Assembly: GCF_003610295.1 (NCBI RefSeq)
Contig: NZ_RAPV01000001.1
Coordinates: 3,658,001-3,722,000 of the forward strand
DNA: 64,000 nt
From: Paraburkholderia sp. BL23I1N1
Lineage (GTDB): Bacteria; Pseudomonadota; Gammaproteobacteria; Burkholderiales; Burkholderiaceae
Direction: 5' to 3'
Shown: positions 1 through 64,000 of the stretch, piece by piece
Layout of the letters: the number at the start of each line of letters is the position of its first letter
Numbering within the stretch: the stretch's first letter is position 1
The notes under the pieces: model-generated
The model's database searches: none
What the model saw: the letters and a program-made list of their open reading frames with translations, nothing else
What the model was told of the DNA's origin: nothing
Program-made: the position numbers and the translations under genes

Positions 1-1
1 C

Positions 2-292
2 GCTCCTAGCCTGGCCGTGAAGTATCTGTTTATCCCGATCGCGAACCTCATTCCCGGCATGAATCAGACGCCGGAGACGGCAGCGGGCCGGTATATCCAG
101 GCCTCGAAGTTCGGAACCGAGATCTCAGGGCAATTCTTCGCCTCCGCTCAAGGGAAGTTCTCAGGCCCAATTGAGGCGCAGCTACACCCACACCTCCTCG
201 ATGGCGCTAATCAAGAAGCCGCGTGGCAGGCCGTCGTCAACGTCTCTGGCGTCAACTGGTCGTACGCGGAATCCTTACGCGCGGTGTCCTGA
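2..292 (+). CDS. C-terminal part of an SDR-family oxidoreductase (cut by window edge)
   Basis: The frame is open from the first bases of the window to a TGA at 290-292, so this is the tail of a gene that begins upstream. The visible residues (VKYLFIPIANLIPGMNQTPE, then SKFGTEISGQFFAS) resemble the variable C-terminal substrate-side region of short-chain dehydrogenases. The nucleotide-binding and catalytic motifs would lie outside the window. A second SDR gene follows 161 bp downstream on the same strand, which fits a small oxidoreductase cluster. The family assignment is inferred from a weak, non-catalytic region; that it is a real coding sequence is more certain than its exact family. Confidence 0.5.
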   Translation, partial: APSLAVKYLFIPIANLIPGMNQTPETAAGRYIQASKFGTEISGQFFASAQGKFSGPIEAQLHPHLLDGANQEAAWQAVVNVSGVNWSYAESLRAVS

Positions 293-453
293 AGGCGCGC
301 CGGTCGCGGCGAAATGGTCGCAGTTGCCAGAATCAGCGGGAGATTGCGTAGTTACATGATCGCCCACGGGCCATACGGTATTTTGAAATGAACAGTAGTG
401 CAAAGTAGCGAAGTATCGGCAAAGTAACCCTAACCCTCTCAAGGAGAACACAT

Positions 454-1200
454 ATGAACCGGTACCAAGATAAAAAGGTGGTGATTATCGGCGGCACGAG
501 TGGCATGGGGCTCGCGACAGCGAAGATGCTCCTCGACGGGGGCGCGCGCGTTCTGGTGACCGGCCGCTCGCAGGAGGGCTTGGAGTCGGCGCAGCAAGAG
601 CTTGGGGACGGCGCGATCGTGGTTTCGAGCGACGCGCGGTCGCTAACCGACATCGACGCCCTCGCCGCTCAGGTGAAGACCGAGTTCGACACCATCGACC
701 TGCTTTTCGTCAACGCCGGGTTCAGCATTCCAACGCCTCTCGGGAGCGTGACCGAAGCCATCTATGACGAGATGTTCAACCTGAACGCCAAGGGCCCCTT
801 TTTCGCGGTCCAGAAGTTCGCGTCGCTGATCAATCGGGGAGGCTCCGTCGTCCTCACGACCTCCGTCGCCAACGTCAAGGGACTGCCGGGCCAAGCCACC
901 TACGGAGCCGCCAAGGCTGCACTGCGATCACTCGCTCGGACGCTCGCCGTCGAGCTGCTTCCTCGCGAAATTCGCGTCAACGCGGTGACGCCCGGCCCCA
1001 TCGACACGCCGATCCTCAACAAAGTGTTTCCCGATAAAGCCGTGGTCGCCCAGGTTAGGGAGAAGACGATCGGCATGACTCCGATGAAGCGCTTCGGCAC
1101 GTCGGAGGAAATTGCGAAGGCGGTCCTCTACCTCGGGTTCGATGCGACCTTCACGACAGGCATGGAACTTCCAGTCGATGGCGGTTGGTCGCAACTCTGA
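454..1200 (+). CDS. SDR-family oxidoreductase, 248 aa
   Basis: A classical short-chain dehydrogenase/reductase of typical length. Seen in the protein: a Rossmann dinucleotide-binding motif GGTSGMG near residues 13-19, the NAG motif near residue 88, a catalytic Ser in TTS, the YxxxK pair in YGAAK, the PG motif after the active site (VTPGPIDTP) and a C-terminal VDGG typical of the family. It therefore probably reduces or oxidises a carbonyl/alcohol with NAD(P)(H); the substrate cannot be read from sequence. The ATG at 454 is preceded by AAGGAGAACACAT, a strong ribosome binding site. It sits in accessory DNA between another SDR tail and an IS3 remnant. Confidence 0.9.
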   Translation: MNRYQDKKVVIIGGTSGMGLATAKMLLDGGARVLVTGRSQEGLESAQQELGDGAIVVSSDARSLTDIDALAAQVKTEFDTIDLLFVNAGFSIPTPLGSVTEAIYDEMFNLNAKGPFFAVQKFASLINRGGSVVLTTSVANVKGLPGQATYGAAKAALRSLARTLAVELLPREIRVNAVTPGPIDTPILNKVFPDKAVVAQVREKTIGMTPMKRFGTSEEIAKAVLYLGFDATFTTGMELPVDGGWSQL

Positions 1201-1230
1201 AGACGTTACGCGGGTACGGCCCTGATCTTT

Positions 1231-1375
1231 TAGATCGCGCGCTCGGGCGATTCCCTGGTCCGAGCGGCAAGCGATGATCGAGCGAAGTGGGAAGCTGCCT
1301 GCGAAGCGGCAGTGCGAGCTATTTGGACTGAACCGGACCGGCGTGTACTACCAGCCGCGTCCGGTGTCGCGGCAC
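1231..1375 (+). pseudogene. IS3-family transposase remnant (OrfA tail / OrfB head)
   Basis: One frame ends in a peptide like the end of an IS3 OrfA (RALGRFPGPSGKR then TGA at about 1275). The overlapping frame from ATG 1274 reads MIERSGKLPAKRQCELFGLN followed by RTGVYYQPRPVS, which is the typical start of the IS3-family OrfB. The match stops near 1375, just before the ribosome binding site of the next gene. The overlapping ATGA arrangement between the two frames is also as in IS3 elements. Only about 145 bp remain and no terminal repeats are recognisable, so the element is dead. Confidence 0.7.
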
Positions 1376-1395
1376 ATCCCTTACAGGAGAGAAAG

Positions 1396-1824
1396 ATGTC
1401 ATCAGAACCACAGAAAGCCGTTGCGGCACCGGTAACCCATCATAACCCTTCCTTTCTATGGGACATGTCTGCGGGAGGGTTCGCGCAGATCAGCGTGGCA
1501 GACCCCGGCCGCTTGGCATTCCTGTCAGGCCAGGTCGCAGGCGCCCCCGATGGGGAGCACATGCCGCCGGATCTCACCTCACAAGCATACATCGTCGCCG
1601 CTAACCTCAAGAAGGCGCTGACCGAATTGGGCGCCTCGGCAAACGACGTCGTGATGGTCCGGCTCTATGTTGTGAACGCGACGACCGGTCGCTTCCAACA
1701 GGCGCTCACGGCACTTCGGGACACGTTCAGCGGCGGCAAGCCGAGCATCACCACGATCGGCGTGCAGGCGCTGTATACGCCGGACTATCAACTTGAGGTC
1801 GAGATGGTCGTCCGAGTACCTTGA
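1396..1824 (+). CDS. RidA (YjgF/YER057c/UK114) family protein, 142 aa
   Basis: A Rid-family enamine/imine deaminase-like protein. The fold signature is clear: LAFLSGQVAG, then QAYIVAANLKKALTELGASA, VVMVRLYVV and a C-terminal LEVEMVVRV strand. The active-site Arg of true RidA, normally in an ARS-type motif before the last strands, is not present here (PSITTIGVQAL instead). This points to one of the non-RidA subfamilies whose activity is less certain. An upstream in-frame extension to 1312 would run through the IS3 remnant, so ATG 1396, preceded by AGGAGAGAAAG, is the better start. Co-location with SDR genes suggests a small catabolic or detoxification cluster. Confidence 0.85.
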   Translation: MSSEPQKAVAAPVTHHNPSFLWDMSAGGFAQISVADPGRLAFLSGQVAGAPDGEHMPPDLTSQAYIVAANLKKALTELGASANDVVMVRLYVVNATTGRFQQALTALRDTFSGGKPSITTIGVQALYTPDYQLEVEMVVRVP

Positions 1825-2188
1825 ACTTCAGTTGCGCGAATCAACGTCATCGCCGTGAGTACAGTGCGCCCCGTCAAGCGCGGTCGGGCCATTCGGCTCA
1901 ACGCTTGAAGGTCCGTTGGGGAGGGAGGAGCAGCCGTTCGAGTGTCCGCGCGCGTACGCCGGCCAGTGTCGGAAGTTGGCCGATCACTGCCCCATGCAAT
2001 CGGATAGCCAAACAAAACAGGCTCCCGATCGCTCGAGAGCCTTCTGAATACTTGGTGGGACGTGAGTTACTTGCACTCGATCTCTACGGACTGAGGGTCC
2101 TGTCCATACTGGGCGAAAAAACCGGGCCGATTACCCCAAATGTCCGGCGGGAAAGACACTATTTCGCTTGCTGATGGATCCCTGTTAC

Positions 2189-2256
2189 TTCTCAACTTTA
2201 TTGGCCACCACGAAGCCGTGATTCGCAACTTTATTGCTCGATTCTCAACTTTATTG
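2189..2256. repeat. Three copies of a 15-bp motif (TTCKCAACTTTATTG), transposon-end-like
   Basis: TTCTCAACTTTATTG occurs at 2189-2203 and 2242-2256, and TTCGCAACTTTATTG at 2222-2236. The last two are exactly 20 bp apart. Read on the minus strand they contain CAATAAAGTTGAGAA, resembling the TnsB-binding repeats of Tn7-type ends (core AATAAAGT) and similar arrays in IS21-like elements. All copies have the same orientation as the outer array at 2453-2512. No transposase gene lies next to them in this window. Confidence 0.55.
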
Positions 2257-2452
2257 TCACGAACCAAATGCAGACTGCTAAGTGCTTGGTAACTTCCACC
2301 GTCACCGACTTCGCCAGATTCCACGTTTTGTCGACATGCGCCCCGACGCGCCTGCAGCGGCCGCAGGCTTTGTCTTGACGGTCCCCATCGCGTCTCTGAC
2401 GCTATCCTCACGGCGGCTGCCTCCGGACGACCAAACGGGGCCGAACCGACGC

Positions 2453-2517
2453 ATGAAGACTTTATTTCAAGAATGAAGACTTTAATTTGAGAATGAGAAC
2501 TCTATTCAAAAACCACA
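2453..2517. mobile_element. Putative Tn7/IS21-like transposon end beside prfC
   Basis: Three tandem 20-bp units lie head to tail at 2453-2472, 2473-2492 and 2493-2512, followed by CCACA at 2513-2517. On the minus strand this reads as a tip TGTGG followed by repeats with cores AATAGAGTTCT, ATTAAAGTCTT and AATAAAGTCTT; the last core matches Tn7 right-end sites letter for letter as I recall them. The tip lies 10 bp outside the prfC stop codon (complement of 2528-2530). Insertion a few bases after a conserved gene is typical of Tn7-like elements. The partner end and the transposase genes would have to lie left of the window. An IS21-type origin is the main alternative. Confidence 0.5.
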
Positions 2518-2527
2518 AGATATCTGC

Positions 2528-4129
2528 TTACATCGCCTTCTTGAACGGCGCACCCGAATGCTCGCGCAATTCGTTGAACACGATCTTCGGCCACGCCTTC
2601 TGCGCGACTTCAATTTCAGACACGTGCGACGCCAGATACGTCGGTGCATCCGACGCATCGAGCGCGATCCGCGCCGCGTACGAATCGGTGAATCGACGCA
2701 ATTCGGCGGCTTCGTCGCAGGTCACCCAACGCGACATCCGGTAACGAGCCGGCGCCATCCGCACGTCGACCTTGTATTCCGTCGACAAGCGGTGCGAAAC
2801 CACTTCGAACTGCAGCTGGCCGACCGCGCCGAGAATCATCAAGCCGCCGACTTCCGGACGGAACACCTGAATCGCACCTTCCTCGCCGAGCTGCTTCAGC
2901 GCTTCGCCGAGTTGCTTCGCGCGCATCGGATCGACTACTTCGACGGTCTGGAAAATTTCCGGCGCAAAGAACGGCAGGCCAACGAACTGCAGCAGTTCGC
3001 CTTCGGTCAGCGTATCGCCGAGACTCAACGTGCCGTGATTCGGAATACCGATAATATCGCCCGGATACGCCTCGCTCACCGTCTCACGACGCTGCGACAG
3101 GAATGTCACCACGTTGTTCGCGCGGAACGTCTTGTTCGTGCGCGTCACCTTCACCGCCATGCCGCGTTCGAAATGCCCCGAGCACACGCGGATGAACGCC
3201 ACGCGGTCGCGGTGCGCCAGATCCATGTTCGCCTGCACCTTGAACACGACACCCGTGAACTTCGGCTCGTCCGGCAGCACCGGACGCTGCACGGTCATAC
3301 GCATCGACGGCGGCGGCGCCAGATCGACCAGCGCGTCGAGAATTTCCTTCACGCCGAAGTTGTTGATCGCCGAGCCGAACAGCACCGGCGATTGCTGACC
3401 CGCGAGGAACTGTTCGCGATCGAAATCGGGCGACGCGCCGGTGATCAGGTCAATTTCTTCCTTCGCCTTGACCCAGCTATGACCGAAGCGGCGTTCGCCT
3501 TCTTCGTCGCCGAGCGCTTGCAGCGTTTCGACTTCGCCGCCCGCCTTATCCTGCCCGGCGCGGAACAGGCGCACCTGGTCGCGCTGGATGTCGTAGACAC
3601 CCTGAAATTCCTTACCCATGCCGATCGGCCACGTGAACGGCACGGCAGCAACGCCCAGGTGCTGTTCGATTTCGTCGAGCAGTTCGAGCGGCTCGCGCAC
3701 TTCGCGGTCGAGCTTGTTGATGAAGGTGACGATCGGCGTCTTGCGGCTGCGGCAGACTTCGAGCAGCTTCAAAGTTTGCGCTTCGACACCGTTCGCGCCG
3801 TCGATCACCATCACTGCCGCGTCGACCGCGGTCAGCACGCGATACGTGTCTTCGGAGAAGTCTTCGTGGCCCGGCGTGTCGAGCAGGTTGATGACGGCGT
3901 CGCCGTACTCGAACTGCATGACCGAGCTGGCCACCGAAATGCCGCGCTGCTTTTCGATCTCCATCCAGTCGGACGTCGCGTAGCGATTGCTCTTGCGGCC
4001 CTTCACGGTACCGGCGATCTGGATCGCGCCCGAGAACAGCAGCAGCTTTTCAGTAAGCGTGGTCTTGCCCGCGTCCGGGTGGGAAATAACCGCGAACGTG
4101 CGGCGGCGTTTGAGTTCGGAGACTGACAT
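2528..4129 (-). CDS. prfC: Peptide chain release factor 3
   Basis: RF3 is a translational GTPase that recycles RF1/RF2 from the ribosome after peptide release. The 533-aa length is normal. The GTPase motifs are intact: G1 SHPDAGKTT near residue 16, the G2 region RGISV, G3 DTPGH near residue 86, and G4 NKLD. Conserved RF3 segments such as FSEDTYRVLTAVDAAVMVID follow, and domains II and III extend to the C-terminus. It is a single-gene unit; the next gene upstream (adhesin remnant) is more than 300 bp away. The stop codon lies next to a putative transposon tip at 2517. I see nothing recognisable in the 290 bp upstream apart from presumed promoter DNA. Confidence 0.97.
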   Translation of the reverse strand: MSVSELKRRRTFAVISHPDAGKTTLTEKLLLFSGAIQIAGTVKGRKSNRYATSDWMEIEKQRGISVASSVMQFEYGDAVINLLDTPGHEDFSEDTYRVLTAVDAAVMVIDGANGVEAQTLKLLEVCRSRKTPIVTFINKLDREVREPLELLDEIEQHLGVAAVPFTWPIGMGKEFQGVYDIQRDQVRLFRAGQDKAGGEVETLQALGDEEGERRFGHSWVKAKEEIDLITGASPDFDREQFLAGQQSPVLFGSAINNFGVKEILDALVDLAPPPSMRMTVQRPVLPDEPKFTGVVFKVQANMDLAHRDRVAFIRVCSGHFERGMAVKVTRTNKTFRANNVVTFLSQRRETVSEAYPGDIIGIPNHGTLSLGDTLTEGELLQFVGLPFFAPEIFQTVEVVDPMRAKQLGEALKQLGEEGAIQVFRPEVGGLMILGAVGQLQFEVVSHRLSTEYKVDVRMAPARYRMSRWVTCDEAAELRRFTDSYAARIALDASDAPTYLASHVSEIEVAQKAWPKIVFNELREHSGAPFKKAM

Positions 4130-4419
4130 CGGGTCTGGCGGTCACGGATAGGGGTTCGGGCGGTGTCCAGAAGCTTGTGGCTTCTGGTCTGCCACGTCAG
4201 GCGCGGCGGCGTCGAGCTGCGGGAGCTGGGTCGGAGACCCGCGTCACAAGGCAACTCGACCGCGTTGGAAACAGGTCACGAACGAGCGTTCGACAATGCG
4301 GGAATCGCCAGCGCAGAACAGCGCAAGGTGCGAATGATACACGTCATGGGCACGAGCGTATGGAAACGGGGTTTGGGGACCGATGCGGCGCCTTCGCGCA
4401 GGAGACTGCCGAGGTGCTT

Positions 4420-4445
4420 GCGGGAGGCGCGCTGGCGCCTCCCGC
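4420..4445 (-). terminator. Hairpin after the adhesin remnant
   Basis: An 11-bp perfect stem, GCGGGAGGCGC (4420-4430) pairing with 4435-4445, has a 4-nt loop. It begins 3 bp beyond the adhesin stop codon (complement of 4449-4451). There is no strong T-tract on the minus strand, so it may be a weak terminator or an mRNA-stabilising hairpin. Confidence 0.45.
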
Positions 4446-4448
4446 GCT

Positions 4449-5526
4449 CTACTGATATGACATCGTGAAGGTGGGAACGGCGTCCACGGTGCCCGGCCGG
4501 ACCTGTGCGGGCGTCTGGATGTACCTCACCGAGAGCGGGATATTGATGGAACCGGTGCTCGCCACGCCCACTTGCCATTGGTTCGTATTCCCCGCCACCG
4601 ATGAGTCCGGCCCGAAGCTAACGGGTATCCCTTTGTTTAACACCTGAAAGCCGAGGCCACTTGCAGTCGAATCCGATTTCAGAGAAAGCGTATTTGATGT
4701 GTTGGCAGGGTTAGCGTTATCGGTCAGGGTTATGTAAATCTGGCTACCGGGAACGGCACAATTGAGTCTGACAGAGAACGCTGTTTCAAGTGCAGTAGAA
4801 CCAACACCAGTAAATGATCGAGTGCCACAGTGTGCAAATCGATCAGGGTCGACGGCGTTGTTACCGTGCACGCGGAAGAAACGACGGTCGACGCATCGTC
4901 AGGCACTGTAACGTTGAACAGGCTTTGGCCGCCAGTGCCTATATAAAGCATAGCCGCCACCCCACGGACGCCCCCCCAGATGTATTAATCGAGAGCTTGC
5001 CCGGTGTAATCGGACCCGTTTTGACCAGATCAAATTTGACGTACAACTGGCTGGTGAAGGTAGGCGCAGCATTTCCACCTGGAACATTCGCAGAGGCGAA
5101 TTGCGAATCCATAGTAATTTGGCACCAAATCCGCCGCCGGACAAGGACGCCTTGTAGCCTATCCCTGCCACAGACGTCTGACCTGTGCGGTTGGGCGTGA
5201 CCGCCCTCGCCCATGCCAGCTCCCAAGTGATAGTCCCGCTCCCGGTACAGGTCGCGTATTGGTAGCCAGCAGTCGCGCCCGGCACAGGAACTGTCGTGGA
5301 GTAAAGAACGCTCCCGACGGGTGCGTCTGGACTAGTATTGATTGTCGCTGGCAACGATACCGGCATGTTACCGAGGAACGTTGTTCGGGTGCACTCAGCA
5401 TGCGCCTTCGGCGCCCGCAAGTAACAACACAAGACATGTAAACAGAAGTCGCAATGACCTTCTTCCTCGACGTGCCATCAAGAGATGCCGAGATAACTTG
5501 CTGACGATTCCAGATTCAGATTTCAT
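4449..5526 (-). pseudogene. Fimbrial adhesin, multiply frameshifted
   Basis: Pieces of one secreted fimbrial protein lie in successive frames. The start is ATG 5526 with a signal-peptide-like segment (LLFTCLVLLLAG). Then come the mature-like region MPVSLPATINTS, then TSQLYVKFDLVKTGPITPG, then LYIGTGGQSLFNVTVPDDAS, and finally a pilin-type domain ending TVDAVPTFTMSYQ before TAG 4449-4451. The C-terminal part (VSFGPDSSVAGNTNQWQVGV) is typical of FimH/type-1-like adhesins of Burkholderiales. At least four frame changes are needed, near 5400, 5120, 4970 (in a run of seven C) and 4840. As written it cannot make an adhesin. No chaperone or usher genes are visible in the window. Confidence 0.75.
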
Positions 5527-5689
5527 GATTCTTCTTCCTTGCAAAGATCGGCATTCCAATGGCTCGGTATAACGAACCCGACGTTTAATTCGTGAGCACC
5601 GGCACACTCGATACCGAGCCATGTTCGGCAAGATTCGCTCGCTCATCGTCCACGCAATGAAGGGCAGCGGATCGCCGCCCTTTGCCGCG

Positions 5690-5925
5690 TTACTCATCTG
5701 ACAGGGTGAACGTGGCGAGCGCCTTGACCGTTCCCGCAGAAACCGACCCGGTGCTGATATAGCGAGCAGTCAGCGGAACTTGCAGTTGACCATTAGGCGA
5801 ATTACCGACCAGCCACTGATTGGTATTTCCCGGCGTCGCAGAATCCGCGCCGAACGAAACCGGACCCGAACCGTTAAGTACCTGAATGCCTACGCCGGTG
5901 GCCGGCTTCGGAGACGCAGGGCTGC
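5690..5925 (-). pseudogene. Second fimbrial adhesin, C-terminal fragment only
   Basis: The reading frame ending at TAA (complement of 5690-5692) encodes VGIQVLNGSGPVSFGADS, then NTNQWLVGNSPNG and a final VKALATFTLSDE. This parallels the C-terminal pilin domain of the broken adhesin at 4449-5526 (FQVLNKGIPVSFGPDSS, NTNQWQVGV, AVPTFTMSYQ). Similarity stops at about 5923, where unrelated sequence leading into the IS1182-type element begins. The rest of the gene was probably removed when the IS moved in or by later deletion. Two related adhesin tails in tandem suggest a former adhesin duplication. Confidence 0.7.
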
Positions 5926-7510
5926 ATCGTCCGCCTCTTGCACGTGCGGCAAGAAGCGGACGCGTAAACGCTCGATGCGAGGGCTAAGAGTCCGCGCGGC
6001 AGACAGAATTTGAGCCTCCGGAGTTGACGCCAGATCGGGCGGCGTCAACTGCGATTGCAGTTTTGCCCGCCAGTGCGCGCAAAAATGGTTTGCCCGGGGG
6101 CGAAATCAGGCAAACTTGCCCCCTTCCGGGCTTACGCAAGTTTCATTTTCGACATTCTGCGCAGGTTCAGCGCCACGCAGACGAGCTTCCACTCGGCCTG
6201 AGCCTTGGCCAGTCCGCGCATGCTGAATTGTCGAAATCCGAGAACGCTTTTTACCCAGGCATTCGGCGGTTCGGACAGCCATTTGCGCTTTCGATAGGCC
6301 GCCTGAGTTTGCGCAGAAGTAAACTTTTCTGCCATCGCGGCGCACAGCGGGCGCTTCAGGGCATCGACCCTCACATCTTTCTTGCCCTCGCGTCCGGGCG
6401 CCACAATCAGCTCGGCGGGATGCTCGCGCAATTGCTCGAACGTCGCTTCCGACCGGTAGCCCGCGTCGGCAAGGACTTGCCTGGGATTGGCGCCAGCGTC
6501 ACGCAGCACGGCAGCAAGAACGCCTGGCAACTGGCCGCTGTCGGCGGCACTGTTACCCAGTTCGGCCGCGACGATGATGTGGGCCGTGTCGTCGACGGCA
6601 GCCTGGGCATTGTAGGAATAGTCGAAGCCGCCGCCGGCGTGCTTCATGATCCGGCTTTCCGGGTCAGTAAAATTCTCCTGGGCGTCGGGCTTGGGCTCGC
6701 CGAACCTGTACTTGAAGCGCGACTTCTTTTTCGGCTTGTCGCCGCCGTCCGGCGGCGTGTCGTCGTCGCTACGACCACGCGCGATATCGGCCTGGCGCTG
6801 GCGCTCTTCCAGACGCGCACGCGCAGCACGGATGACCGCAAGCCGGTCCTCGCGCCGCGTGATCTCGGCCGGAATATCGAGTTCAGGCTCGTTCTTCTCA
6901 GCGTCATCGGCCACTTTCGCTTTTGCCAGCAGCGCATCGATCTGTTCTTTCAGTTCAAGCTCGGCTTTCTTCATCCGGTCGTAGCTCATCGCCTTGTGGC
7001 GCGAGGCATTGGCCTTGATCTTCGTGCCGTCAACGGCAATCGTCCCGAGCCTGATCAGTCCGCACTCCCTGGCCAGTTTCACCACCTGCACAAACAGGTC
7101 CGACAGTTCTTTGAGGTGAAAGGCGCGGAAGTCGCACAGCGTCCGGTGCGCCGGATAGTTGCCCGCCGCCAGGACCCGGAACGCGACATCCTCATGCAGC
7201 TTCCTGGCCAGCTTGCGCGACGAGAACACGCCGGTCGCATAGCCGTACACGAGCACCTTCACCATCATCGCCGGATGAAAGGGCTGGTTGCGCTGACCAC
7301 CGCCGGCATACCGCGCATGGAAAGCGGAGAGGTCGAGTGAGTCCACCGTGTCGCTGATGTAGTAGGCAAGGTGCCCTTCGGGCAGCCAGTCTTGCAGCGC
7401 GTGGGGCAGCAACATCTGCTGCTGCGGCTCGTAGGGGAGATAGCTTGTTGTCATCTGCTAACAACGTTTACCCTGCCCGACCGGATGACATCAGACTTCT
7501 GCCGCGCACG
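5924..7510 (-). mobile_element. IS1182-family insertion sequence
   Basis: The span is bounded on the left by the point where adhesin similarity stops (about 5923) and on the right by the gabD stop codon (7514-7516). It contains one full-length transposase gene. Weak partial similarity exists between CGTGCGGCAAGAAG near 5941 and the complement of the sequence near 7500 (CGTGCGCGGCAGAAG), a possible imperfect terminal repeat. No target duplication is evident, so the ends are uncertain. Between 5926 and 6131 a minus-strand frame reads plausibly as protein (for example PRIERLRVRFLPHVQEADDA) but belongs to no family I recognise. Confidence 0.55.
6132..7454 (-). CDS. IS1182-family transposase, 440 aa
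   Basis: A DDE transposase with the IS1182 layout: an N-terminal segment (LPEGHLAYYISDTVDSLDLS), a region with HPAMMVKVLVYGYATGVFSS, the first acidic residue in IAVDGTKIKANAS, a long charged insertion (about residues 200-260), the second in VLADAGYRSE, and a C-terminal SEPPNAWVKSVLGFRQFSMR block with the expected Glu. Length and motifs look complete, so it may be active. The gene lies between a truncated adhesin and the 3' end of gabD, and probably caused the adhesin truncation. Confidence 0.92.
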   Translation of the reverse strand: MTTSYLPYEPQQQMLLPHALQDWLPEGHLAYYISDTVDSLDLSAFHARYAGGGQRNQPFHPAMMVKVLVYGYATGVFSSRKLARKLHEDVAFRVLAAGNYPAHRTLCDFRAFHLKELSDLFVQVVKLARECGLIRLGTIAVDGTKIKANASRHKAMSYDRMKKAELELKEQIDALLAKAKVADDAEKNEPELDIPAEITRREDRLAVIRAARARLEERQRQADIARGRSDDDTPPDGGDKPKKKSRFKYRFGEPKPDAQENFTDPESRIMKHAGGGFDYSYNAQAAVDDTAHIIVAAELGNSAADSGQLPGVLAAVLRDAGANPRQVLADAGYRSEATFEQLREHPAELIVAPGREGKKDVRVDALKRPLCAAMAEKFTSAQTQAAYRKRKWLSEPPNAWVKSVLGFRQFSMRGLAKAQAEWKLVCVALNLRRMSKMKLA

Positions 7511-7513
7511 CTC

Positions 7514-8953
7514 CTAGCGGCCGAGGCCGCCCATCATCATGTACTTCAGTTCGGTGTATTCATCGAGCCCGTACTTCGAGCCTTCGCGGCCGAGACCCGA
7601 TTGTTTGACGCCGCCGAACGGTGCGACTTCGGTCGACACAATGCCCTCGTTGATGCCGACCATACCGCTCTCCAGCGCCTCGGCGACGCGCCATGCGCGG
7701 GCCAGGTCGCGCGTGTAGAAGTACGCGGAAAGGCCGAACGGCGTGTCGTTTGCCGCGGCAATGGCTTCCTCTTCGGACTTGAAGCGGAAACAGGCTGCCA
7801 CCGGGCCGAAGGTTTCTTCCTCCGCGATCAACATCGACTTCGACGCATCGGCCAGCACAGTCGGCTCATAGAACGTGCCGCCGAGCGCGTGCGGCTTTCC
7901 GCCGGTCAATACCTTCGCGCCCTTTTGCAGCGCGTCGGCGACGTGCGTTTCCACCTTCTTCAGCGCTGCCTGGTTGATCAGCGGACCTTGCTCGACCTCG
8001 CCTTGCAGCGCATTACCGACACGCATTTTCCGGACGGCCTGTGTCAGTGCCTGCGTGAACGCATCGTAAATTCCGTCCTGCACGTAGAAACGGTTCACGC
8101 ACACACAGGTCTGCCCGGTGTTGCGAAACTTCGAAGCCATTGCACCCTGCACGGCAGCGTCGATGTCCGCATCGTCGAACACGATGAACGGTGCATTGCC
8201 GCCGAGCTCCAGAGACAGCTTCTTCAGCGTATCCGCGGACTGCTTCGCGAGCAGCTTGCCGACGCGCGTCGAGCCGGTGAACGAGAGCTTGCGCACCACG
8301 TCCGATTCCGTCATCACGGCGCCGATCGCCACTGCGTCGCCGGAGACGATGTTGAACACGCCCGGTGGAATGCCGGCCTGTTCCGCCAGCACCGCCAATG
8401 CGAAGGCGGACAACGGCGTTTCTTCGGAGGGCTTGAGCACCATCGTGCAACCCGCTGCGAGCGCCGGACCGGCCTTGCGCGTGATCATGGCGAGCGGGAA
8501 GTTCCACGGCGTGATGGCCGCGACCACGCCGACCGGCTCGCGCGTCACGATGATCTTCGCGTTCGGATTGGGGCTCGGGATCACGTCGCCGTAGCTGCGC
8601 TTCGCTTCCTCGGCAAACCATTCGAAGAAGCTCGCCGCATAGCCCACTTCGCCGCGCGCTTCGGCAAGCGGCTTGCCTTGCTCGAGCGTCATCAGTTCAG
8701 CGAGCGCCTCGCGGTTCTCGAGCATCAATTCGCCCCAGCGTTTAACGCGCGCGCCGCGCTCCTTGGCGGTCAGCTTCCGCCACGCCGGATAAGCGCGTTC
8801 GGCCGCAGCAATGGCTTGCGTCGTTTCCGCCGAGCCGCCTTTCGCGACCTGAGCGATGACCTCTCCCGTCGCCGGGTTCAGAACAGGGTACGTGCTTGCG
8901 CTTCCAACCCATTCGCCGGCAATGTAGTGCCCTGTGCGAAGAAGTTCCTTCAT
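7514..8953 (-). CDS. gabD: NAD(P)+-dependent succinate-semialdehyde dehydrogenase
   Basis: Oxidises succinic semialdehyde to succinate, the last step of GABA degradation; related aldehydes are possible substrates. Aldehyde dehydrogenase motifs are intact: TPWNFPLAMITRKAGPALAA, the glycine motif FTGSTRVGKLL, the catalytic Glu in LELGGNAPF and the catalytic Cys in GQTCVCVNRFYVQDGIYD, the GabD-specific form. I chose ATG 8953 (MKELLRTGHYIAGEW, 479 aa), preceded by GGAGAAGGCAGC. The longer frame to 9049 would overlap the upstream gene. The start overlaps the stop of the aldo/keto reductase gene by ATGA, so the two are translationally coupled. The 3' end abuts the IS1182-type element. Confidence 0.92.
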   Translation of the reverse strand: MKELLRTGHYIAGEWVGSASTYPVLNPATGEVIAQVAKGGSAETTQAIAAAERAYPAWRKLTAKERGARVKRWGELMLENREALAELMTLEQGKPLAEARGEVGYAASFFEWFAEEAKRSYGDVIPSPNPNAKIIVTREPVGVVAAITPWNFPLAMITRKAGPALAAGCTMVLKPSEETPLSAFALAVLAEQAGIPPGVFNIVSGDAVAIGAVMTESDVVRKLSFTGSTRVGKLLAKQSADTLKKLSLELGGNAPFIVFDDADIDAAVQGAMASKFRNTGQTCVCVNRFYVQDGIYDAFTQALTQAVRKMRVGNALQGEVEQGPLINQAALKKVETHVADALQKGAKVLTGGKPHALGGTFYEPTVLADASKSMLIAEEETFGPVAACFRFKSEEEAIAAANDTPFGLSAYFYTRDLARAWRVAEALESGMVGINEGIVSTEVAPFGGVKQSGLGREGSKYGLDEYTELKYMMMGGLGR

Positions 8954-9987
8954 GCTGCCTTCTCCATATTCCCGGCGAATACGCCTTGCGCAACTCGCGC
9001 TTCGCGGGCAATGCGCTTGCCTGCGGTGTAGTCGTTTATCAGATCGCACGGGGTGTAATTGCGTTCGAGTTCGAACAGTTCGTCGTCACTGAGCTTCGTG
9101 CCGAGCGAGGCGAGCGCGCTATCGAATTGCGCGGGCGTGTCCGCGCCAACCAGCATGCTGGCGACGCCGCCATGATTCAGCACCCATGCCTGCGCAATCT
9201 GCGCAGCCGACACGCCGCGCCGCGCCGCCACGCGCGCCACCGACGCGGCAATCTCGCGCGATGCCGTATCGCCGTACATTTGTGCCGTGAAGAAATCGGT
9301 CTGATTGCGCGTGGAGCTCGGATCGCAGGTCAGGAGACCGCGCGCCAGCGGACTGAACACCGACACGCCGACGCCCTGATCCTGGCAATACGGAATCATT
9401 TCGCGCTCTTCCTCGCGGTACGCGAGGTTCAATTGCAACTGCATGTTGATCGGCTTGTGCCAGCCGTTGCGTTCGCACACTTGCATGATCTTGGCGAACT
9501 GCCACGTGTACATTGTCGATACGCCGATGTAGCGCGCCTTGCCCGCGCGCACGATATCGTTCATAGCGCCCATGGTTTCTTCAACGGGCGTATTCACGTC
9601 GAAGAAATGCAGCATGTAGATATCGATGTAATCCATGCCGAGACGCGTAAGCGACGCGTCGATACCGTCCATGATGTGTTTGCGCGAATGGCCGCCGGCG
9701 TTCTGGTATGAACCCATGTCATAGCCGACCTTGGTCGTCACGACGATTTCCTCGCGGCGCGCAATGCGCTTCAAAATGCGGCCCACGACTTCTTCGCCCA
9801 CGCCGGTCGAATAGAAATCCGCGAGGTCGATGAAATTGACGCCGGCTTCCAGCGCGTGGCGCACGATCGGCTCGCTCTGCGCTTCGTCGAAAATCCATGG
9901 CTTCCATTGCGGCGTGCCCATGTTCATCGTACCGAGGCACAGACGCGAAACCTTCAGGCCCGAGTGACCGAGGCGAACATAATCCAT
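8950..9987 (-). CDS. Aldo/keto reductase, 345 aa
   Basis: An NADPH-dependent aldo/keto reductase of the TIM-barrel family. The catalytic tetrad is visible: Asp in FIDLADFYS, Tyr in the same segment, Lys in VVTTKVGYD and His in YMLHFFD. The C-terminal half carries cofactor-binding segments such as SVFSPLARGLL. ATG 9987 (MDYVRLGHSGLKVSRLCLGT) follows GAAGGAGACAAGCACT and is preferred over an upstream in-frame start. The stop overlaps the gabD start (ATGA), and fae lies 105 bp upstream on the same strand. The three may form one aldehyde-handling operon. The substrate is unknown. Confidence 0.9.
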   Translation of the reverse strand: MDYVRLGHSGLKVSRLCLGTMNMGTPQWKPWIFDEAQSEPIVRHALEAGVNFIDLADFYSTGVGEEVVGRILKRIARREEIVVTTKVGYDMGSYQNAGGHSRKHIMDGIDASLTRLGMDYIDIYMLHFFDVNTPVEETMGAMNDIVRAGKARYIGVSTMYTWQFAKIMQVCERNGWHKPINMQLQLNLAYREEEREMIPYCQDQGVGVSVFSPLARGLLTCDPSSTRNQTDFFTAQMYGDTASREIAASVARVAARRGVSAAQIAQAWVLNHGGVASMLVGADTPAQFDSALASLGTKLSDDELFELERNYTPCDLINDYTAGKRIAREARVAQGVFAGNMEKAA

Positions 9988-10070
9988 AGTGCTTGTCTCC
10001 TTCCTGATCGCATCCAGTTGCGCAAGCGGTCGCGCAGCACGCACGGCGCGCCAACTGCTGCGTTGCGCGT

Positions 10071-10100
10071 GATTAAGCGTGATTAAGTGTGGTTAACGTT
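10071..10100. repeat. Three 10-bp tandem repeats over the fae stop codon
   Basis: GATTAAGCGT, GATTAAGTGT and GGTTAACGTT lie in tandem. The third unit contains the fae stop codon (complement of 10093-10095). The array occupies part of the 105-bp gap between fae and the aldo/keto reductase gene. Confidence 0.55.
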
Positions 10101-10617
10101 GTTTGGGGGTGTAGAACGGATTCGATACGTCGCGCGCGGCCGCAAACACTTCATCGCGATGCGGAAGGCCCTTCATCGCCGCGAGGATCGCGTTCTTACA
10201 CGCACGATAGTTGTTCTCGAAGACAGCGTCGAGATCGTCGGTAGCCGGATTGACCCAGTTCGCCGACACCACCACCCAATCGTTTTCGGCTTCGGGCGGC
10301 AGCGTGCCGTTCTCGAGCGACTCGGCCACGGCCTTGGCAATGCCGGCCTGCGACGCCCCCCACGTTGCGTTGCCGTGGAAGTCACTGCCAATCTGCGCCT
10401 TGTTCACGTACAGCGTCAACGGCTTGGTCGGGATGCCCGGCTTCGCGATCACGACGAACGGCGCGTGCCCCGCGGAAGGCGTTGCCAGGGCGGTGGCGAA
10501 GGCCTGGCCCGCAGGACCGTTGCGCGGGCCGACGAGCACGTTGATGTGCGCGAGGTTGACGCCGGGGCCTTCGAATCCTTCGCCGATAAAGAGTTGTTTG
10601 TCCGTCGATACGCTCAT
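10093..10617 (-). CDS. fae: Formaldehyde-activating enzyme (5,6,7,8-tetrahydromethanopterin hydro-lyase)
   Basis: Fae condenses formaldehyde with tetrahydromethanopterin in C1-metabolising bacteria. The 174-aa protein has the family hallmark AHINVLVGPRNGPAGQAFAT, containing the conserved catalytic His (residue 24), followed by FVVIAKPGIPTKPLTLYVNK and a C-terminal NPFYTP segment. No other tetrahydromethanopterin pathway gene is in the window, so either the rest lies elsewhere or this is a fae homologue with another role. It is followed on the same strand by an aldo/keto reductase and gabD, which suggests formaldehyde or aldehyde handling, for example during methoxy-aromatic breakdown. That link is inference. 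Confidence 0.92.
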   Translation of the reverse strand: MSVSTDKQLFIGEGFEGPGVNLAHINVLVGPRNGPAGQAFATALATPSAGHAPFVVIAKPGIPTKPLTLYVNKAQIGSDFHGNATWGASQAGIAKAVAESLENGTLPPEAENDWVVVSANWVNPATDDLDAVFENNYRACKNAILAAMKGLPHRDEVFAAARDVSNPFYTPKQR

Positions 10618-10796
10618 GGTCTTTCCGTCGGGGGTGGGTGAATGATCGATTGTGCTGTCCGGTCTTCGCGACCCTGTATCGATGAGTTTTGATCCGGGGT
10701 ATGAGGCGAACTCATCTCCGGGTTTGCCCCGAGCGCTTTAGCTGGCGCTTGGGTGGCAATGAGGTGGCGCATCGGCTCCTGCACGCGGACGAGCGT

Positions 10797-10817
10797 AAAG
10801 GTGAGGGTTTTCGGGAC
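10797..10817 (-). repeat. Dispersed intergenic motif copy
   Basis: Plus-strand AAAGGTGAGGGTTTTCGGGA is the complement of the motif CCCGAAAANNCTCACCTTT, found in an array at 58037-58503 and at other intergenic sites in this window. Confidence 0.7.
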
Positions 10818-11144
10818 TCATGATGGCGAACCTCGAATTGATATGAAAGGTGAACACACCAGCGGCCGCTCACGCACCAGCGGCGCGAAATCCGATACCA
10901 AAGCAAAGTCGACGGAACAGACAGCGTGAGAACCGAATGAAAACCTACGCGATGCTTCGCATAGCCTGGGAACGCCCGCCAGCAAAGGCTGGTGCGGGTT
11001 TCGAGGAAAGTCGTGCAGGCACGCAGCACAACTGGGGCATCGCACCGCACGGTGCGTCATCCGACAAAACCAGGCTCACCGAAACAATGAATCCTGACAC
11101 GCGGCACGGCGCGAAACTCACGGCGCGCCTGGCAAGACCGCGCG

Positions 11145-11165
11145 AAAGGTGAGCGTTTTCGGGAC
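11145..11165 (-). repeat. Dispersed intergenic motif copy
   Basis: Plus-strand AAAGGTGAGCGTTTTCGGGA, identical in form to the copy at 10797 except at one variable base. In the sense of the upstream H-NS-like gene it reads CCCGAAAACGCTCACCTTT. Confidence 0.7.
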
Positions 11166-11261
11166 CCTCTCAGCGGTGCGAGAAAAACCTGACGCAACTT
11201 CACTTCAGAACAATTCGGCGCGTAGCGAGCGCAAGCGCCATGGTCGAAACGAGAAACGACT

Positions 11262-11552
11262 TCAGACTTCAATCAGAAAGCGTTCGCGATTCTTGCCCGC
11301 GAGCCAGCCGGGCGAGCGGCCACGGCCGCTCCACGTCTCGCCGGTTTTCGGGTTGCGGTACTTGGCTACCGAAGCCGTTTTGCGTGCCGTCGCACGCTTG
11401 CTCGTGAAACCCAGCTCTTCGGCTGTCAGGTCGTATTCGGCGACCTTCTGCTTGATCTCGGCGATCGCCTGCGCGATTTCTTTTTCGCGCGCCACCGCGA
11501 CTTCCTTGTGGAGCTTTTCGAGCTGGGCAGTCAATTGTTTGTACGAAGGCAT
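11262..11552 (-). CDS. H-NS family nucleoid-associated protein, 96 aa
   Basis: A small H-NS/BpH3-type DNA-binding protein. Residues 1-50 form a charged coiled-coil-like oligomerisation region (AQLEKLHKEVAVAREKEIAQ). The C-terminal domain has the AT-hook-like DNA-binding loop YRNPKTGETWSGRGRSPGWL. Such proteins bind AT-rich DNA and silence acquired genes. ATG 11552 gives MPSYKQLTAQLEKL and the family's usual length of about 95-105 aa; the in-frame extension to 11708 is unlikely to be translated. An AT-rich region at 13207-13600, 1.7 kb away, could be among its targets, but that is only a guess. Confidence 0.9.
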   Translation of the reverse strand: MPSYKQLTAQLEKLHKEVAVAREKEIAQAIAEIKQKVAEYDLTAEELGFTSKRATARKTASVAKYRNPKTGETWSGRGRSPGWLAGKNRERFLIEV

Positions 11553-11708
11553 GACGGGTACTCCGATCGATTTGACGAACTGTGGTGCGGACGCCCCGGA
11601 GGTAGTCCCTTTTGGGGACACTATCAGACGAATAATGCGCCGGAAAGGGCGGCCTGCGCAGGTGATTCGCACAGGATGGCTCGCGACTAACCGCCGTGGT
11701 CCATGCAT

Positions 11709-12908
11709 TCAATCGTCAATTGCATCGTACACGCGGCGTTCGAAATCGACCGACATAGGGAAGGGTTCGACAGCACGCCGCTGAATCAGCATGAGACCGA
11801 TCAGGTCTTCCACCGGATCGGCGAACCATGTCGTGCCATACGCACCCGGCCAGCCGAACGAACCTATCGAGCGATAGCCGAGCGGCAGCTGCTGCGCGGG
11901 ATCGTCGACGACGGACAAACCGAGGCCAAAGCCCTGGCCCGCCCACATCACATGACCGAACGCCGGCACGCGGCGCTGGTCACGGGTCAGAAAATTCGAG
12001 CGCATCAAATCGACCGAGCGATGCGACAGCAACCGTATCGAACCGACGCGCCCACGCCCTAACAGCAGTTGTGCGAACTGCAGATAGTCCTGCGCCGTCG
12101 AGACAAGGCCGCCGCCACCGCTCTGGAAGCGGTCGGAATTCGCCCAGCGGCTCGCCGACGGATGGTCTTCGACCACACGCCGCCGCGTGCCCGGCTCAAC
12201 GCCATACGCCGTCGCCAAACGCGTAAGCTGCGAGTCGGGCACCGAGAACGCCGTGTCGCGCATGCCGAGCGGCTCAAATATCCGTGTCCGGAAGAAGTCG
12301 CCGAGCCGCATGCCGCTGACGCGCTCGATCAGCACGCCCAGGACATCGGTCGCGATGCCGTAGTGCCAGCGCGAACCGGGCTGAAACATCAGCGGCAAGC
12401 TGGCGATCCGCTTCAACCACGCGTTGGCATCGCCACGCGCTTCGATTCCGTTGAAGGCGGCCGCGTAGGCCTCGGCCAACGGACCGGTGGCCGTAAAGTG
12501 ATAGGCGTAGCCGGCGCGATGCGTCAGCAGATCGAGCACGGTCAGCGGCGTTCGGGCCGGGTCGGTTTCGTCGAGCGGGCCGCCGGGGTCGCGTAGCACG
12601 GAAGGCGACGCCAGCTCCGGCAGCCAGAGCGAGATCGGTGTGTCGAGCGCGAGCCGGTCCTCTTCGATAAGCATCAGGATCGCCGCACTCGTCACCGGCT
12701 TGGTCATCGAGGCGATACGAAACAGCGTGTCGCGCTCCATGGGCAGTTGGGCGGCCTCGTCGCACCAGCCGAGCGGTTCGAAATAGCCAATTTCACCGCG
12801 CCGCCAGATCAGCGAAACGACGCCCGGCACCTCGCCGCGCTCCACATAGCCTTGCATGGCGTTTGTGAGCGCCGTCAGCCGGGCGGCCGAAAGTCGTGCA
12901 GGTTGCAT
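11709..12908 (-). CDS. Serine hydrolase, class C beta-lactamase/EstB-like family, 399 aa
   Basis: A member of the class C beta-lactamase-related serine hydrolases, probably an esterase or peptidase rather than a beta-lactamase. The SxxK nucleophile motif is in RIASMTKPVTSA (near residue 67). The Tyr motif is in WHYGIATDVLGVLIERVSGM, and a late GWPGAYGTTWFADP segment corresponds to the third active-site element. No signal peptide is evident, so it is probably cytoplasmic, like EstB. ATG 12908 follows CAGGAGGAGC. The gene stands alone between the H-NS-like gene and a small hypothetical gene. Confidence 0.88.
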   Translation of the reverse strand: MQPARLSAARLTALTNAMQGYVERGEVPGVVSLIWRRGEIGYFEPLGWCDEAAQLPMERDTLFRIASMTKPVTSAAILMLIEEDRLALDTPISLWLPELASPSVLRDPGGPLDETDPARTPLTVLDLLTHRAGYAYHFTATGPLAEAYAAAFNGIEARGDANAWLKRIASLPLMFQPGSRWHYGIATDVLGVLIERVSGMRLGDFFRTRIFEPLGMRDTAFSVPDSQLTRLATAYGVEPGTRRRVVEDHPSASRWANSDRFQSGGGGLVSTAQDYLQFAQLLLGRGRVGSIRLLSHRSVDLMRSNFLTRDQRRVPAFGHVMWAGQGFGLGLSVVDDPAQQLPLGYRSIGSFGWPGAYGTTWFADPVEDLIGLMLIQRRAVEPFPMSVDFERRVYDAIDD

Positions 12909-13002
12909 GCTCCTCCTGATCTATAGGCGTTACGTTCCCTAATTTTTGCAGAGAACGTTACCCGATCAGACGGTACACGTCACCCTTCACTCCGGCGGAC
13001 GG

Positions 13003-13206
13003 TCATGCTTTTCGCCGCGCCTCCAATGCCGATAGGGCTGCGTCGAGCCGTTTGACGCGGCTCGCCTGGGCCGGCACCAGTGCCGCCCCGGACACCGAAG
13101 CGATGCGGTTGCGCCAATAGGACAGTGGGATACGGTCTTCAGCGGAAATATGCGAGATTACATGTTCAAGATGTACGATATCTTTTTCGAGTTGATGGTG
13201 ATTCAT
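13003..13206 (-). CDS. Small hypothetical protein, 67 aa
   Basis: A short charged, largely helical protein (MNHHQLEKDIVHLEHVISHI, then a stretch with SYWRNRI and a C-terminal LDAALSALEARRKA). The ATG at 13206 has a weak GGGAAAGCA upstream. No domain is recognised; it resembles small uncharacterised proteins found in Burkholderiales. Its 5' side is the unusually AT-rich 13207-13600 stretch. Confidence 0.6.
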   Translation of the reverse strand: MNHHQLEKDIVHLEHVISHISAEDRIPLSYWRNRIASVSGAALVPAQASRVKRLDAALSALEARRKA

Positions 13207-13716
13207 TGCTTTCCCTGGAATTACTCATTGAGTTCGTATAAAAAGCATAAAACGTGCCGTAATTACACAATCCAGTCCACTCAAACGGAAAATCTTTCTT
13301 AAACCGTTAATCCAACCCGCCGCACCCCCGGCAAAATCTGCGTATATTTTTTTATCTTTGAGTCGGCCAGGTGACGATACTGCGAAGGATCTTCGCGTTC
13401 CGTTAGGTGCCGCACTGACCTGAATTAATGGAAAAACCGAAGTGTTTTGTTATCGGTGCAAACAGTGTGATTAATAGTCTCGAATCAGCTCAATAAAAAT
13501 CCAATGCGCATCATAGCCGTTTCGACGATGTGCATTAGTGACAGATATTTATGACGGTCATATGCATTTTGCACGACATCAGTTTGTCGCATGACCGGGT
13601 TTGGGTCGCTCAAACAGAATCGGCGCTGAGCGGGAGATGCCCGCCGTCAAGCAGGGCGGCGGGATAAAGGAAGGAAATTTTCAATTCGATTACGCCAGCC
13701 ATTGGCCGGCATAACG
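13207..13716. other. AT-rich intergenic region, no gene seen
   Basis: About 510 bp between the small hypothetical gene and the lipoprotein gene. Between 13230 and 13600 the sequence is clearly more AT-rich than its surroundings (runs such as TATATTTTTTTATC near 13355). A 7-bp stem at 13640-13646/13657-13663 is the only hairpin noted. It presumably holds the promoter of the 67-aa gene. No open frame has coding character. Confidence 0.5.
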
Positions 13717-13977
13717 TCATTTCGCGCGGCAGGCGTATATCAGACTGAGCGTGCCGTTGTCGCTGGACTGGCGCACGACGTCGAAAGTGCCGCCGCAAGC
13801 CGCACTTGCCTGTTGCGAGCAGGAGTCGGAGCCTGCCGGACATTGAACCAGCGTAGTCGGGCGGCCGTCCGATAGAAACAGCGGCGCGCTACTGCTGCAA
13901 CCGCTCAGCACGGCGGCTGCGGGAAGCGCCAGCGCGGCACAGGTAAGGCGCGCGAAAGAGAAGAGACTGCGTTTCAT
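13717..13977 (-). CDS. Small lipoprotein, 86 aa
   Basis: The protein starts with a basic and hydrophobic signal sequence (MKRSLFSFARLTCAALALPA) and a lipobox LSGC, so Cys 27 should be lipidated and the protein anchored in the envelope. The short mature part contains several cysteines (VQCPAGSDSCSQQASAACGG and a C-terminal YACRAK), which may form disulphides in the periplasm. No known domain is recognised. It is monocistronic and lies just downstream of the sigma-54 activator gene on the same strand. Confidence 0.8.
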   Translation of the reverse strand: MKRSLFSFARLTCAALALPAAAVLSGCSSSAPLFLSDGRPTTLVQCPAGSDSCSQQASAACGGTFDVVRQSSDNGTLSLIYACRAK

Positions 13978-14064
13978 TTGAAACCCCGATCACATCTTGT
14001 TTTTCGATCACGCGATTGTGCCACGCGGCAATTGCACTGCGTCATTCGATCTCGCCGGACTTTG

Positions 14065-15540
14065 TCACACTTCGATGCCGTATGCCGCGATCTTTTTGTA
14101 GAGCGTCGCGCGGCCCATGCCAATCTGCACGGCCGTCTCGATCACGCGACCGCCGTTGGCCCGCAAGGCGTCGCAAAGGTAGCGCTTTTCAAACGCGGCC
14201 ATGGCGTCGCTCCACGACATCGCCTCGGACGGCGCTGAGGCCGCTGAGGCCGCGCCTGAAGTGTGCGCTTGAGAAACGATGGAACCATGCGGACGATGCC
14301 CGCTATGCGCCGAACCAATGAACGGCGCCAGCGCACGCGCATCGATTCGCTCGCTGTCCGCGAGCATCACCGCCCGCTCCAGCGTGTTGCGCAGTTCGCG
14401 CACATTGCCGGGCCACGCATACGAACACAGCAGCCGCAACGCGTCGTCCTGCAATTCGAGGTGACTGGCGCCGCGCGCTTGCGTCGACAGGTCTTCGAGC
14501 ATGGCGTAGGCCAGCGCTTCGATATCGGACGAACGCTCGCGCAGTGCCGGCGCCTGGATCGTCAACACGTTCAGCCGATAGAACAGATCCGCGCGGAAAC
14601 GCCCTGCCGCGACCAGCGCCGGCAAATCGGCCGAGGTCGCGGCGATGATCCGCACGTCCGCGCGAACGATCCGGTTCGAGCCGAGCGGTTCGAACTCCTT
14701 GTCCTGAAGCACGCGCAACAGCTTGCCCTGCAGAGGCAACGGCATATCACCGATTTCGTCGAGAAACAGCGTACCGCCGTTCGCGAGTTCGAACTTGCCG
14801 ACACGTCCCTTGCGGTCGGCGCCGGTATAAGCGCCAGGCGCGGCGCCGAAGAATTCGACTTCGAGCAAGGTGTCCGGAATCGCCGCGACGTTGACGGTCA
14901 CGAGCGGCTGATTCGCCCGCGCCGACCCGCCATGAATCGCGTGCGCCAGCAGTTCCTTGCCGGTGCCGGTTTCGCCGAGCAACAGCACCGGCGACTCGAG
15001 TTGTGCGGCGCGGCGGGCCTGGCGCTTCACTTCGAGACTGGCCGCGCTCGTGCCGACAAAACTGCCGAACGTGTACTTCGCCCGTCTTGCCTGCGCGAGC
15101 GATTGACGCGTCGCGATCAACTCTTCCTGCACGCGCGAATAGTGGGAAAAAAGCGGCGTCAGCGCCTTCAACTCGTCGAACAACGCGAAACCCACCGCGC
15201 CGACCGTTTCGCCCGCATCGTCTTTCAGCGGCAGCCGCGTCACAACGAGCGGCTCGCGGTCCGTTTCGAGGATATCGAGCAGAATCGGTTTGCCGGTCTT
15301 CACGACCTCGCGCATCAGGCTGTTGGGAATCACCTCCTCGCAATCCCTGCCAATGGCCTGCTGCGGGTCCGAAAAACCGAAACGCGCCGCATAGCGTTTG
15401 TTGATCCAGACGACGCGCGCCTCGGCGTCGACGATAAACGTGCCTTCGCTGAAGTTTTCGAACGTACGGAAAAGCGAATCCATCGCCCGGCGAAGTACGT
15501 CGCCGTAGGTGGCAGGAAGGCCCGCCCAGTCGTTCATCAT
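14065..15540 (-). CDS. Sigma-54-dependent transcriptional activator with PAS domain (HbcR-like)
   Basis: An enhancer-binding protein for sigma-54 RNA polymerase. Order of domains: PAS sensor (about residues 15-130, [20 protein letters not shown]), AAA+ domain with Walker A GETGTGKE, the sigma-54 contact loop GAYTGA (also the family GAFTGA position), Walker [10 protein letters not shown]-finger region, then a Fis-type helix-turn-helix at the C-terminus ([20 protein letters not shown]). There is no receiver domain, so it probably senses a ligand or metabolite via PAS. ATG 15540 (MMNDWAGLP) is preferred; the 589-aa extension runs into the shared promoter region. It is divergent from a GntP transporter with a sigma-54 promoter, like hbcR/hbcT of pseudomonads. 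Confidence 0.9.
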
Positions 15541-15576
15541 GGTGTCGCTGTCTCCGGCTATCGTCTTATTTATGCT

Positions 15577-15594
15577 TGTCTCATTTCGTAGACA
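15577..15594. promoter_or_regulatory. Possible upstream activator site for the sigma-54 regulator
   Basis: TGTCTCATTTCGTAGACA has matching outer arms (TGTC/GACA) and lies about 185 bp upstream of the sigma-54 promoter, a normal distance for an enhancer-binding protein. Related GTCTC/GAGAC words recur nearby (for example TTTGAGACG near 15685). Binding is inferred. Confidence 0.35.
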
Positions 15595-15766
15595 GCTTAT
15601 CTCATCACCGAGATCGCCAGCAAGCTCGCCCCATAAGGGTTTAACCTCAATTGAGCCTATGTTCAGCTGATTTGCGTCCCGTTTTTGAGACGTTTGGGTA
15701 CAATCGGCCGCATCACGTTTCGAGCTTCGGCCTGTGAAATCAACGGGCAGGCCGCTTGAGCGCACG

Positions 15767-15782
15767 TGGCATGGAATCTGCA
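15767..15782 (+). promoter_or_regulatory. Sigma-54 promoter of the GntP transporter gene
   Basis: TGGCATGGAATCTGCA matches the -24/-12 consensus, with GG at 15768-15769 and GC at 15780-15781 separated by exactly 10 bp. Transcription would start near 15793, giving a leader of about 60 nt to ATG 15853. The divergent gene encodes the expected sigma-54 activator. Confidence 0.75.
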
Positions 15783-15852
15783 TTTGCGGGCGCCGGGCCG
15801 TCGCACTCATCGAGACGGCGTACACGTAGAACAACCAAGTTTCGGAGACTCA

Positions 15853-17310
15853 ATGTCCTTTGTTATCGTCCTCGCCGCCCTGGCGTTTCTGATGTTTGCC
15901 GCGTATCGCGGCTACAGCGTCATTCTGTTCGCGCCGATCGCCGCCCTTGGCGCGGTGCTGCTGACCGATCCGGGCGCCGTCGCGCCGGTGTTCTCCGGCA
16001 TTTTCATGGAGAAGATGGTCGGCTTCGTGAAGCTTTACTTCCCCGTGTTTCTGCTGGGCGCCGTGTTCGGTAAGGTCATCGAGCTGTCCGGTTTCTCGGA
16101 GTCGATCGTGGCCGCGGCCATCCGCTATATCGGCCGCTCGCGCGCCAATGCGGTGATCGTCGCGGTGTGCGCACTGCTCACCTATGGCGGCGTCTCGCTG
16201 TTCGTGGTGGTGTTCGCGGTGTATCCGTTCGCGGCCGAGTTGTACCGCCAGAGCAATATTCCGAAACGCCTGATGCCTGGCGCGATCGCGCTCGGCGCGT
16301 TCTCGTTCACGATGGATTCACTGCCGGGCACGCCGCAGATCCAGAACATCATCCCGACCACTTTCTTCAAGACCACCTCGTGGGCCGCACCCGCGCTCGG
16401 CGTGATCGGCTCGCTGTTCATCATCGTGGTCGGACTCACGTATCTGGAATGGCGCCGCCGCGCGGCGATGGCGACCGGCGAAGGTTACGGCACGAATCTC
16501 GTCAACGAGCCGGAACGCGTCGAATCGAAGCAACTGCCGCATCCGTTGCTGGCGGTCGCGCCGCTCGTGCTGGTCGGCGTGGCGAACTTCCTGCTGACCC
16601 GCTGGATTCCGAACTGGTACGGCGCTACGTACACCGTCGCACCGGACATCCTGCCGGGCATTCATGCACCGGTGACGACGACGATCAAAAGCGTCGTCGC
16701 GATCTGGGCCGTCGAAGGCGCGTTGCTGCTCGGTATCGTGATGGTCGTGGTGACGGCGTTCGGCCGCGTGCGTGAACGCTTTGCGGTCGGCACCAAGGCC
16801 GCGGTGGCGGGCGCGCTGCTGGCTTCGTTGAATACGGCGTCGGAGTATGGCTTTGGCGGCGTGATCGCGGCTTTGCCGGGCTTTCTGGTAGTCAGCGATG
16901 CACTGAAGAGCATTCCGAATCCGCTCGTCAATGCGGCTGTTTCGGTCAGCTCGCTGGCGGGTATCACGGGTTCGGCGTCGGGTGGTATGAGCATCGCGCT
17001 CGCGGCCATGTCCGATACGTTCATCAAGGGCGCGGAAGCGGCGCATATCCCGATGGAAGTGTTGCACCGGGTCGTCGCCATGGCGAGCGGCGGCATGGAC
17101 ACGCTGCCGCATAACGGCGCGGTGATCACGCTGCTGGCGGTGACGGGTTTGACGCACCGTCAGTCGTACCGCGATATTTTTTGCGGTGACGGTGATCAAG
17201 ACGCTGGCGGTTTTCTTTGTGATCTCGGTGTATTACGTGACGGGGCTGGTTTAATTTTTATCGCTGGCAGCGCGACTCAATGCATCGATTCTTCGTCCAG
17301 TCCGAAGTGA
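15853..17310 (+). CDS. GntP-family transporter (probable 3-hydroxybutyrate/short hydroxy-acid permease), frameshifted C-terminus
   Basis: A 12-14 helix permease of the GntP family (hydrophobic segments from residue 1 onward, motifs such as GGVSLFVVVFAVYPFA and MDSLPGTPQIQNIIPTTFF). The start ATG 15853 follows TTCGGAGACTCA. The divergent PAS-sigma-54 activator and the sigma-54 promoter parallel the hbcT locus, so 3-hydroxybutyrate or a related acid is a likely substrate. After GLTHRQSYRDIF the frame enters a T6 run (about 17176-17181) and the written protein continues in a non-membrane tail to 17310. Deleting one T restores AVTVIKTLAVFFVISVYYVT, GLV and a stop at 17252-17254, a normal last helix. 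So either the sequence has a 1-base insertion, or slippage is needed for a normal C-terminus. Confidence 0.85.
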   Translation: MSFVIVLAALAFLMFAAYRGYSVILFAPIAALGAVLLTDPGAVAPVFSGIFMEKMVGFVKLYFPVFLLGAVFGKVIELSGFSESIVAAAIRYIGRSRANAVIVAVCALLTYGGVSLFVVVFAVYPFAAELYRQSNIPKRLMPGAIALGAFSFTMDSLPGTPQIQNIIPTTFFKTTSWAAPALGVIGSLFIIVVGLTYLEWRRRAAMATGEGYGTNLVNEPERVESKQLPHPLLAVAPLVLVGVANFLLTRWIPNWYGATYTVAPDILPGIHAPVTTTIKSVVAIWAVEGALLLGIVMVVVTAFGRVRERFAVGTKAAVAGALLASLNTASEYGFGGVIAALPGFLVVSDALKSIPNPLVNAAVSVSSLAGITGSASGGMSIALAAMSDTFIKGAEAAHIPMEVLHRVVAMASGGMDTLPHNGAVITLLAVTGLTHRQSYRDIFCGDGDQDAGGFLCDLGVLRDGAGLIFIAGSATQCIDSSSSPK

Positions 17311-19736
17311 TCGCATACCGCTTCATGCAGCGAGATCGCGCGCTCGTCCATCTCCGTCGTCCAACGCTCGCTGTTCTCGCATAGCCGCTGCAGTTCGCGG
17401 CATTGCTGCGCGAACTGCCGCTCCTGGACGACGAGGAATCCGCCCCCGGCGCTATGCGCCCAGCCGGCCAATGCATCCTTGTCTTCCTGGTCGACAATCG
17501 CCAGCAGCCTCGGCAAATCGTCTTGCAGGTGCTCCTTGAGCATCGCCATGTAACGCGTCTTGTCGTCCGCGTTGAGCGCAGCGGCGGGGTCGATGGTTGC
17601 GCTGGCAATAGGCGTGGCCGAGACCGCTGGACCTGCCTGTGTCTGCGTCTGCTTCTGCGCGCCTGATGTTGTCGCCGCTGCCCCCGCCCCTGCCACCGCC
17701 GCTGGCGGCAACCCCGCCGACACCACCGCGAGCAACGCCGCCTCCAGTTCACCCAGCGAGGCCGGCTTCGCGACATAACCGGTAAAGCCGCGCTCGCGCC
17801 AGCCTTCCTGCTGCTGGCCGTCCGTGACCGCGCTAAAGGCCAGCACCGGCAAATCCTCGTGCGCTTTGCGCAATGCCACCAGCAACGCATATCCATCCAT
17901 GACCGGCATGTGGATATCGCTCAGTACAACGTCGAAGCACCCCTGTTCGAATGCCACCAACGCTTGCCGCCCGTCGCCCGCGATCGTCGGCACGCAACCG
18001 AGTGCATCGAGTTGCTCCACGATCAAGGTCTGGATCAACGGGTTATCTTCGGCAACCAGAACTGTCAGGCCCTGCAACGCCGGATTGACCGCAGGCTGTG
18101 GCGCCACGGCGGCGTCGCCAGGCAGCGCTGCAACACTGTCCGCGCCACCGCCACCCTCTGCCGCCATATCAACTGCCGACAAAATCGCCGTGCGGCTGAA
18201 TTCACTGGCTTCAAGCACCCCCTCGCCGCGCACGGTCGGGCGATGCGGTCCGGTGCGCGTGATCCACACCACACCGACAGCCTGCACCGCGCGCAACGCC
18301 GCAATGGCCTCGAGGCTGTATTCGCCGCTCACCGCCATCACCTCTGGCCGGTTCACGCGCAACCATGCCTCTGCGCCGCGCAGGGGGGTCAACGTATGCA
18401 CCGCCCAACCCGCGCGACGGAACCAGCGCTCGAGTATCTGCCCCGACTCGCGCTCCTGACACAGCACCAGCGCATTGCCACGACGTGCGGGTTCGACAGC
18501 CGGCGCACGCAACTCATCAGGCGGTGGCGCAAGCGGTATCGAGACGCTAAACGCACTCCCCACGCCAAGCACGCTCTCGACCGAAATATGCCCGCCCATC
18601 AGTTCGCACAGCCGCGCACAGATCGACAGACCGAGTCCGGTGCCGCCATAACGGCTCGACGTGCTCGTCTCGCCCTGTTCGAACGGATTGAAGATGCGCG
18701 CGACCAGCGTCTGATCCATGCCGATCCCTGAATCGCAGACCCGAAACGTCAGCACCGGGCGGCCTTGCAGATCGTCCTGCACTTCCCCGTTCAGCGTGAT
18801 CTTGCCGCACGAGGTGAATTTGAACGCATTGCTCAGCAGGTTGTTGACGATCTGCGCGATGCGCGTGCGGTCGCCGCGCAGCAACTGGTCAAGCGTCGGT
18901 GACAGATGCGAATAAAAACGGATCGCGCGATCCGCTGTCATCGACGCGTAGGAGAGCGCGATGTTTTCGAAGTCGTCGATCGGACGGAACGATTCGCTCG
19001 TGAGCCTCATCTCGCCGGCGTCGATCTTCGAAAAGTCGAGAATGTCGTTGACGATGCGGCGCAACGCGTCGGCCGCCACGCCCAGCGTGGTAAGGCGCTG
19101 TGCATGGGCTTCGAGCCCGGGCGTGCGCGCGAATAGTTCGAGATTGCCCAGCAGCGCATTCAACGGCGTGCGGATTTCGTGGCTCATCGACGCGAAGAAA
19201 TTGGAGCGTGCCCGCATCATGGTTTCCGAACTCTGCTGCGCGAGCCGCAGGTGCTGTTCAAGCGCATGCCGCGCGGTTACATCGAGAATCGCGCAGAACA
19301 GCACGTCCTCATTGGCATAACGCGCCGGTGCGTAGGTGAATTGCAGAAACTGGGCGGGCACCGCGTCGCTCTCGTCGGGTTGCGGCTGCGGCAACGGCTG
19401 AGGCACTTGTTGCATCGCCGGTTGTGTCGCCGTTGGCGATGAATACGCGTGCGACTGAACGGGCTGCGCCCGCGCGACAAACGCGGCGACTTTCGCAAAC
19501 GCCGTCGCCGACGGCTTGTCCGGCGCCTGCGCCGAAAACTCGCCGACCATGTGCGCCGGCAAGCGGCTGCTGTCCGGTTCGATATGCAGCAGCTGGCCGG
19601 CCAGCGCATTGGCCGTGATGATCGAGTAGTCGCCCTGACGAACGATGCACAAGCCGATCGGCGTCGCGCTCACCAGAATGTGATTGATGGTCTCGCTTTC
19701 CAGCGCGCGCGACGTTTCCGCAAAGGAGGCGTGCAA
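17277..19736 (-). CDS. Hybrid sensor kinase, catalytic part (HisKA-HATPase-REC-Hpt)
   Basis: The cytoplasmic half of a hybrid histidine kinase. Order: PAS-like region (residues 1-150), HisKA with FFASMSHEIRTPLNALLG (phospho-His), HATPase with N-box IVNNLLSNAFKFT, G1 DSGIGM and G2 GGTGLGLSI, a degenerate insert, a receiver domain with VLVAEDNPLIQ and phospho-Asp in VVLSDIHMPVMDGY, and a C-terminal Hpt-like helix bundle (AHSAGGGFLVV). It is in the same frame as the membrane sensor part at 19797-20882, separated only by two in-frame stops, TAG (complement of 19749-19751) and TGA (complement of 19797-19799). The nominal start is a TTG without a clear ribosome binding site. The parts are probably one gene broken by nonsense changes. 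The last 34 bp overlap the frameshifted GntP tail. Confidence 0.75.
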   Translation of the reverse strand: MHASFAETSRALESETINHILVSATPIGLCIVRQGDYSIITANALAGQLLHIEPDSSRLPAHMVGEFSAQAPDKPSATAFAKVAAFVARAQPVQSHAYSSPTATQPAMQQVPQPLPQPQPDESDAVPAQFLQFTYAPARYANEDVLFCAILDVTARHALEQHLRLAQQSSETMMRARSNFFASMSHEIRTPLNALLGNLELFARTPGLEAHAQRLTTLGVAADALRRIVNDILDFSKIDAGEMRLTSESFRPIDDFENIALSYASMTADRAIRFYSHLSPTLDQLLRGDRTRIAQIVNNLLSNAFKFTSCGKITLNGEVQDDLQGRPVLTFRVCDSGIGMDQTLVARIFNPFEQGETSTSSRYGGTGLGLSICARLCELMGGHISVESVLGVGSAFSVSIPLAPPPDELRAPAVEPARRGNALVLCQERESGQILERWFRRAGWAVHTLTPLRGAEAWLRVNRPEVMAVSGEYSLEAIAALRAVQAVGVVWITRTGPHRPTVRGEGVLEASEFSRTAILSAVDMAAEGGGGADSVAALPGDAAVAPQPAVNPALQGLTVLVAEDNPLIQTLIVEQLDALGCVPTIAGDGRQALVAFEQGCFDVVLSDIHMPVMDGYALLVALRKAHEDLPVLAFSAVTDGQQQEGWRERGFTGYVAKPASLGELEAALLAVVSAGLPPAAVAGAGAAATTSGAQKQTQTQAGPAVSATPIASATIDPAAALNADDKTRYMAMLKEHLQDDLPRLLAIVDQEDKDALAGWAHSAGGGFLVVQERQFAQQCRELQRLCENSERWTTEMDERAISLHEAVCDHFGLDEESMH

Positions 19737-19796
19737 CAGGCGCAGCCCCTAAAACCGCGCCGTCAGGACGATCACCAGCAGAATCAGCAGCGTGAG

Positions 19797-20882
19797 TCAC
19801 GCGAGCGCCGCCAGCTCCCAGCCGAGCGCGGCAATCAGCGCGCGCCACGAGATATAGCCAACCAGCGTGCCGAAGCCCGGCATGAGCGGCTCGCTGAGAA
19901 TCATGCCGTCACGGGTGTAGCGATACGCACCGGGTGACGAATGCGCGAGAACGTCCTGCAACCTCTTCGCCGTCTGTCCGTCCACGGGTGGCGACGATAC
20001 GATCACGCGACGGTCGACCGTCAGCAGCAGCAACGTGCCCTCGCTAGTGGGTCGGGCGAGGTAAGCCGCAAGCGCATCGACCGGAATACTCATGGTGATC
20101 AGCGTGGCCGGTGTATCGCCGATGTAGTGCGCTGCGACCGCCGAAATCACCGGTACGCCCTGCAATGGGTCGAGATACGGACCGAGCCAGAGGCGCTCGC
20201 CCTTACCCGGCACACGCTTGCCGGTTTGCGTTTCCAATTCGTGTTCGAGGGTCTCGCGCAAGGTGCTCACAACCGCCGGTTGCAGCGGCGGCGTTGGCGC
20301 GTCTGCGGCACCCGTCTGCGCTTGAGCGAGCGACGGCAAAATCGCGGCATAGTCCTCGTTCAGTCCGAGCAGCATCGAGCGCTGACGCAGTTCGAAGGCC
20401 TGCTGGGTCATCAGCGTGGACTGCGCGGCCTCGTACAGGCGCCATAGTTTCGCGCCGAATGCGGGCCCCCAGGCCTTGCGCGTCGCGTCGCCCACCAGCA
20501 CGTCGAATTGCGCAGTGACCCGCTCGACCGTGCCCCGCGCGATGCCGCTCAGCAGGACCGATTGCTCGACGTTTTCCGGCACACGCAGGACGTTTTGGGT
20601 CTCGCCATAGAAGTCGAGTGTAAATTCCGCGCGCCGTAGAAACGACTCTTCCCGGTGCAGGAGCAGCGAGATATCAGTGGCGTTCTGGGCGGCGAAGGCA
20701 CGCCGGTAATCCAGTTGCTTATCCGCGGCCAGCACCGCCAGGACCAGCGCAAAGACCACCACGATCAGCATCAGCGACCCGATCGTCACGAGATACAGGC
20801 GCTGTTGACGCTTCGCGCTTTGCGCGAGCGAAGCGAACGCGTGGGCCAGCGACTCCTGAGTACGGTCGAGGATCTTCTGCAT
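19797..20882 (-). CDS. Hybrid sensor kinase, N-terminal membrane sensor part (cut by in-frame stop)
   Basis: The first 361 residues carry a transmembrane helix (LVTIGSLMLIVVVFALVLAV), then a periplasmic domain of about 270 residues with no named family that I recognise. They end at the beginning of what would be the second transmembrane helix (LIAALGWELAALA, TGA, LTLLILLVIVLTARF, TAG). The open frame resumes immediately in the kinase half. Both stops are compatible with G-to-A changes of Trp codons. Without suppression the sensor is separated from its kinase and lacks its second anchor. Upstream, 298 bp separate it from the Aer-like gene transcribed divergently. Confidence 0.7.
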   Translation of the reverse strand: MQKILDRTQESLAHAFASLAQSAKRQQRLYLVTIGSLMLIVVVFALVLAVLAADKQLDYRRAFAAQNATDISLLLHREESFLRRAEFTLDFYGETQNVLRVPENVEQSVLLSGIARGTVERVTAQFDVLVGDATRKAWGPAFGAKLWRLYEAAQSTLMTQQAFELRQRSMLLGLNEDYAAILPSLAQAQTGAADAPTPPLQPAVVSTLRETLEHELETQTGKRVPGKGERLWLGPYLDPLQGVPVISAVAAHYIGDTPATLITMSIPVDALAAYLARPTSEGTLLLLTVDRRVIVSSPPVDGQTAKRLQDVLAHSSPGAYRYTRDGMILSEPLMPGFGTLVGYISWRALIAALGWELAALA

Positions 20883-21097
20883 CGGCTCGCTTGATTAGCG
20901 GATTCACGCAGGCAGACCGCCGCGGGCGTGGAAGAGACGAGATGCGTCTGCAGGCCTTGTCCGGTGCAGTGTAACGCTTTTGAAGGCCCCGCGAAACGCA
21001 TCCGGCACTCATTCCGCCGGCGACGCAGTGCGCATGAAAACAACCCTGTGATAACGGCCCATCGCGACATAAACCTGAGTGGTTTACCAGGAAACCC

Positions 21098-21124
21098 TAA
21101 AGGATGCGGGGTTAATGCCGTTAT
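21098..21124 (+). promoter_or_regulatory. Sigma-28 (FliA)-type flagellar/chemotaxis promoter
   Basis: TAAA (21098-21101), a 15-bp spacer and GCCGTTAT (21117-21124) closely match the FliA consensus TAAA-N15-GCCGATAA. It lies 57 bp upstream of the Aer-like chemoreceptor ATG, so the receptor is probably co-regulated with flagellar genes. Confidence 0.7.
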
Positions 21125-21180
21125 TCCTTGCATAAATGTAAGGACCGCGCGGACGCGCGTCCGCACCAGCAAGGAACGCC

Positions 21181-22857
21181 ATGCGCAACAACCGGCCTGC
21201 CACCGAGCAAGAGTACGAATTCGCTTCGTCACAGATGCTTGTTTCCGCGACCGACCTCACCGGCCGCATCCAGTATTGCAATCCGGCCTTCATCGCCGTC
21301 TCGGGCTACACGCGCGAAGAACTGATCGGCCAGCCGCACAACCTGATCCGTCATCCCGACATGCCGCGTGAAGCCTTCGCCGACATGTGGACAACGATCC
21401 GCGACGGTCGCCCGTGGACCGCGCTCGTCAAGAACCGGCGCAAGAACGGCGACCATTACTGGGTACATGCGAATGTCACGCCGGTCGTCGAGAAAGGCGC
21501 GATAGTGGGCTATTTGAGCGTGCGCGTGAAACCCGCACGCGAGACGGTGCGCGCCGCCGATGCGTTGTACGCGCGAATCCGCACTGGCGAGTCGCGGGCG
21601 TTCAAACTGCATCGCGGCGTGGTGGTGCGCACGGGCATGCTCGGTCGCGTGCAAGCACTGATGCGTCTGCCCGTCGCGACGCGTGCGGCGGTCGGCTATG
21701 CGATCACGCCGTTGGCTTTGCTGCTGACCGGGCTCGCTGCATGGCAAGGCGCGCCGCCGGTGCCGTTCTGGATTGCATTCGGCGTCACCGCCGCATTCAG
21801 CCTACTATCCTGGCGGATGCTGACGCGGCAACTCGGCAAACCGATTCGCGACATGTCCGGCTTCGCGACCCGCCTCGCCGCAGGCGACCTGACCGCCGAT
21901 CTAATGATCGCGCGTCATGACGATCTCGGCGACGTGCTGCAAGCATTGAATCAACTGAAAGCCAATCTTGCGGCGATCGTTTATGACGTGCGCGCGCAAA
22001 TTACCGGCATGCTCGACAACGCGCGTGAAATCTCCAGCGGCAATGTCGACCTCGCGCGTCGCACCGAATTGCAGGCGGCGTCGCTCGAAGAAACGGCGGC
22101 CACCATGGAGGAACTGACCACCACCGTGCAGGCCAACGCCGACGCCAGCGTGCGCGCGCTCGATCTCGCGAAGGACGCGCAAGCGGCGGCAGCCGTCGGC
22201 GGCAAGATCGCGGGCCAGGTCGAGCAGACCATGGCCGGCATCACGGCGGCGTCGAAGCGCATTGCGGACATCACGGGCGTGATCGACGGCATCGCTTTCC
22301 AGACCAACATCCTGGCGCTGAATGCCGCCGTCGAAGCGGCGCGCGCGGGCGAAGCGGGCCGCTCGTTCGCGGTCGTCGCGGGCGAAGTACGGATGCTGGC
22401 GCAACGGTGCGCGGCGTCGTCGAAGGAGATCAAATCGGTGGTCGAGGCGAGTGCCACCGAAGTGGCGCTCGGCACGGAACTGGTTGCACGCACGACCTCG
22501 CAGATGCGCGTGATCGATGAAGCGGTGAGCCGCGTGTCGTCGATCATTGTCGAAGTGGCGAATGCAAGCAGCGAGCAGGCGGAAGGGATTCGCCAGGTCA
22601 ATCAGGCGGTCTCGCATCTCGACGGCGCCACGCAGCAGAACGCGGCACTGGTCGAGCAGGCGGCAGCCACGGCGCAACGTCTCGCGGAACAGGCCGACGT
22701 GCTGGACGAAGCGGTGCGCCTTTTCACCGTCGCCGATGCCACGCCCGCACGGCGCACGACGCAGCCACCGCAGCAGAAAGCCACGCACAAAACGCAGGCG
22801 CATCCCGCGCGCGCGTCAGCGCACGAAGTCGGGCAGGAAGAATTGACATTAATCTGA
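21181..22857 (+). CDS. aer: Aer-type chemoreceptor (PAS domain methyl-accepting chemotaxis protein)
   Basis: An energy-taxis-type receptor. The N-terminal PAS domain (about residues 10-120) has the Aer-like segment [20 protein letters not shown] and NPAFI. A short membrane hairpin follows (about residues 175-225, [19 protein letters not shown] and [18 protein letters not shown]), then HAMP and a cytoplasmic signalling domain with the conserved hairpin tip [20 protein letters not shown] and [20 protein letters not shown]. It has no periplasmic sensor and ends EELTLI, with no CheR-docking pentapeptide. A sigma-28-type promoter lies upstream and a strong terminator downstream, so it is monocistronic. 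It would couple redox state to swimming via CheA/CheW. Confidence 0.92.
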
Positions 22858-22969
22858 TAGATCGGCGTTACTCCCACCTCGACAGCCCACAATTGACGCA
22901 TCAGGATGCAAACGTCAGCGCCCAATTGGTTGCACGGGCAGGCTGACCCGAGTAACAACGGCGTTTAGC

Positions 22970-23001
22970 AGCCCGTCCCTTCAAGGACGGGCTATTTTTT
23001 T
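22970..23001 (+). terminator. Rho-independent terminator of the Aer-like gene
   Basis: AGCCCGTCC (22970-22978) pairs with GGACGGGCT (22985-22993), followed by A and seven T. A textbook intrinsic terminator about 110 bp after the stop codon. Confidence 0.9.
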
Positions 23002-23341
23002 GCCGCTTTTTTTTTGCTGCCTGTTACTCACGTTGCGCGCGCCCCTAACCGACGCGCGCGTCAGCGCCATGACAGCCGGGGAGAAGCGCTGCACCGCCAC
23101 GGGGCACGAAAAATGAGGCCGTCGTGGCGGGGAGTCGCGTTAAACTGGCTATCCCAGTCGGACGTCACGGCTCGCATTGCCCTGCGGGCCTTGCCACCTA
23201 TTGGCCAGGACAGCGCGGCGCGGCGCCCGGCAAGCAAATAGGTGGACGGGCAGATTCGCGAGATGTGAGCGGGGCGCGACAGACGGCGCGCCGGCCTGCC
23301 CGTACAATGGTTCTATCAACAACGGAACAAGGACAACCTCG

Positions 23342-23593
23342 ATGCGCACTACCGGGTCCTCCGGGTCAATGGCCCTGCTCACCGAATACGACGACGCAAC
23401 GGCGCGCGAACTCCGCTCGCTGCGCCTCGAATCGACAGAAGACGGCAAAGGCATTCTTCTGATCGAGGTCGATGAGCGCAAGCCAGGCATCCACCGCGAA
23501 GTGCGCTACGAAATCACGCCTGCCGAACTGATTGCGGCGATTCGCGCGCATGGCGCGGAGTTGCCGGGCGAACAGCACAATCACCGCCAGTAA
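23342..23593 (+). CDS. Conserved-type hypothetical protein, 83 aa
   Basis: A short acidic and basic protein (MALLTEYDDATARELRSLRL, then GKGILLIEVDERKPG and ITPAELIAAIRAHGAELPGE). It looks like a small alpha/beta cytoplasmic protein. No named family is recognised. ATG 23342 follows ACAAGGACAACCTCG. An in-frame extension to 23177 is rejected because its residues look non-coding and it has no ribosome binding site. It stands alone between a terminator and a palindrome. Confidence 0.65.
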   Translation: MRTTGSSGSMALLTEYDDATARELRSLRLESTEDGKGILLIEVDERKPGIHREVRYEITPAELIAAIRAHGAELPGEQHNHRQ

Positions 23594-23677
23594 AGCTGCC
23601 GTGCGCGGCATAGCGCTCACGCGCAAATGCTGTACGCGGCCTCTGCATCGCCAGTTTGAGTCGACAACCTATTGCGG

Positions 23678-23711
23678 AATAACGCCCTACGGACGTCCGT
23701 AGAGCGTTATT
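23678..23711. repeat. 34-bp near-perfect palindrome
   Basis: Two 17-bp arms (from AATAACGCCCTACGGAC) meet with no loop and a single mismatch. It lies 85 bp after the 83-aa gene and 225 bp before the DedA gene. There is no T-tract, so it is either a bidirectional hairpin terminator of poor type or a protein-binding palindrome. Confidence 0.6.
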
Positions 23712-23935
23712 CGCCACTCGTTTGTCGCGAAAGCTTTATCATTTCCCTTTGTTCCATTTGCGCCTCTACTCCGCGCTTTTGGCCCGCCAGGCATGCCGCG
23801 GTCGTGCTTTTAACTTCTGAATAGCGGGTCGGTTTTCCGGGCGTTTGCACGTCTTGAAAATGCGTCCATAATCCTTACATACTCCGTTGCTTTCCCTACC
23901 TGCGCCGCGCTCGAAAGGGCTGCGGATGTAAGCCG

Positions 23936-24931
23936 ATGCTACATGATCTCGTCGAGCAATATGGCCCGGCGCTCGTCTTCGCCAACGTGCTGGCCGCCTC
24001 GATCGGGCTGCCGGTGCCGGCGATGCCGTCGCTCGTGCTGTTCGGGGCGATGGCAGCCATGCATCCCGGGTCAGTGGGCACGCAGCTGATGCCGGTCCTG
24101 GTGTTGTCGATATTCGCCACACTGATCGGCGACAGCGCCTGGTATCTCGCCGGCCGTATTTACGGCGGCAACACGCTGAAAACGATCTGCCGTCTTTCGC
24201 TGTCACGCGACACCTGCGTAAAAAAGACCGAACGCTTTTTCGGCCGGTGGGGCGTGCGCGTGCTGGCCGTGGCGAAGTTCGTGCCGGGCCTGTCGATCGT
24301 GTCGATTCCGATGGCCGGCGCCATGGGTGCCCGCTACCGCACGTTTCTCACTTACGACAGCATCGGCGCCGCCTTGTGGTCGGGTACCGGTTTGATCATC
24401 GGCGCGCTGTTCGCGCGGCAGATCGACATGCTGTTCGCGATCGCCGGACGCCTTGGCCGCACCGCCGCGCTGGTGGCCGTCGCGTTGCTGTTGCTGTATG
24501 CGGCGTATCGCTGGATTCGCCGGCGCCAGCTGATTTCCAAGCTCGCGACCCAGCGAATCGAAGTCGACGAGCTGGCGGCGCTGGTCGCGGCCGGCAAAGC
24601 GCCGGTGATGTTCGACATCCGCTCGCAGGAAAAACGCGCGCTCGATCCGTTTGTGATTCCGGGCTCGCAATTCGCCGACGAGCGGCAACTCGACGAGATC
24701 GTTGCAACGTACCCGCACGATCAGAAGGTAGTGATTTACTGTTCATGCCCAAATGAAATATCCGCGGCATGGATGGCCAAACAGATGAACGAAGCCGGCT
24801 TCGCCGACGTGCTGCCGCTACGCGGCGGCATGGAAGCCTGGCGCGATTCGGGCAAAGCGGTGGACTCGCTGCCCGGCACGCCGCCGCCCGAGGTAGCGGT
24901 CGACGACGATATCGCGCCGAAGGCCGTGTAG
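23936..24931 (+). CDS. DedA-family membrane protein fused to a rhodanese domain, 331 aa
   Basis: Residues 1-200 form a DedA/VTT domain: several membrane segments, with the family motif around AVAKFVPGLSIVSIPMAGAM. DedA proteins act as lipid scramblases or in membrane homeostasis. Residues 205-315 form a rhodanese-like domain with the active-site Cys in VVIYCSCPNEIS and a C-terminal LRGGMEAW. The fusion suggests a membrane-tethered sulfurtransferase or redox sensor. ATG 23936 has only a weak GGATG upstream. The cNMP-domain flavoprotein gene begins 92 bp downstream on the same strand, likely the same operon. Confidence 0.9.
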   Translation: MLHDLVEQYGPALVFANVLAASIGLPVPAMPSLVLFGAMAAMHPGSVGTQLMPVLVLSIFATLIGDSAWYLAGRIYGGNTLKTICRLSLSRDTCVKKTERFFGRWGVRVLAVAKFVPGLSIVSIPMAGAMGARYRTFLTYDSIGAALWSGTGLIIGALFARQIDMLFAIAGRLGRTAALVAVALLLLYAAYRWIRRRQLISKLATQRIEVDELAALVAAGKAPVMFDIRSQEKRALDPFVIPGSQFADERQLDEIVATYPHDQKVVIYCSCPNEISAAWMAKQMNEAGFADVLPLRGGMEAWRDSGKAVDSLPGTPPPEVAVDDDIAPKAV

Positions 24932-25023
24932 CGCAGCAGCGCATTCACATCGGCGCCCTCGCGCGCCCGCGCCGCTTCGCCCTCGTGTCGATCAATCAGG
25001 ATGAACACCGAAGGAGCGGTTCA

Positions 25024-26739
25024 ATGCTGTCGACTCAAGAAGCAGAAGGGCAACAACAAACCGTCGTCGCCGACGCGCCGTTTTCGTCGCTCTCGACGCG
25101 TATGCATCAGATGTTCCCCGAACTCACGTGCGCGGAAATCGATCGTCTGCGCCGGTTCGGCGAGATGGGCCACTGGGAAGCGGGTGAACTGCTGTTCGAG
25201 ACCGGCTACACCGGCCCGGGCATGTTCGTGATATTGAATGGGCGCGTGAAGATTTATCAGCGCGATGGCATCGGGCGCGAAGTCCTGATTGCTGAGCACG
25301 GTGCCAAACATTTTCTCGCCGAAGTCGGTCAGTTGTCCGGGCGGCCCGCGCTGGTCAACGGCATGGCCCTCAGCCCGGTCGACGCGTTATTGATTCCGCC
25401 GGAAAAGCTGCGCGCGCTGATTGTCGCCGAGGCCGAACTGGGCGAGCGCATCATGCGCGCGCTGATTTTGCGGCGCGTATCGCTGATCGAGAAAGGCGCG
25501 GGCGGCCCGATTCTGATCGGCAACAGCAGCGACGCCCGGCTCGTTATGTTGCAAGGCTTCCTGTCACGCAACGGTCATCCTCACTCGGTCATCGACGAAC
25601 GCGATGAAGACGCGCTGCGTCTGATCGAGCAATTCGCCGCGCAGAAAGAAGACATGCCGCTGGTGATCTGTCCGGACGGCTCGGTGCTGCGCCATCCGAG
25701 CATGCCGGAGCTCGCCACCTGCCTCGGCCTGCTGCCCGATCTCGACGATTCGCATGTGTACGACGTCGCGATCGTCGGCGCGGGACCGGCCGGCCTTGCT
25801 ACGGCCGTGTATGCGGCCTCCGAAGGCCTCTCGGTGATCGTGCTCGACAGCCGCGCGCCAGGGGGTCAGGCGGGCGCCAGTTCGCGGATCGAAAACTATC
25901 TCGGCTTTCCGACCGGCATCTCCGGTCAGGCGCTGGCGGGCCGTGCGTTCGTGCAGGCGCAGAAATTCGGCGCGCATGTCGCGATTCCGGTCCATGTGAA
26001 GGCCTTGCAGTGCGCGGAATCGCCGTATCGGCTGGATCTCAAGTGCGGCGGCCAGATCACCTCCCGCACCATCGTGATCGCGAGCGGCGCGGTCTACCGG
26101 CGCCCGGCGATCGAAGGGCTGGACCGCTTCGACGGGCGCGGCGTCTACTACTGGGCGTCGCCGGTCGAGGCCAAGCTGTGCAAGCGCCAGGAGATCGTGC
26201 TCGTGGGCGGCGGCAATTCAGCGGGCCAGGCAATCGTCTATCTGGCGACGCACGCTGCCAAGGTCCATGTGTTGATCCGCCGAAGCGGTTTTGAAGCCAC
26301 CATGTCGCGCTATCTGATCGACCGGATCCGCTCGCTGCCGAACGTAGTCGTGCATCCGCATTCGGAAATCGGCGGGCTCGAGGCGGATGAAATCGGACTG
26401 GCATCGGTCGCGCTGAAAAAACCGCTGCCGGACGGCACCCGGAGCTTCGATACGCGGCATCTGTTCCTTTTCACCGGCGCGGATCCGAATACCGACTGGC
26501 TGCGCACCTGCGGCGTGCAGCTCGACGAGAAGGGCTTCGTGCTGACTGGCACCAGCGTGGACGGCTCGTCCGTCTGCGATCTCGCTACGACTGTCGAGGG
26601 CGTGTATGCAATCGGCGACGCCCGCGCCGGGTCGACGAAACGCGTCGCGGCGGCGGTCGGAGAAGGCGCGGCGGTGGTCGCGCAAATCCATCAACTGCTG
26701 GCGGTATCGGCAGGGGAAGCGGTCGCTTTGGGGGCTTGA
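25024..26739 (+). CDS. cNMP-binding domain fused to thioredoxin-reductase-like flavoprotein, 571 aa
   Basis: Residues 15-145 form a cyclic-nucleotide-binding-like beta roll (GELLFETGYTGPGMFVILNG). Residues 150-245 form a thioredoxin/glutaredoxin-like linker domain. From 250 there is a TrxR-type flavoprotein with FAD site AIVGAGPAGLATAVYAAS, NADPH site VLVGGGNSAGQA and a C-terminal FAD motif VYAIGDARAGSTKRVAAAVG. The redox CxxC of thioredoxin reductase is absent: the position after GRGVYY reads WASPVEAKLC. So it cannot be a classical thioredoxin reductase and is more likely an NAD(P)H oxidoreductase of the ferredoxin-NADP type or a sensor. ATG 25024 follows GAAGGAGCGGTTCA; the longer frame from 24769 overlaps the DedA gene. 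Confidence 0.9.
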   Translation: MLSTQEAEGQQQTVVADAPFSSLSTRMHQMFPELTCAEIDRLRRFGEMGHWEAGELLFETGYTGPGMFVILNGRVKIYQRDGIGREVLIAEHGAKHFLAEVGQLSGRPALVNGMALSPVDALLIPPEKLRALIVAEAELGERIMRALILRRVSLIEKGAGGPILIGNSSDARLVMLQGFLSRNGHPHSVIDERDEDALRLIEQFAAQKEDMPLVICPDGSVLRHPSMPELATCLGLLPDLDDSHVYDVAIVGAGPAGLATAVYAASEGLSVIVLDSRAPGGQAGASSRIENYLGFPTGISGQALAGRAFVQAQKFGAHVAIPVHVKALQCAESPYRLDLKCGGQITSRTIVIASGAVYRRPAIEGLDRFDGRGVYYWASPVEAKLCKRQEIVLVGGGNSAGQAIVYLATHAAKVHVLIRRSGFEATMSRYLIDRIRSLPNVVVHPHSEIGGLEADEIGLASVALKKPLPDGTRSFDTRHLFLFTGADPNTDWLRTCGVQLDEKGFVLTGTSVDGSSVCDLATTVEGVYAIGDARAGSTKRVAAAVGEGAAVVAQIHQLLAVSAGEAVALGA

Positions 26740-26965
26740 AGGCGGCGGCGTCCGGCCCAGTCGTGCGTTCGGCCGCCGTCCGCGCGGCGTGCCGGGCGTC
26801 GGCTCGCTCCGCCGTCCCGCCACCCTCACGTCACCGCAAAGACCGCCGGGTAATCTGCTGTTACACACGCCTTCAACTGGTTTCACCTGCCTTGCTTTCT
26901 GTTTCGTAATATATCGTCAGCCATTCGACAGTGAATGGCTGACCCTTTCGGAACTGGAGACAAGC

Positions 26966-27244
26966 ATGATCCAACGCGCGATCGTTTTCGCCGCCTTCGG
27001 CCTTGCCGCCGCCTGCGCGTCGACCTCTGCCTCGGCCCGGGTGGACGTCGGCGTGTTCGTCAACACGCCCGGTCTCATGTACGCCCCGCCGCCCGTGGTT
27101 TATGTGCCGCCACCGGTTGTTTATGCGCCTGTGCAACCCGCGTATGGCTACGGATATCGTGGCGATTACTACCGCGGATATCGCGAACGCCACGACCATG
27201 GCCGGCACCGCGGCTGGGACAAGCACCACAAGCACGACTGGTGA
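26966..27244 (+). CDS. Small secreted Pro/Tyr/His-rich protein, 92 aa
   Basis: A signal peptide (MIQRAIVFAAFGLAAACAST up to SASA) is followed by a mature part rich in Pro, Tyr, Val and Gly (YAPPPVVYVPPPVVYAPVQ) and a basic His/Arg-rich tail (RERHDHGRHRGWDKHHKHDW). Such proteins are common small periplasmic or outer-membrane-associated proteins in Burkholderiales; the His tail could bind metal. ATG 26966 follows CTGGAGACAAGC. Function unknown. Confidence 0.75.
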   Translation: MIQRAIVFAAFGLAAACASTSASARVDVGVFVNTPGLMYAPPPVVYVPPPVVYAPVQPAYGYGYRGDYYRGYRERHDHGRHRGWDKHHKHDW

Positions 27245-27319
27245 AGCTAAAGTAGCGGATGCTGATCCAGGCCTGGCCTCGGGTCCGCGCCCATTGCCGC
27301 CACTCACTGCCTCAAACCC

Positions 27320-28558
27320 TTGATCGACGCCCGCGTGAAGACTCTTCCGCTATCCGCCGCGCGCACCCTGCATCTGGCCGCGCAAGGTTTGCTGACGCCG
27401 CCGCGCCGCAAGGCCGTCAAAGCCGACGTGCTCGACGCGATCCGCCGCATGGCGCAATTGCAGATCGACACGATCCACGTCGTCGCGCGCAGTCCGTATC
27501 TGGTGCTGTTCAGCCGGCTTGGCGCATATCCGCAGCAATGGCTCGACGAGCATCTCGCCGAAGGCAAGCTGTTCGAATACTGGTCGCATGAAGCCTGTTT
27601 CGTCCTGACCGAAGACTACGGCCTGCTGCGTCACCGCATGCTCGACCCGAGCGGCATGGGGTGGAAATACGCGGCCGAGTGGCACAAGAAGCATCGCAAG
27701 GAAATCGACAAACTGCTCGCGCATATCCGTGCGACGGGTCCCGTGCGTTCAGCGGACTTCGCCCGCGAGGCGGGCACGAGCAACGGCTGGTGGGACTGGA
27801 AGCCGGAAAAGCGCCACCTGGAAGTCCTGTTCGCGATCGGGCAATTGATGGTGGCCGAGCGGCGCAATTTTCATCGTGTCTACGATCTGACCGAGCGCGT
27901 GCTACCGGACTGGGACGACGCGCGCGACCTGCAGCCGCGCGAAGCCGTTGCCGAAGAGGCGTTGCGCCGGACCTGCCGCGCGCTTGGCGTTGTGCGCGCC
28001 GATTGGGTCGCCGATTACTACCGGCTGCCGCGCCGCCCCTATCGCGACGATCTGCGTGCGCTCGCCGATCAGGGCGAGCTGATCCCGGTGCAGGTGGAGG
28101 GCTGGAAGCAGGACACCTTCGTCCGTCACGATTTCGCTCCGATGATCGACGACGCAGCGACCGGCAAGCTCGTTTCAACCGTCACTACGGTACTGTCGCC
28201 GTTCGATCCAGTGGTGTGGGACCGCAAGCGCGCCGCCGCGCTTTTCGACTTCGACTATGCGATCGAATGCTATACACCGGCTGCGAAGCGCAAATACGGC
28301 TACTTCGTGTTGCCGCTTTTGAGCCGGGGGCGCCTGGTGGGTCGCGTGGATGCGAAAGCGCATCGGACCAGCGGCGTGTTCGAACTGAAATCGCTGCACA
28401 TCGAACCCGGTGTGCGGCTCAGCGCAAGGCTTGCAGGCGATCTGCGCCGCGCCCTGCAGCGCTGTGCGGACTGGCACGGCACGCCGCAACTGGAAATCGC
28501 ATCTGCGCCGCCGGAGTGGCTTGAGGCGTTGAGCGTAGACAGCCGAATGGAAGCGTGA
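27320..28558 (+). CDS. YcaQ/AlkX-like winged-helix DNA glycosylase family protein, 412 aa
   Basis: An HTH_42 protein of the AlkZ/YcaQ family, which excises bulky alkylated bases and unhooks interstrand crosslinks. The catalytic QxD motif of the YcaQ branch is visible as QID in MAQLQIDTIHVVARSPYLVL. Other conserved parts are YWSHEACFVL, RLPRRPYRDDLRALADQGEL and the C-terminal LSPFDPVVWDRKRAAALFDF. The TTG start at 27320 lacks a clear ribosome binding site; GTG 27335 is an alternative that shortens it by five residues. The gene is convergent with the LysE-type gene. Confidence 0.88.
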   Translation: MIDARVKTLPLSAARTLHLAAQGLLTPPRRKAVKADVLDAIRRMAQLQIDTIHVVARSPYLVLFSRLGAYPQQWLDEHLAEGKLFEYWSHEACFVLTEDYGLLRHRMLDPSGMGWKYAAEWHKKHRKEIDKLLAHIRATGPVRSADFAREAGTSNGWWDWKPEKRHLEVLFAIGQLMVAERRNFHRVYDLTERVLPDWDDARDLQPREAVAEEALRRTCRALGVVRADWVADYYRLPRRPYRDDLRALADQGELIPVQVEGWKQDTFVRHDFAPMIDDAATGKLVSTVTTVLSPFDPVVWDRKRAAALFDFDYAIECYTPAAKRKYGYFVLPLLSRGRLVGRVDAKAHRTSGVFELKSLHIEPGVRLSARLAGDLRRALQRCADWHGTPQLEIASAPPEWLEALSVDSRMEA

Positions 28559-28580
28559 CCGCGCGGCACAGGACGCGGTC

Positions 28581-29180
28581 TTAATGCAGCGCCGTCCACG
28601 CGAGCGACAAGGAAAACACGCCCAGCATGATCGAGGCGCCGCGCTGCATCTTCACCGGATTGAGCCAGGTGAGTTTGCCGCTACCGAGCGCCGCGCCAAA
28701 CGCGATCCACGCAAGCGCGATCGGCACCAGCAGGCAGGCGAACATCAGCATCGCCGTGGCATAGGCGGCAACATGCGCGAACGCGATGGCGGGAAAGATC
28801 GTTCCGGCGAACAGCAAGCCTTTCGGGTTGAGCAGCGTCGCGACGAATAGTGTGCGCAAGCCGCTCGCGCGCTGCGTCGAATCGGGCAAGGCCACCGCCG
28901 CGCGCCACATATCCACAGCGAGATACGCGATGTACACGCCGGCCGCTACGCGCACTAGCGAAGGCAACCATGGCAACGCGTGCGCGGCTTGCGCGAGAAA
29001 ATGTCCCCACACTGAAATCGACAGAAGATAGCCGGCCAGTTCAGCGGCGATCAGCGGCAACGAACGCCGCACGCCCTGGCGCAAACCGGCCGCCGCGAGC
29101 AGTGTATTGGTGGGACCCGGCGTAATCAGCACGACGACAATGCCGACAGCCAGCAATGCGATAGCAGACGAGGAAAGCAT
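28581..29180 (-). CDS. LysE/RhtB-family amino-acid exporter, 199 aa
   Basis: A six-helix LysE-family exporter of usual length. The family signature near the N-terminus is visible (VLITPGPTNTLLAAAGLRQG), and hydrophobic segments span most of the protein. The family exports amino acids or small toxic metabolites across the inner membrane. ATG 29180 is directly preceded on the minus strand by a terminator-like hairpin with a T6 run that abuts the start codon, leaving no room for a ribosome binding site. Expression may be controlled by attenuation. Confidence 0.88.
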   Translation of the reverse strand: MLSSSAIALLAVGIVVVLITPGPTNTLLAAAGLRQGVRRSLPLIAAELAGYLLSISVWGHFLAQAAHALPWLPSLVRVAAGVYIAYLAVDMWRAAVALPDSTQRASGLRTLFVATLLNPKGLLFAGTIFPAIAFAHVAAYATAMLMFACLLVPIALAWIAFGAALGSGKLTWLNPVKMQRGASIMLGVFSLSLAWTALH

Positions 29181-29217
29181 AAAAAAGGCACAATGTTGGC
29201 AACAATGCGCCTTTTTA
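29181..29217 (-). terminator. Terminator-like hairpin abutting the LysE ATG
   Basis: On the minus strand a 12-bp stem (GGCGCATTGTTG pairing with CAACATTGTGCC, two mismatches) is flanked by A-rich and T-rich tracts and ends in TTTTTT immediately before the LysE ATG at 29180. It could terminate the upstream small gene (stop at 29244) or act as an attenuator for the exporter. Confidence 0.6.
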
Positions 29218-29243
29218 TCACAGCGCGCGGCGCGCCACCGCCC

Positions 29244-29501
29244 TCAGCGGTCGAGCTTCGCGCGCAATTCGCGGGCAGCTTCCAGCAGACCCTCGTAACC
29301 CGAACGTGCGTGCTCCGGCAAATCAGGATCGCCGACGAACGCGCCGAGGGTTTCGATCAGGCTATACAGAATGCCCTTGGCGGCACCCGAAGCGATGCTG
29401 CCGGACGATACCTGCTGGTTCACGTGACTGAGCGCTGCGTCGAGGTGTTCCAGGTCGGGGCGGTCACCCGGGGGCGGCTGAGGGGTTACGTCTTGCGTCA
29501 T
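29244..29501 (-). CDS. Small hypothetical protein, 85 aa
   Basis: A short, mainly alpha-helical acidic protein (MTQDVTPQPPPGDRPDLEHL, then HVNQQVSSGSIASGAAKGIL and YEGLLEAARELRAKLDR). ATG 29501 is chosen over the longer frame to 29585; upstream GAGAGAAGCTTCATC is a moderate ribosome binding site. No family recognised. It precedes the LysE exporter on the same strand, separated by a terminator-like hairpin. Confidence 0.6.
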   Translation of the reverse strand: MTQDVTPQPPPGDRPDLEHLDAALSHVNQQVSSGSIASGAAKGILYSLIETLGAFVGDPDLPEHARSGYEGLLEAARELRAKLDR

Positions 29502-29621
29502 GATGAAGCTTCTCTCAGGTTGATGCATCAGTGAACAAAGCCATCCTTTCACGTTGTTATATACCGATCGTGCGCTGGCGTCCATTCGTGCTCGGACCCA
29601 GCGCGATCCACGCGATCAAGC

Positions 29622-31805
29622 TTAAGGCGTCCATCGATACATCAGGATTTTCGCGCGCGCGTCGTCTTCAAGCAGGACGACATATTCTCCATTGCCGCGC
29701 TGCACCGCGCTGATGCCGAGATAAACATCCACCCAGCCGGTCGTGCCGCCGACGCTCGCACCCGGCGTCATATAACCGACCGCCTGCCCGGTGCGCGCGT
29801 CGTACACATCCACCTTCGCCGTGTACAACTCTGCGACGAAGACGTAGTTACCCGCCACCGCGACGCCGACCGTCGTCGTCTGCGGACTGGTCTGCGTGTT
29901 CCATGGCAATGAGACCGTGTATTGCTGCGTCGGCGTGCCGGAACTCCAGTTGTCATAGCGCGCGAGCACCGGGCCGGCCTCCTTCCAGTGCGTCGAGTCC
30001 CACGGGATCGCGCTCGTAAATCCCGATATGTACATGGTGTCCGTTTCGGCAACGTAGACGATTCGCGCGATCCGCGTGAACGGCGCCGGCATCGCGAAAA
30101 TCTTCGAACTCGCGTACGTGTAGATCGGATTGCAGACCGAATCGAGCCCCTGCAACGGCATCTCGCGGATGCCGCTCGTCGGCGTCGAAAGCCACACGTT
30201 GCCGGGCGTATCGACCCACCAGAAGCCGTTGCCGACCGTGCTGCCCGTTGACGGATTGCCGGTGATCTCGCTTGCGTCGACGGTGCCGTTGCCATTGCTG
30301 TCGCGCCACAGCCATTCGCCATAGGTGGGTTGCGCCGCGGGCCACGTGCCCGGCAGCGGATCCTGCGCCAGCAAGCCGGACGGTATCGCCATTTCTCCAT
30401 GCGCCGCGTCGAAGCGATAGACGTTCAGATAGTGCGCGCCCGGATCGAGCGTGTAGAGAAACGGCTGGCCGTTGATTCGCCGCACCATCGGCTCACCACG
30501 CACCCCGCGCGGCTGGTGAAAAGCGGGGTCGTCGGGATAATCGAAACGGTTCAGCGTGAAGGCCGCGTACGACCATTCGTGGCCGACCGGTTGGCTGTAA
30601 TCGAGCGCGAAACGCTTCGAGCCGGTGTACACGGAATTCGGCGTTGCCGGATCGAACGCGGCGCTATCGACGAACGTCAGCCCGTACAGGCGCCAGTTGA
30701 GTGCGTGCGTGCCGTACACGTAACTCTCGAGCACCGCACCTTGACCGACCGACGCCGAACCAAGCGGCCGCGGACCTTCGCCGTTCTGCGCGACGTACAG
30801 GTTGCCCGCGGGATCGAGACCGAGGCCCGTAATACCGTTGAAGCGCCAGTTGCCCGGCACGCCTTTGACCGGGTGGAAGATGCCGTTGCGCGTGCCGATC
30901 GACGCGCCAGGCTGCGGCTGACCGCTAGCGTCCTTGTTGTAGACGAGGATCTGCTGCGACGGTCCGTTGTCGGCGACAAGAATCTGTCCGGCGGGCGTGA
31001 TCGCAATGTCGGTCGGCACCGCGCCGGCGGGCAACGTCAATGTACCCGCGAGCGCGGTGCCGTCGGCGACATAGTGAATAATGCTTAGGTTTCCCGATGA
31101 GATGCCGCTCATCACCCACAGCGTCGAATCAGTGTCAACCGCGATGCGTCCCGGCGACGTCACGTTCCACGAGCGCAAGCGCTGCATCGAGTTCGCGTCG
31201 AACACAACGATCCGGTTGCCGTAGGTATCGGCCACATACAGTTCGGTATCGGTGGCGGCCATGCCGCGAATCCCGGCATCGGTGCCGGTCGTCACCGCGT
31301 TGAGCATCAGGAAACTGTTCTTCGTCGCATTGGCGCTATTGCCGATGCCGCCGCTGAACGGCGCACCGGTCGCCAGATTGGCAATCGTGCGGCGCGTGAT
31401 GCCGTACCAGGTCTGGTTCGCCGGCGGATAGTCCGCGCCGACCAGTCCGTTGCTCTCATTGCCGATCGACATCGCCGCGTACAGGTACGTACGGTTCGTC
31501 GCGACCGCATCGCCGCCCGCTGCGCCCCAGCCATGCGTCGAGCCGGCCACGGCGATCTTGTCGCCCGCACGATAGGCGGCGATTTCGCTGCCGCTTTCAT
31601 CCCAGGGCGCGTTGGTGTACACGGTGCCGTCGGCGCCGACGCTGATCGCCTGGATGTCCTGCTGCATCCATTTGCCGTCGCCAAAACCAAAGCTATTGCC
31701 GATCCAGGATGTGGTGTAGGTCAGTTGCGACTGCGCGGATGCACTGAGAGGAAGGAGACTGTCAACGACAAGAACAGCCGCGCCAAGGCGAGCGAAAAGT
31801 TTCAC
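29622..31805 (-). CDS. Secreted NHL/beta-propeller-type protein, 727 aa
   Basis: A GTG start at 31805 follows AAGGAAAACCC and gives a signal peptide (VKLFARLGAAVLVV up to SASAQ). The mature protein has repeated blade-like units typical of NHL/SMP-30-type propellers: GMAATDTELYVADTYGNRIV, ITPAGQILVADNGPSQQILV, LGLDPAGNLYVAQNGEG. An EF-hand-like segment DSNGNGTVDASEI may bind calcium. It is probably an extracytoplasmic binding or carbohydrate-processing protein, but no catalytic motif is certain. No operon partners; the next gene downstream on the same strand (85 aa) is 120 bp away. Confidence 0.8.
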   Translation of the reverse strand: MKLFARLGAAVLVVDSLLPLSASAQSQLTYTTSWIGNSFGFGDGKWMQQDIQAISVGADGTVYTNAPWDESGSEIAAYRAGDKIAVAGSTHGWGAAGGDAVATNRTYLYAAMSIGNESNGLVGADYPPANQTWYGITRRTIANLATGAPFSGGIGNSANATKNSFLMLNAVTTGTDAGIRGMAATDTELYVADTYGNRIVVFDANSMQRLRSWNVTSPGRIAVDTDSTLWVMSGISSGNLSIIHYVADGTALAGTLTLPAGAVPTDIAITPAGQILVADNGPSQQILVYNKDASGQPQPGASIGTRNGIFHPVKGVPGNWRFNGITGLGLDPAGNLYVAQNGEGPRPLGSASVGQGAVLESYVYGTHALNWRLYGLTFVDSAAFDPATPNSVYTGSKRFALDYSQPVGHEWSYAAFTLNRFDYPDDPAFHQPRGVRGEPMVRRINGQPFLYTLDPGAHYLNVYRFDAAHGEMAIPSGLLAQDPLPGTWPAAQPTYGEWLWRDSNGNGTVDASEITGNPSTGSTVGNGFWWVDTPGNVWLSTPTSGIREMPLQGLDSVCNPIYTYASSKIFAMPAPFTRIARIVYVAETDTMYISGFTSAIPWDSTHWKEAGPVLARYDNWSSGTPTQQYTVSLPWNTQTSPQTTTVGVAVAGNYVFVAELYTAKVDVYDARTGQAVGYMTPGASVGGTTGWVDVYLGISAVQRGNGEYVVLLEDDARAKILMYRWTP

Positions 31806-32022
31806 GACGGGTTTTCCTTGCGAGGGGCGAAGCGCGCACGGCCGGCGTGTCCGGCGCACTATCGCGTGTATGCGGATCGATTAATTGTCGCGCATACGTG
31901 AAAGTTGGCTTTTTATCCTCGCATAGAAAAGGCGGAAATTAATTCGCAAAAAATTCGCGGAAAGCAGTTGATTGGCTAAAACATTCGAAGCGCATTCGAA
32001 GCGCATAAACCGCCGGTGCGTC

Positions 32023-32895
32023 TCAACGCGCCCCTACGAATTCCTCCGCCACCGCCGCAATCAGCACCTGGATCCGCGCGGTCTTGTACAGATCGGCGTG
32101 CGCGACCATCCAGACGTCAAATGGGTCCGCTCGATGCGGCATCACGCGCACCAGTTCCGGTTCGTCATCGGCACGAAAACGCGGCAGCTCGGCGATACCG
32201 AATCCGGCAAGCGCCGCTTCGAACAGCATCGCCGTGGATTGCGTCTGGAACACGACACGCCCGCGCGAAGTCGGCTCGCCGCACAACGCCCCCCACATCG
32301 ACGGCGCGACCGGCTGTTGATACACCACCAGATCGTGACCCTCGAACGCCTCGCCCTCGCGCGGCTCGCCGCGTGCGGCAAGGTATTCGCGCGACGCGTA
32401 AATGCCCATCTCCAGCTGCGCGAGCTTGCGCGCGATCAGGTCGGGCGCATCGGGCCGCAGCGTGCGGATTGCCACGTCCGCTTCACGCCGCGTCAGATTG
32501 GTGATCTGCGCGGACGTCACGCAGACGATCTCGATGCCCGGATGCACCCGCCGTACTTTGGCGATGGCCGGCACTACGAAGTGTTTGCCGAGCGAATCGG
32601 TGGTGGCGACGCGGATCGTGCCCGCCAGTCGATCGTCGAGTCCGGCAATCCGCCGCTCGATCGATAAGGCCGCCTGCTCCATCGTCTCCGCCGCCCCGAG
32701 CAACGCTTCGGCAGCGGGCGTCAGCACGAACATGGCGGGAGTGCGCAGAAACAGCGTCGCCGAGAGCGACTCTTCGAGCGCGGCGATCCGCCGGCCGACC
32801 GTCGCCTGATCGACAGCGAGTTGCGCCGCCGCGCCGCGCAGCGTTCCCGTGCGCGCTACGGCGAGAAAAAATCGTGCGTTGTCCCAGTTAATCAT
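32023..32895 (-). CDS. LysR-family transcriptional regulator, 290 aa
   Basis: An N-terminal winged helix-turn-helix (ARFFLAVARTGTLRGAAAQL, then QATVGRRIAALEESL) is followed by a substrate-binding domain with ATTDSLGKHFVVPAI. ATG 32895 (MINWDNARFF) is preferred to a TTG 18 bp upstream. Divergent from an MFS drug-efflux-type gene, which it probably controls. The short intergenic gap contains ATGCATATTTGCAT (32913-32926), an imperfect palindrome that could be a LysR site. Confidence 0.9.
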   Translation of the reverse strand: MINWDNARFFLAVARTGTLRGAAAQLAVDQATVGRRIAALEESLSATLFLRTPAMFVLTPAAEALLGAAETMEQAALSIERRIAGLDDRLAGTIRVATTDSLGKHFVVPAIAKVRRVHPGIEIVCVTSAQITNLTRREADVAIRTLRPDAPDLIARKLAQLEMGIYASREYLAARGEPREGEAFEGHDLVVYQQPVAPSMWGALCGEPTSRGRVVFQTQSTAMLFEAALAGFGIAELPRFRADDEPELVRVMPHRADPFDVWMVAHADLYKTARIQVLIAAVAEEFVGAR

Positions 32896-33020
32896 TGGCT
32901 GTGTCGTCCGCAATGCATATTTGCATCATACACATGCGAAAACACTGCTTTATTGCATTCGCGGATGTGACTAGACTTCGTCGACCGATTCAATTGCAGA
33001 TACAGCCCAAGGAATGCGCG

Positions 33021-34427
33021 ATGACCGAATGCGCCGCTGGACCACCGCTCGCCACCGAGCTTGCCGACACGGAGCGGTCCGCCCAGCGCCGGCGCCTGAC
33101 GCTCGCGCTGGTGGCAAGCGGCATGTTTATGGCCGTGCTCGACACCACCATCGTCAACGTCGCGCTGCCGGCGATGCACGCCAGCCTGGGCGCGTCTGTC
33201 GGCGGTCTCGCGTGGATCGTCGATGCGTACACGTTGAGTTTCGCCGCGTTGATCCTCGCGGGCGGCGTCGCGTCCGATCGCTTCGGCGCGAAGGCGATCT
33301 ATCTATGGGGACTTGCGTTGTTCGTCGCCGCGTCCGCGGCGTGCGGACTGGCGCCGAACGTCGGCGCGCTGGTCGCCGCGCGTTTCGTGCAGGGCAGCGG
33401 TGCGGCGCTGTTCCTGCCGGCGTCGCTTGCCATTGTGCGCAGCACCTTTGACGACCCTGTCGAGCGTGGGCGTGCTATCGCGGCGTGGGCGGGGATTGCG
33501 TCGGTGGCGGCGGCAATCGGACCGGTGCTGGGCGGCCTCCTCGTGCAAGGGTTCGGCTGGCGCAGTGCATTTCTGATCAATGTGCCGACTGGTCTGGCTG
33601 CGTTCGCTGGTGCCTGGGCCGTCGTGCGTCATTCGACGCGCAGCGTCGGCCGCCATTTTGACTGGCGCGGACAGTTGGCGAGCATCGTCGCGCTCGGGGC
33701 GCTCTGCTATGCGGCGATCGAATTGCCGTCGCGTGGGATCGCCGCTAGCGAGGTGTGGGGCGCGGCGTTACTCGCCGTACTGGCCGTGCTGACGCTCGTT
33801 GCCGTCGAGCGGCGTGCGCATCATCCGATGGTGCCGGTCGAGTGGTTCCGCAATCGCCTGTTCGTGACGATGAATGTGATGGGGACGCTCGTTTACATCG
33901 GCTACTTTGGATTGTTGTTTGAGTTGAGTTTGTATCTGCATGGCGAGTTCGGTTTCAACGCGCGGCAGATTGGTCTTACGTTGTTGCCGTTGGCCGGGAG
34001 TCTGTCGCTTGGTAATGTGATTGTTGGCAGGTTGCATGGGCGGTTTACTGCGACGCAGTTTATGACGATTGGGCTTGTATTGGCTGCTATTGCCGTGCCG
34101 GCCATGGCTGTGAGTCTGGAATGGCGTGCGCCATGGGTCCTCACTTATGCAGCGATGGTGATGTTTGGTGGGGGGACGGCATTGTCGGTGCCGCCGATGA
34201 TTTCGACTGTGCTCGAGCAGGTGCCGGGGGAGTTGGCCGGTGTGGCCTCAGGGTTGTTGAATGCGTTGCGGCAGGCGGGGGGGCTTGTTGGTGTTGCTAT
34301 GGCCGGGGCCGCGACGATTCTTGCGCCGCATGTGGCGGTGGCGTTGGGGTGGGTGGCTGGAATGGGGTTTGTGACGTATGCGGGCGCGGCGGGGTTGGCG
34401 GCGTGGGCGGGGCGCCTGCGGTGGTGA
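33021..34427 (+). CDS. MFS transporter, DHA2-type multidrug efflux, 468 aa
   Basis: A 14-helix drug:H+ antiporter of the QacA/EmrB type. Motif A-like LAGGVASDRFGAKAIYLWG follows the second helix, and the N-terminal VLDTTIVNVALPAMHASLG is characteristic of DHA2. ATG 33021 follows CCAAGGAATGCGCG; the longer frame from 32895 overlaps the divergent LysR gene. It is probably regulated by that LysR protein. Codon use becomes G/T-rich towards the 3' end (33900-34430). The end lies next to a dispersed repeat element and an IS701-type element. Confidence 0.92.
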   Translation: MTECAAGPPLATELADTERSAQRRRLTLALVASGMFMAVLDTTIVNVALPAMHASLGASVGGLAWIVDAYTLSFAALILAGGVASDRFGAKAIYLWGLALFVAASAACGLAPNVGALVAARFVQGSGAALFLPASLAIVRSTFDDPVERGRAIAAWAGIASVAAAIGPVLGGLLVQGFGWRSAFLINVPTGLAAFAGAWAVVRHSTRSVGRHFDWRGQLASIVALGALCYAAIELPSRGIAASEVWGAALLAVLAVLTLVAVERRAHHPMVPVEWFRNRLFVTMNVMGTLVYIGYFGLLFELSLYLHGEFGFNARQIGLTLLPLAGSLSLGNVIVGRLHGRFTATQFMTIGLVLAAIAVPAMAVSLEWRAPWVLTYAAMVMFGGGTALSVPPMISTVLEQVPGELAGVASGLLNALRQAGGLVGVAMAGAATILAPHVAVALGWVAGMGFVTYAGAAGLAAWAGRLRW

Positions 34428-34476
34428 GGTTTTTTTGTTTGGGTTTTGGGGCTGGTCGTTGATATGGGTTTTTTTG

Positions 34477-34718
34477 CCTTTCCTTGAATTCTTTGTGGTC
34501 TATTAGCGTTGCCCCTGTGCGGGGCGGCACCTACTTCTCTTTGCCTGCAAAGAAAGATAAGCAAAGAAAGCGGCTTCACACCGTTAGCTCATAAGCGGGT
34601 CACCCGCGCAGCCACGGTAGTGGTGCATCTGGAATCTGTGTTCTCGCACATTCGGCGTGAGTGACAAAGCCGTCATACTTCCGGCGGCGCTGCGCGCGCC
34701 GAAGCGCACTTTATAAAA
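34477..34718. repeat. Dispersed intergenic repeat element, copy A
   Basis: The core from about 34477 to 34583 (TCCTTG, CTATTAGCGTTGCCCCTGTG, CGGGGCGGCAC, then AAAGAAAGATAAGC and AAGAAAGCGGCT) is repeated in inverse orientation at 52903-53030. It contains a GC-rich hairpin (GCCCCTGTGCGGGGC) and A/G-rich arms able to pair (CTTTGCxxGCAAAG). The sequence to 34718 resembles the longer form of such elements in Paraburkholderia as I recall them. The IS701-type element begins right after it. Confidence 0.7.
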
Positions 34719-34723
34719 CCGTT

Positions 34724-36229
34724 AGTCTCACTGTGTCACAAAAATCATTTGCAGCGAAGCGATACCTGGTAGTATTGAATAATACAGACTTCGGGCGATC
34801 GCGATGAGAGAAGATGTCGACGAATTTGACGTGTATCTGAATCATCTGGCGCAGGCGTTAGGGCACGCCGATCGTCATGCCGGCCTCAAGGGTTACTGTT
34901 CGGGCCTGGTGTTGCCGCTATCGCGCAAGAGCGTCGAGCCGATGGCCGCGCACATTGACCCACTTCACGCGAGTGCGAAGCACCAGTCACTCCACCACTT
35001 TGTGGCCAAGGCAGACTGGTCTGATCGTGCGGTCCTGCAGCGGGTACGCGAATGGGTGATGCCCGCGCTAGACGCACATGCTGCTGAAGAAACCGGCTAC
35101 TACTGGATTATTGACGACACGGGTTTCCCGAAGAAGGGACGTCATTCGGTCGGGGTGGCACGTCAGTACTGCGGGCAGCTCGGAAAACAGGATAACTGTC
35201 AGGTCGCCGTGAGCCTGTCGATCGCAACACAGCGCGGCAGTTTGCCAATTGCCTGGCAGCTGCATGTGCCCAAGGAATGGATTGACGACCGGGAACGTGC
35301 CCGTCGCGCGGGCATTCCCGACGATCTGGCTTTCGAGACCAAGCCGCAGATTGCGCTGGCCCAGCTTCGCGAGGCTATAGCATCCGGCGTTGCGCCGGGC
35401 ATCGTGCTGGCCGATGCTGGGTACGGCGACGAAACCGCTTTCCGGGATGGCTTAACGGAACTGGGATTGTTGTACGCGGTAGGGATCAGGCCGGGCACCT
35501 CTGTGTGGGCACCAGGTACGGCACCGCTTCCGCCCAGGCCCTGGAGCGGGCGCGGCAAGCCGCCAACGTTGTTGCGCCGTGCGCCCGGCCACGAACCGAT
35601 CGTGGTGAAGGAACTGGCCATGCAATTACCCGTGAACGCCTGGCAAGCCGTTACCTGGCGCGAAGGCAGCAACGCCGCACTTTCCTCACGCTTTGCCGCC
35701 CGTACGGGTTCGTCCCGCACATCGCGACTATTGGCGAAGTACCGTTCGCGACGAACAATGGCTGCTCATTGAATGGCCTGATGGCGATTCGGAGCCGCTC
35801 AAATACTTTCTCACTACCGCTCCCGAAGAGGCGGCACTTGAGCAGCTTGTGTTCGTGACCAAGATGCGCTGGCGCATCGAGCGCGACTATCAGGACCTGA
35901 AACAGGAGTTCGGGCTCGGTCATTATGAAGGGCGAGGCTGGCGTGGCTTTCACCACCACGCCACACTGAGTATCGCTGCGTATGGGTTTCTGATGGCTCA
36001 GCGACTCCGAATGCAATCAGATGGACGCGATAAAAAAAACTTCCTTGAACGTGCGCTGCCTGCCCTTCCCCCGGATTACGTCCCCCGGGGCAGTCCAGCG
36101 CGCTCAACGCCACGTTCCTGATTCCATTACCACGTTGCGCATCCTGCTTGGACTACGCCTCATGCAACGATGGCATGCTTCCTGTACGGTGATCGAGCGC
36201 GCAACTAAATATGTGACACAGTAAGACTT
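34724..36229 (+). mobile_element. IS701-like insertion sequence, 1506 bp
   Basis: Terminal inverted repeats are visible: AGTCTCACTGTGTCACA at 34724-34740 and the complement of 36213-36229, AGTCTTACTGTGTCACA, with a single mismatch. One transposase gene, frameshifted, fills the interior. No clear target duplication is seen (left flank ...AAACCGTT, right flank TCTATGGG), so one side may have been rearranged. It lies at the edge of a dispersed repeat. Confidence 0.8.
34804..36121 (+). pseudogene. IS701-family transposase with a one-base frameshift
   Basis: The first frame (34804 to about 35700) has WIIDDTGFPKKGRHSVGVAR and IVLADAGYGDETAFRDGL, containing the first two catalytic acidic residues of this DDE family. 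The second frame (about 35700-36121) carries the C-terminal block with MRWRIERDYQDLKQEFGLGH, containing the catalytic Glu. They join cleanly if one C is removed from GCCGCCCGTACGG near 35700 (…SSRFAA|VRVRPAHRDYWR). No slippery signal typical of programmed frameshifting is seen there. The element is therefore probably inactive, or the extra base is a sequencing error. Confidence 0.85.
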
Positions 36230-36300
36230 CTATGGGGAGTTGGTAGTCAACCCCATTTCGATGTGCTTTCCATAGGTCTTGCCTCCGTTTGACAGAGTCA

Positions 36301-36365
36301 GGTTATCCACCGCTGGTCAGCGTCGCGGTCCTGACACTCGAACCGCTGACCAGCGGTGGATAACC
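36301..36365. repeat. Perfect 22-bp inverted repeat with 21-bp loop
   Basis: The arm 36301-36322 (GGTTATCCACCGCTGG...) is perfectly complementary to 36344-36365, separated by 21 bp. It lies between the IS701-type element and the 3' end of the IS110-type transposase, with no T-tract. It could be a cruciform target of the IS110/IS1111 type, a REP-like element or a recombination site. Confidence 0.75.
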
Positions 36366-36646
36366 GGCTGTTTGCTGAGCGGATCGAATTCGGTCTGGAA
36401 TCCTTTGCATCAGGTGAGTCATTAAAACGTTCGAGGTCGGAGTGTCTGACATCCGGGCGATTGCCCCGGGCCAACTTCTATCCGTGCCGGCGCGAGGCCG
36501 GTCACCACATACCGCATGCGCAAAGCGCTGGAACCACTCCGTTAACGACGTACCCCATCTAGAACTACGGTCACCCGTCAGGGCAACCCACTTACTGTCC
36601 GGGCACGCGAACCTTTTTCAATCCTGCCTGACTGTCGTCGCCCAGG

Positions 36647-37657
36647 TTACAGCGCCGGTGTTGCCGCCGCTTTGAGCCTTGCTCCTGCCGGAATCTCGCC
36701 ATGTTCCAGATAACGCCATAGTGCGATCGCGAGACGGCGCGCAAGCGCGACAATGCCAATGCGTCGCGAGCGCTTGCCAGTTCTGCCAAAGCGCTGGTTG
36801 AACCATTTACTCATCTCGCTGACCGGCTGGAAGCGTAGCCAGCTCCAGGCGAGCTCCACCATCAGCCACCGCACCCGCTTGTTGCCCGCCTTGCTGATAC
36901 CCTGCTCGACTTCACTGGTGCCGCTTGCATAGGGCGTCGGCGCCAGACCCAGACAGCCGGCGAGTTCGCGGCGATTGCGAAACTGCCGCCATCCGAACAG
37001 CTCCTTGACCAGAGTCCATGCGCTGCCTGTGCCGATGCCCGCCAGTCGTGCCAGCACTGCGATGGCCGGTTGGTCGCCGTCGCGCACCTGATGAGCCTGC
37101 ATTGTCTCAAGCGACCTGATCTGCCTGGCGACAAGAGAGAGCCGCTCGAGCTCACGTTCAATTTCGGCGCGCAAACCTGGCTGCAGCTGCGCGGCGTGCG
37201 CTGCCCACCAGTCCACCCACGTGCGCCCACCAATGTGTTCCGTGCGCAAATTGTGCAGCACCAGCAGCGAGCGGATCCGGTTGCTGTGAGCGGTGCGCTC
37301 CTGCCGCAGCCTTCCGAGCTCACGGTGTACGCGGCGCTCATCTTCCTGCTCGGGGCTTGGGATGCGCGCGATCGCCCACAGCCGCCTTTCGCCAGCGTAG
37401 TAGCGCATGAGCATCGACAGCAACCTCTCAGCGTCAAGCCGGTCGGTCTTGGCACGCCGTGCCCGCCGGCTAACCTCGATGCTTGCAGGGTCCACCACCA
37501 GATTGGCAATCCCATGTGCACTCGCCCAGCGGTGCAGCCAGAAACCATCACGCCCCGCCTCATAACAACTGCGCACCGGCGCATCGTTGCACAGATGGCA
37601 GCGCGCCTTTGCTTTGGCAATTGCCTTCAGGACTGCCTCGGTATCGCCTGCGCTCAC
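36647..37657 (-). CDS. IS110-family transposase (DEDD), start codon unclear
   Basis: A DEDD-type site-specific transposase that also uses a Ser in the C-terminal Tnp20 domain. Visible: the D-rich block ASIEVSRRARRAKTDRLDAE, then LAGIGTGSAWTLVKELFGW, LAGCLGLAPTPYASGTSEVE and QGISKAGNKRVRWLMVELAW. The coding frame clearly continues upstream of 37657 with LYVAFELGDRSWRLALGDG, the expected N-terminus containing the first acidic residue. No ATG, GTG or TTG precedes it before a TAG near 37813. A CTG at 37738 is the only near-start. So the annotated start at GTG 37657 makes a truncated protein; the element may be inactive. IS ends are not recognised. Confidence 0.85.
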   Translation of the reverse strand: MSAGDTEAVLKAIAKAKARCHLCNDAPVRSCYEAGRDGFWLHRWASAHGIANLVVDPASIEVSRRARRAKTDRLDAERLLSMLMRYYAGERRLWAIARIPSPEQEDERRVHRELGRLRQERTAHSNRIRSLLVLHNLRTEHIGGRTWVDWWAAHAAQLQPGLRAEIERELERLSLVARQIRSLETMQAHQVRDGDQPAIAVLARLAGIGTGSAWTLVKELFGWRQFRNRRELAGCLGLAPTPYASGTSEVEQGISKAGNKRVRWLMVELAWSWLRFQPVSEMSKWFNQRFGRTGKRSRRIGIVALARRLAIALWRYLEHGEIPAGARLKAAATPAL

Positions 37658-37958
37658 AGTACACTGGCTCGGGGCGCGAACTCCATCTCCCAGTGCAAGC
37701 CTCCAGCTTCTATCGCCTAACTCGAAGGCGACATACAGCGAGCCGATAGCGAGCCGATCACCTTTGAATCCTGCCCACCACGGGCCATGTCCGGTGCGTT
37801 CATTTGCGTGCTCCTACGAAGAAAACGGATGACGACTCCGTTTTACTCCACCGCCTTCGCCTTCGCTGCCCTCATAGTATCTAGTAGCCTGTTGCGTGCA
37901 CGTAAGTTGGTGAGTTGTTCAGCAAAGCGCTTGCGGTTATGCGCTTCGCGCCTTGGTG

Positions 37959-38023
37959 CTCCCGGAAAAGCTCACCGTGGTGTCCTTCGTTCATTTTTTT
38001 GCTCCCGGAATGACTCACCTTTG
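37959..38023 (+). repeat. Two copies of the dispersed intergenic motif
   Basis: CTCCCGGAAAAGCTCACCG (37960-) and CTCCCGGAATGACTCACCTTT (38001-38022, the best part CCCGGAATGACTCACCTTT) fit the same motif family as the array at 58037-58503. They lie between the IS110 upstream region and the 3' end of the decarboxylase gene (stop at 38101). The rest of 37740-38100 shows no gene. Confidence 0.6.
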
Positions 38024-38100
38024 GCGTTGTCGTTTGGGACGTCACCATTCATTGAACCGCTCTCCTCGAACATCGTCTCGGGCCGCGGCAAGCGCCTCGT

Positions 38101-38901
38101 TCACTCTCCTTTGAACACCGGGGGCCGTCTTTCCGAGAACGCCGCCAGCCCCTCGCTAAAATCCGCACTTTCGCATGCCTGTCGGCGAAGCTCGGCAATC
38201 TGTTCCATCGCCTGCACAGGCATAGGCTGCAAGTCTTCAAGTATCCGTAGTTGTTCCTTCACGGCCTGAATCGCCAAGGGTGCCTTGTTCGCGATTCCGC
38301 GCGCCATGTCAAGCGCCGTTGCTTCCAGATCGTCGCCGTCGACCAGACGGTTGATTACGCCGAAACGCTCGGCGCGCGCCGCGTCAAGCGGCTGCGCGCT
38401 AAAGAACATTTCCTTCAGCACGTGAATCGGCACATTGTTGAAGAACCGCAGCAAGCCGCTCGTCGTATAAGGCAAACCAATGTTTGCCGGGGTCATCGCG
38501 AAGCGCGCGCTGCCGTCAGCAACAACAAGGTCGCAACTCATCGCCAGATCGACCGCGCCGCCCCAAGCAGAACCCGACACCATCGCAATTACCACGCCCG
38601 GGTAAGCCCGCACGCGGCGCAACACCCGCTCCAACGGCTTGTCATAGGCAATCGGATCGCGGTCGTGCATCAACTCTCCAAGGTCATGACCCGCGCTCCA
38701 AACGTCCTGTCCAACGCCGCTGCCAAGTATCACGACCGGTATCCGCCGCGCCGCAAGGTCGGCAAGGCGAGCATCAAGTTCGTTCAACAACTCCGCGCTG
38801 AGCGCATTCCTGCGCGTAGGATGACTGAACGTCAAGCGTGCCATCCGTTCATCCACCATATCGACGGTTACCGCAAACGGCGATGCGTTCGGTGTGTTCA
38901 T
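38101..38901 (-). CDS. scpB: Methylmalonyl-CoA decarboxylase-like enoyl-CoA hydratase family protein
   Basis: A crotonase-fold protein of 266 aa whose closest remembered relative is E. coli YgfG/ScpB, which decarboxylates (R)-methylmalonyl-CoA to propionyl-CoA. Shared with YgfG are VWSAGHDLGEL (the His of SAGHD), VSGSAWGGAVDLAMSCDLVV, and the Tyr-containing FAMTPANIGLPYTTSG. Most enoyl-CoA hydratases carry Glu residues instead. ATG 38901 follows CAGAGGTCACACA. The gene is the last of an MFS transporter - CaiB CoA-transferase - ScpB set on the minus strand. The gene symbol is by family resemblance. Confidence 0.8.
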   Translation of the reverse strand: MNTPNASPFAVTVDMVDERMARLTFSHPTRRNALSAELLNELDARLADLAARRIPVVILGSGVGQDVWSAGHDLGELMHDRDPIAYDKPLERVLRRVRAYPGVVIAMVSGSAWGGAVDLAMSCDLVVADGSARFAMTPANIGLPYTTSGLLRFFNNVPIHVLKEMFFSAQPLDAARAERFGVINRLVDGDDLEATALDMARGIANKAPLAIQAVKEQLRILEDLQPMPVQAMEQIAELRRQACESADFSEGLAAFSERRPPVFKGE

Positions 38902-38914
38902 TGTGTGACCTCTG

Positions 38915-39000
38915 CAGCATGTTCCAAGGTTTTCGGCCTGCTCATCGTGTAACTCCCGCCGCGCGTTCCAAGCTTTGCGGCGCGCTTATTGCGCGACGCC
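38915..39000. repeat. Two degenerate tandem units of about 44 bp
   Basis: The gap between the decarboxylase and CoA-transferase genes contains two imperfect copies of a roughly 44-bp unit, anchored by GTTCCAAG at 38921 and GTTCCAAG at 38965. Similar minisatellite-like duplications lie at 40321-40490. Confidence 0.45.
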
Positions 39001-39031
39001 GACTGACGTGTTTGGAGTTTTGCATCGGCAC

Positions 39032-40291
39032 TCATAGCGTAGCGCCAACCGCGTGTTCCCGAACCTTCTCCGGCAGCAAATACTCCCCCTGTTGATGCAC
39101 CGCTTTTGCCGCAAGCAGCGCCTCGATCGAGTTCTCATCAAACCCCGCCTCGCGCAATACATCGACAGTATGTTCGCCAAGGCCCGGCGGCGCATGACGG
39201 CTGACATGATGCGAAGAATCGCCCGTCACCGCCGAACTCGACACCGGCGTCACAACCTGGCGCAGCGCGCCAAGCGTCGGATGGTCGACCGTTTCGACCA
39301 ACCGGCAATGCTGCACTTGCGGATCGGCGAACACTTCGTCCAACGTATTGATCGGCCCCGCCGGCAAACCCACGCCGATGAAAAGTTCTGTCCACTCCCG
39401 TTTGCTGCGCGTCTTCAAACGCGCTTCCAACGCAGCCTTCAATTCATCGCGATGCTCAACGCGGGCTTCGTTGGTCGCGAAGCGCGGATCGTCTGGCAAT
39501 GCGGGCAAATCGAGCAACTGGCACAAGCGCAGCCACATGTCGGACGTAATCGGCGCGATGTTGAGCGGTCCATCGGCGGTTTCGAACACGCCATACGGTG
39601 CAATCACCGAATGCGCGTTACCTGTGCGGCGCGGGATATCGCCCAAGCTCAGGTAGCGCTGGCCATGCACGCTCAGCAGCCCCACCAGACTCGCGAGCAA
39701 CGACGTGCTCACATGCTGGCCAAGCCCGGTTCGCTCACGCGCCAGTAACGCGGACAGTATCGCCATCGCGAGCCACATACCCGAGCTCAGATCGCCGATC
39801 GCGGTGCCGGTGCGCGTAGGGTCGCCATCGGCGAAACCGGTCAGGCTCATCAGCCCGGAATAACCCTGCGCGATCTGGTCGAAACCAGGCCAGCCGCTCA
39901 TCGGGCCATCGGCGCCGAACGCGTTGATGCTGCCCATCACCAGCCGCGGATTGCGCGCGCTGAGCACGTCATAACCGAGCCCCATGCTCTCGATGGTGCC
40001 AGGCTTGAAGTTCTCGATCACCACGTCGGCATCGTCGATCAGCCGGTGGATCGCGGCCAGTCCTTCCGGATTGCGAAAGTCGATGCACACGCCGCGCTTG
40101 TTGCGGTTGCAGGAGAGATAGTAGGTACTCACACCCCGGTCGAATGGCCCCCAGGTTCGGCTCATGTCGCCGCCCGGTCCCGGCTCGACCTTGATGACGT
40201 CCGCGCCGAGATCGGCCAGCACCATCGAGCAGAACGGCCCCGACAGCGCACGGCTCAGTTCGACGATCTTGATTCCTTTTAACGCTTGCAT
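39032..40291 (-). CDS. CaiB/BaiF class III CoA-transferase, 419 aa
   Basis: Family III CoA-transferase, which moves CoA between carboxylates through an enzyme-bound aspartyl-CoA. The catalytic Asp is in TRTGTAIGDLSSGMWLAMAI. Other conserved parts are RALSGPFCSMVLADLGADVIK at the N-terminus (20 of its residues), VVIENFKPGTIESMGLGYD and GSINAFGADGPMSGWPGFDQ. ATG 40291 follows CTGGAGAACTGA. Located between an MFS transporter and a methylmalonyl-CoA decarboxylase homologue on the same strand, it may activate the imported acid, with propionyl-CoA as a possible donor. Confidence 0.92.
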   Translation of the reverse strand: MQALKGIKIVELSRALSGPFCSMVLADLGADVIKVEPGPGGDMSRTWGPFDRGVSTYYLSCNRNKRGVCIDFRNPEGLAAIHRLIDDADVVIENFKPGTIESMGLGYDVLSARNPRLVMGSINAFGADGPMSGWPGFDQIAQGYSGLMSLTGFADGDPTRTGTAIGDLSSGMWLAMAILSALLARERTGLGQHVSTSLLASLVGLLSVHGQRYLSLGDIPRRTGNAHSVIAPYGVFETADGPLNIAPITSDMWLRLCQLLDLPALPDDPRFATNEARVEHRDELKAALEARLKTRSKREWTELFIGVGLPAGPINTLDEVFADPQVQHCRLVETVDHPTLGALRQVVTPVSSSAVTGDSSHHVSRHAPPGLGEHTVDVLREAGFDENSIEALLAAKAVHQQGEYLLPEKVREHAVGATL

Positions 40292-40320
40292 TCAGTTCTC
40301 CAGCGAATTGATAACGGCTG

Positions 40321-40490
40321 CGGACAGCACGAGCGACGCGTTTGCACTACGCACACAGCGTCTAAGGACCGGTGCGCATAGCCCGAGTGGTGCGCCAGCG
40401 CTATGCCCACAGCGTCTAGAGACCCGTGCGGACAGCCCAAATAACGCACTCGCCAAGGCGTTATTCCGGCAACGTCTGATGACGGGTCTC
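40321..40490. repeat. Three to four degenerate tandem repeats of 54-60 bp
   Basis: Units anchored by AGCGTCT begin at 40357, 40411 and 40471 (AACGTCT), with a partial unit upstream from 40321. The last unit falls inside the 3' end of the MFS transporter gene (stop at 40461), so the repeats look like successive duplications of the gene's tail that decayed in the intergenic space. Confidence 0.6.
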
Positions 40491-41789
40491 GACAGCAAAC
40501 GGCAAGATCAGCAGGCCGATCACAAAGGCCACAGCGGTCCACGCAATCGGCAAGCCGAGCGAGCCTTGCCAATGAATCGCGGCCGCCAGCAAGAAGTTCA
40601 CGCCGGCGCCGAGCAGGCGGCCCACCGACGCATTGAAGGCAAACGCGGTAGCGCGTATCCGGGTTGGATATTGCTCCGGCAGCCACAGCGAGAAGATCGC
40701 AAAATTGCCGCCGAAGAAGCCAAGGAACAGCAGCGACACCATGAACAGGTTGAGTCCGTTCGGCAGATAGAAGACCCAGCCGAAAGCAAACACGATCGAC
40801 ACCGCCATGCCGGCAAAGTACGCGCCGAGCGCGACGCGGCGCCCGAGCCGCTCCGCCAGCCACGGCGCCGCCAGACACCCAAGGATCGTCCCAACCGACA
40901 ACACCGCCGCGCCGATCGAGGCAAGATGCACCGCACCGACGCGGTCGATCCCGGCGCGCGTCGCCAGCGTCACGACCGCGCTCGCTTCGTACACCGAACC
41001 CGCCCACAAGCCGATGATCGCGACCCCCACCAGGCTCGCACTCGTCAACGTTCGACGCCGATAGGCCGGCGCGAATATCTCGAGCAGCGGCCGGCGCTTT
41101 GCCACCGCCGCGGCGTTCGTCTGGCCGACGCCATGCGTGGCCTTGCGCCACTGACCCGGCTCCTTCACCCTGAGCACCGTGAAAATCGCCAGCAGCGCCG
41201 GTGCGAGACCGCACAGGAACATCGCGCGCCAGCCGTAGGTCGCGCCGACCGTGTAGTTCAGCAAAGCGGCAAGAAAGAATCCGACGTAGTAGCCGGTCTG
41301 CAAATAGCCCGCACCCATCTTGCGGCGATCTTCCGGCCAGCTCTCGGCGACATAGGTCCCCGCCAACGCCCATTCGCCACCCACGCCGATGCCGGCAATC
41401 AGCCGGAAGGCGGCCAGTTCCCAGACGTTGTGCGCGAACGCCGCCGCGCCGGTGAACACCGAGTAGATGAGGATGCTGGCGGCCAGCGTCTTGACCCGGC
41501 CAAAGCGGTCGGCGAGCGGCCCCCAGATGAACGACAACCCCCAGCCGATCAGAAACAGCGCGAACAGGATCGAGCCATACATGCCGAGATTCCCGGGCGT
41601 CGCGGCAATCCCCGAGACGGGCAGCAACTCGGTGAGCGCCGGAATCAGCACGAGTGCGTAGATCACGGAATCCACGCCATCCAGTACCCATCCCGAGTAA
41701 ACCGCCCAGAAACCGCCGATCTGCTCGCGGGTGAGAGGCGTGCGCCGAGGTTTGAGCCCGGACGCCGATACAGCGATCGTTTTGGACAT
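40461..41789 (-). CDS. MFS transporter, acid:H+ symporter type, 442 aa
   Basis: A 12-helix MFS permease resembling the aromatic-acid/metabolite symporters. Visible: FWAVYSGWVLDGVDSVIYAL in helix 1, motif A-like GPLADRFGRVKTLAASILI after helix 2, GVGGEWALAGTYVAESWPED and a second-half motif LAERLGRRVALGAY. ATG 41789 follows CTAGGAGACAAGA. First gene of the minus-strand set with the CoA-transferase and the decarboxylase homologue; divergent from a LysR gene 175 bp away. Probably imports the carboxylic acid handled by the other two. Confidence 0.9.
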   Translation of the reverse strand: MSKTIAVSASGLKPRRTPLTREQIGGFWAVYSGWVLDGVDSVIYALVLIPALTELLPVSGIAATPGNLGMYGSILFALFLIGWGLSFIWGPLADRFGRVKTLAASILIYSVFTGAAAFAHNVWELAAFRLIAGIGVGGEWALAGTYVAESWPEDRRKMGAGYLQTGYYVGFFLAALLNYTVGATYGWRAMFLCGLAPALLAIFTVLRVKEPGQWRKATHGVGQTNAAAVAKRRPLLEIFAPAYRRRTLTSASLVGVAIIGLWAGSVYEASAVVTLATRAGIDRVGAVHLASIGAAVLSVGTILGCLAAPWLAERLGRRVALGAYFAGMAVSIVFAFGWVFYLPNGLNLFMVSLLFLGFFGGNFAIFSLWLPEQYPTRIRATAFAFNASVGRLLGAGVNFLLAAAIHWQGSLGLPIAWTAVAFVIGLLILPFAVETRHQTLPE

Positions 41790-41964
41790 TCTTGTCTCCT
41801 AGCCGGCAGACGCCGGCCGTTTTGAAGCTGCGCCAGACAGTTCAGGCTGGGCACGCTTCGGTTTTTTGTGGGTTGAGTATAAGAACGCACTCGATAATCG
41901 AAAAATATGATATTTCTCTTGTTCGATCGGATTTTCTTATGAAATGAAGGAGCGAGCGACATCC

Positions 41965-42879
41965 ATGGACCTGCGGCAACTGCGGTATTTCGTCAAAGTG
42001 GTGGAGTGCGGCAACGTCACGCGCGCGAGCGAAGCGCTGCACATCGCCCAACCCGCAATCAGCCAGCAGATGCGCAATCTGGAGCGCGATCTGGGCATGC
42101 AGTTGCTGGAGCGCAGCGTTCAAGGTGTGGCGCCGACCGCAGCCGGGCAGACGCTTTACCGGCACGCGATCGAGTTGCTGCGGCAGGCCGACAGCACGCG
42201 CGAACTGCTGCGGCAGGACGCCGAGCTTCCGCAGGGCAAAGTGTCGGTCGCCATGCCGTCGAGCACGGCGCGGATGGTGGCGATCCCGCTTGCCCGCACG
42301 ATCCGCGATCGTTACCCCGGCATCGCGCTGGAGTTGCTCGAAGCACCGAGCGCGGAACTGGGCAGCCTGATCGGCAGCGGACGGGTGGAACTGGCCGTCG
42401 TGGTAGACGCGGTCGAAACGCGCGGGGTCGCCGCGCAAAAGCTGCTCACCGAGGCGCTCTATCTGATCGCGTGGCCGGAATTTCAGATGCCGCGCGAGCC
42501 GGTGTCGATCGCCGAACTCGCGCACATGCCGCTCATCCTGCCGAGCGCGCCGAATACGATTCGCAGCCGCGTCGAGTGGGCCCTGCGTGAAGCGGCGCTG
42601 CCGTGCGAGATTCTGTTCGAGGCCAGTTCCACCGCCTTGTTATTCGCGGCGGTCATGGCCAGGTTAGGCGTGACGATCCTGCCGTGGACGGCCGCGCACG
42701 TCGAACTCGATGAGCACAAGCTCAAGCTTGCGAAGGTCGATCACCGGTTGTTCTCGCGCGACCTGTCGCTCTGCTGGCACGACACCGCGTTACTGAGCAA
42801 TGCCGTGCAGAAGGTGAAGGCGACGATACTCGAACTGTTCGATACCCTTGGCAAGCGGCCGGAGTGGACCGCGGATTAG
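41965..42879 (+). CDS. LysR-family transcriptional regulator, 304 aa
   Basis: A LysR protein with the usual N-terminal helix-turn-helix (MDLRQLRYFVKVVECGNVTR, then QPAISQQMRNLERDLGMQLL). The effector domain resembles the NAC/Cbl-type group. ATG 41965 follows AAGGAGCGAGCGACATCC. Divergent from the MFS/CoA-transferase/decarboxylase genes, which it probably activates. The AT-rich intergenic DNA (41870-41940, with ATATGATATTTC) should hold its binding sites. Confidence 0.9.
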   Translation: MDLRQLRYFVKVVECGNVTRASEALHIAQPAISQQMRNLERDLGMQLLERSVQGVAPTAAGQTLYRHAIELLRQADSTRELLRQDAELPQGKVSVAMPSSTARMVAIPLARTIRDRYPGIALELLEAPSAELGSLIGSGRVELAVVVDAVETRGVAAQKLLTEALYLIAWPEFQMPREPVSIAELAHMPLILPSAPNTIRSRVEWALREAALPCEILFEASSTALLFAAVMARLGVTILPWTAAHVELDEHKLKLAKVDHRLFSRDLSLCWHDTALLSNAVQKVKATILELFDTLGKRPEWTAD

Positions 42880-43015
42880 GGCATCGCTCCTCGAAAACAC
42901 CTCCTCCGAGCCACCTCTTCCAAAGCGCCTCTTCGAAAGGACTCCCCGCCAAAGCGCCGTCATCAAAGGTGTCATCCTTTGGGGTTGTCGCTGCACCGAG
43001 CGCACCGCTGCGCTC

Positions 43016-43915
43016 TCAGGACGCCCTCAAGCGCCGCGCAAAGAGTCGCCGCGTAAGATCGAACGCCACCAGATTTCCCGCCACCACGAGCAGGAGCCCG
43101 AGCACCGCCAACGCGGACCAGCGGTAGCCCTCGAATACCGTCGACGCCGTCAGCGCCACAATCGGAAACAGCACGGTGCAGTAGGCAGCCCGCTCCGGCC
43201 CAATGCACCCGACCAGCATCAGATACGCAGTAAAGCCGATCACCGAGCCGAGCACGGCCAGATAGGCGAGCGCACCGAGATAACGCGCGTCAGGCTCGAT
43301 GGAGAATGAAAAGCCGGCCAGCGCGCTGCCCACCGTCAGGATCCCGGCGCCGATCAGCATTGCCCAGCTATTGGTGGCGAACGGGTGCAAGCCCATCGAT
43401 TGCATCCGGCTCGACAGGAGATTGCCGGCCGAAAAACACAAGGTGCCAAGGAAGGCGATAGCGAGTCCCAACCACACTGCGTGGTCACCCAGGTGTCCTG
43501 CCATCTGCTGGACGAACAGGCACACAATGCCGACGAGCCCCAGCGCCGCACCAGCAATCGCCGACGGTTGCAAAGGACGGCCCATAAAGAGCCGGCCGTT
43601 GATCGAATTCAGCAGCGGCGCGGTGGAAAACACCACGGCGACGAGGCCGCTCGGCACCACCTGCTCGGCGTAGTAGAAGCACAAAAAATTCAGACAGAAG
43701 AGCGCCAGGCCTTGCGCGGCCAGGAAGCGCCAGGCGGCGCGCGGCGGCCAGATCGGCCGGCGCATGATGCGCAGCAGCGCGAACAGCACGAGCGCCGCGA
43801 TCCAGAAACGCCACGCAATCGACACCGGCGGCGGTACCGCACCCAATTGCCATTTGATCGCGATCCACGTGGTGCCCCAGATCAGCACGGTGACGGCATA
43901 GAGCGAAAGATTCAT
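43016..43915 (-). CDS. EamA/DMT-superfamily transporter, 299 aa
   Basis: A ten-helix EamA (RhaT/DMT) exporter with the duplicated five-helix layout. Motifs such as YAVTVLIWGTTWIAIKWQLG at the start and LYALGSVIGF-like segments in the second repeat are seen. ATG 43915 (MNLSLYAVTVLIWGTTW) is a better start than the GTG at 43951. It is divergent from the AraC-family gene at 44058, which may control it. Substrate unknown. Confidence 0.88.
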   Translation of the reverse strand: MNLSLYAVTVLIWGTTWIAIKWQLGAVPPPVSIAWRFWIAALVLFALLRIMRRPIWPPRAAWRFLAAQGLALFCLNFLCFYYAEQVVPSGLVAVVFSTAPLLNSINGRLFMGRPLQPSAIAGAALGLVGIVCLFVQQMAGHLGDHAVWLGLAIAFLGTLCFSAGNLLSSRMQSMGLHPFATNSWAMLIGAGILTVGSALAGFSFSIEPDARYLGALAYLAVLGSVIGFTAYLMLVGCIGPERAAYCTVLFPIVALTASTVFEGYRWSALAVLGLLLVVAGNLVAFDLTRRLFARRLRAS

Positions 43916-44057
43916 GACGAGGCCTGCAGCAGCAGTAAGCGGAAACTCCACTATGCGGCAGCGCTGGCGGCCGCACTTGTCCAGGATTGCGCACTTTTTC
44001 GGAGTGACGCACCGCCGGCGATCGCACGCCCTATACTGACGCTTCCCCTGTCATCGC

Positions 44058-44996
44058 ATGCATCCCGCTCGTTCCGTGAACGCCAGACTGCCCGCCTCCG
44101 TGATCGAATCCACCGAAACGCCGTTCGGCCTTCAGTCGGTCTGTCACACGCTGCAGAGCGCCAACGCGAATCTCGAACGCTTCGCGTGGCTGGGCGACCG
44201 GCTCGCCATCGCCGTCTGGACCCGCGACACGGAGGAAGCCGAAACCATCTATGACCGGCCCGGGCATCACACGTTGTCGTGCTATCTGAATGGCGGCTAT
44301 CGCACCGAGCGTCAGAAGATGCCAGGGCGCTACGGTGCACCGTCGCGGCTTTGCGCGTTGCCCGGCGAGCATGAATCGCGCTGGTGGGTGCGCGGCCACA
44401 TGCATTTCATGCATCTTTACTTCCTGCCCGAACACTTCACGCAGCGCGCCGTGCAGGAACTCGATCGCGAGCCGCGCGAACTGACGCTTGCCGATCGCAC
44501 CTATTTCGAAGACGCCTGCATTGCGAGTCTGTGTCAATCGCTCGCCAATGAAGACTGGAAAGACCCCGATGGCCTGCTGCGGACCAATGAAACCTCGCAT
44601 CAGGTGTTGAGTCTGCTGCTGCGCGCACAAGGCGTGCGCCGCACGGATGCGTCACTCAAGGGCGGTCTGTCGGTCGCGACCCGGCGGCGCTTGCGCGACT
44701 ACATCGAGAGTCATCTCGCACAAACGCTCACACTCGGCGAGCTTGCCGGTGTAGCCGCGCTGTCGGAATTTCATCTGGCGCGCATGTTCCGCACCTCGTT
44801 CGGACTACCACCCGCAGCCTGGATCGCACAGCAACGGCTCGAACGCGCACGCACGCTGCTGCGTACCACCCGACTGCCGCTCGCTCAGGTCGCGGAACAA
44901 TGCGGCTATGCGAACGCCAGCCATTTCAGCCATCGTTTCCGCGAGAGCGTCGGCGTGGCGCCGGCGGCGTATCGGCAGGTGGTCGGCGCTGGGTAG
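44058..44996 (+). CDS. AraC-family transcriptional regulator, 312 aa
   Basis: The C-terminal domain (about residues 205-305) contains the two helix-turn-helices of the AraC family: TLTLGELAGVAALSEFHLAR and FRTSFGLPPAAWIAQQRLER, then LAQVAEQCGYANASHFSHRF. The N-terminal part is a ligand-binding or dimerisation domain with no clear family. The start ATG 44058 lacks a strong ribosome binding site but agrees with the family length. Divergent from the EamA exporter gene. Confidence 0.9.
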   Translation: MHPARSVNARLPASVIESTETPFGLQSVCHTLQSANANLERFAWLGDRLAIAVWTRDTEEAETIYDRPGHHTLSCYLNGGYRTERQKMPGRYGAPSRLCALPGEHESRWWVRGHMHFMHLYFLPEHFTQRAVQELDREPRELTLADRTYFEDACIASLCQSLANEDWKDPDGLLRTNETSHQVLSLLLRAQGVRRTDASLKGGLSVATRRRLRDYIESHLAQTLTLGELAGVAALSEFHLARMFRTSFGLPPAAWIAQQRLERARTLLRTTRLPLAQVAEQCGYANASHFSHRFRESVGVAPAAYRQVVGAG

Positions 44997-45046
44997 TGGC
45001 TGGGTGCCTCTGAACCGGGCTGAGCGCTAATCGAAGCTCACCACCC

Positions 45047-48000
45047 TCACTGCAAAGCCATCGCCAGCACGCGCGCCACGTGGATCGCGTCGACGCCCGC
45101 GCCATCATGAATCTGATGCCGGCAACTCGTGCCGTCCGCGACCATCACCGTATTGCCGTCGATCTTGCGCACTGCGGGCAGCAACGAGAGTTCCGCCATG
45201 GCCTGCGACGTAGCGTAATGCTCAGCTTCGTAGCCGAAGCTGCCCGCCATCCCACAGCACGACGATTCCACCGTCGACACCTTGAGATCAGGAATCCACT
45301 TCAGCACGGTTTGAACGGGCGTGAACGCGTCGAAGGCCTTTTGGTGGCAGTGGCCATGTACGAGCGCCTGCTCTTTTGCCAGCGGCTTCAACGCAAGCTG
45401 CAAGCGCCCGGCCTTTTCCTCACGCACCAGAAACTCTTCGAACAGAAACGCCTGCTTCGAAAGCCGTTGCGCTTCCTCGCCGAAACCGTAGTGTAGAAAT
45501 TCGTCACGCAACGACAGCAAACACGATGGTTCCAACCCGACGATCGGTACGCCGCGCTCCACAAACGGTTTGAACAGATCGAGCATGCGCCGCGCTTCCT
45601 GCTTCGCTTCATCGACCAAACCGGCCGCGAGGAAGGTGCGCCCGCAACACACCGGGCGCTCGCCCTGGCGCATATTGAAGTGCACCGTGTAACCAGCAGC
45701 CTCCAACACCTGTTGCGCGGCGCGCGCGTTTTCAGGTTCCATGGTGTTGTTGAATGTATCGACGAACAACAGCACTTCTTTTAGCGCGCCACCTTGGGCC
45801 GGTTTGCCCGGCACTGCGTTAGAGAGAAACGATTTCCTGAAACGCGGCAACGTGCGTTCAGGCGCAAAGCCCACCGTTCGCTTGAACCACGCCGACAGCA
45901 CCGGCACGTTATCAGCCAGCGCCATCAAACCCGGCACGCGGCTCGCCGTTGCCGCATAGCGCGGCATGTAAGCCACCAGCTTGTCGCGCAGACGCAGTCC
46001 ATGCCGTTTGACGCGCGCCGCCCGCGCCTCGATCTTGAACTTCGCCATGTCGACGCCCGTCGGGCAATCGCGCTTGCAGCCCTTGCACGAGACGCACAGG
46101 TCGAGCGTGTCCTTGACGTCGTCGCTGGCGAGTCCTGCTTCGCCGAGTTGCCCGGAGATTGCCAGACGCAACGTATTCGCGCGTCCTCGCGTCACATGTT
46201 GCTCATCCTTCGTCACACGATAACTCGGGCACATGGTTCCCGCGTCGAACTTGCGGCAATGGCCGTTGTTGTTGCACATCTCGACAGCCTTCGCGAGACC
46301 GCCCGACAGATCGTTGCCGCTGCCCGGCAGCGTCTCCTGCCCCGTCAGCGGATCGCGTTCGACGTTCCATGCGGACCAGTCGAGCGCGGTCTCGATCCGA
46401 TGCACCTGGTAGCCCGGCGCAAAGCGGAAATTGTGCGCGTCGTCCATCTTCGGCGGACGCACGATCTTGTCGGGATTGAAGCGGTTGTCCGGATCGAACA
46501 GCGCCTTGATCTCGGTGAACGCCTGGTTCAGACGCGGCCCGTATTGCCATGCGACCCACTCGCCGCGGCACAAGCCGTCGCCGTGCTCACCGGAATACGC
46601 ACCTTTGTATTCGCGCACCAACGCGGCCGCTTCCTCGGCGATCGCGCGAATCTTCACCGCGCCGTCGCGCCGCATATCGAGGATCGGCCGCACGTGCAAC
46701 GTGCCGACACTCGCGTGCGCATACCAGGTGCCTTCCGTGCCGTGACGATGGAACACCTCAGTCAAACGGCTCGTGTATTCCGCCAGATGTTCGAGCGGCA
46801 CCGCGCAATCTTCGATGAAGGAGACCGGCTTGCCGTCGCCCTTCATGCTCATCATGATGTTCAGCCCAGCTTTGCGGACTTCCCACAGCGCTTTCTGTTC
46901 GTTCGCGTCAGGCATCTCGACGACCGAATCGGGCAAGCCCAGATCGGCCATCAGCTCGCCGAGTTGCCTGAGCGACGCGAGTTGCGCCTCACGGTCCTCG
47001 CCGGCGAATTCCACCAGCAGGATCGCTTGCGGCTCGCCGACCAGCGCCTTTCCGATCACCGGACGAAAGGCGGGATTGCTCATCGCCAGATCGATCATGG
47101 TGCGATCGACCAGTTCCACGGCCACCGGCTTCAGCTTCACAATGTGCTGCGTGAGATCCATCGTCTGCCAGAAGGTTGGAAAATTCACCACGCCCAGCGT
47201 TTTATGGACGGGCAGCGGCATGAGCTTCAATGTCAATCGCCGGCTGAACGCAAGCGTGCCTTCCGAACCGACCAGCAGATGCGCGAGATTGGCGATACCG
47301 TCGTCGGTATAAGCGCGCGGATTCTGGCAATCGAACAGGTCGACGTTGTAGCCCGCGACACGACGCAGGACCTTCGGCACCCGCGCCACGATTTCATCGC
47401 GCTCGCGTTGGGCGATTTGCTTCACGCTTTCCACTATTTGCTGCAAGCGCGCGCCTTGCGGTGCCTCGCGCAATGACGCGAAACGTGCCTCGCTGCCATC
47501 GGCGAGAATCGCGTCGATCGCCTCGACGTTGTGCACCATATTGCCGTACTCGATCGAGCGCGAACCGCACGAGTTGTTACCCGCCATTCCGCCTATCGTG
47601 CATTGCGCCGCCGTCGAGACGTCGACCGGAAACCACAGGCCATGCGGTTTCAGCCATGCATTCAGATGGTCCAGCACGACGCCTGGCTCGACCGTCACCG
47701 TGCGCGCATCGGCATCGAACGCGACGATGTTGTTCAACCATTTGCTGGTGTCGATGATCAGCGCTTCGCCGACTGTCTGGCCGCATTGGCTCGTGCCCGC
47801 GCCGCGTGCAAGCAGCGGTACTTTCTCGCTACGCGCGATTTCTAATGCGATGCGCAGATCGTCCTGATCGCGCGGCACCACCACGCCGATCGGCGTGATC
47901 TGATAGATGGACGCATCGGTCGCATAACGGCCGCGGCTCGCCGCGTCGAACAACACGTCGCCGCGCAAAGATTTGCGCAGATGCTGTGCGAGCGGGGTCG

Positions 48001-48067
48001 TCAGACGCGCGGCGGACGGTACCAGATGAACCGGCTTGACGAGTAAAGCGGAAGTGGGATTCGTCAT
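45047..48067 (-). CDS. ydiJ: FAD-binding and Fe-S oxidoreductase, YdiJ (D-2-hydroxyglutarate dehydrogenase) type, 1006 aa
   Basis: A large membrane-peripheral dehydrogenase of the D-2-hydroxyacid type. The N-terminal half is a FAD_binding_4/FAD-oxidase C module (LLARGAGTSQCGQTVGEALI, GGMAGNNSCGSRSIEYGNMV). The C-terminal part carries Fe-S ligands: CVSCKGCKRDCPTGVDM and CNNNGHCRKFDAG, then two CCG-type motifs (VCCGRTFLAAG, SSCCGMAGSFGYE). Known relatives oxidise D-2-hydroxyglutarate or D-lactate and pass electrons on. The gene is the last in the aminotransferase - MFS - hydratase - dehydrogenase operon, 24 bp after the hydratase gene. The gene symbol is by resemblance. Confidence 0.9.
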   Translation of the reverse strand: MTNPTSALLVKPVHLVPSAARLTTPLAQHLRKSLRGDVLFDAASRGRYATDASIYQITPIGVVVPRDQDDLRIALEIARSEKVPLLARGAGTSQCGQTVGEALIIDTSKWLNNIVAFDADARTVTVEPGVVLDHLNAWLKPHGLWFPVDVSTAAQCTIGGMAGNNSCGSRSIEYGNMVHNVEAIDAILADGSEARFASLREAPQGARLQQIVESVKQIAQRERDEIVARVPKVLRRVAGYNVDLFDCQNPRAYTDDGIANLAHLLVGSEGTLAFSRRLTLKLMPLPVHKTLGVVNFPTFWQTMDLTQHIVKLKPVAVELVDRTMIDLAMSNPAFRPVIGKALVGEPQAILLVEFAGEDREAQLASLRQLGELMADLGLPDSVVEMPDANEQKALWEVRKAGLNIMMSMKGDGKPVSFIEDCAVPLEHLAEYTSRLTEVFHRHGTEGTWYAHASVGTLHVRPILDMRRDGAVKIRAIAEEAAALVREYKGAYSGEHGDGLCRGEWVAWQYGPRLNQAFTEIKALFDPDNRFNPDKIVRPPKMDDAHNFRFAPGYQVHRIETALDWSAWNVERDPLTGQETLPGSGNDLSGGLAKAVEMCNNNGHCRKFDAGTMCPSYRVTKDEQHVTRGRANTLRLAISGQLGEAGLASDDVKDTLDLCVSCKGCKRDCPTGVDMAKFKIEARAARVKRHGLRLRDKLVAYMPRYAATASRVPGLMALADNVPVLSAWFKRTVGFAPERTLPRFRKSFLSNAVPGKPAQGGALKEVLLFVDTFNNTMEPENARAAQQVLEAAGYTVHFNMRQGERPVCCGRTFLAAGLVDEAKQEARRMLDLFKPFVERGVPIVGLEPSCLLSLRDEFLHYGFGEEAQRLSKQAFLFEEFLVREEKAGRLQLALKPLAKEQALVHGHCHQKAFDAFTPVQTVLKWIPDLKVSTVESSCCGMAGSFGYEAEHYATSQAMAELSLLPAVRKIDGNTVMVADGTSCRHQIHDGAGVDAIHVARVLAMALQ

Positions 48068-48091
48068 ATCGTCGGCCTATAGGAAAGCGGG

Positions 48092-48841
48092 CTAGTACAG
48101 CGTCAGTCTAATCGGCGCGAGCCCTTCAATACGCCCGCTCGCCGTGCCCGCGCTCTGCGGAAAAAACATTCCGGTGTACGAACCGGTGGTGACGACCATC
48201 TCCGGCGTGACCGCGATGCCGCGTGACGTGGCGTGATTGACGAGCCACGTGAGCAGGCGCTGCGGATCGCCGGCCGGATTGGCGGGCGTCGTTTCGACCA
48301 CGTCACGCCCTTCAAAACTGAAGCGGGCCGACGGCGCCACAAACGGAAAGTCCTCGCGATATGGCATGAATTCGCCGACGATCAGCGCGCCGTGATTCTG
48401 CAAATCCGCGAGTTGAGCGAGCTTGTCGACGTTGGGCCAGCCGGCATAGCGGCTCGCCACGATCTCGATGGTCGCGCCGATCGAGCCGATGCCTGCACGC
48501 ACGTCGGTTTCGCTATAGGGCGTGGTGGAAGGCTCGAAGCGGCGGCCGAAGCGGAATGCGATCTCCAGTTCGAGCCCTAGCGGCGCGAAGACTGCACGTG
48601 GCAACCGTGCGCCATCGGCGTGCAGATCGTTTGCAGGCAGCGGTGCGCCCTGGATTGGACCGCTGTCGGACTTCGCGCCGATCTTCCAGCCGCCGATCGG
48701 CGCGCCCAGTACGCGCAGGATGTCATGCTGGATCGCGTAGGCGGTGGCCGCGTCTGCGGGTGTTTGCTCCGGCGGCAACGCATCGAGCGTCAGGTGATGG
48801 CGGCGCGCGTCGGCGAGACGTTGACTCAATGATGTTGTCAT
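48092..48841 (-). CDS. 2-keto-4-pentenoate hydratase/fumarylacetoacetase-type protein, 249 aa
   Basis: A member of the MhpD/hydratase-decarboxylase superfamily, which hydrates 2-hydroxypenta-2,4-dienoate or decarboxylates 4-oxalocrotonate in meta-cleavage pathways. Visible segments: GAPIGGWKIGAKSDSGPIQG, LELEIAFRFGR with the metal-binding Glu residues, and VTTGSYTGMFFPQ near the C-terminus. ATG 48841 (MTTSLSQRLADARRHHL) is chosen over the 48886 start. In an operon with an aminotransferase, MFS and YdiJ-type dehydrogenase, but no ring-cleavage genes are present, so the substrate is uncertain. Confidence 0.85.
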   Translation of the reverse strand: MTTSLSQRLADARRHHLTLDALPPEQTPADAATAYAIQHDILRVLGAPIGGWKIGAKSDSGPIQGAPLPANDLHADGARLPRAVFAPLGLELEIAFRFGRRFEPSTTPYSETDVRAGIGSIGATIEIVASRYAGWPNVDKLAQLADLQNHGALIVGEFMPYREDFPFVAPSARFSFEGRDVVETTPANPAGDPQRLLTWLVNHATSRGIAVTPEMVVTTGSYTGMFFPQSAGTASGRIEGLAPIRLTLY

Positions 48842-48878
48842 TGCTTTAAAGGCGAAGAGAGGGAACGGTGCAGTCTGC

Positions 48879-50165
48879 TTATGCACCCACGCCCGTGGTG
48901 GCGTGCGCTTTGTCGGCCGCGCCGAGTTCGAACTTGCTTTCCGGCTGCATGCGGAACGCGAGCACCACGCCGATCGCCATCAACAGCATGCTGCCGAGGA
49001 ATGGCAACTCCCAGCTGCCGAAGTAGTCGATCAGAAACCCGCCGACCACCGGCGAGATGATCGCCGCCAAGGCCGAGCCGGTGTTCATCATGCCGCTCGC
49101 CGTGCCTGAGTATTCCGGCGCGATGTCCATCGGAATCGCCCACATCGGGCCGATCGTCATTTCGGCGAAGAAGAAGCCTGACGCGAGACATGCCATCGAC
49201 AGGTACAGGCTGTGCGTGAACATCAGCGGAATGAGCGAGAGCAGACAGAACAGCATGCAGACCGACACCATCCAGCTTCGGGCACGCTTCAGGCTGCGCG
49301 TGCGCGTGAAGATCCAGTCGGTCACGATGCCGCCGAGCGTGTCGCCGATCACACCAGCAAAGAACACAACTGAGGCGAAGATCGCGGACTTTTGAAGTTG
49401 CAGGTGATAGCTGTGCAGGAAGTACTGCGGAATCCAGCTGAGGAACAGCCACAAGGTCCAGCCGTAGCAGAAGTACACGATCGTGACCGGCCACATGCGG
49501 CGAAACAATTTTCCCCACGGCACGCCGGCCGCTTTCTGCTTCGGCGTGGGCAAGATTTCGAGTTCCTCGGTCGTGATACGCGGATGATCTTTCGGATGTT
49601 CGGTGAACGTGAACGCCCACACCGCCACCCACACCAAGCTGAACACGCCGCAGATATAGAACGATTCGCGCCAGCCCCAGGTCGCCATCACCAGCACGAT
49701 CAGGCCGGGTGCAACCGCATTGCCGATACGCGATGCCGCGTGGGTAATGCCCTGCGCAAAGCCGCGTTTTTCTTTCGCCACCCAGCGCGCCATCGCGGAG
49801 GTCGCGGCAGGAAACGTGGCGCCTTCGCCGAAACCGAGCAATACACGCGCGGCCAGCAATGAAACCAGGCCGCCGGCGAAACCGGTCAGCAACGTCGCGA
49901 CGCCCCAGATGGCGCCGCAGAAAATCAGCGTGCGTTTTGCACCGAAGCGGTCACTGACCCAGCCACCGATGATCTGAAAAATCAGATACGGATAAGCGAA
50001 GGCGGAGAACACGAGGCCCACTTCCGTATGGGAAAGGCCGAACTCCTTGCCGAATCCTGCCGCCGCGGTGCTGACGTTGACGCGGTCCAGGTAAGTGATG
50101 AAGTACATGATGCATAGCATCACTAGAACGATACTGGTCGCACTGCTCACACGAAACCGCTTCAT
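48879..50165 (-). CDS. MFS transporter, anion:cation symporter type, 428 aa
   Basis: An ACS-family MFS permease (glucarate/4-hydroxyphenylacetate type). Typical motifs are present: YLDRVNVSTAAAGFGKEFGL in helix 1, FQIIGGWVSDRFGAKRTLI after helix 2 and GFGEGATFPAATSAMARWV in helix 4. ATG 50165 follows TGGAGAGAGACG. It lies between the aminotransferase and hydratase genes on the minus strand and probably takes up the substrate of the operon. The 241-bp gap upstream contains microsatellite-like TTGCTTG repeats near 50330-50365. Confidence 0.9.
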   Translation of the reverse strand: MKRFRVSSATSIVLVMLCIMYFITYLDRVNVSTAAAGFGKEFGLSHTEVGLVFSAFAYPYLIFQIIGGWVSDRFGAKRTLIFCGAIWGVATLLTGFAGGLVSLLAARVLLGFGEGATFPAATSAMARWVAKEKRGFAQGITHAASRIGNAVAPGLIVLVMATWGWRESFYICGVFSLVWVAVWAFTFTEHPKDHPRITTEELEILPTPKQKAAGVPWGKLFRRMWPVTIVYFCYGWTLWLFLSWIPQYFLHSYHLQLQKSAIFASVVFFAGVIGDTLGGIVTDWIFTRTRSLKRARSWMVSVCMLFCLLSLIPLMFTHSLYLSMACLASGFFFAEMTIGPMWAIPMDIAPEYSGTASGMMNTGSALAAIISPVVGGFLIDYFGSWELPFLGSMLLMAIGVVLAFRMQPESKFELGAADKAHATTGVGA

Positions 50166-50406
50166 CGTCTCTCTCCATTGCAGTCTATCGACGGCGCGCC
50201 TGAAATGGCGCGCTGCGTCGCTGCCCGCCGGCGACATACGCCGCGGGAACATCGCACGTTGTTCGTGGGCCGCGTTCTATGCGCGGCTTCGTGAGGGAAG
50301 TGCTCACCGCCTTCCCTTGCTGCGAGATGCGTGTTGCTTGTTGCTTGCCGCTTGTTGCTTGTTGTGCTGGCGCACCGATGCATCGAGCACCAATGCTCCC
50401 AGGCGC

Positions 50407-51627
50407 TTAAGCCGCGGCTTTCAGCCCAGAGGCTTGCGTCGGCTGGCTCAACCACTCCATAGCGGCAGGCAGACCGCTCTCCTTGAGCGGCACGCCCGCG
50501 AGCCGCAGGCCCATTTCGCAACCGGCCAGCGTTGCCAGCAGCATAAGGTCGTTGCAGTCGCCCAGATGCCCGATGCGGAACATGCGGCCTTTCATCTTGC
50601 CGAGGCCGGTACCGAGCGACATGTCGAAGCGTTCATAGATGACTTTGCGCACGGCGTCGGCATCGATGCCCTCGGGCATCATCACGCCGGTCAGCACCGG
50701 GCTATACACAGTGGGGTCCGCACACTGGATCTCCAGGCCCCAGGCGCGAACCGCGCGTCGGGTGGCTTCGGCGAGACGCTCGTGACGGGCGAACACGTTG
50801 TCGAGCCCTTCACCGAGAATCATCTCCAGCGCCTCGTTGAGCCCGTACAGCAGGTTCGTGTTCGGCGTGTACGGCCAGTAGCCGGTCTTGTTCATCTCGA
50901 CGATGTCGGTCCAGTCCCAGAAGCTGCGCGGCAGCTTGGCCTGCTTGCTGGCGGCCAACGCCTTCGGCGAGATCGCGTTGAAGCTGATGCCCGGCGGCAG
51001 CATCAAACCCTTTTGCGAGCCCGACACGGTGACGTCGACACCCCATTCGTCGTGGCGATAGTCGGCACAGGCGAGGCCCGAGATCGTGTCGACCAAGAGC
51101 AGCGCCGGGTGACCGGCGGCGTCGATCGCGTGGCGCACGGCGGCGATATCCGACGTGACGCCCGTCGAGGTTTCGTTATGGACGACGCACACCGCTTTGA
51201 TCGCGTGCTGCGTGTCGGCGCGCAGCCGCTCTTCGATCATGTGCGGCTGAACCCCACGCCGCCAGCCTTCGATGCCAGGCAAGCCGAGGAACTCCGGCTT
51301 CAGTCCGACGCTTTCCGCCATCTTTTTCCACAGCGTGGCGAAGTGACCGGTTTCGAACATCAGCACGTGGTCGCCAGGGCTCAGCGTGTTCGACAGCGCC
51401 GCTTCCCATGCGCCGGTGCCGGACGCCGGATAGATCACTACCGGCTGCTGCGTCTTGAAGATTTTCTTGATGCCGTCGAGCACTTTCAGACCGAGTTCGC
51501 CGAACTCGGGGCCGCGGTGATCGATGGTCGGGTAGCTCATCGCGCGGAGAATGCGATCGGGCACCGGGCTCGGACCCGGAATCTGCAGAAAGTGACGGCC
51601 AGCGGGGTGAAAGTCTAGCTTGAGCAT
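50407..51627 (-). CDS. Class V aminotransferase (serine/aspartate-glyoxylate type), 406 aa
   Basis: A PLP-dependent class V aminotransferase of the serine-glyoxylate, alanine-glyoxylate and ureidoglycine-glyoxylate group. The Schiff-base Lys is in VTVSGSQKGLMLPPGISF. Also seen: LQIPGPSPVPDRILRAM at the N-terminus, YPASGTGAWEAALSNTLSPG and LLVDTISGLACADYRHDEWG. ATG 51627 follows GGAGGAGCCCA. It is the first gene of the operon; a palindrome TTTTGCATGCAAAA lies 18 bp upstream of the start codon. The exact amino donor cannot be read from the sequence. Confidence 0.9.
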   Translation of the reverse strand: MLKLDFHPAGRHFLQIPGPSPVPDRILRAMSYPTIDHRGPEFGELGLKVLDGIKKIFKTQQPVVIYPASGTGAWEAALSNTLSPGDHVLMFETGHFATLWKKMAESVGLKPEFLGLPGIEGWRRGVQPHMIEERLRADTQHAIKAVCVVHNETSTGVTSDIAAVRHAIDAAGHPALLLVDTISGLACADYRHDEWGVDVTVSGSQKGLMLPPGISFNAISPKALAASKQAKLPRSFWDWTDIVEMNKTGYWPYTPNTNLLYGLNEALEMILGEGLDNVFARHERLAEATRRAVRAWGLEIQCADPTVYSPVLTGVMMPEGIDADAVRKVIYERFDMSLGTGLGKMKGRMFRIGHLGDCNDLMLLATLAGCEMGLRLAGVPLKESGLPAAMEWLSQPTQASGLKAAA

Positions 51628-51645
51628 TGGGCTCCTCCGATTGAA

Positions 51646-51659
51646 TTTTGCATGCAAAA
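51646..51659. promoter_or_regulatory. Operator palindrome upstream of the aminotransferase operon
   Basis: TTTTGCATGCAAAA is a perfect 14-bp palindrome 18 bp upstream of the aminotransferase ATG. An almost identical site lies at the start of the divergent GntR gene. The matched pair is the best candidate for the GntR operator. Confidence 0.7.
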
Positions 51660-51783
51660 AACTATATCAGACGATCTGTGACGATTCCAAGCCAAAATTT
51701 GCGTGTGGACACCGGTGTTTACCCGCGCTATTAACTAATCTTTATGCTTCCGATAAAATCTCAGCAGACATGATGTTGAGGGC

Positions 51784-51797
51784 TTTTGTATGCAAAA
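51784..51797. promoter_or_regulatory. Operator palindrome over the GntR start codon
   Basis: TTTTGTATGCAAAA differs at one position from the site at 51646-51659 and contains the GntR start codon (ATG 51790-51792). Binding here would block the regulator's own expression. Confidence 0.65.
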
Positions 51798-52515
51798 TTC
51801 GGATTTCGATGCAGGTGTGACCGCTTCCCCGCTGATGCCGAAGGTCGAGCGCCAGCGCTTGCACGACACGGTGGTGGAGCACATTCGCCGTTTTATCGTC
51901 GAGGGGGTGCTCGAGCCGGGCAAGAAACTGAACGAGCGCGAGTTATGCGAGACGCTTGGGATTTCGCGCACGCCGTTGCGGGAGGCGCTGAAGGTGTTGG
52001 CCGCGGAAGGGCTGATCGAGATTTCGCCGAACCGGGGCGCGTCGGTGTCGAAGATGTCGGAAGCCGAGTTGCGCGAGACCTTTGAATTGATGAGTGGTCT
52101 TGAGGCTTTTTCCGGCGAACTGGCGGCGGAGCGGATGACGGCTGCGGAGCTTGCTGAGATCAAGGCGTTGCACTACGCGATGCTGGCTTGCCGGACGCAG
52201 AACGATCTGGCGGGGTATTACAGCCGCAACCAGGCGATTCACGACAAGATCAATGAGGCGGCGAGGAATTCAGCACTGCGGCAGACTTATGTTGCTGTGA
52301 ATCGGCGCTTGCAGGCGTTGAGGTTTCGGTCGAATTTTCAGATCCCTAAGTGGGATAGTGCGATTCATGATCACGATGAAATGTTGAAGGCGCTCGAGGC
52401 GCGGGATGGGAAGAAGCTGAGCGCGATTCTTCGGCAGCATTTGCTGGATAAGCGGGATGCGGTTTTGCAGGTGCAGTCACGGGAAGATGTCGCGGGGTCG
52501 CCGCTTAAGGCTTGA
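51790..52515 (+). CDS. GntR-family (FadR/FCD) transcriptional regulator, 241 aa
   Basis: An N-terminal winged helix-turn-helix (FIVEGVLEPGKKLNERELCE, then TLGISRTPLREALKVLAAEG) is followed by an FCD effector domain with metal-binding His residues (HYAMLACRTQNDL, IHDKINEAARNSAL, HDHDEMLKALEARDG). ATG 51790 lies inside the palindrome TTTTGTATGCAAAA, so the protein may autoregulate. Divergent from the aminotransferase operon, which carries the same site. The FCD domain usually binds small carboxylates, fitting a sugar-acid or hydroxy-acid operon. Confidence 0.92.
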   Translation: MQNSDFDAGVTASPLMPKVERQRLHDTVVEHIRRFIVEGVLEPGKKLNERELCETLGISRTPLREALKVLAAEGLIEISPNRGASVSKMSEAELRETFELMSGLEAFSGELAAERMTAAELAEIKALHYAMLACRTQNDLAGYYSRNQAIHDKINEAARNSALRQTYVAVNRRLQALRFRSNFQIPKWDSAIHDHDEMLKALEARDGKKLSAILRQHLLDKRDAVLQVQSREDVAGSPLKA

Positions 52516-52623
52516 TGTTGTTTTTTTTGGTTGCGCGGCGCTTTGGTTGGCTGTGGTTTTATGGTGTTGGCCTTTCCTTGTCTTGTTAGAGGGTGTTAGG
52601 CACTTTTTGTCGGACCTGGTATC

Positions 52624-52773
52624 GTCAAGAACCTGTTTCACCATCGCAAGACACGATACCAGGGCTTGGCCAGGAACACCGCGCAACTGTTCAGCCTGTT
52701 CGCTCTCGCGAATCTGGTGATTGCGCGAAATCTGTTGCGATCGGTCCATGGGAGCAAACCGTCATGCGTATGA
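52624..52773 (+). pseudogene. IS5-family transposase C-terminal remnant
   Basis: The frame from about 52624 reads VKNLFHHRKTRYQGLARNTA, then QLFSLFALANLVIARNLLRS before TGA 52771-52773. This is the typical end of IS5-family transposases, where the KTRYRGLAKN block carries the catalytic region's last conserved residues. The rest of the element is missing. It lies between the GntR gene and the dispersed repeat copy B. Confidence 0.75.
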
Positions 52774-52902
52774 AAAATGCGAGCAGGGAGGCTCGTTTAC
52801 GCGCCCACTTCACTGAATTGAGCATCGATTCGCTTCGTCATCCAGAAAATTCGATGCCATCTCGCCTGCAACTTGGGCAGTTGGTCCATTGATCAGCGTT
52901 TC

Positions 52903-53030
52903 CCTAGCGGTGTGAGCCGCTTTCTTCGCTTATCTTTCTTTGCGGCGGCGGCAAAGAAAGTAAGTTGTAGTGCCGCCCCGCACAGGGGCAACGCTAATAG
53001 ATCACTAACAAAACAAGGAAAGGCCAACGC
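52903..53030. repeat. Dispersed intergenic repeat element, copy B (inverse of copy A)
   Basis: The complement of this stretch contains CTATTAGCGTTGCCCCTGTG, CGGGGCGGCAC, then AAAGAAAGATAAGC and GAAGAAAGCGGCT, as in copy A at 34477-34583. The hairpin core and the AAAGAAAG arms are conserved, while the arm sequences in the loop differ. It again lies beside an IS remnant in non-coding DNA. Confidence 0.7.
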
Positions 53031-53249
53031 CATAAAAAAACACAGCCCAAACAAACCGCCGAGCAGGCAACAAAACTTATCCCCACAAAATGTGCCCAAT
53101 CCTGTGGACAACCTGAGCACAGACAAGCCAAGTACTTGATGCCGCAGGCGTATACACAAACGTCTCAACAGCAGGCAGGAACCCCGGCGCACCTGCAAGC
53201 GTGTGATAAAAAGTAACTCCCATCCCATATCAAGTGCCGAGGCTCCCGC

Positions 53250-54836
53250 ATGTCCTCCGTCATGGGCTTCAAACTCGTCCTGCTGTCGCTCGCCGCGATG
53301 ATCGGTCTCCAACTGCTCGCCAAGCGGCTGCAACTCCCCCCAGCCGCAGCGCTTCTGGTCGGCGGCGCCGCGATGGCCTTCGTGCCTGGACTGCCTCCCA
53401 TCAACCTCGATCCCGAACTGGTCCTGGTCGTGTTCCTACCGCCCCTCCTCATGGACGGTGCGTACTTCTCCGTCTGGGACGAGTTCAAACGCAACCTTGG
53501 CGGCATCCTGCTGCTCGCGATCGGTGCCGTCGCCTTTACGACCCTCGCGGTCGGCCTGGTCGTGCATTGGGTCGTGCCGGCCCTACCGTGGAGCGCGTGC
53601 TTCGCGCTCGGCGCGATCGTCTCGCCACCCGACGCCGTCGCCGCGAAGGCTGTGCTGGAACGCGTCGCGCTGCCGCGCCGCTTGATGGTGCTCCTCGAAG
53701 GCGAAAGCCTCCTCAACGACGCCGCCGGCATCGTGCTGTTTCGCTTCGCCGTCGCGGCCGCGCTCACCGGCATGTTCAGCGCGCAACACGCGCTCGGGCA
53801 GTTTACGGTGCTCGGACTGGGTGGCGTGGCGGTAGGCATCGCGATCGGTTTCGTGGTCGTCAAGCTGCTGCACTATCTCGACGACGCCTACCTCATCATC
53901 ACCGCATCCGCACTCTCCCCATGGATTAGCTACATCGCCGGCGACATGCTGGACGTCTCGGGCGTCATCGCGACCGTCAGTTGCGGGATGGTGCTCGGCT
54001 GGCATCAGCATGAAATTTTCTCCGCCTCCGTTCGCATGCGCGGCACGGCTTTCTGGCAGATCTTGATCTTCCTGATGGAAGCCCTGGTGTTCCTTCTGAT
54101 CGGGCTGTCGCTGCGCGGTGTGATCGTGCGGCTGGGCGGTGTCGGCGATACGTTGACCGCGCTGGCGCCCACGGTCGGCGCCGTGATCGCAGCGGTCGTG
54201 CTGTCACGCTTCGTGTGGGTGTTCGTCGTCGAATGGTTGAAAGGACTGGTGTGCAAGCTGATGCAGCGTACAAACATCGCGCTCGACTGGCGCTCGGCAG
54301 CCGTGACGAGTTGGGCCGGCATGCGTGGCGTGGTGACGCTGGCGATCGCGCTTTCGTTGCCCGAGGCGATGCCGGGGCGTGACCTGATTCTGGTCGCGTC
54401 ATTCGCGGTCATTCTCGTGACTGTGCTCGGGCAGGGAACCACGATCGGCGCGTTGATTCGCTGGGTCAAACTGGACAGCGTCCAGGAGCGCAATGAACAG
54501 CATTTGGGCGAACCGCAGGCTTGGGCGAGGCTCGAAGCAACGCAGCTTGCCGCGATTCAGCCGCTCGTGCACGACGCAGAGGGACAAGTGATTCATCCAC
54601 GCTTGCTGGAGCAATACAGCTATCGGGCGCGGATAACCGAAGCTCACCAGGACGAAACAGAGTATCCCGCCGATGTTCGAGAGGCGCATTACAACGTCGT
54701 GCTTGCCGCCGTGGCGGCCGGTCGCCGGGAGTTGTTGCGGATGCATCGGTCAGGGTTGATTCATGATGAACTGCTGACCGAGCTGGAGCGGGATCTCGAT
54801 TTGCAGGAGATCGCCGCGCTGCATGGCAGAGGATAA
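53250..54836 (+). CDS. Na+/H+ antiporter, CPA1 family, 528 aa
   Basis: A cation/proton antiporter with about 11-12 membrane segments followed by a cytoplasmic tail of about 100 residues. CPA1 motifs are visible: LPPLLMDGAYFSVWDEFKRN, ALGAIVSPPDAVAAKAVLER (the conserved PPDA/D motif) and LEGESLLNDAAGIVLFRFAV (the ND pair for ion binding), then SWAGMRGVVTLAIALSLPEA. It exports Na+ or K+ for pH and salt tolerance. ATG 53250 follows a modest GAGGCTCCCGC. It stands alone. Confidence 0.92.
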   Translation: MSSVMGFKLVLLSLAAMIGLQLLAKRLQLPPAAALLVGGAAMAFVPGLPPINLDPELVLVVFLPPLLMDGAYFSVWDEFKRNLGGILLLAIGAVAFTTLAVGLVVHWVVPALPWSACFALGAIVSPPDAVAAKAVLERVALPRRLMVLLEGESLLNDAAGIVLFRFAVAAALTGMFSAQHALGQFTVLGLGGVAVGIAIGFVVVKLLHYLDDAYLIITASALSPWISYIAGDMLDVSGVIATVSCGMVLGWHQHEIFSASVRMRGTAFWQILIFLMEALVFLLIGLSLRGVIVRLGGVGDTLTALAPTVGAVIAAVVLSRFVWVFVVEWLKGLVCKLMQRTNIALDWRSAAVTSWAGMRGVVTLAIALSLPEAMPGRDLILVASFAVILVTVLGQGTTIGALIRWVKLDSVQERNEQHLGEPQAWARLEATQLAAIQPLVHDAEGQVIHPRLLEQYSYRARITEAHQDETEYPADVREAHYNVVLAAVAAGRRELLRMHRSGLIHDELLTELERDLDLQEIAALHGRG

Positions 54837-54891
54837 CCGGGCCGCGCCTGACGTTAGTCCACACGCGAACCCGGTCGATGCCTGGCCCGTT

Positions 54892-55185
54892 TCAATGACC
54901 TTTGAAAATATCCAGCAGTTGATTCTGCATTTGCATCATCTCGTGCGCGTGCTTCATCTCCATCTGCGCCATCGAGTCCTGATACTCCATTTCCATCTGC
55001 ATCATTTTCTGCTCGATGCCGATGGCCTGGGTGCGCTGCTCAGGCGTCAGCTTCTCCATCATCATGCCGAAGTTCGGCGGCATCAGATAGGTGCCGGCAC
55101 GCCCTATTCCCTGAGCCTGTACGGAACCCGCAATCAGCGCGAGTGGCAACAGGCTGCACATCACGACAGCTCGAATCGATTTCAT
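54892..55185 (-). CDS. Small secreted Met-rich protein, 97 aa
   Basis: A signal peptide (MKSIRAVVMCSLLPLALIAG up to VQA) precedes a mature protein with many Met, Glu and Gln residues in a helical layout (GIEQKMMQMEMEYQDSMAQM, then EMKHAHEMMQMQNQ). The Met/His richness suggests periplasmic metal (Cu/Ag) binding or a Spy/CpxP-like chaperone helix bundle. No named family is certain. It is monocistronic and convergent with the antiporter gene. Confidence 0.75.
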   Translation of the reverse strand: MKSIRAVVMCSLLPLALIAGSVQAQGIGRAGTYLMPPNFGMMMEKLTPEQRTQAIGIEQKMMQMEMEYQDSMAQMEMKHAHEMMQMQNQLLDIFKGH

Positions 55186-55447
55186 GACATCTCCAGTCTC
55201 AAGTTAGTAGCCGGGTTTCAGAATCGGCTACATAGGCGACGTTCAAACGCTCAGACAGACAAGCCGCGGTCGAGCCGCTGCACACGCCAGGTCTGGGATT
55301 GCAACACCCGGGGCTGGCCGCCGTGCACGATCGTCCAGGTGTTTCATGCGTTTAGTCGCGAACGCTGACTGGAAATGACATGCTGGATGGAAATTACGCC
55401 GATAATCTTTTTTCTATGTCGCTGTCACTTTCGCTACGAAGTGCCGA

Positions 55448-56077
55448 CTAATCCTTCCAGGCCGAACCCAGAATCATCGTGCAGAAATTCTCGCGATGGT
55501 AATGCGGGTCTTTCAGCGCCAGCACGTCCGCCTTCACGTTGCCGAAAGTCGTTTCCGGTTTGTGGATCGTGCCGTGCGCGAATGCGTCGATAATCCCTTC
55601 CTTGAAATGCGCGCCGCGCGGGTGGGCGTGAATGACCTCATGACGCTGATGCTCGCTGAACTCATCGTAAGCGAGACCCAGCACGTCCATCTCGACACCT
55701 GCCGTGACCAAAGCCACCACCGGCTTCATATATTGCGGAATCCCAGGCGTGGTGTGCAGCGCAATCGAATTCCATACCTGTTCGATATCGTCCTCGCCGA
55801 TACCGTGGCGCTTCAGAAGATCACGCGCCGCGTTCGCGCCGTCCACCTCGAATCGATCATGCTCGCTGCTATACGGCGCGACGAGTCCCATGTCGTGAAA
55901 CATCGCGCCGATGTACAGCAACTCGGGGTCATACTTGAATTGCTTGCGCGCGCCCTCCAGCGAGCCGAACAGGAACACGCGCCGCGAATGGTGATAGAGC
56001 AATTCGGTTTCAGTATCGCGCATAAGCTGCATGGATGCGGCGCGCAAGTTGCTCGAAAGCAGCGACGCGGCGCTCAA
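55448..56077 (-). CDS. HD-domain hydrolase, N-terminus probably truncated
   Basis: An HD-family metal-dependent phosphohydrolase or cyanamide-hydratase-like protein. The motifs are present: TELLYHHSRRVFLFGSLEGA, the HD pair in YIGAMFHDMGLVAPYSSEHD, and IALHTTPGIPQYMKPVV with a further His. Full-length relatives begin about 20 residues earlier. Here the first residues (MSAASLLSSN...) are only the antisense of the regulator remnant at 56029-56189, so a fusion joint lies near 56030. Internal ATGs at 56032 (MQLMRD) and 56023 are alternative starts without good ribosome binding sites. It may be a damaged gene. Confidence 0.8.
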   Translation of the reverse strand: MSAASLLSSNLRAASMQLMRDTETELLYHHSRRVFLFGSLEGARKQFKYDPELLYIGAMFHDMGLVAPYSSEHDRFEVDGANAARDLLKRHGIGEDDIEQVWNSIALHTTPGIPQYMKPVVALVTAGVEMDVLGLAYDEFSEHQRHEVIHAHPRGAHFKEGIIDAFAHGTIHKPETTFGNVKADVLALKDPHYHRENFCTMILGSAWKD

Positions 56078-56189
56078 AGCGATTGCCTACGACTGCGGCT
56101 TCGGCACCGCGGACCGGATGCGTATCGTCTTCACGAAGCGGATCGGCGTCACGCCGATGCAATATCGCGAGCGCTTTCGTTCCGAGTGA
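56029..56189 (+). pseudogene. AraC/GlxA-type regulator, C-terminal remnant
   Basis: The plus-strand frame ending at TGA 56187-56189 reads ARKLLESSDAALKAIAYDCG, then FGTADRMRIVFTKRIGVTPM and QYRERFRSE. This is the second helix-turn-helix of GlxA-like AraC regulators. The N-terminal about 270 residues are absent and no start is present. On its left it abuts the head of the HD-domain gene. A deletion or recombination probably joined the two. Confidence 0.7.
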
Positions 56190-56248
56190 ACGAGAGATTC
56201 GCGTGAGAAAATGACGGTCTTCTCAAGCCAACGATCACAAGGAACGAC

Positions 56249-57007
56249 ATGTCCATCTCTTCTCCGATCCGCGCGATCGTGACCGGCCACGCGCGCGGTC
56301 TGGGCGCCGCCCTTGCTGAACAACTGCTGGCGCGCGGCGTCGCGGTACTGGGCTTGTCCCGCTCGCGTCATGCCACGCTTAAAGCACGTTTCCTGGCACT
56401 GCTCGAAGAAATCGAGCTCGAGCTTGCCGATCCCACGCGCGTCGCGCAGTGGGTCGCAACCGATGCACTGAAGCGCTTCGTCAGCGGCGCACAGAGCGTC
56501 CTGCTGATCAACAACGCGGGCATGGTTCAGCCAATCGGTCCGATCGAAGGTCAGAACGCCGCGGACATCGCCACCGCCGTGAGCCTGAACGTGGCCACGC
56601 CGCTCATGCTGGCGAGCGCGCTCGCCGCAGCCAGCGTCGACGCAACCGATCGGCGCATCGTGCATATCTCGAGCGGTGCGGCGCGCAATGCGTATTCCGG
56701 CTGGAGCATTTACTGCGCGACCAAAGCCGCGCTGGATCATCACGCACGCGCCGTTGCACTCGACGCGAATCGCGCGCTGCGCATTTGCAGTCTGGCGCCG
56801 GGCGTGATCGATACAAACATGCAGGCGGAAATTCGCGGTAGCGGCACCGAGCAGTTCCCGTTGCGTGAAAAATTCGAAGACCTCAAGCGCAATGGCCAGC
56901 TTTCGACACCTGAACAATGCGCGACCCAGTTGCTCGATTACGCCTTCAGCGATGCATTCGGGCAAACGCCGGTGGCCGATATTCGCGAGGTCGCGAAGCA
57001 AGGCTGA
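56249..57007 (+). CDS. SDR-family oxidoreductase, 252 aa
   Basis: A short-chain dehydrogenase resembling benzil/sepiapterin reductase-type enzymes. Rossmann motif TGHARGLG near residue 12, NNAGMVQP near residue 88, catalytic Ser in HISSGAARN and YxxxK in YCATKAALDHH are intact. A PGVIDT segment follows. ATG 56249 follows ACAAGGAACGAC. It is monocistronic; a copy of the dispersed intergenic motif lies 16 bp after its stop codon. Substrate unknown. Confidence 0.92.
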   Translation: MSISSPIRAIVTGHARGLGAALAEQLLARGVAVLGLSRSRHATLKARFLALLEEIELELADPTRVAQWVATDALKRFVSGAQSVLLINNAGMVQPIGPIEGQNAADIATAVSLNVATPLMLASALAAASVDATDRRIVHISSGAARNAYSGWSIYCATKAALDHHARAVALDANRALRICSLAPGVIDTNMQAEIRGSGTEQFPLREKFEDLKRNGQLSTPEQCATQLLDYAFSDAFGQTPVADIREVAKQG

Positions 57008-57022
57008 CACGCGCGCGCCACG

Positions 57023-57043
57023 CTCCCGTAAAACCTCACCTTT
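57023..57043 (+). repeat. Dispersed intergenic motif copy
   Basis: CTCCCGTAAAACCTCACCTT fits the motif CCCGAAAANNCTCACCTTT with one base changed. It lies in the 62-bp convergent gap between the SDR gene and the response-regulator gene. Confidence 0.6.
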
Positions 57044-57069
57044 CGGTTGATACGTAGATACGTCGATGC

Positions 57070-57816
57070 TCAAACGCCGGGCGCAACCATCGCGCCGCGC
57101 TCGGCCGCCCCGATCTCGCCGTGCGGTACGAACACATAGCCGCGTCCCCATACCGTCTGAACAAAGCGTGGCTCGGAAGGATCGATCTCGATCAGCCGCC
57201 GCAACCGCCAGATCGAGACGTCGAGACTGCGCCCTTGATGCAGCACGCTATTGCCGCGCAACTTCTCGTTGAGTTGCACGCGCGTGAGCACGGTCATCGC
57301 ATGATTGACGAAGATTTTCAGCAACGCGAACTCCGAGCTGCGCAGCGCGAAATGCTCGTTGTCGCGGCGCAATTCGCGCGCGGAGAAATTCAGCTCGCAA
57401 CGTCCGAAGCGATACGGCGGCCGCGTTTCAGGTGCGCCTGGCGCGAGCGCGCCGCGCCGGCGCAACAACACGCGAATGCGGGCGAGCAGTTCAGCGGGAT
57501 CGGCGGGCTTGCTCATGAAATCGTCGGCGCCGAGTTCGAGACCAATCACGCGATCAATCGCCTTGCTGCTCGCCGACAGCAAGATCACCGGCACGTCGTT
57601 GCCGCTCATGCGCAAGTCGCGCAAGACAGCGAGGCCGTCGCCGTGCGGTGCGGAGATATCGAGTACCAGCAACGCCGGCCGCTCCATCTCGATCACGTGC
57701 TTCAGCCCCGCGCAATGCGGACGTGCGGACACGCCGCAGCCCTGTCCGCGTAAAGATTCGCCCACCACGGCCGTTAAGCCGGCGTCGGCGCCAACAAAAA
57801 GAACGTGCTGACTCAT
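57070..57816 (-). CDS. OmpR-family response regulator, 248 aa
   Basis: An N-terminal receiver domain has the phospho-Asp in LLVLDISAPHGDGLAVL and the conserved Lys in FMSKPADP; the acidic pocket is reduced (FVGADAG in place of a DD pair). The C-terminal winged helix carries LRSSEFALLKIFVNHAMTVL and RSLDVSIWRLRRLIEIDPSE with the OmpR-type recognition helix and IQTVWGRGY-like end. ATG 57816 (MSQHVLFVGADAG) is preferred to the 57909 start. No sensor kinase gene is adjacent. The region upstream is the motif array. Confidence 0.88.
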   Translation of the reverse strand: MSQHVLFVGADAGLTAVVGESLRGQGCGVSARPHCAGLKHVIEMERPALLVLDISAPHGDGLAVLRDLRMSGNDVPVILLSASSKAIDRVIGLELGADDFMSKPADPAELLARIRVLLRRRGALAPGAPETRPPYRFGRCELNFSARELRRDNEHFALRSSEFALLKIFVNHAMTVLTRVQLNEKLRGNSVLHQGRSLDVSIWRLRRLIEIDPSEPRFVQTVWGRGYVFVPHGEIGAAERGAMVAPGV

Positions 57817-58036
57817 CCAACTGATTCCAGGAGACGATCGGTTTTCAGAGACAGGCGATGGCTTGCAGGAATAGCAAAGCCGCTGACCGCTTGTCGTCCG
57901 CGTCGCCATCTTCCCTGTAGGCGGATGTTCTCAAAACGCGGAACAGCCCCCAAGGTTGGCAATTTCTTCCCAACTCTTTCAACGCGGAACGTGATATGGG
58001 ATTGCTCGTGACGTCACCGCACGATGCGCGCGCCTG

Positions 58037-58503
58037 CTCCCGAAAAGTCTCACCTTTGGCACGGAGCGATCGGGGTTCTGCGTGAAGTGTTCAGCGGCCA
58101 CTCCCGAAAACGCTCACCTTTCGAGCGTTGAGGCAGGCCGCAAAGGCATGCTGGGCGGGATATCGGGCATTCCGAACAGGTCATTCCCGAAAACCCTCAC
58201 CTTTGAAGGGTTGCAGGTAGTCTGCATACCCAGGTAAGAGACGGTTTGAGTGGCGCTTGCGAGAGTCGCCGTGGAATGGCTGGAAGGTGAGGCGCAATGA
58301 TGTGGCGCAGCTCACGTGTCCGCGATCGCGGCACGCTCCCGAATATTCTCACCTTTAGGTCGACGAACGCACGAGCAACGCCGTGCCGTCAACATCGCGA
58401 CAGCGGGCTTGTTCACGCATTGAGCGTGTTTTTGACGGCAGCCGCAGTCACGAATCCTGCTGTGCACGACACCGGCGCGCGGCTCCCGAAAGTTCTCACC
58501 TTC
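58037..58503 (+). repeat. Array of five copies of a 19-21 bp motif in a gene-free region
   Basis: CCCGAAAANNCTCACCTTT-like motifs start at 58037, 58101, 58186, 58336 and 58483, all on the plus strand. The variable centre reads GT, CG, CC, and (in the fourth and fifth) diverged AATATT and AAAGTT. Spacing is 64, 85, 150 and 147 bp, too irregular for CRISPR. The array lies in the 713-bp gap between the response-regulator start (57816) and the CheY stop (58530), a gap with no credible coding sequence. No protein known to bind this motif comes to mind. Confidence 0.75.
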
Positions 58504-58529
58504 GCCAAAACCCGCCGTGCGTGCAGCGT

Positions 58530-58895
58530 CTAGCTCGCCAGCTTGCGGAACGTTTCCAGCACCGCGTCGCCCTTGAACGGCTTGACGATCCAGCCTTTGA
58601 CGCCCGCCGCCTTGCCGCGCTCTTTCATCGCCGGGCTGCTCTCGGTCGTCAGCATGATGACGTTGACGGTCGTGTTCGCGAGTTCGCCGCGAATCTTCTC
58701 GACCATCGTCAGGCCGTCCATGTTCGGCATGTTGACGTCGCTGATCACCAGCTTGATGCCGGGGCTGGCCTTCAGTTTGGCGAGGCCGTCCTTACCGTCC
58801 ACCGCCGTATCGACGTCCAGACCGTTCTTCTTCAGAAAACCGGCCACTTCGTCGCGCACGGTGCTCGAGTCATCCACCACCAGAATTTTCGACAT
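58530..58895 (-). CDS. CheY-like single-domain response regulator, 121 aa
   Basis: A stand-alone receiver domain: acidic pair in ILVVDDSSTV, phospho-Asp in LVISDVNMPNMDGLTM, Thr in IMLTTESS and Lys in WIVKPFKGD. All active residues are present, so it should be phosphorylated. ATG 58895 follows ATAGGAAAAAAT; the frame to 59072 runs into the upstream gene. It is the last gene of the CheA-like/MCP-like/CheX cluster and probably its output or phosphate sink. It has no DNA-binding or enzymatic output domain. Confidence 0.92.
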   Translation of the reverse strand: MSKILVVDDSSTVRDEVAGFLKKNGLDVDTAVDGKDGLAKLKASPGIKLVISDVNMPNMDGLTMVEKIRGELANTTVNVIMLTTESSPAMKERGKAAGVKGWIVKPFKGDAVLETFRKLAS

Positions 58896-58915
58896 ATTTT
58901 TTCCTATGACAACAC

Positions 58916-59887
58916 TTAGAACAGATCCAGTTCGCCCGCTTCGACCATCGCGCCGACATCGTCCGCGATTTCCCTGAAGTCTTCCGGCGACCAGCTCAGA
59001 CTGAACACAAAACGTTGATGCAGCTTGACCGAACGGCCCGACTGCGCGTCCGTCAGCGCGTACATGAAACACAGCTGCGGATTGCCGCTGCCGAACGAGA
59101 TGTACTTATGCTTGTGATTCACCAGCAGCGGCACCTGCACCTGGCTGCGCGTCCAGGCGTCCGCATCGCCGACATAGCGGTTCTTGAACGAGCCCCAGAT
59201 CAGATTCGTCACTTCACCCAGCACGCCGTTCAGATCGCGGAAGTTTGCTTCGCTATCCTCTTCGTTGTCGATCATCCGATAGCGATCGAGCAATTCGAGA
59301 ATCGGCGCCTCTTCCGCCTGCATCATCATGTAGCCGCGGCACCACGCGCTTTCCAGCGGAATCAGGCTGAACACCTCGCCGAAGATGATCCGGTCGCGCA
59401 CGATATACGGCGTGTCGCACGTGATGGTCAGGTCCTTGAACACGTCGCCGAGAATCGCCTGCGTCATGTCCGCGATGCCTCGCACCAACGCGTTCGGATA
59501 ATCCAGACTGAAAATGTATTCGTCGATCACCTTGCGCAAGGGCGCCATATCGTGCGCGACGTAGGCCGCGCAGACCACGCGGCGCAAACTCTCGGGCAAA
59601 CCGTCGAGGCTCGGATCGTCATCGCGCCGCATGATGATCGGCAACTCGGGACGCACCGCGTTGATCCTGATCGCGATCTCAGCGCTCGCTTCGGCTGAAC
59701 CGCCGTAGCTTTCTGCGAATAGAACGGCGCCCAGATCGATGTTCGAGCGCAGCACCGACTGCAAACGGCTCTTGCCGACTTTCACGCCGACCAGATTGTG
59801 CTCGTCGCAGAAGCGTTTCAGCGCCTCTTTATGCACCGGGCAGTCGTCCAGCACCAGGACCTTGCTGACCGGTTTGTTCATGTTCAT
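58916..59887 (-). CDS. Pseudo-receiver domain fused to a CheX-like phosphatase domain, 323 aa
   Basis: Residues 1-130 look like a receiver fold (KVLVLDDCPVHKEALKRFCD) but the phospho-Asp position reads AVLFAESYGG and no conserved Lys is evident, so it is probably not phosphorylated. Residues 140-320 form a CheX/CheC-type domain with an ExxN phosphatase motif in LNGVLGEVTNLIWGSFKN. CheX proteins dephosphorylate CheY-P. The gene ends 20 bp before the CheY gene. A second CheX-domain gene lies just upstream, 44 bp away. Confidence 0.8.
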   Translation of the reverse strand: MNMNKPVSKVLVLDDCPVHKEALKRFCDEHNLVGVKVGKSRLQSVLRSNIDLGAVLFAESYGGSAEASAEIAIRINAVRPELPIIMRRDDDPSLDGLPESLRRVVCAAYVAHDMAPLRKVIDEYIFSLDYPNALVRGIADMTQAILGDVFKDLTITCDTPYIVRDRIIFGEVFSLIPLESAWCRGYMMMQAEEAPILELLDRYRMIDNEEDSEANFRDLNGVLGEVTNLIWGSFKNRYVGDADAWTRSQVQVPLLVNHKHKYISFGSGNPQLCFMYALTDAQSGRSVKLHQRFVFSLSWSPEDFREIADDVGAMVEAGELDLF

Positions 59888-59931
59888 TTCGGATTCCTGC
59901 TCACTTCGTCTATCGATGTCATGATCATCAC

Positions 59932-60471
59932 TCAGAACAGCTCCAGCTCACCGCTGGTTTCTTCGATTACGCTCGTGTCCGCCACGAAGTCGATCGGTGC
60001 ATGCGCGCACACGCATATCGTCGCGGCAAACGGCACGGAACCGTTAAGCGTGATCGAATACGACGACAGCAAACCCGGCTTCAATTCCGGCAGATGTTCC
60101 AGACAACGCGCGCTCAACACATAAGGCGTCGACATGCCGAGGTCCGGAAAATAATGCAGCAGTTCCTGATTCATCGCGCCGCAGCACAGATTGCAGATTT
60201 CCAGAAACACTTCCTGGAAGGGACGCTCATCGTCCTCTTTCAGGTAGTAGCCACGAGTGCTGTCGTTTTCGTCGAAGTGCAGAATCAGCAGCAGTCTGAA
60301 CACGATAGACGAAATGGTCAGCACGACCACCTGGGTGTCCTTCGTTGCGCCCGTACCAGCCTCGGCGAGCGAGGCGATCTCGCACGTGTCGCCGGAATCC
60401 AGTGGCAGGCGTGCCTGCACCGCCTTGCGGAAAATGCGTTCGAAGCTGTCCTTCGCGTTGCCCGTGATCAC
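59932..60471 (-). CDS. CheX-like chemotaxis phosphatase, 179 aa
   Basis: A stand-alone CheX/CheC-type domain protein with an ExxN motif in FQEVFLEICNLCCGAMNQEL. The correct start is the GTG at 60471, which overlaps the stop of the MCP-like gene (GTGA); the longer frame to 60900 would run antiparallel through that gene. So the two are translationally coupled. Together with the REC-CheX fusion it makes two phosphatase-type proteins for one CheY. Confidence 0.8.
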   Translation of the reverse strand: MITGNAKDSFERIFRKAVQARLPLDSGDTCEIASLAEAGTGATKDTQVVVLTISSIVFRLLLILHFDENDSTRGYYLKEDDERPFQEVFLEICNLCCGAMNQELLHYFPDLGMSTPYVLSARCLEHLPELKPGLLSSYSITLNGSVPFAATICVCAHAPIDFVADTSVIEETSGELELF

Positions 60472-61202
60472 ATCGGCACCTGGTGCAGCTTCGAGTGAAA
60501 CTGGTTGGCGAGCGATTCGACGCTGGAAAGCGACGCCGCGATCATTTTGCCGCCGGCCTGAATGTCCTGGAAGGTGGAGGTGGTGGTCAGGTCGTTGCGG
60601 TGCAGGCTGTCGCGATAGCTCTTCGACAATTCCTCGGAACGCGCGGCGAGCGCCCGGACCTCGCTGGCCACCACCGCGAAGCCGCGTCCTGCCGGCCCCG
60701 CGCGCGCGGCCTCGATCGAGGCATTCAGCGACACGATCACCACATGGCGGACAATCGACGACAGCTCCTGATTCTTCGCGTGCATGTCGTGGTTCTGCGT
60801 CATCAGCGAGATCATCTGCTCGTGCCAACGCTCGAATGTCGCGCCAAGGCTTTTCAGACGCGCGGCTTCGCCGGCGATCTGATGCGCGTGATGCGCCCAC
60901 TGGTCTTTGTCGTCGGTCGCGGCTTTCAGCGTTGCGCGCAGTTCGTCGACGCTGGCCGATTGCTGCCTCAGCTCCTCACGCAACTGCGCGGCCAACGCTT
61001 CCATCTCTTGCGCCGCCTGTTCACGTTCGCGGATCGCGTCACCGTGGTCCGCGTGTTCCGCCGAGAACGCTTCGATCCGCGCATCCGCTTCGGCGCGCAA
61101 GCGTGCCGTCAGCCTCGTGCTTTGCAACTTGTGCGCGACAAATGCCAGCAGCGCGGTCACCGCGCTGCCTGCCACCGCCGCCAATACGTACTGTTGAATC
61201 AC
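60468..61202 (-). CDS. Minimal MCP-like signalling protein, 244 aa
   Basis: One N-terminal membrane anchor (YVLAAVAGSAVTALLAFVAH), then a long coiled coil (REREQAAQEMEALAAQLREE) and a short receptor tip-like segment IVIVSLNASIEAARAGPAGR followed by GFAVVASEVRALAARSEEL. It is much shorter than normal receptors (usually about 540 aa), has no ligand-binding domain, no HAMP and no methylation helices of normal length. It may act as a scaffold or partner of the CheA-like kinase encoded upstream. Starts 54 bp after that gene and overlaps the CheX gene by GTGA. Confidence 0.85.
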   Translation of the reverse strand: MIQQYVLAAVAGSAVTALLAFVAHKLQSTRLTARLRAEADARIEAFSAEHADHGDAIREREQAAQEMEALAAQLREELRQQSASVDELRATLKAATDDKDQWAHHAHQIAGEAARLKSLGATFERWHEQMISLMTQNHDMHAKNQELSSIVRHVVIVSLNASIEAARAGPAGRGFAVVASEVRALAARSEELSKSYRDSLHRNDLTTTSTFQDIQAGGKMIAASLSSVESLANQFHSKLHQVPM

Positions 61203-61256
61203 AACCTATCCTTCCGAAATCCGTCGCGAACGCGTCAATCAGCGTTCGGCCGACGT

Positions 61257-63647
61257 TCAATCCGCCATCGCGTCGAGTTGCAGTTCGCCGGCGTCGCCAC
61301 GCGCTTCCACACCCAGCGTATCGACGGCGACGCTATCCGGCAGGCAGACGATCGTCTGGAACTGGCGGAACGACGCGCCCTTGTGATCGTCGGTGAAGCG
61401 CAGTTCGATGCGGCCCTTCTCACGCTTGAGGAAATCGCGCACAGCGTCCATGCCCACGCCACGGCCCGACACTTCCGTGACTGTTTCAGCAGTTGAGAAG
61501 CCCGGCCTGAAAATGAATTCGGCGATGGCTTCGTCGCTCAGTTGTTCGTCGCTGCCGATCCAGCCGCGCTCGATGGCAATGCCGCGAATCCGTTCGAGCG
61601 CGAGGCCACGGCCGTCGTCGCTGAGCGTGATCTGCAGCGCGTGGTTGTCGACACCCACTTCGATATCGATCGTGCCTGCCGGTGCCTTGCCGTGCGCGCT
61701 GCGCGCGTCGGCTGCTTCGATACCGTGATCCATCGAATTGCGCAGCAGATGCATGAACACGTTGCCGAGCGTGCCGCCTGCCTGGCCGCGCAGACGGTAG
61801 CCGTTATCGGCGATCCGCACGGTCGGCGCCGGCTTGCCCAGTTCCTGCGCGAGCGAAGGCAGCGAGTCCAGTACGCCGGAGAGCGCATCGCGCACGCTTT
61901 CGCTGCCTAGCGCGAGCAAGGTTCGGCGCATCGCATCGCGCATCGACTGCAATTCGTGAAGCTCGCCAGCGTTCGTCTTGTCCAGCATGCTCAGGGTCTG
62001 CTGAATCTGGTCCTTTTCGACCATCACGTAGTGACCCGCATTGCCGGCGTTATTCGAGCCGGCTTTGGTCTTGCGGCCGAGGCTCTGTTCGTTGATCCGG
62101 GCGTAGCTCTCGATCGCCTCGCGCACGCGCGTCAGCTCCTGCATGAGGTGTTCCTGGTCCCACGAGCGGTCCGCGTCCGGCTGGCGCAGTTCGTCATAGC
62201 TCTTTTCGGTTTCGTGGACGACGTTAGTCAGGTGCGCCAGGTTATAGGTCCGCGCATTGCCCTTGATGGTGTGCATATTGCGGAACAGCTCGGCGATTGC
62301 CGCATGGTCCGCTTCCGAGTGCTTGCGGATGATGCGCTCGTTCTCGCTGACAAAGCCCGCGGAGCTTTCGATGAAGTGATGGAACTTCTCTTCGCTCACC
62401 GCAAGAATCTCGCCGATCATGTCGAGACGGCGGCGCTGTTCGCTGGCTTCCGCAGCGAGCTTGCGCAGTTCGGTGACGTCGCGCACGCACAGCATCAAAC
62501 GCAAGATCACGTCGTTTTCGTCGGTGATCGCCGACCAGCTGAGGTCGAGAATCTTCACGCGGCCATCGGGCATGCGCTTCGTAATTTCGCTGACCAGCAG
62601 GTGCTGATTGAACGCGAAGTTGATGCAGTCTTCGCCGAGGCACGCATGCGCGGCCGCATCGACTTGCGAGAGCACGTCCGAGCCGAGATCGGTATCCGAG
62701 AACACCAGGTCCATCAGACCGCGCCCGGCGATGTCTTTCGTTTCGAAGATGTCTTCCAGATACGCCGAGTATTCCGAGTGGATCACGGCGCCGTCGACCA
62801 CCGTCAAAATACCTTGCTGCATGTTCTGCAACATGGCCTGAATGTCGGCGGTCTTCTGCTTGAGTTGCGCCGAGCTTTCCTGAATCTTTTCGATCATGCC
62901 GTTGAACGCGACGATCGAATGGCCGATCTCATCCAGCCGGCCCACCGGCACGCGGCGCGTGAAATCCTGGCTCGACGCGATCTCGCTCATCATGGCTTGC
63001 ATGCGGCTCAGCGGACGGGTGATCTGCCGGTAAAGCAGCGTGCCGATGAACGTCAGCAGAATGATCGCGATACCGGTGACGGCGGCGATAGCCGTCGTGG
63101 TGGTGGCGAGCGTGGCGTTCAGCGCGGTGATCGCTTCGTCTTTCTGACGGTTCTTCTCGACGCGCAGCGTTTCGACGATGCCTTCGAGTTCGTCGCGATA
63201 CTGCGCGACGTTGGCGAACAGATACGCTTGCGCGAGTTCGTTCTTGCCGTCGGCCTTCATTTTGGCCGTCTCGGTGATCGCGGAGAAGTAGTTCTCGAGG
63301 CTCTCGTTCGCCTGGGAGACGAGGCCTTGCTGCGCGTGACTCGCGGCATCTTTGCCCTGCAGCGCGAGGGCCTGTTGCAACGAGGCCTTTTTCTTCTTCA
63401 GTTCGTCCTGCGCCTGGGAGACCATATTGGCGTCCGGCGCGTAGACCAGTGTCATGGTCGCGAGCTGGACGTCTTTGACCTGCGAGACGAGGTCGGCGGA
63501 AGCCAGCGCGCTGGGAACGACGCCTTCGGTCACCTTGCGCACTTCGCCCGCGCTGCCGCGCGTTTGATACACCGCGTAGCCACCGATCGCCGACAAGGCG
63601 ACGAACATCAAAACAACCAATAGTGTGATGCGATGACGGATAGTCAT
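61257..63647 (-). CDS. Membrane-bound CheA-like sensor kinase (4HB-HAMP-PAS-Hpt-HATPase), 796 aa
   Basis: Order of domains: membrane helix (ITLLVVLMFVALSAIGGYAV), four-helix-bundle periplasmic sensor (residues 30-185), second helix (IAAVTGIAIILLTFIGTLLY), HAMP, PAS (about 265-390, MQQGILTVVDGAVIHSEYSA), Hpt with the phospho-His in LFRNMHTIKGNARTYNLAHL, then a CheA-type ATPase with N-box MHLLRNSMDHGIEAADARS, G1 LSDDGRGL and G2 SGRGVGMDAVRDFL. It lacks the CheW-like P5 domain of true CheA, so it cannot join classical receptor arrays in the usual way. First gene of the five-gene operon. ATG 63647. Confidence 0.9.
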   Translation of the reverse strand: MTIRHRITLLVVLMFVALSAIGGYAVYQTRGSAGEVRKVTEGVVPSALASADLVSQVKDVQLATMTLVYAPDANMVSQAQDELKKKKASLQQALALQGKDAASHAQQGLVSQANESLENYFSAITETAKMKADGKNELAQAYLFANVAQYRDELEGIVETLRVEKNRQKDEAITALNATLATTTTAIAAVTGIAIILLTFIGTLLYRQITRPLSRMQAMMSEIASSQDFTRRVPVGRLDEIGHSIVAFNGMIEKIQESSAQLKQKTADIQAMLQNMQQGILTVVDGAVIHSEYSAYLEDIFETKDIAGRGLMDLVFSDTDLGSDVLSQVDAAAHACLGEDCINFAFNQHLLVSEITKRMPDGRVKILDLSWSAITDENDVILRLMLCVRDVTELRKLAAEASEQRRRLDMIGEILAVSEEKFHHFIESSAGFVSENERIIRKHSEADHAAIAELFRNMHTIKGNARTYNLAHLTNVVHETEKSYDELRQPDADRSWDQEHLMQELTRVREAIESYARINEQSLGRKTKAGSNNAGNAGHYVMVEKDQIQQTLSMLDKTNAGELHELQSMRDAMRRTLLALGSESVRDALSGVLDSLPSLAQELGKPAPTVRIADNGYRLRGQAGGTLGNVFMHLLRNSMDHGIEAADARSAHGKAPAGTIDIEVGVDNHALQITLSDDGRGLALERIRGIAIERGWIGSDEQLSDEAIAEFIFRPGFSTAETVTEVSGRGVGMDAVRDFLKREKGRIELRFTDDHKGASFRQFQTIVCLPDSVAVDTLGVEARGDAGELQLDAMAD

Positions 63648-64000
63648 GTGAAACCCCCGAGGGTATGGCCTTCGCGTCAGCCCCTCGATGGGAGCAGCGC
63701 GTTTTTTGCAAATTTTGGGTCAAGCTTGCAGCGCTGCCGAGTATTGCCGACGCATATTACCGAGCGATGACGACGGGGTTTTTGACCACGTTTCGAGGGC
63801 TAAATATTCTTCTAAAGTTTTCGATTTTTAGGCCGTTAATTTAGGCCCGTTTAATTGCGCACTGCGAATTGCGCGTTGCGTTAACCCGCGCCGCGAATTG
63901 AACGGCGAATATTCTGCGCCAGACGCGTCAGCGGATCGACGGAAGATGCTTCGACGCTTCACGTAAAGTAAGCGGCGACATGATGTCCCGCGAAGCGGAA
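63648..64000. other. Upstream region of the CheA-like operon, window end
   Basis: About 350 bp. The first 120 bp presumably carry the operon promoter; no convincing sigma-28 or sigma-54 site was found. 63770-63850 is AT-rich. Near the end, a short minus-strand frame (FRFAGHHVAAYFT then stop at about 63959) could be the tail of a neighbouring gene, and a plus-strand ATG near 63980 could start one. Neither can be supported within the window. Confidence 0.4.

Follow-up and report, generated by a model that had tools for sequence, protein, structure and literature searches.

An operon of Paraburkholderia sp. BL23I1N1 appears, judging from its sequence features, to encode a self-contained chemosensory-type phosphorelay that would work without CheW, would be under doubled CheX control and would be Pho-linked in many lineages, a reading that we hold with fair confidence as a whole. 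The window analysed is a stretch of 64,000 nt (NZ_RAPV01000001.1, 3,658,001-3,722,000), and all coordinates below refer to it. The five co-directional genes that the original prediction had placed between 58530 and 63647 were all found there on the minus strand, in the order membrane sensor kinase, mini-MCP, small CheX-like protein, degenerate-receiver-CheX fusion and CheY (Table 1). Median intergenic gaps in 92 loci, our own included and with species overlapping, were 30.5, -4, 32 and 27.5 bases, and the anticipated GTGA overlap was present as ATGTGA, joining the mini-MCP stop codon to the GTG start of the small CheX (60468-60471).

Table 1. Features of the operon and its upstream region, with positions in the window.
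Feature	Position	Strand	Basis
Promoter sequence of sigma-28 (FliA) type, TAAAGTTT-N11-GCCGTTAA, directed outward from the operon	63813..63839	+	pattern search
Pho-box-like direct repeat, GTCAT-N6-GTAAT, 11-base period	63756..63771	-	pattern search
-10-like AATACT, 10 bases after the Pho-box-like repeat	63740-63745	-	
Membrane sensor kinase, 796 aa	61257..63647	-	Pfam, profile, alignment
Kinase parts: hydrophobic stretches 1-29 and 178-207; 4HB sensor 1-161; HAMP 204-257; PAS 268-391 (below cut-off); Hpt 437-510			
Kinase C-terminal part: ATPase of CheA type (P3/P4) close to the C-terminus; P2 and P5/CheW absent			
His459 codon, Hpt motif MHTIKGNAR	62271..62273	-	alignment
Mini-MCP, 244 aa	60468..61202	-	Pfam, alignment
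Mini-MCP parts: hydrophobic stretch 4-24 at the N-terminus (the only one), then a coiled coil, the MCP hairpin tip and a short C-arm of distinctive sequence			
Small CheX-like protein, 179 aa, whose GTG start codon overlaps the mini-MCP stop	59932..60471	-	Pfam (sub-threshold), alignment
ELELF and stop codons (peptide GELELF), small CheX C-terminus	59932..59949	-	alignment
Degenerate-receiver-CheX fusion, 323 aa	58916..59887	-	Pfam, profiles, alignment
Fusion parts: receiver-like N-terminal part about 1-113, no phospho-Asp; CheX domain 173-274			
ELDLF and stop codons (peptide GELDLF), fusion C-terminus	58916..58933	-	alignment
Intact CheY-type response regulator, 121 aa	58530..58895	-	Pfam, alignment
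Phospho-acceptor D53 codon of CheY	58737-58739	-	alignment

Because the gene set is found repeatedly in Burkholderiaceae and also in other betaproteobacteria, the operon is not a product of chance or of assembly, and both explanations were discarded. Relatives of the fusion are encoded at 304 loci in one-genome-per-species data. The operon is also present in P. xenovorans LB400 (L095). Among the 80 named loci examined, 78 contained all five genes and 74 had them as intact ORFs in identical order and strand, so the synteny search proposed with the original prediction returned a conserved set. By tblastn, the five genes were present in 20/20 family stretches, own genome included, drawn from 37 matching family genomes. 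Genes were missing from two loci that failed the strict ORF check, namely L148, without MCP and small CheX, and L110 (Caballeronia sordidicola), which holds a remnant copy. The matched stretch contained a stop in L042 and L043, the fusion frame of L042 opening after it, and the tblastn-matched MCP held a stop in L092, L105, L108 and L131. Distant loci failing the check were L062 (stop in the match), L070 (operon reaching the end of the stretch) and L074, where the kinase was not seen in 19 kb. When ORFs of at least 100 aa from 16 loci were clustered, no recurrent output gene adjoined the operon: the recurring families were the module genes and their shadow ORFs, plus one other family in 3 loci. 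As far as openly licensed PMC papers cover the literature, no published description of the operon was found, in line with the original prediction, which gave no named system of this composition, and no PLSDB annotation lay under the matches.

The kinase resembles CheA, a class II histidine kinase, in having an Hpt (P1) domain with HxxKG and P3/P4 regions homologous to solved CheA structures. A Pfam scan placed 4HB_MCP_1, HAMP, Hpt (9e-7) and HATPase_c above the cut-off, in support of the predicted 4HB, HAMP, Hpt and CheA-type ATPase, whereas the predicted PAS is a match below the cut-off (E=0.02). A profile built from 15 kinases gave 11 PDB matches at E<=1e-5; ten were CheA chains, with E from 8.4e-40 to 8.6e-33, whose matches cover P3-P4 and fall between profile positions 542 and 752 of 779, and the remaining one was 6ff6, BRIC1, over the Hpt region. 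Within the Hpt motif, His459, presumably the phosphorylated residue, was invariant in the 15 aligned sequences. Unlike CheA, the kinase lacks P2 and CheW/P5 and carries its own membrane sensor, HAMP and PAS. The aligned proteins end soon after P4 and, as predicted, Pfam scans detected no CheW domain in the window kinase or in the kinases of five relatives. Hpt and HATPase were present in all five relatives' kinases, while their sensors varied (PAS only; 4HB-HAMP-GAF; 4HB-HAMP; none recognised in two). According to the passages cited from one survey, a CheW/P5 domain is present in 100% of its CheA sequences (PMC10782961).

No CheW match lay in or near the operon, the six CheW domains of the genome being encoded elsewhere, and the claim that CheW, CheR and CheB are missing held for the conserved genes of the 16 loci compared. 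Canonical chemosensory classes (F, Tfp, ACF) are assigned by a CheA with a CheW in the gene cluster, a pairing that this operon does not contain. Flm of Comamonas, a Tfp-class pathway controlling biofilm and so serving a non-chemotaxis role, shares with the module a chemosensory-type kinase, an MCP and CheY-like proteins; in the cited parts of its description (PMC6391922), Flm differs in having a CheW-like adaptor, FlmC, where the module has CheX proteins.

Both CheX-type proteins named in the original prediction retain the catalytic ExxN pair. The fusion matched Pfam CheX above the cut-off (1.7e-11), as well as solved CheX/CheC-like chains, and the small protein matched below it (E=0.0083). 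In dereplicated alignments, E225xxN228 of the fusion (42 sequences) and E91xxN94 of the small CheX (56 sequences) were invariant, and the two protein profiles aligned with each other in a region that takes in ExxN and the tail (P=1.8e-4, probability 49%). The ExxN pair likens them to the CheX/CheC/FliY phosphatases, in which the groups at work in the CheY active site are an Asn and an acidic side chain, as given in the cited excerpt of PMC3035606. Unlike that family, the module has two divergent CheX-type proteins, one with a dead receiver and both with a private C-terminal peptide. The receiver claimed for the fusion indeed lacks its phospho-Asp; this part went undetected by Pfam, and its identity as a degenerate receiver is likely because 25 columns of its profile, covering beta1-alpha1, match the profile of the module CheY (P=3.2e-6, probability 88%). 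The single CheY is intact, as had been claimed, with D53 conserved and a mean column identity of 92% (16 sequences).

The C-terminal peptide G-x-[LMI]-E-[LMF]-F terminated 110 of 110 small CheX proteins, and G-x-L-[ED]-[LMF]-F terminated 109 of 110 fusions, the remaining one with an extra Lys (species overlap between the sets). In its own genome, E-L-[DE]-L-F-stop occurs at two places only, both of them CheX ends, and a reversed control pattern occurs once. A C-terminal peptide of CheZ docks CheY, and the nearly invariant tail of both CheX proteins is probably a docking tag. This peptide, the Pho-box-like element and the sigma-28-like sequence are additions to the original prediction.

Upstream of the kinase gene, the Pho-box-like repeat starts 124 bases from the ATG. 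The strict pattern was found in 81/107 module upstreams (18/32 when dereplicated) versus 7/1178 control ORF upstreams and 2/2140 block shuffles, with a rough Fisher P of about 5e-26; as control ORFs (at least 200 aa, six frames) were picked mechanically, a true promoter is lacking from many of the control regions. Twelve of the 26 upstreams without it had a one-mismatch version, present in 76/1195 controls. The other 14 had no Pho-box-like pattern with one mismatch allowed (L037, L060, L064, L066, L068, L069, L075, L115, L117, L127, L128, L130, L148 and L152), and Pho control therefore does not characterise the family as a whole. Against the E. coli consensus, the window's own box scores 10/14, a weak value that 98 of the 1178 control regions also reach. 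The same half-sites were found at one pstS-like gene out of three in the genome itself and at the pstS gene of the relative L061; in L061 the module is 2.9 kb away from clustered genes for an ABC ATPase, two permeases and a phosphate-binding-type protein. The other two pstS-like genes of the genome itself have neither the strict pattern nor a good score. The module would be phosphate-linked in many lineages, as one part of the reading to which, taken together, we give fair confidence. In Herbaspirillum seropedicae, the status of the operon there aside, flagellar and chemotaxis genes and phoB are up at high phosphate in the cited passages of PMC8222739, a response that does not argue for a simple tie between low phosphate and motility.

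The output of the relay could be flagellar, with CheY-P acting on the motor or on a brake to give swimming a phosphate-starvation input, which we regard as quite possible while leaning against it. The module CheY is a single-domain protein and the intergenic region carries a sigma-28-type sequence in 66/107 loci, but this sequence points outward in those 66 and toward the operon in one (L115), and it appears in only 8/32 dereplicated loci, every one of them within or close to Burkholderia sensu lato. Comparison of nine loci revealed no shared gene or RNA behind it. In the flagellar stretches retrieved from the genome itself, the only sigma-28 matches carried three mismatches, one of these matches lying before a presumed motA-like gene. 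FliM was encoded in all 32 module genomes tested, of 49 found, compared with 238/349 genomes of an order sample, and in 12/12 strong module genomes therein (P=0.009, ignoring kinship). This co-occurrence is weak evidence, leaning away from the earlier suggestion that the system is possibly not for flagella. In addition, the module CheY is only 43% identical to the canonical CheY of the genome and differs in the alpha4 region.

Rather doubtful, in our view, is a c-di-GMP output in which CheY-P would bind a diguanylate cyclase and inhibit or activate it. Its model is PdcABC of Burkholderia thailandensis, where PdcC/PdcB/PdcA combine a receiver, the CheC/CheX-type phosphatase that controls it and a PAS-GGDEF protein; as listed in PMC9899790, PdcABC has no kinase or MCP, unlike the module, whose conserved set in turn contains no GGDEF-type gene. 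A receiver/CheC-family/GGDEF cluster similar to PdcABC lies about 27 kb away in the same genome, yet its CheC-family protein showed no detectable kinship to the fusion CheX by profile, in a single-sequence comparison of low power.

Unlikely, too, is that the mini-MCP recruits cellular CheW and seats the kinase in ordinary arrays, so that the system would not be CheW-free in practice. As predicted, this receptor-like partner has one membrane anchor and a tip-like segment (MCPsignal 1.8e-16; 13 solved MCP-type chains matched). With 244 aa, one hydrophobic stretch and a short, conserved C-arm (TFQDIQAGGKMI), it lacks the ligand-binding domain and full return arm of an MCP. The tip keeps NAxxEAARAG and GRGFxxVAxEVRxLA, and CheW is encoded elsewhere in 32/32 module genomes tested, but the kinase has no P5 for receptor/CheW binding and the residues directly before the tip are unlike those of the genome's own MCP. 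Decay of a once normal chemosensory operon into a remnant, as the missing CheW, CheR and CheB, the dead receiver and the remnant copy in C. sordidicola might suggest, is highly improbable and was rejected on the conserved catalytic residues, along with a conserved CheY and a gene set kept over many genera.

Of the original prediction, the domain content and the CheX pair were upheld, as was the synteny put forward for checking; true independence from CheW and the separation from flagella were not. In the CheW-less phosphorelay, sensing would fall to the kinase itself, by way of its periplasmic 4HB and its HAMP/PAS, and the CheA-type ATPase would phosphorylate His459 of the kinase's own Hpt. 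As there is no P2 docking domain, the phosphoryl group would reach Asp53 of the neighbouring CheY by direct transfer. Both CheX-type proteins may dephosphorylate CheY-P through their ExxN pairs, and GELELF/GELDLF could dock a shared partner, most simply CheY, by analogy with CheZ. The single-TM MCP hairpin may scaffold the kinase or tie it to receptor arrays, and the dead receiver, lost in one genus, may have a regulatory or adaptor function. PhoB would turn the operon on at low phosphate in Burkholderiaceae and several further lineages, and the relay would then act during phosphate starvation. CheY-P would bind a protein encoded outside the operon, motility or c-di-GMP control being the best guesses. 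Put at its fullest, the module would be a previously undescribed class of CheW-free pathway, with swappable sensors on a P1-P3-P4 kinase, a paralogous CheX pair with a CheY-docking peptide and PhoB control, where phosphate starvation and a periplasmic cue yield CheY-P that resets motility; this we advance tentatively, as possible but not likely in all its parts.

If the reading is true, the CheW/P5 coupling that the survey, in its cited passages, counts in every CheA (PMC10782961) can be dispensed with in chemosensory phosphorelays, and similar systems would be overlooked by any search that identifies CheA from HATPase together with CheW. The tail common to both CheX proteins offers a simple, testable docking-motif candidate for response-regulator phosphatases. 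Fusion relatives stand at 304 species-level genome loci, 80 of them examined. Taken together, the Pho-box-like and the sigma-28-like sequence hint that phosphate starvation and motile behaviour are linked.

The five genes of the original prediction were located, co-directional on the minus strand, with the MCP-like gene overlapping the small CheX gene. The genome (four contigs, 9.1 Mb in total) also carries six CheW domains and a conventional che cluster where a CheY-type receiver is encoded next to CheZ. About 0.6 kb off the operon, on the same strand, lies an OmpR-type response regulator gene (receiver plus Trans_reg_C; window 57070-57909).

Features of the chemosensory-like module in the window
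Feature	Position	Strand	Remark
CheY gene	58530-58895	minus	
Fusion (REC-CheX) gene	58916-59887	minus	
Small CheX gene	59932-60471	minus	GTG start overlaps MCP stop
MCP-like gene	60468-61202	minus	GTG start
Kinase gene	61257-63647	minus	
Sigma-28-type promoter sequence near kinase gene	63813-63839	plus	points away

Pfam scans identified 4HB, HAMP, Hpt and HATPase_c domains in the kinase, with PAS under the cut-off, and bore out the claim that it lacks a CheW-like domain: none was found in the window kinase or in those of the five relatives scanned. All five relatives retain Hpt and HATPase, and their sensor is variable (PAS only in L075, 4HB-HAMP-GAF in L066, 4HB-HAMP in L061, while L060 and L068 have no recognisable one). 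A profile built from 15 kinases, which when aligned stop shortly beyond P4, gave 11 PDB matches, ten to CheA over P3-P4 and the remaining one to BRIC1 over the Hpt region. A 2023 survey reports a CheW domain in all of its CheA sequences and tells CheA apart by HATPase plus CheW (PMC10782961). Because it has no CheW domain, the kinase is not a CheA under the definition given in that survey (PMC10782961), despite which it should work like one.

Matches to the fusion protein were found in 37 of 150 family genomes, 14 of 349 order genomes (E 0.001; 12 strong), 6 of 398 phylum genomes (one weak) and 4 of 369 class genomes, the own genome and genomes already found being included. Named genomes held 304 loci with a relative of the fusion. 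The best 80, retained for reading, came from Paraburkholderia, Burkholderia, Caballeronia, Trinickia, Pandoraea, Noviherbaspirillum and Propionivibrio and from uncultured Sterolibacterium, Dechloromonas, Rhodocyclaceae, Gallionellales and Nitrosomonadales; among these 80, P. elongata and P. haematera had the fusion proteins nearest to the own one (97%). The expected synteny was recovered: tblastn detected all five genes in 108 of 113 stretches (exceptions L065, L070, L074, L110 and L148), and intact ORFs confirmed order and strand in 18/20 family, 74/80 named and 6/12 distant stretches, gene order being altered in three distant ones. No further gene family was common to more than three of the 16 loci compared. 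L065 (9270-10241) and L076 (8897-9871) hold fusion paralogues with no tblastn matches to other module genes there, that of L065 ending GELEFF. In Caballeronia sordidicola (L110) the fusion gene is accompanied by mere fragments of its neighbours, and this copy is apparently decaying. In one genome the fusion match is split into two pieces in different frames (L046 8973-9927), and in the distant L075 (6470-7960) the CheY gene of the operon is followed by one for a STAS-domain protein and by another MCP gene.

Of the module's proteins, CheY shows the strongest conservation. The mini-MCP has a single hydrophobic stretch, a conserved tip including NAxxEAARAG and GRGF, and a short, distinctive C-arm; it differs from the genome's own MCP just ahead of the tip. 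Both predicted CheX-type proteins keep the catalytic ExxN pair in every aligned sequence (small CheX, n=56; fusion, n=42); enzymes of the CheC/CheX/FliY group are described as using an Asn together with an acidic side chain to act on CheY-P (PMC3035606). The match between the fusion's N-terminal part and the CheY profile is confined to beta1-alpha1 (P=3.2e-6), and the phospho-Asp is missing. Most of this N-terminal part is gone in one genus, probably Pandoraea, where 11/11 matching genomes align only from residue 93-127 onward; in Pandoraea terrae (L107) it is whole.

The two CheX proteins also have a common C-terminal tail, G-x-[LMI]-E-[LMF]-F in 110/110 small CheX sequences and G-x-L-[ED]-[LMF]-F in 109/110 fusions (the remaining one has an extra Lys), counts that are not independent because species overlap between the sequence sets. 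After dereplication, the alignment columns G, E, F or G, L, F were still invariant, and in the own genome E-L-[DE]-L-F-stop occurs at these two genes only. Nothing else hints as strongly as this tail at a single binding partner for the two proteins. It recalls the tail of CheZ (the own CheZ ends DDLLASLGF), and by that analogy we infer a candidate CheY docking peptide. The L075 mini-MCP terminates in FELDF, resembling the CheX tails.

Upstream of the module we found GTCAT-N6-GT(A/C)A(C/T), a direct repeat with an 11-base period that we take to resemble a PhoB box. Of the 107 module upstreams (two more loci being too short to include), 81 contain the strict pattern GT[CA]A[CT]-N6-GT[CA]A[CT], as do 18 of the 32 left when loci are dereplicated at 80% kinase identity; it is present in 2/2140 block shuffles and in 7/1178 other ORF upstreams, many of which are not real promoters since the ORFs were picked mechanically. 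Among the 26 upstreams without it, 12 have a one-mismatch version (76/1195 in controls), 11 of them at a similar distance; 14 of the 107 show no such pattern even with one mismatch. L120 carries four half-sites in register. Of the three pstS-like genes in the own genome, the first carries two strict-type repeats, the second only a related sequence in which one half-site deviates, and the third no repeat worth naming. In L061 genes for an ABC ATPase, two permeases and a phosphate-binding-type protein, presumably PstSCAB, lie 2.9 kb from the module, and its pstS has one strict-type repeat. Pho boxes have been predicted ahead of olsB genes in the same bacterial group (PMC7814305).

As to output, the motor and c-di-GMP both come into question. 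The sigma-28-type sequence TAAAGTTT-N10-12-GCCGATAA (<=2 mismatches) points away within 600 bases in 66 of 107 module upstreams (8/32 after dereplication) and toward the kinase in L115 only; the remaining locus DNA (1.11 Mb, both strands) gave five matches, all one homologous site. The own flagellar stretches fetched gave matches with three mismatches only, and the nine loci read have no product in common behind the sequence. We regard the sequence as a tentative hint that the module may be tied to the flagellar regulon. FliM and CheW were each present in 32/32 module genomes tested, a subset of the 49 found in the four samples; one of these (G1081, L074) showed four of the module genes but no kinase next to them. 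Across the order sample, 238/349 genomes have FliM, as do 12/12 with a strong module match (P=0.009, kinship ignored). For c-di-GMP, PdcABC of Burkholderia is reported as a case of a diguanylate cyclase under the control of a receiver and a CheC/CheX-type phosphatase (PMC9899790). A receiver, CheC-family and GGDEF cluster resembling pdcABC lies ~27 kb from the operon (L177 7004-9180; own contig C1:3749003-3751179); its CheC-family protein ends DELLSSL, and a profile comparison of low power, made with a single sequence, found no relation between it and the fusion CheX. We make no firm choice between the two outputs. Taken together, the anatomy deduced from these genes supports a self-contained relay from kinase to CheY that would include two tethered, predicted CheX phosphatases and, in many lineages, may be linked to phosphate starvation.
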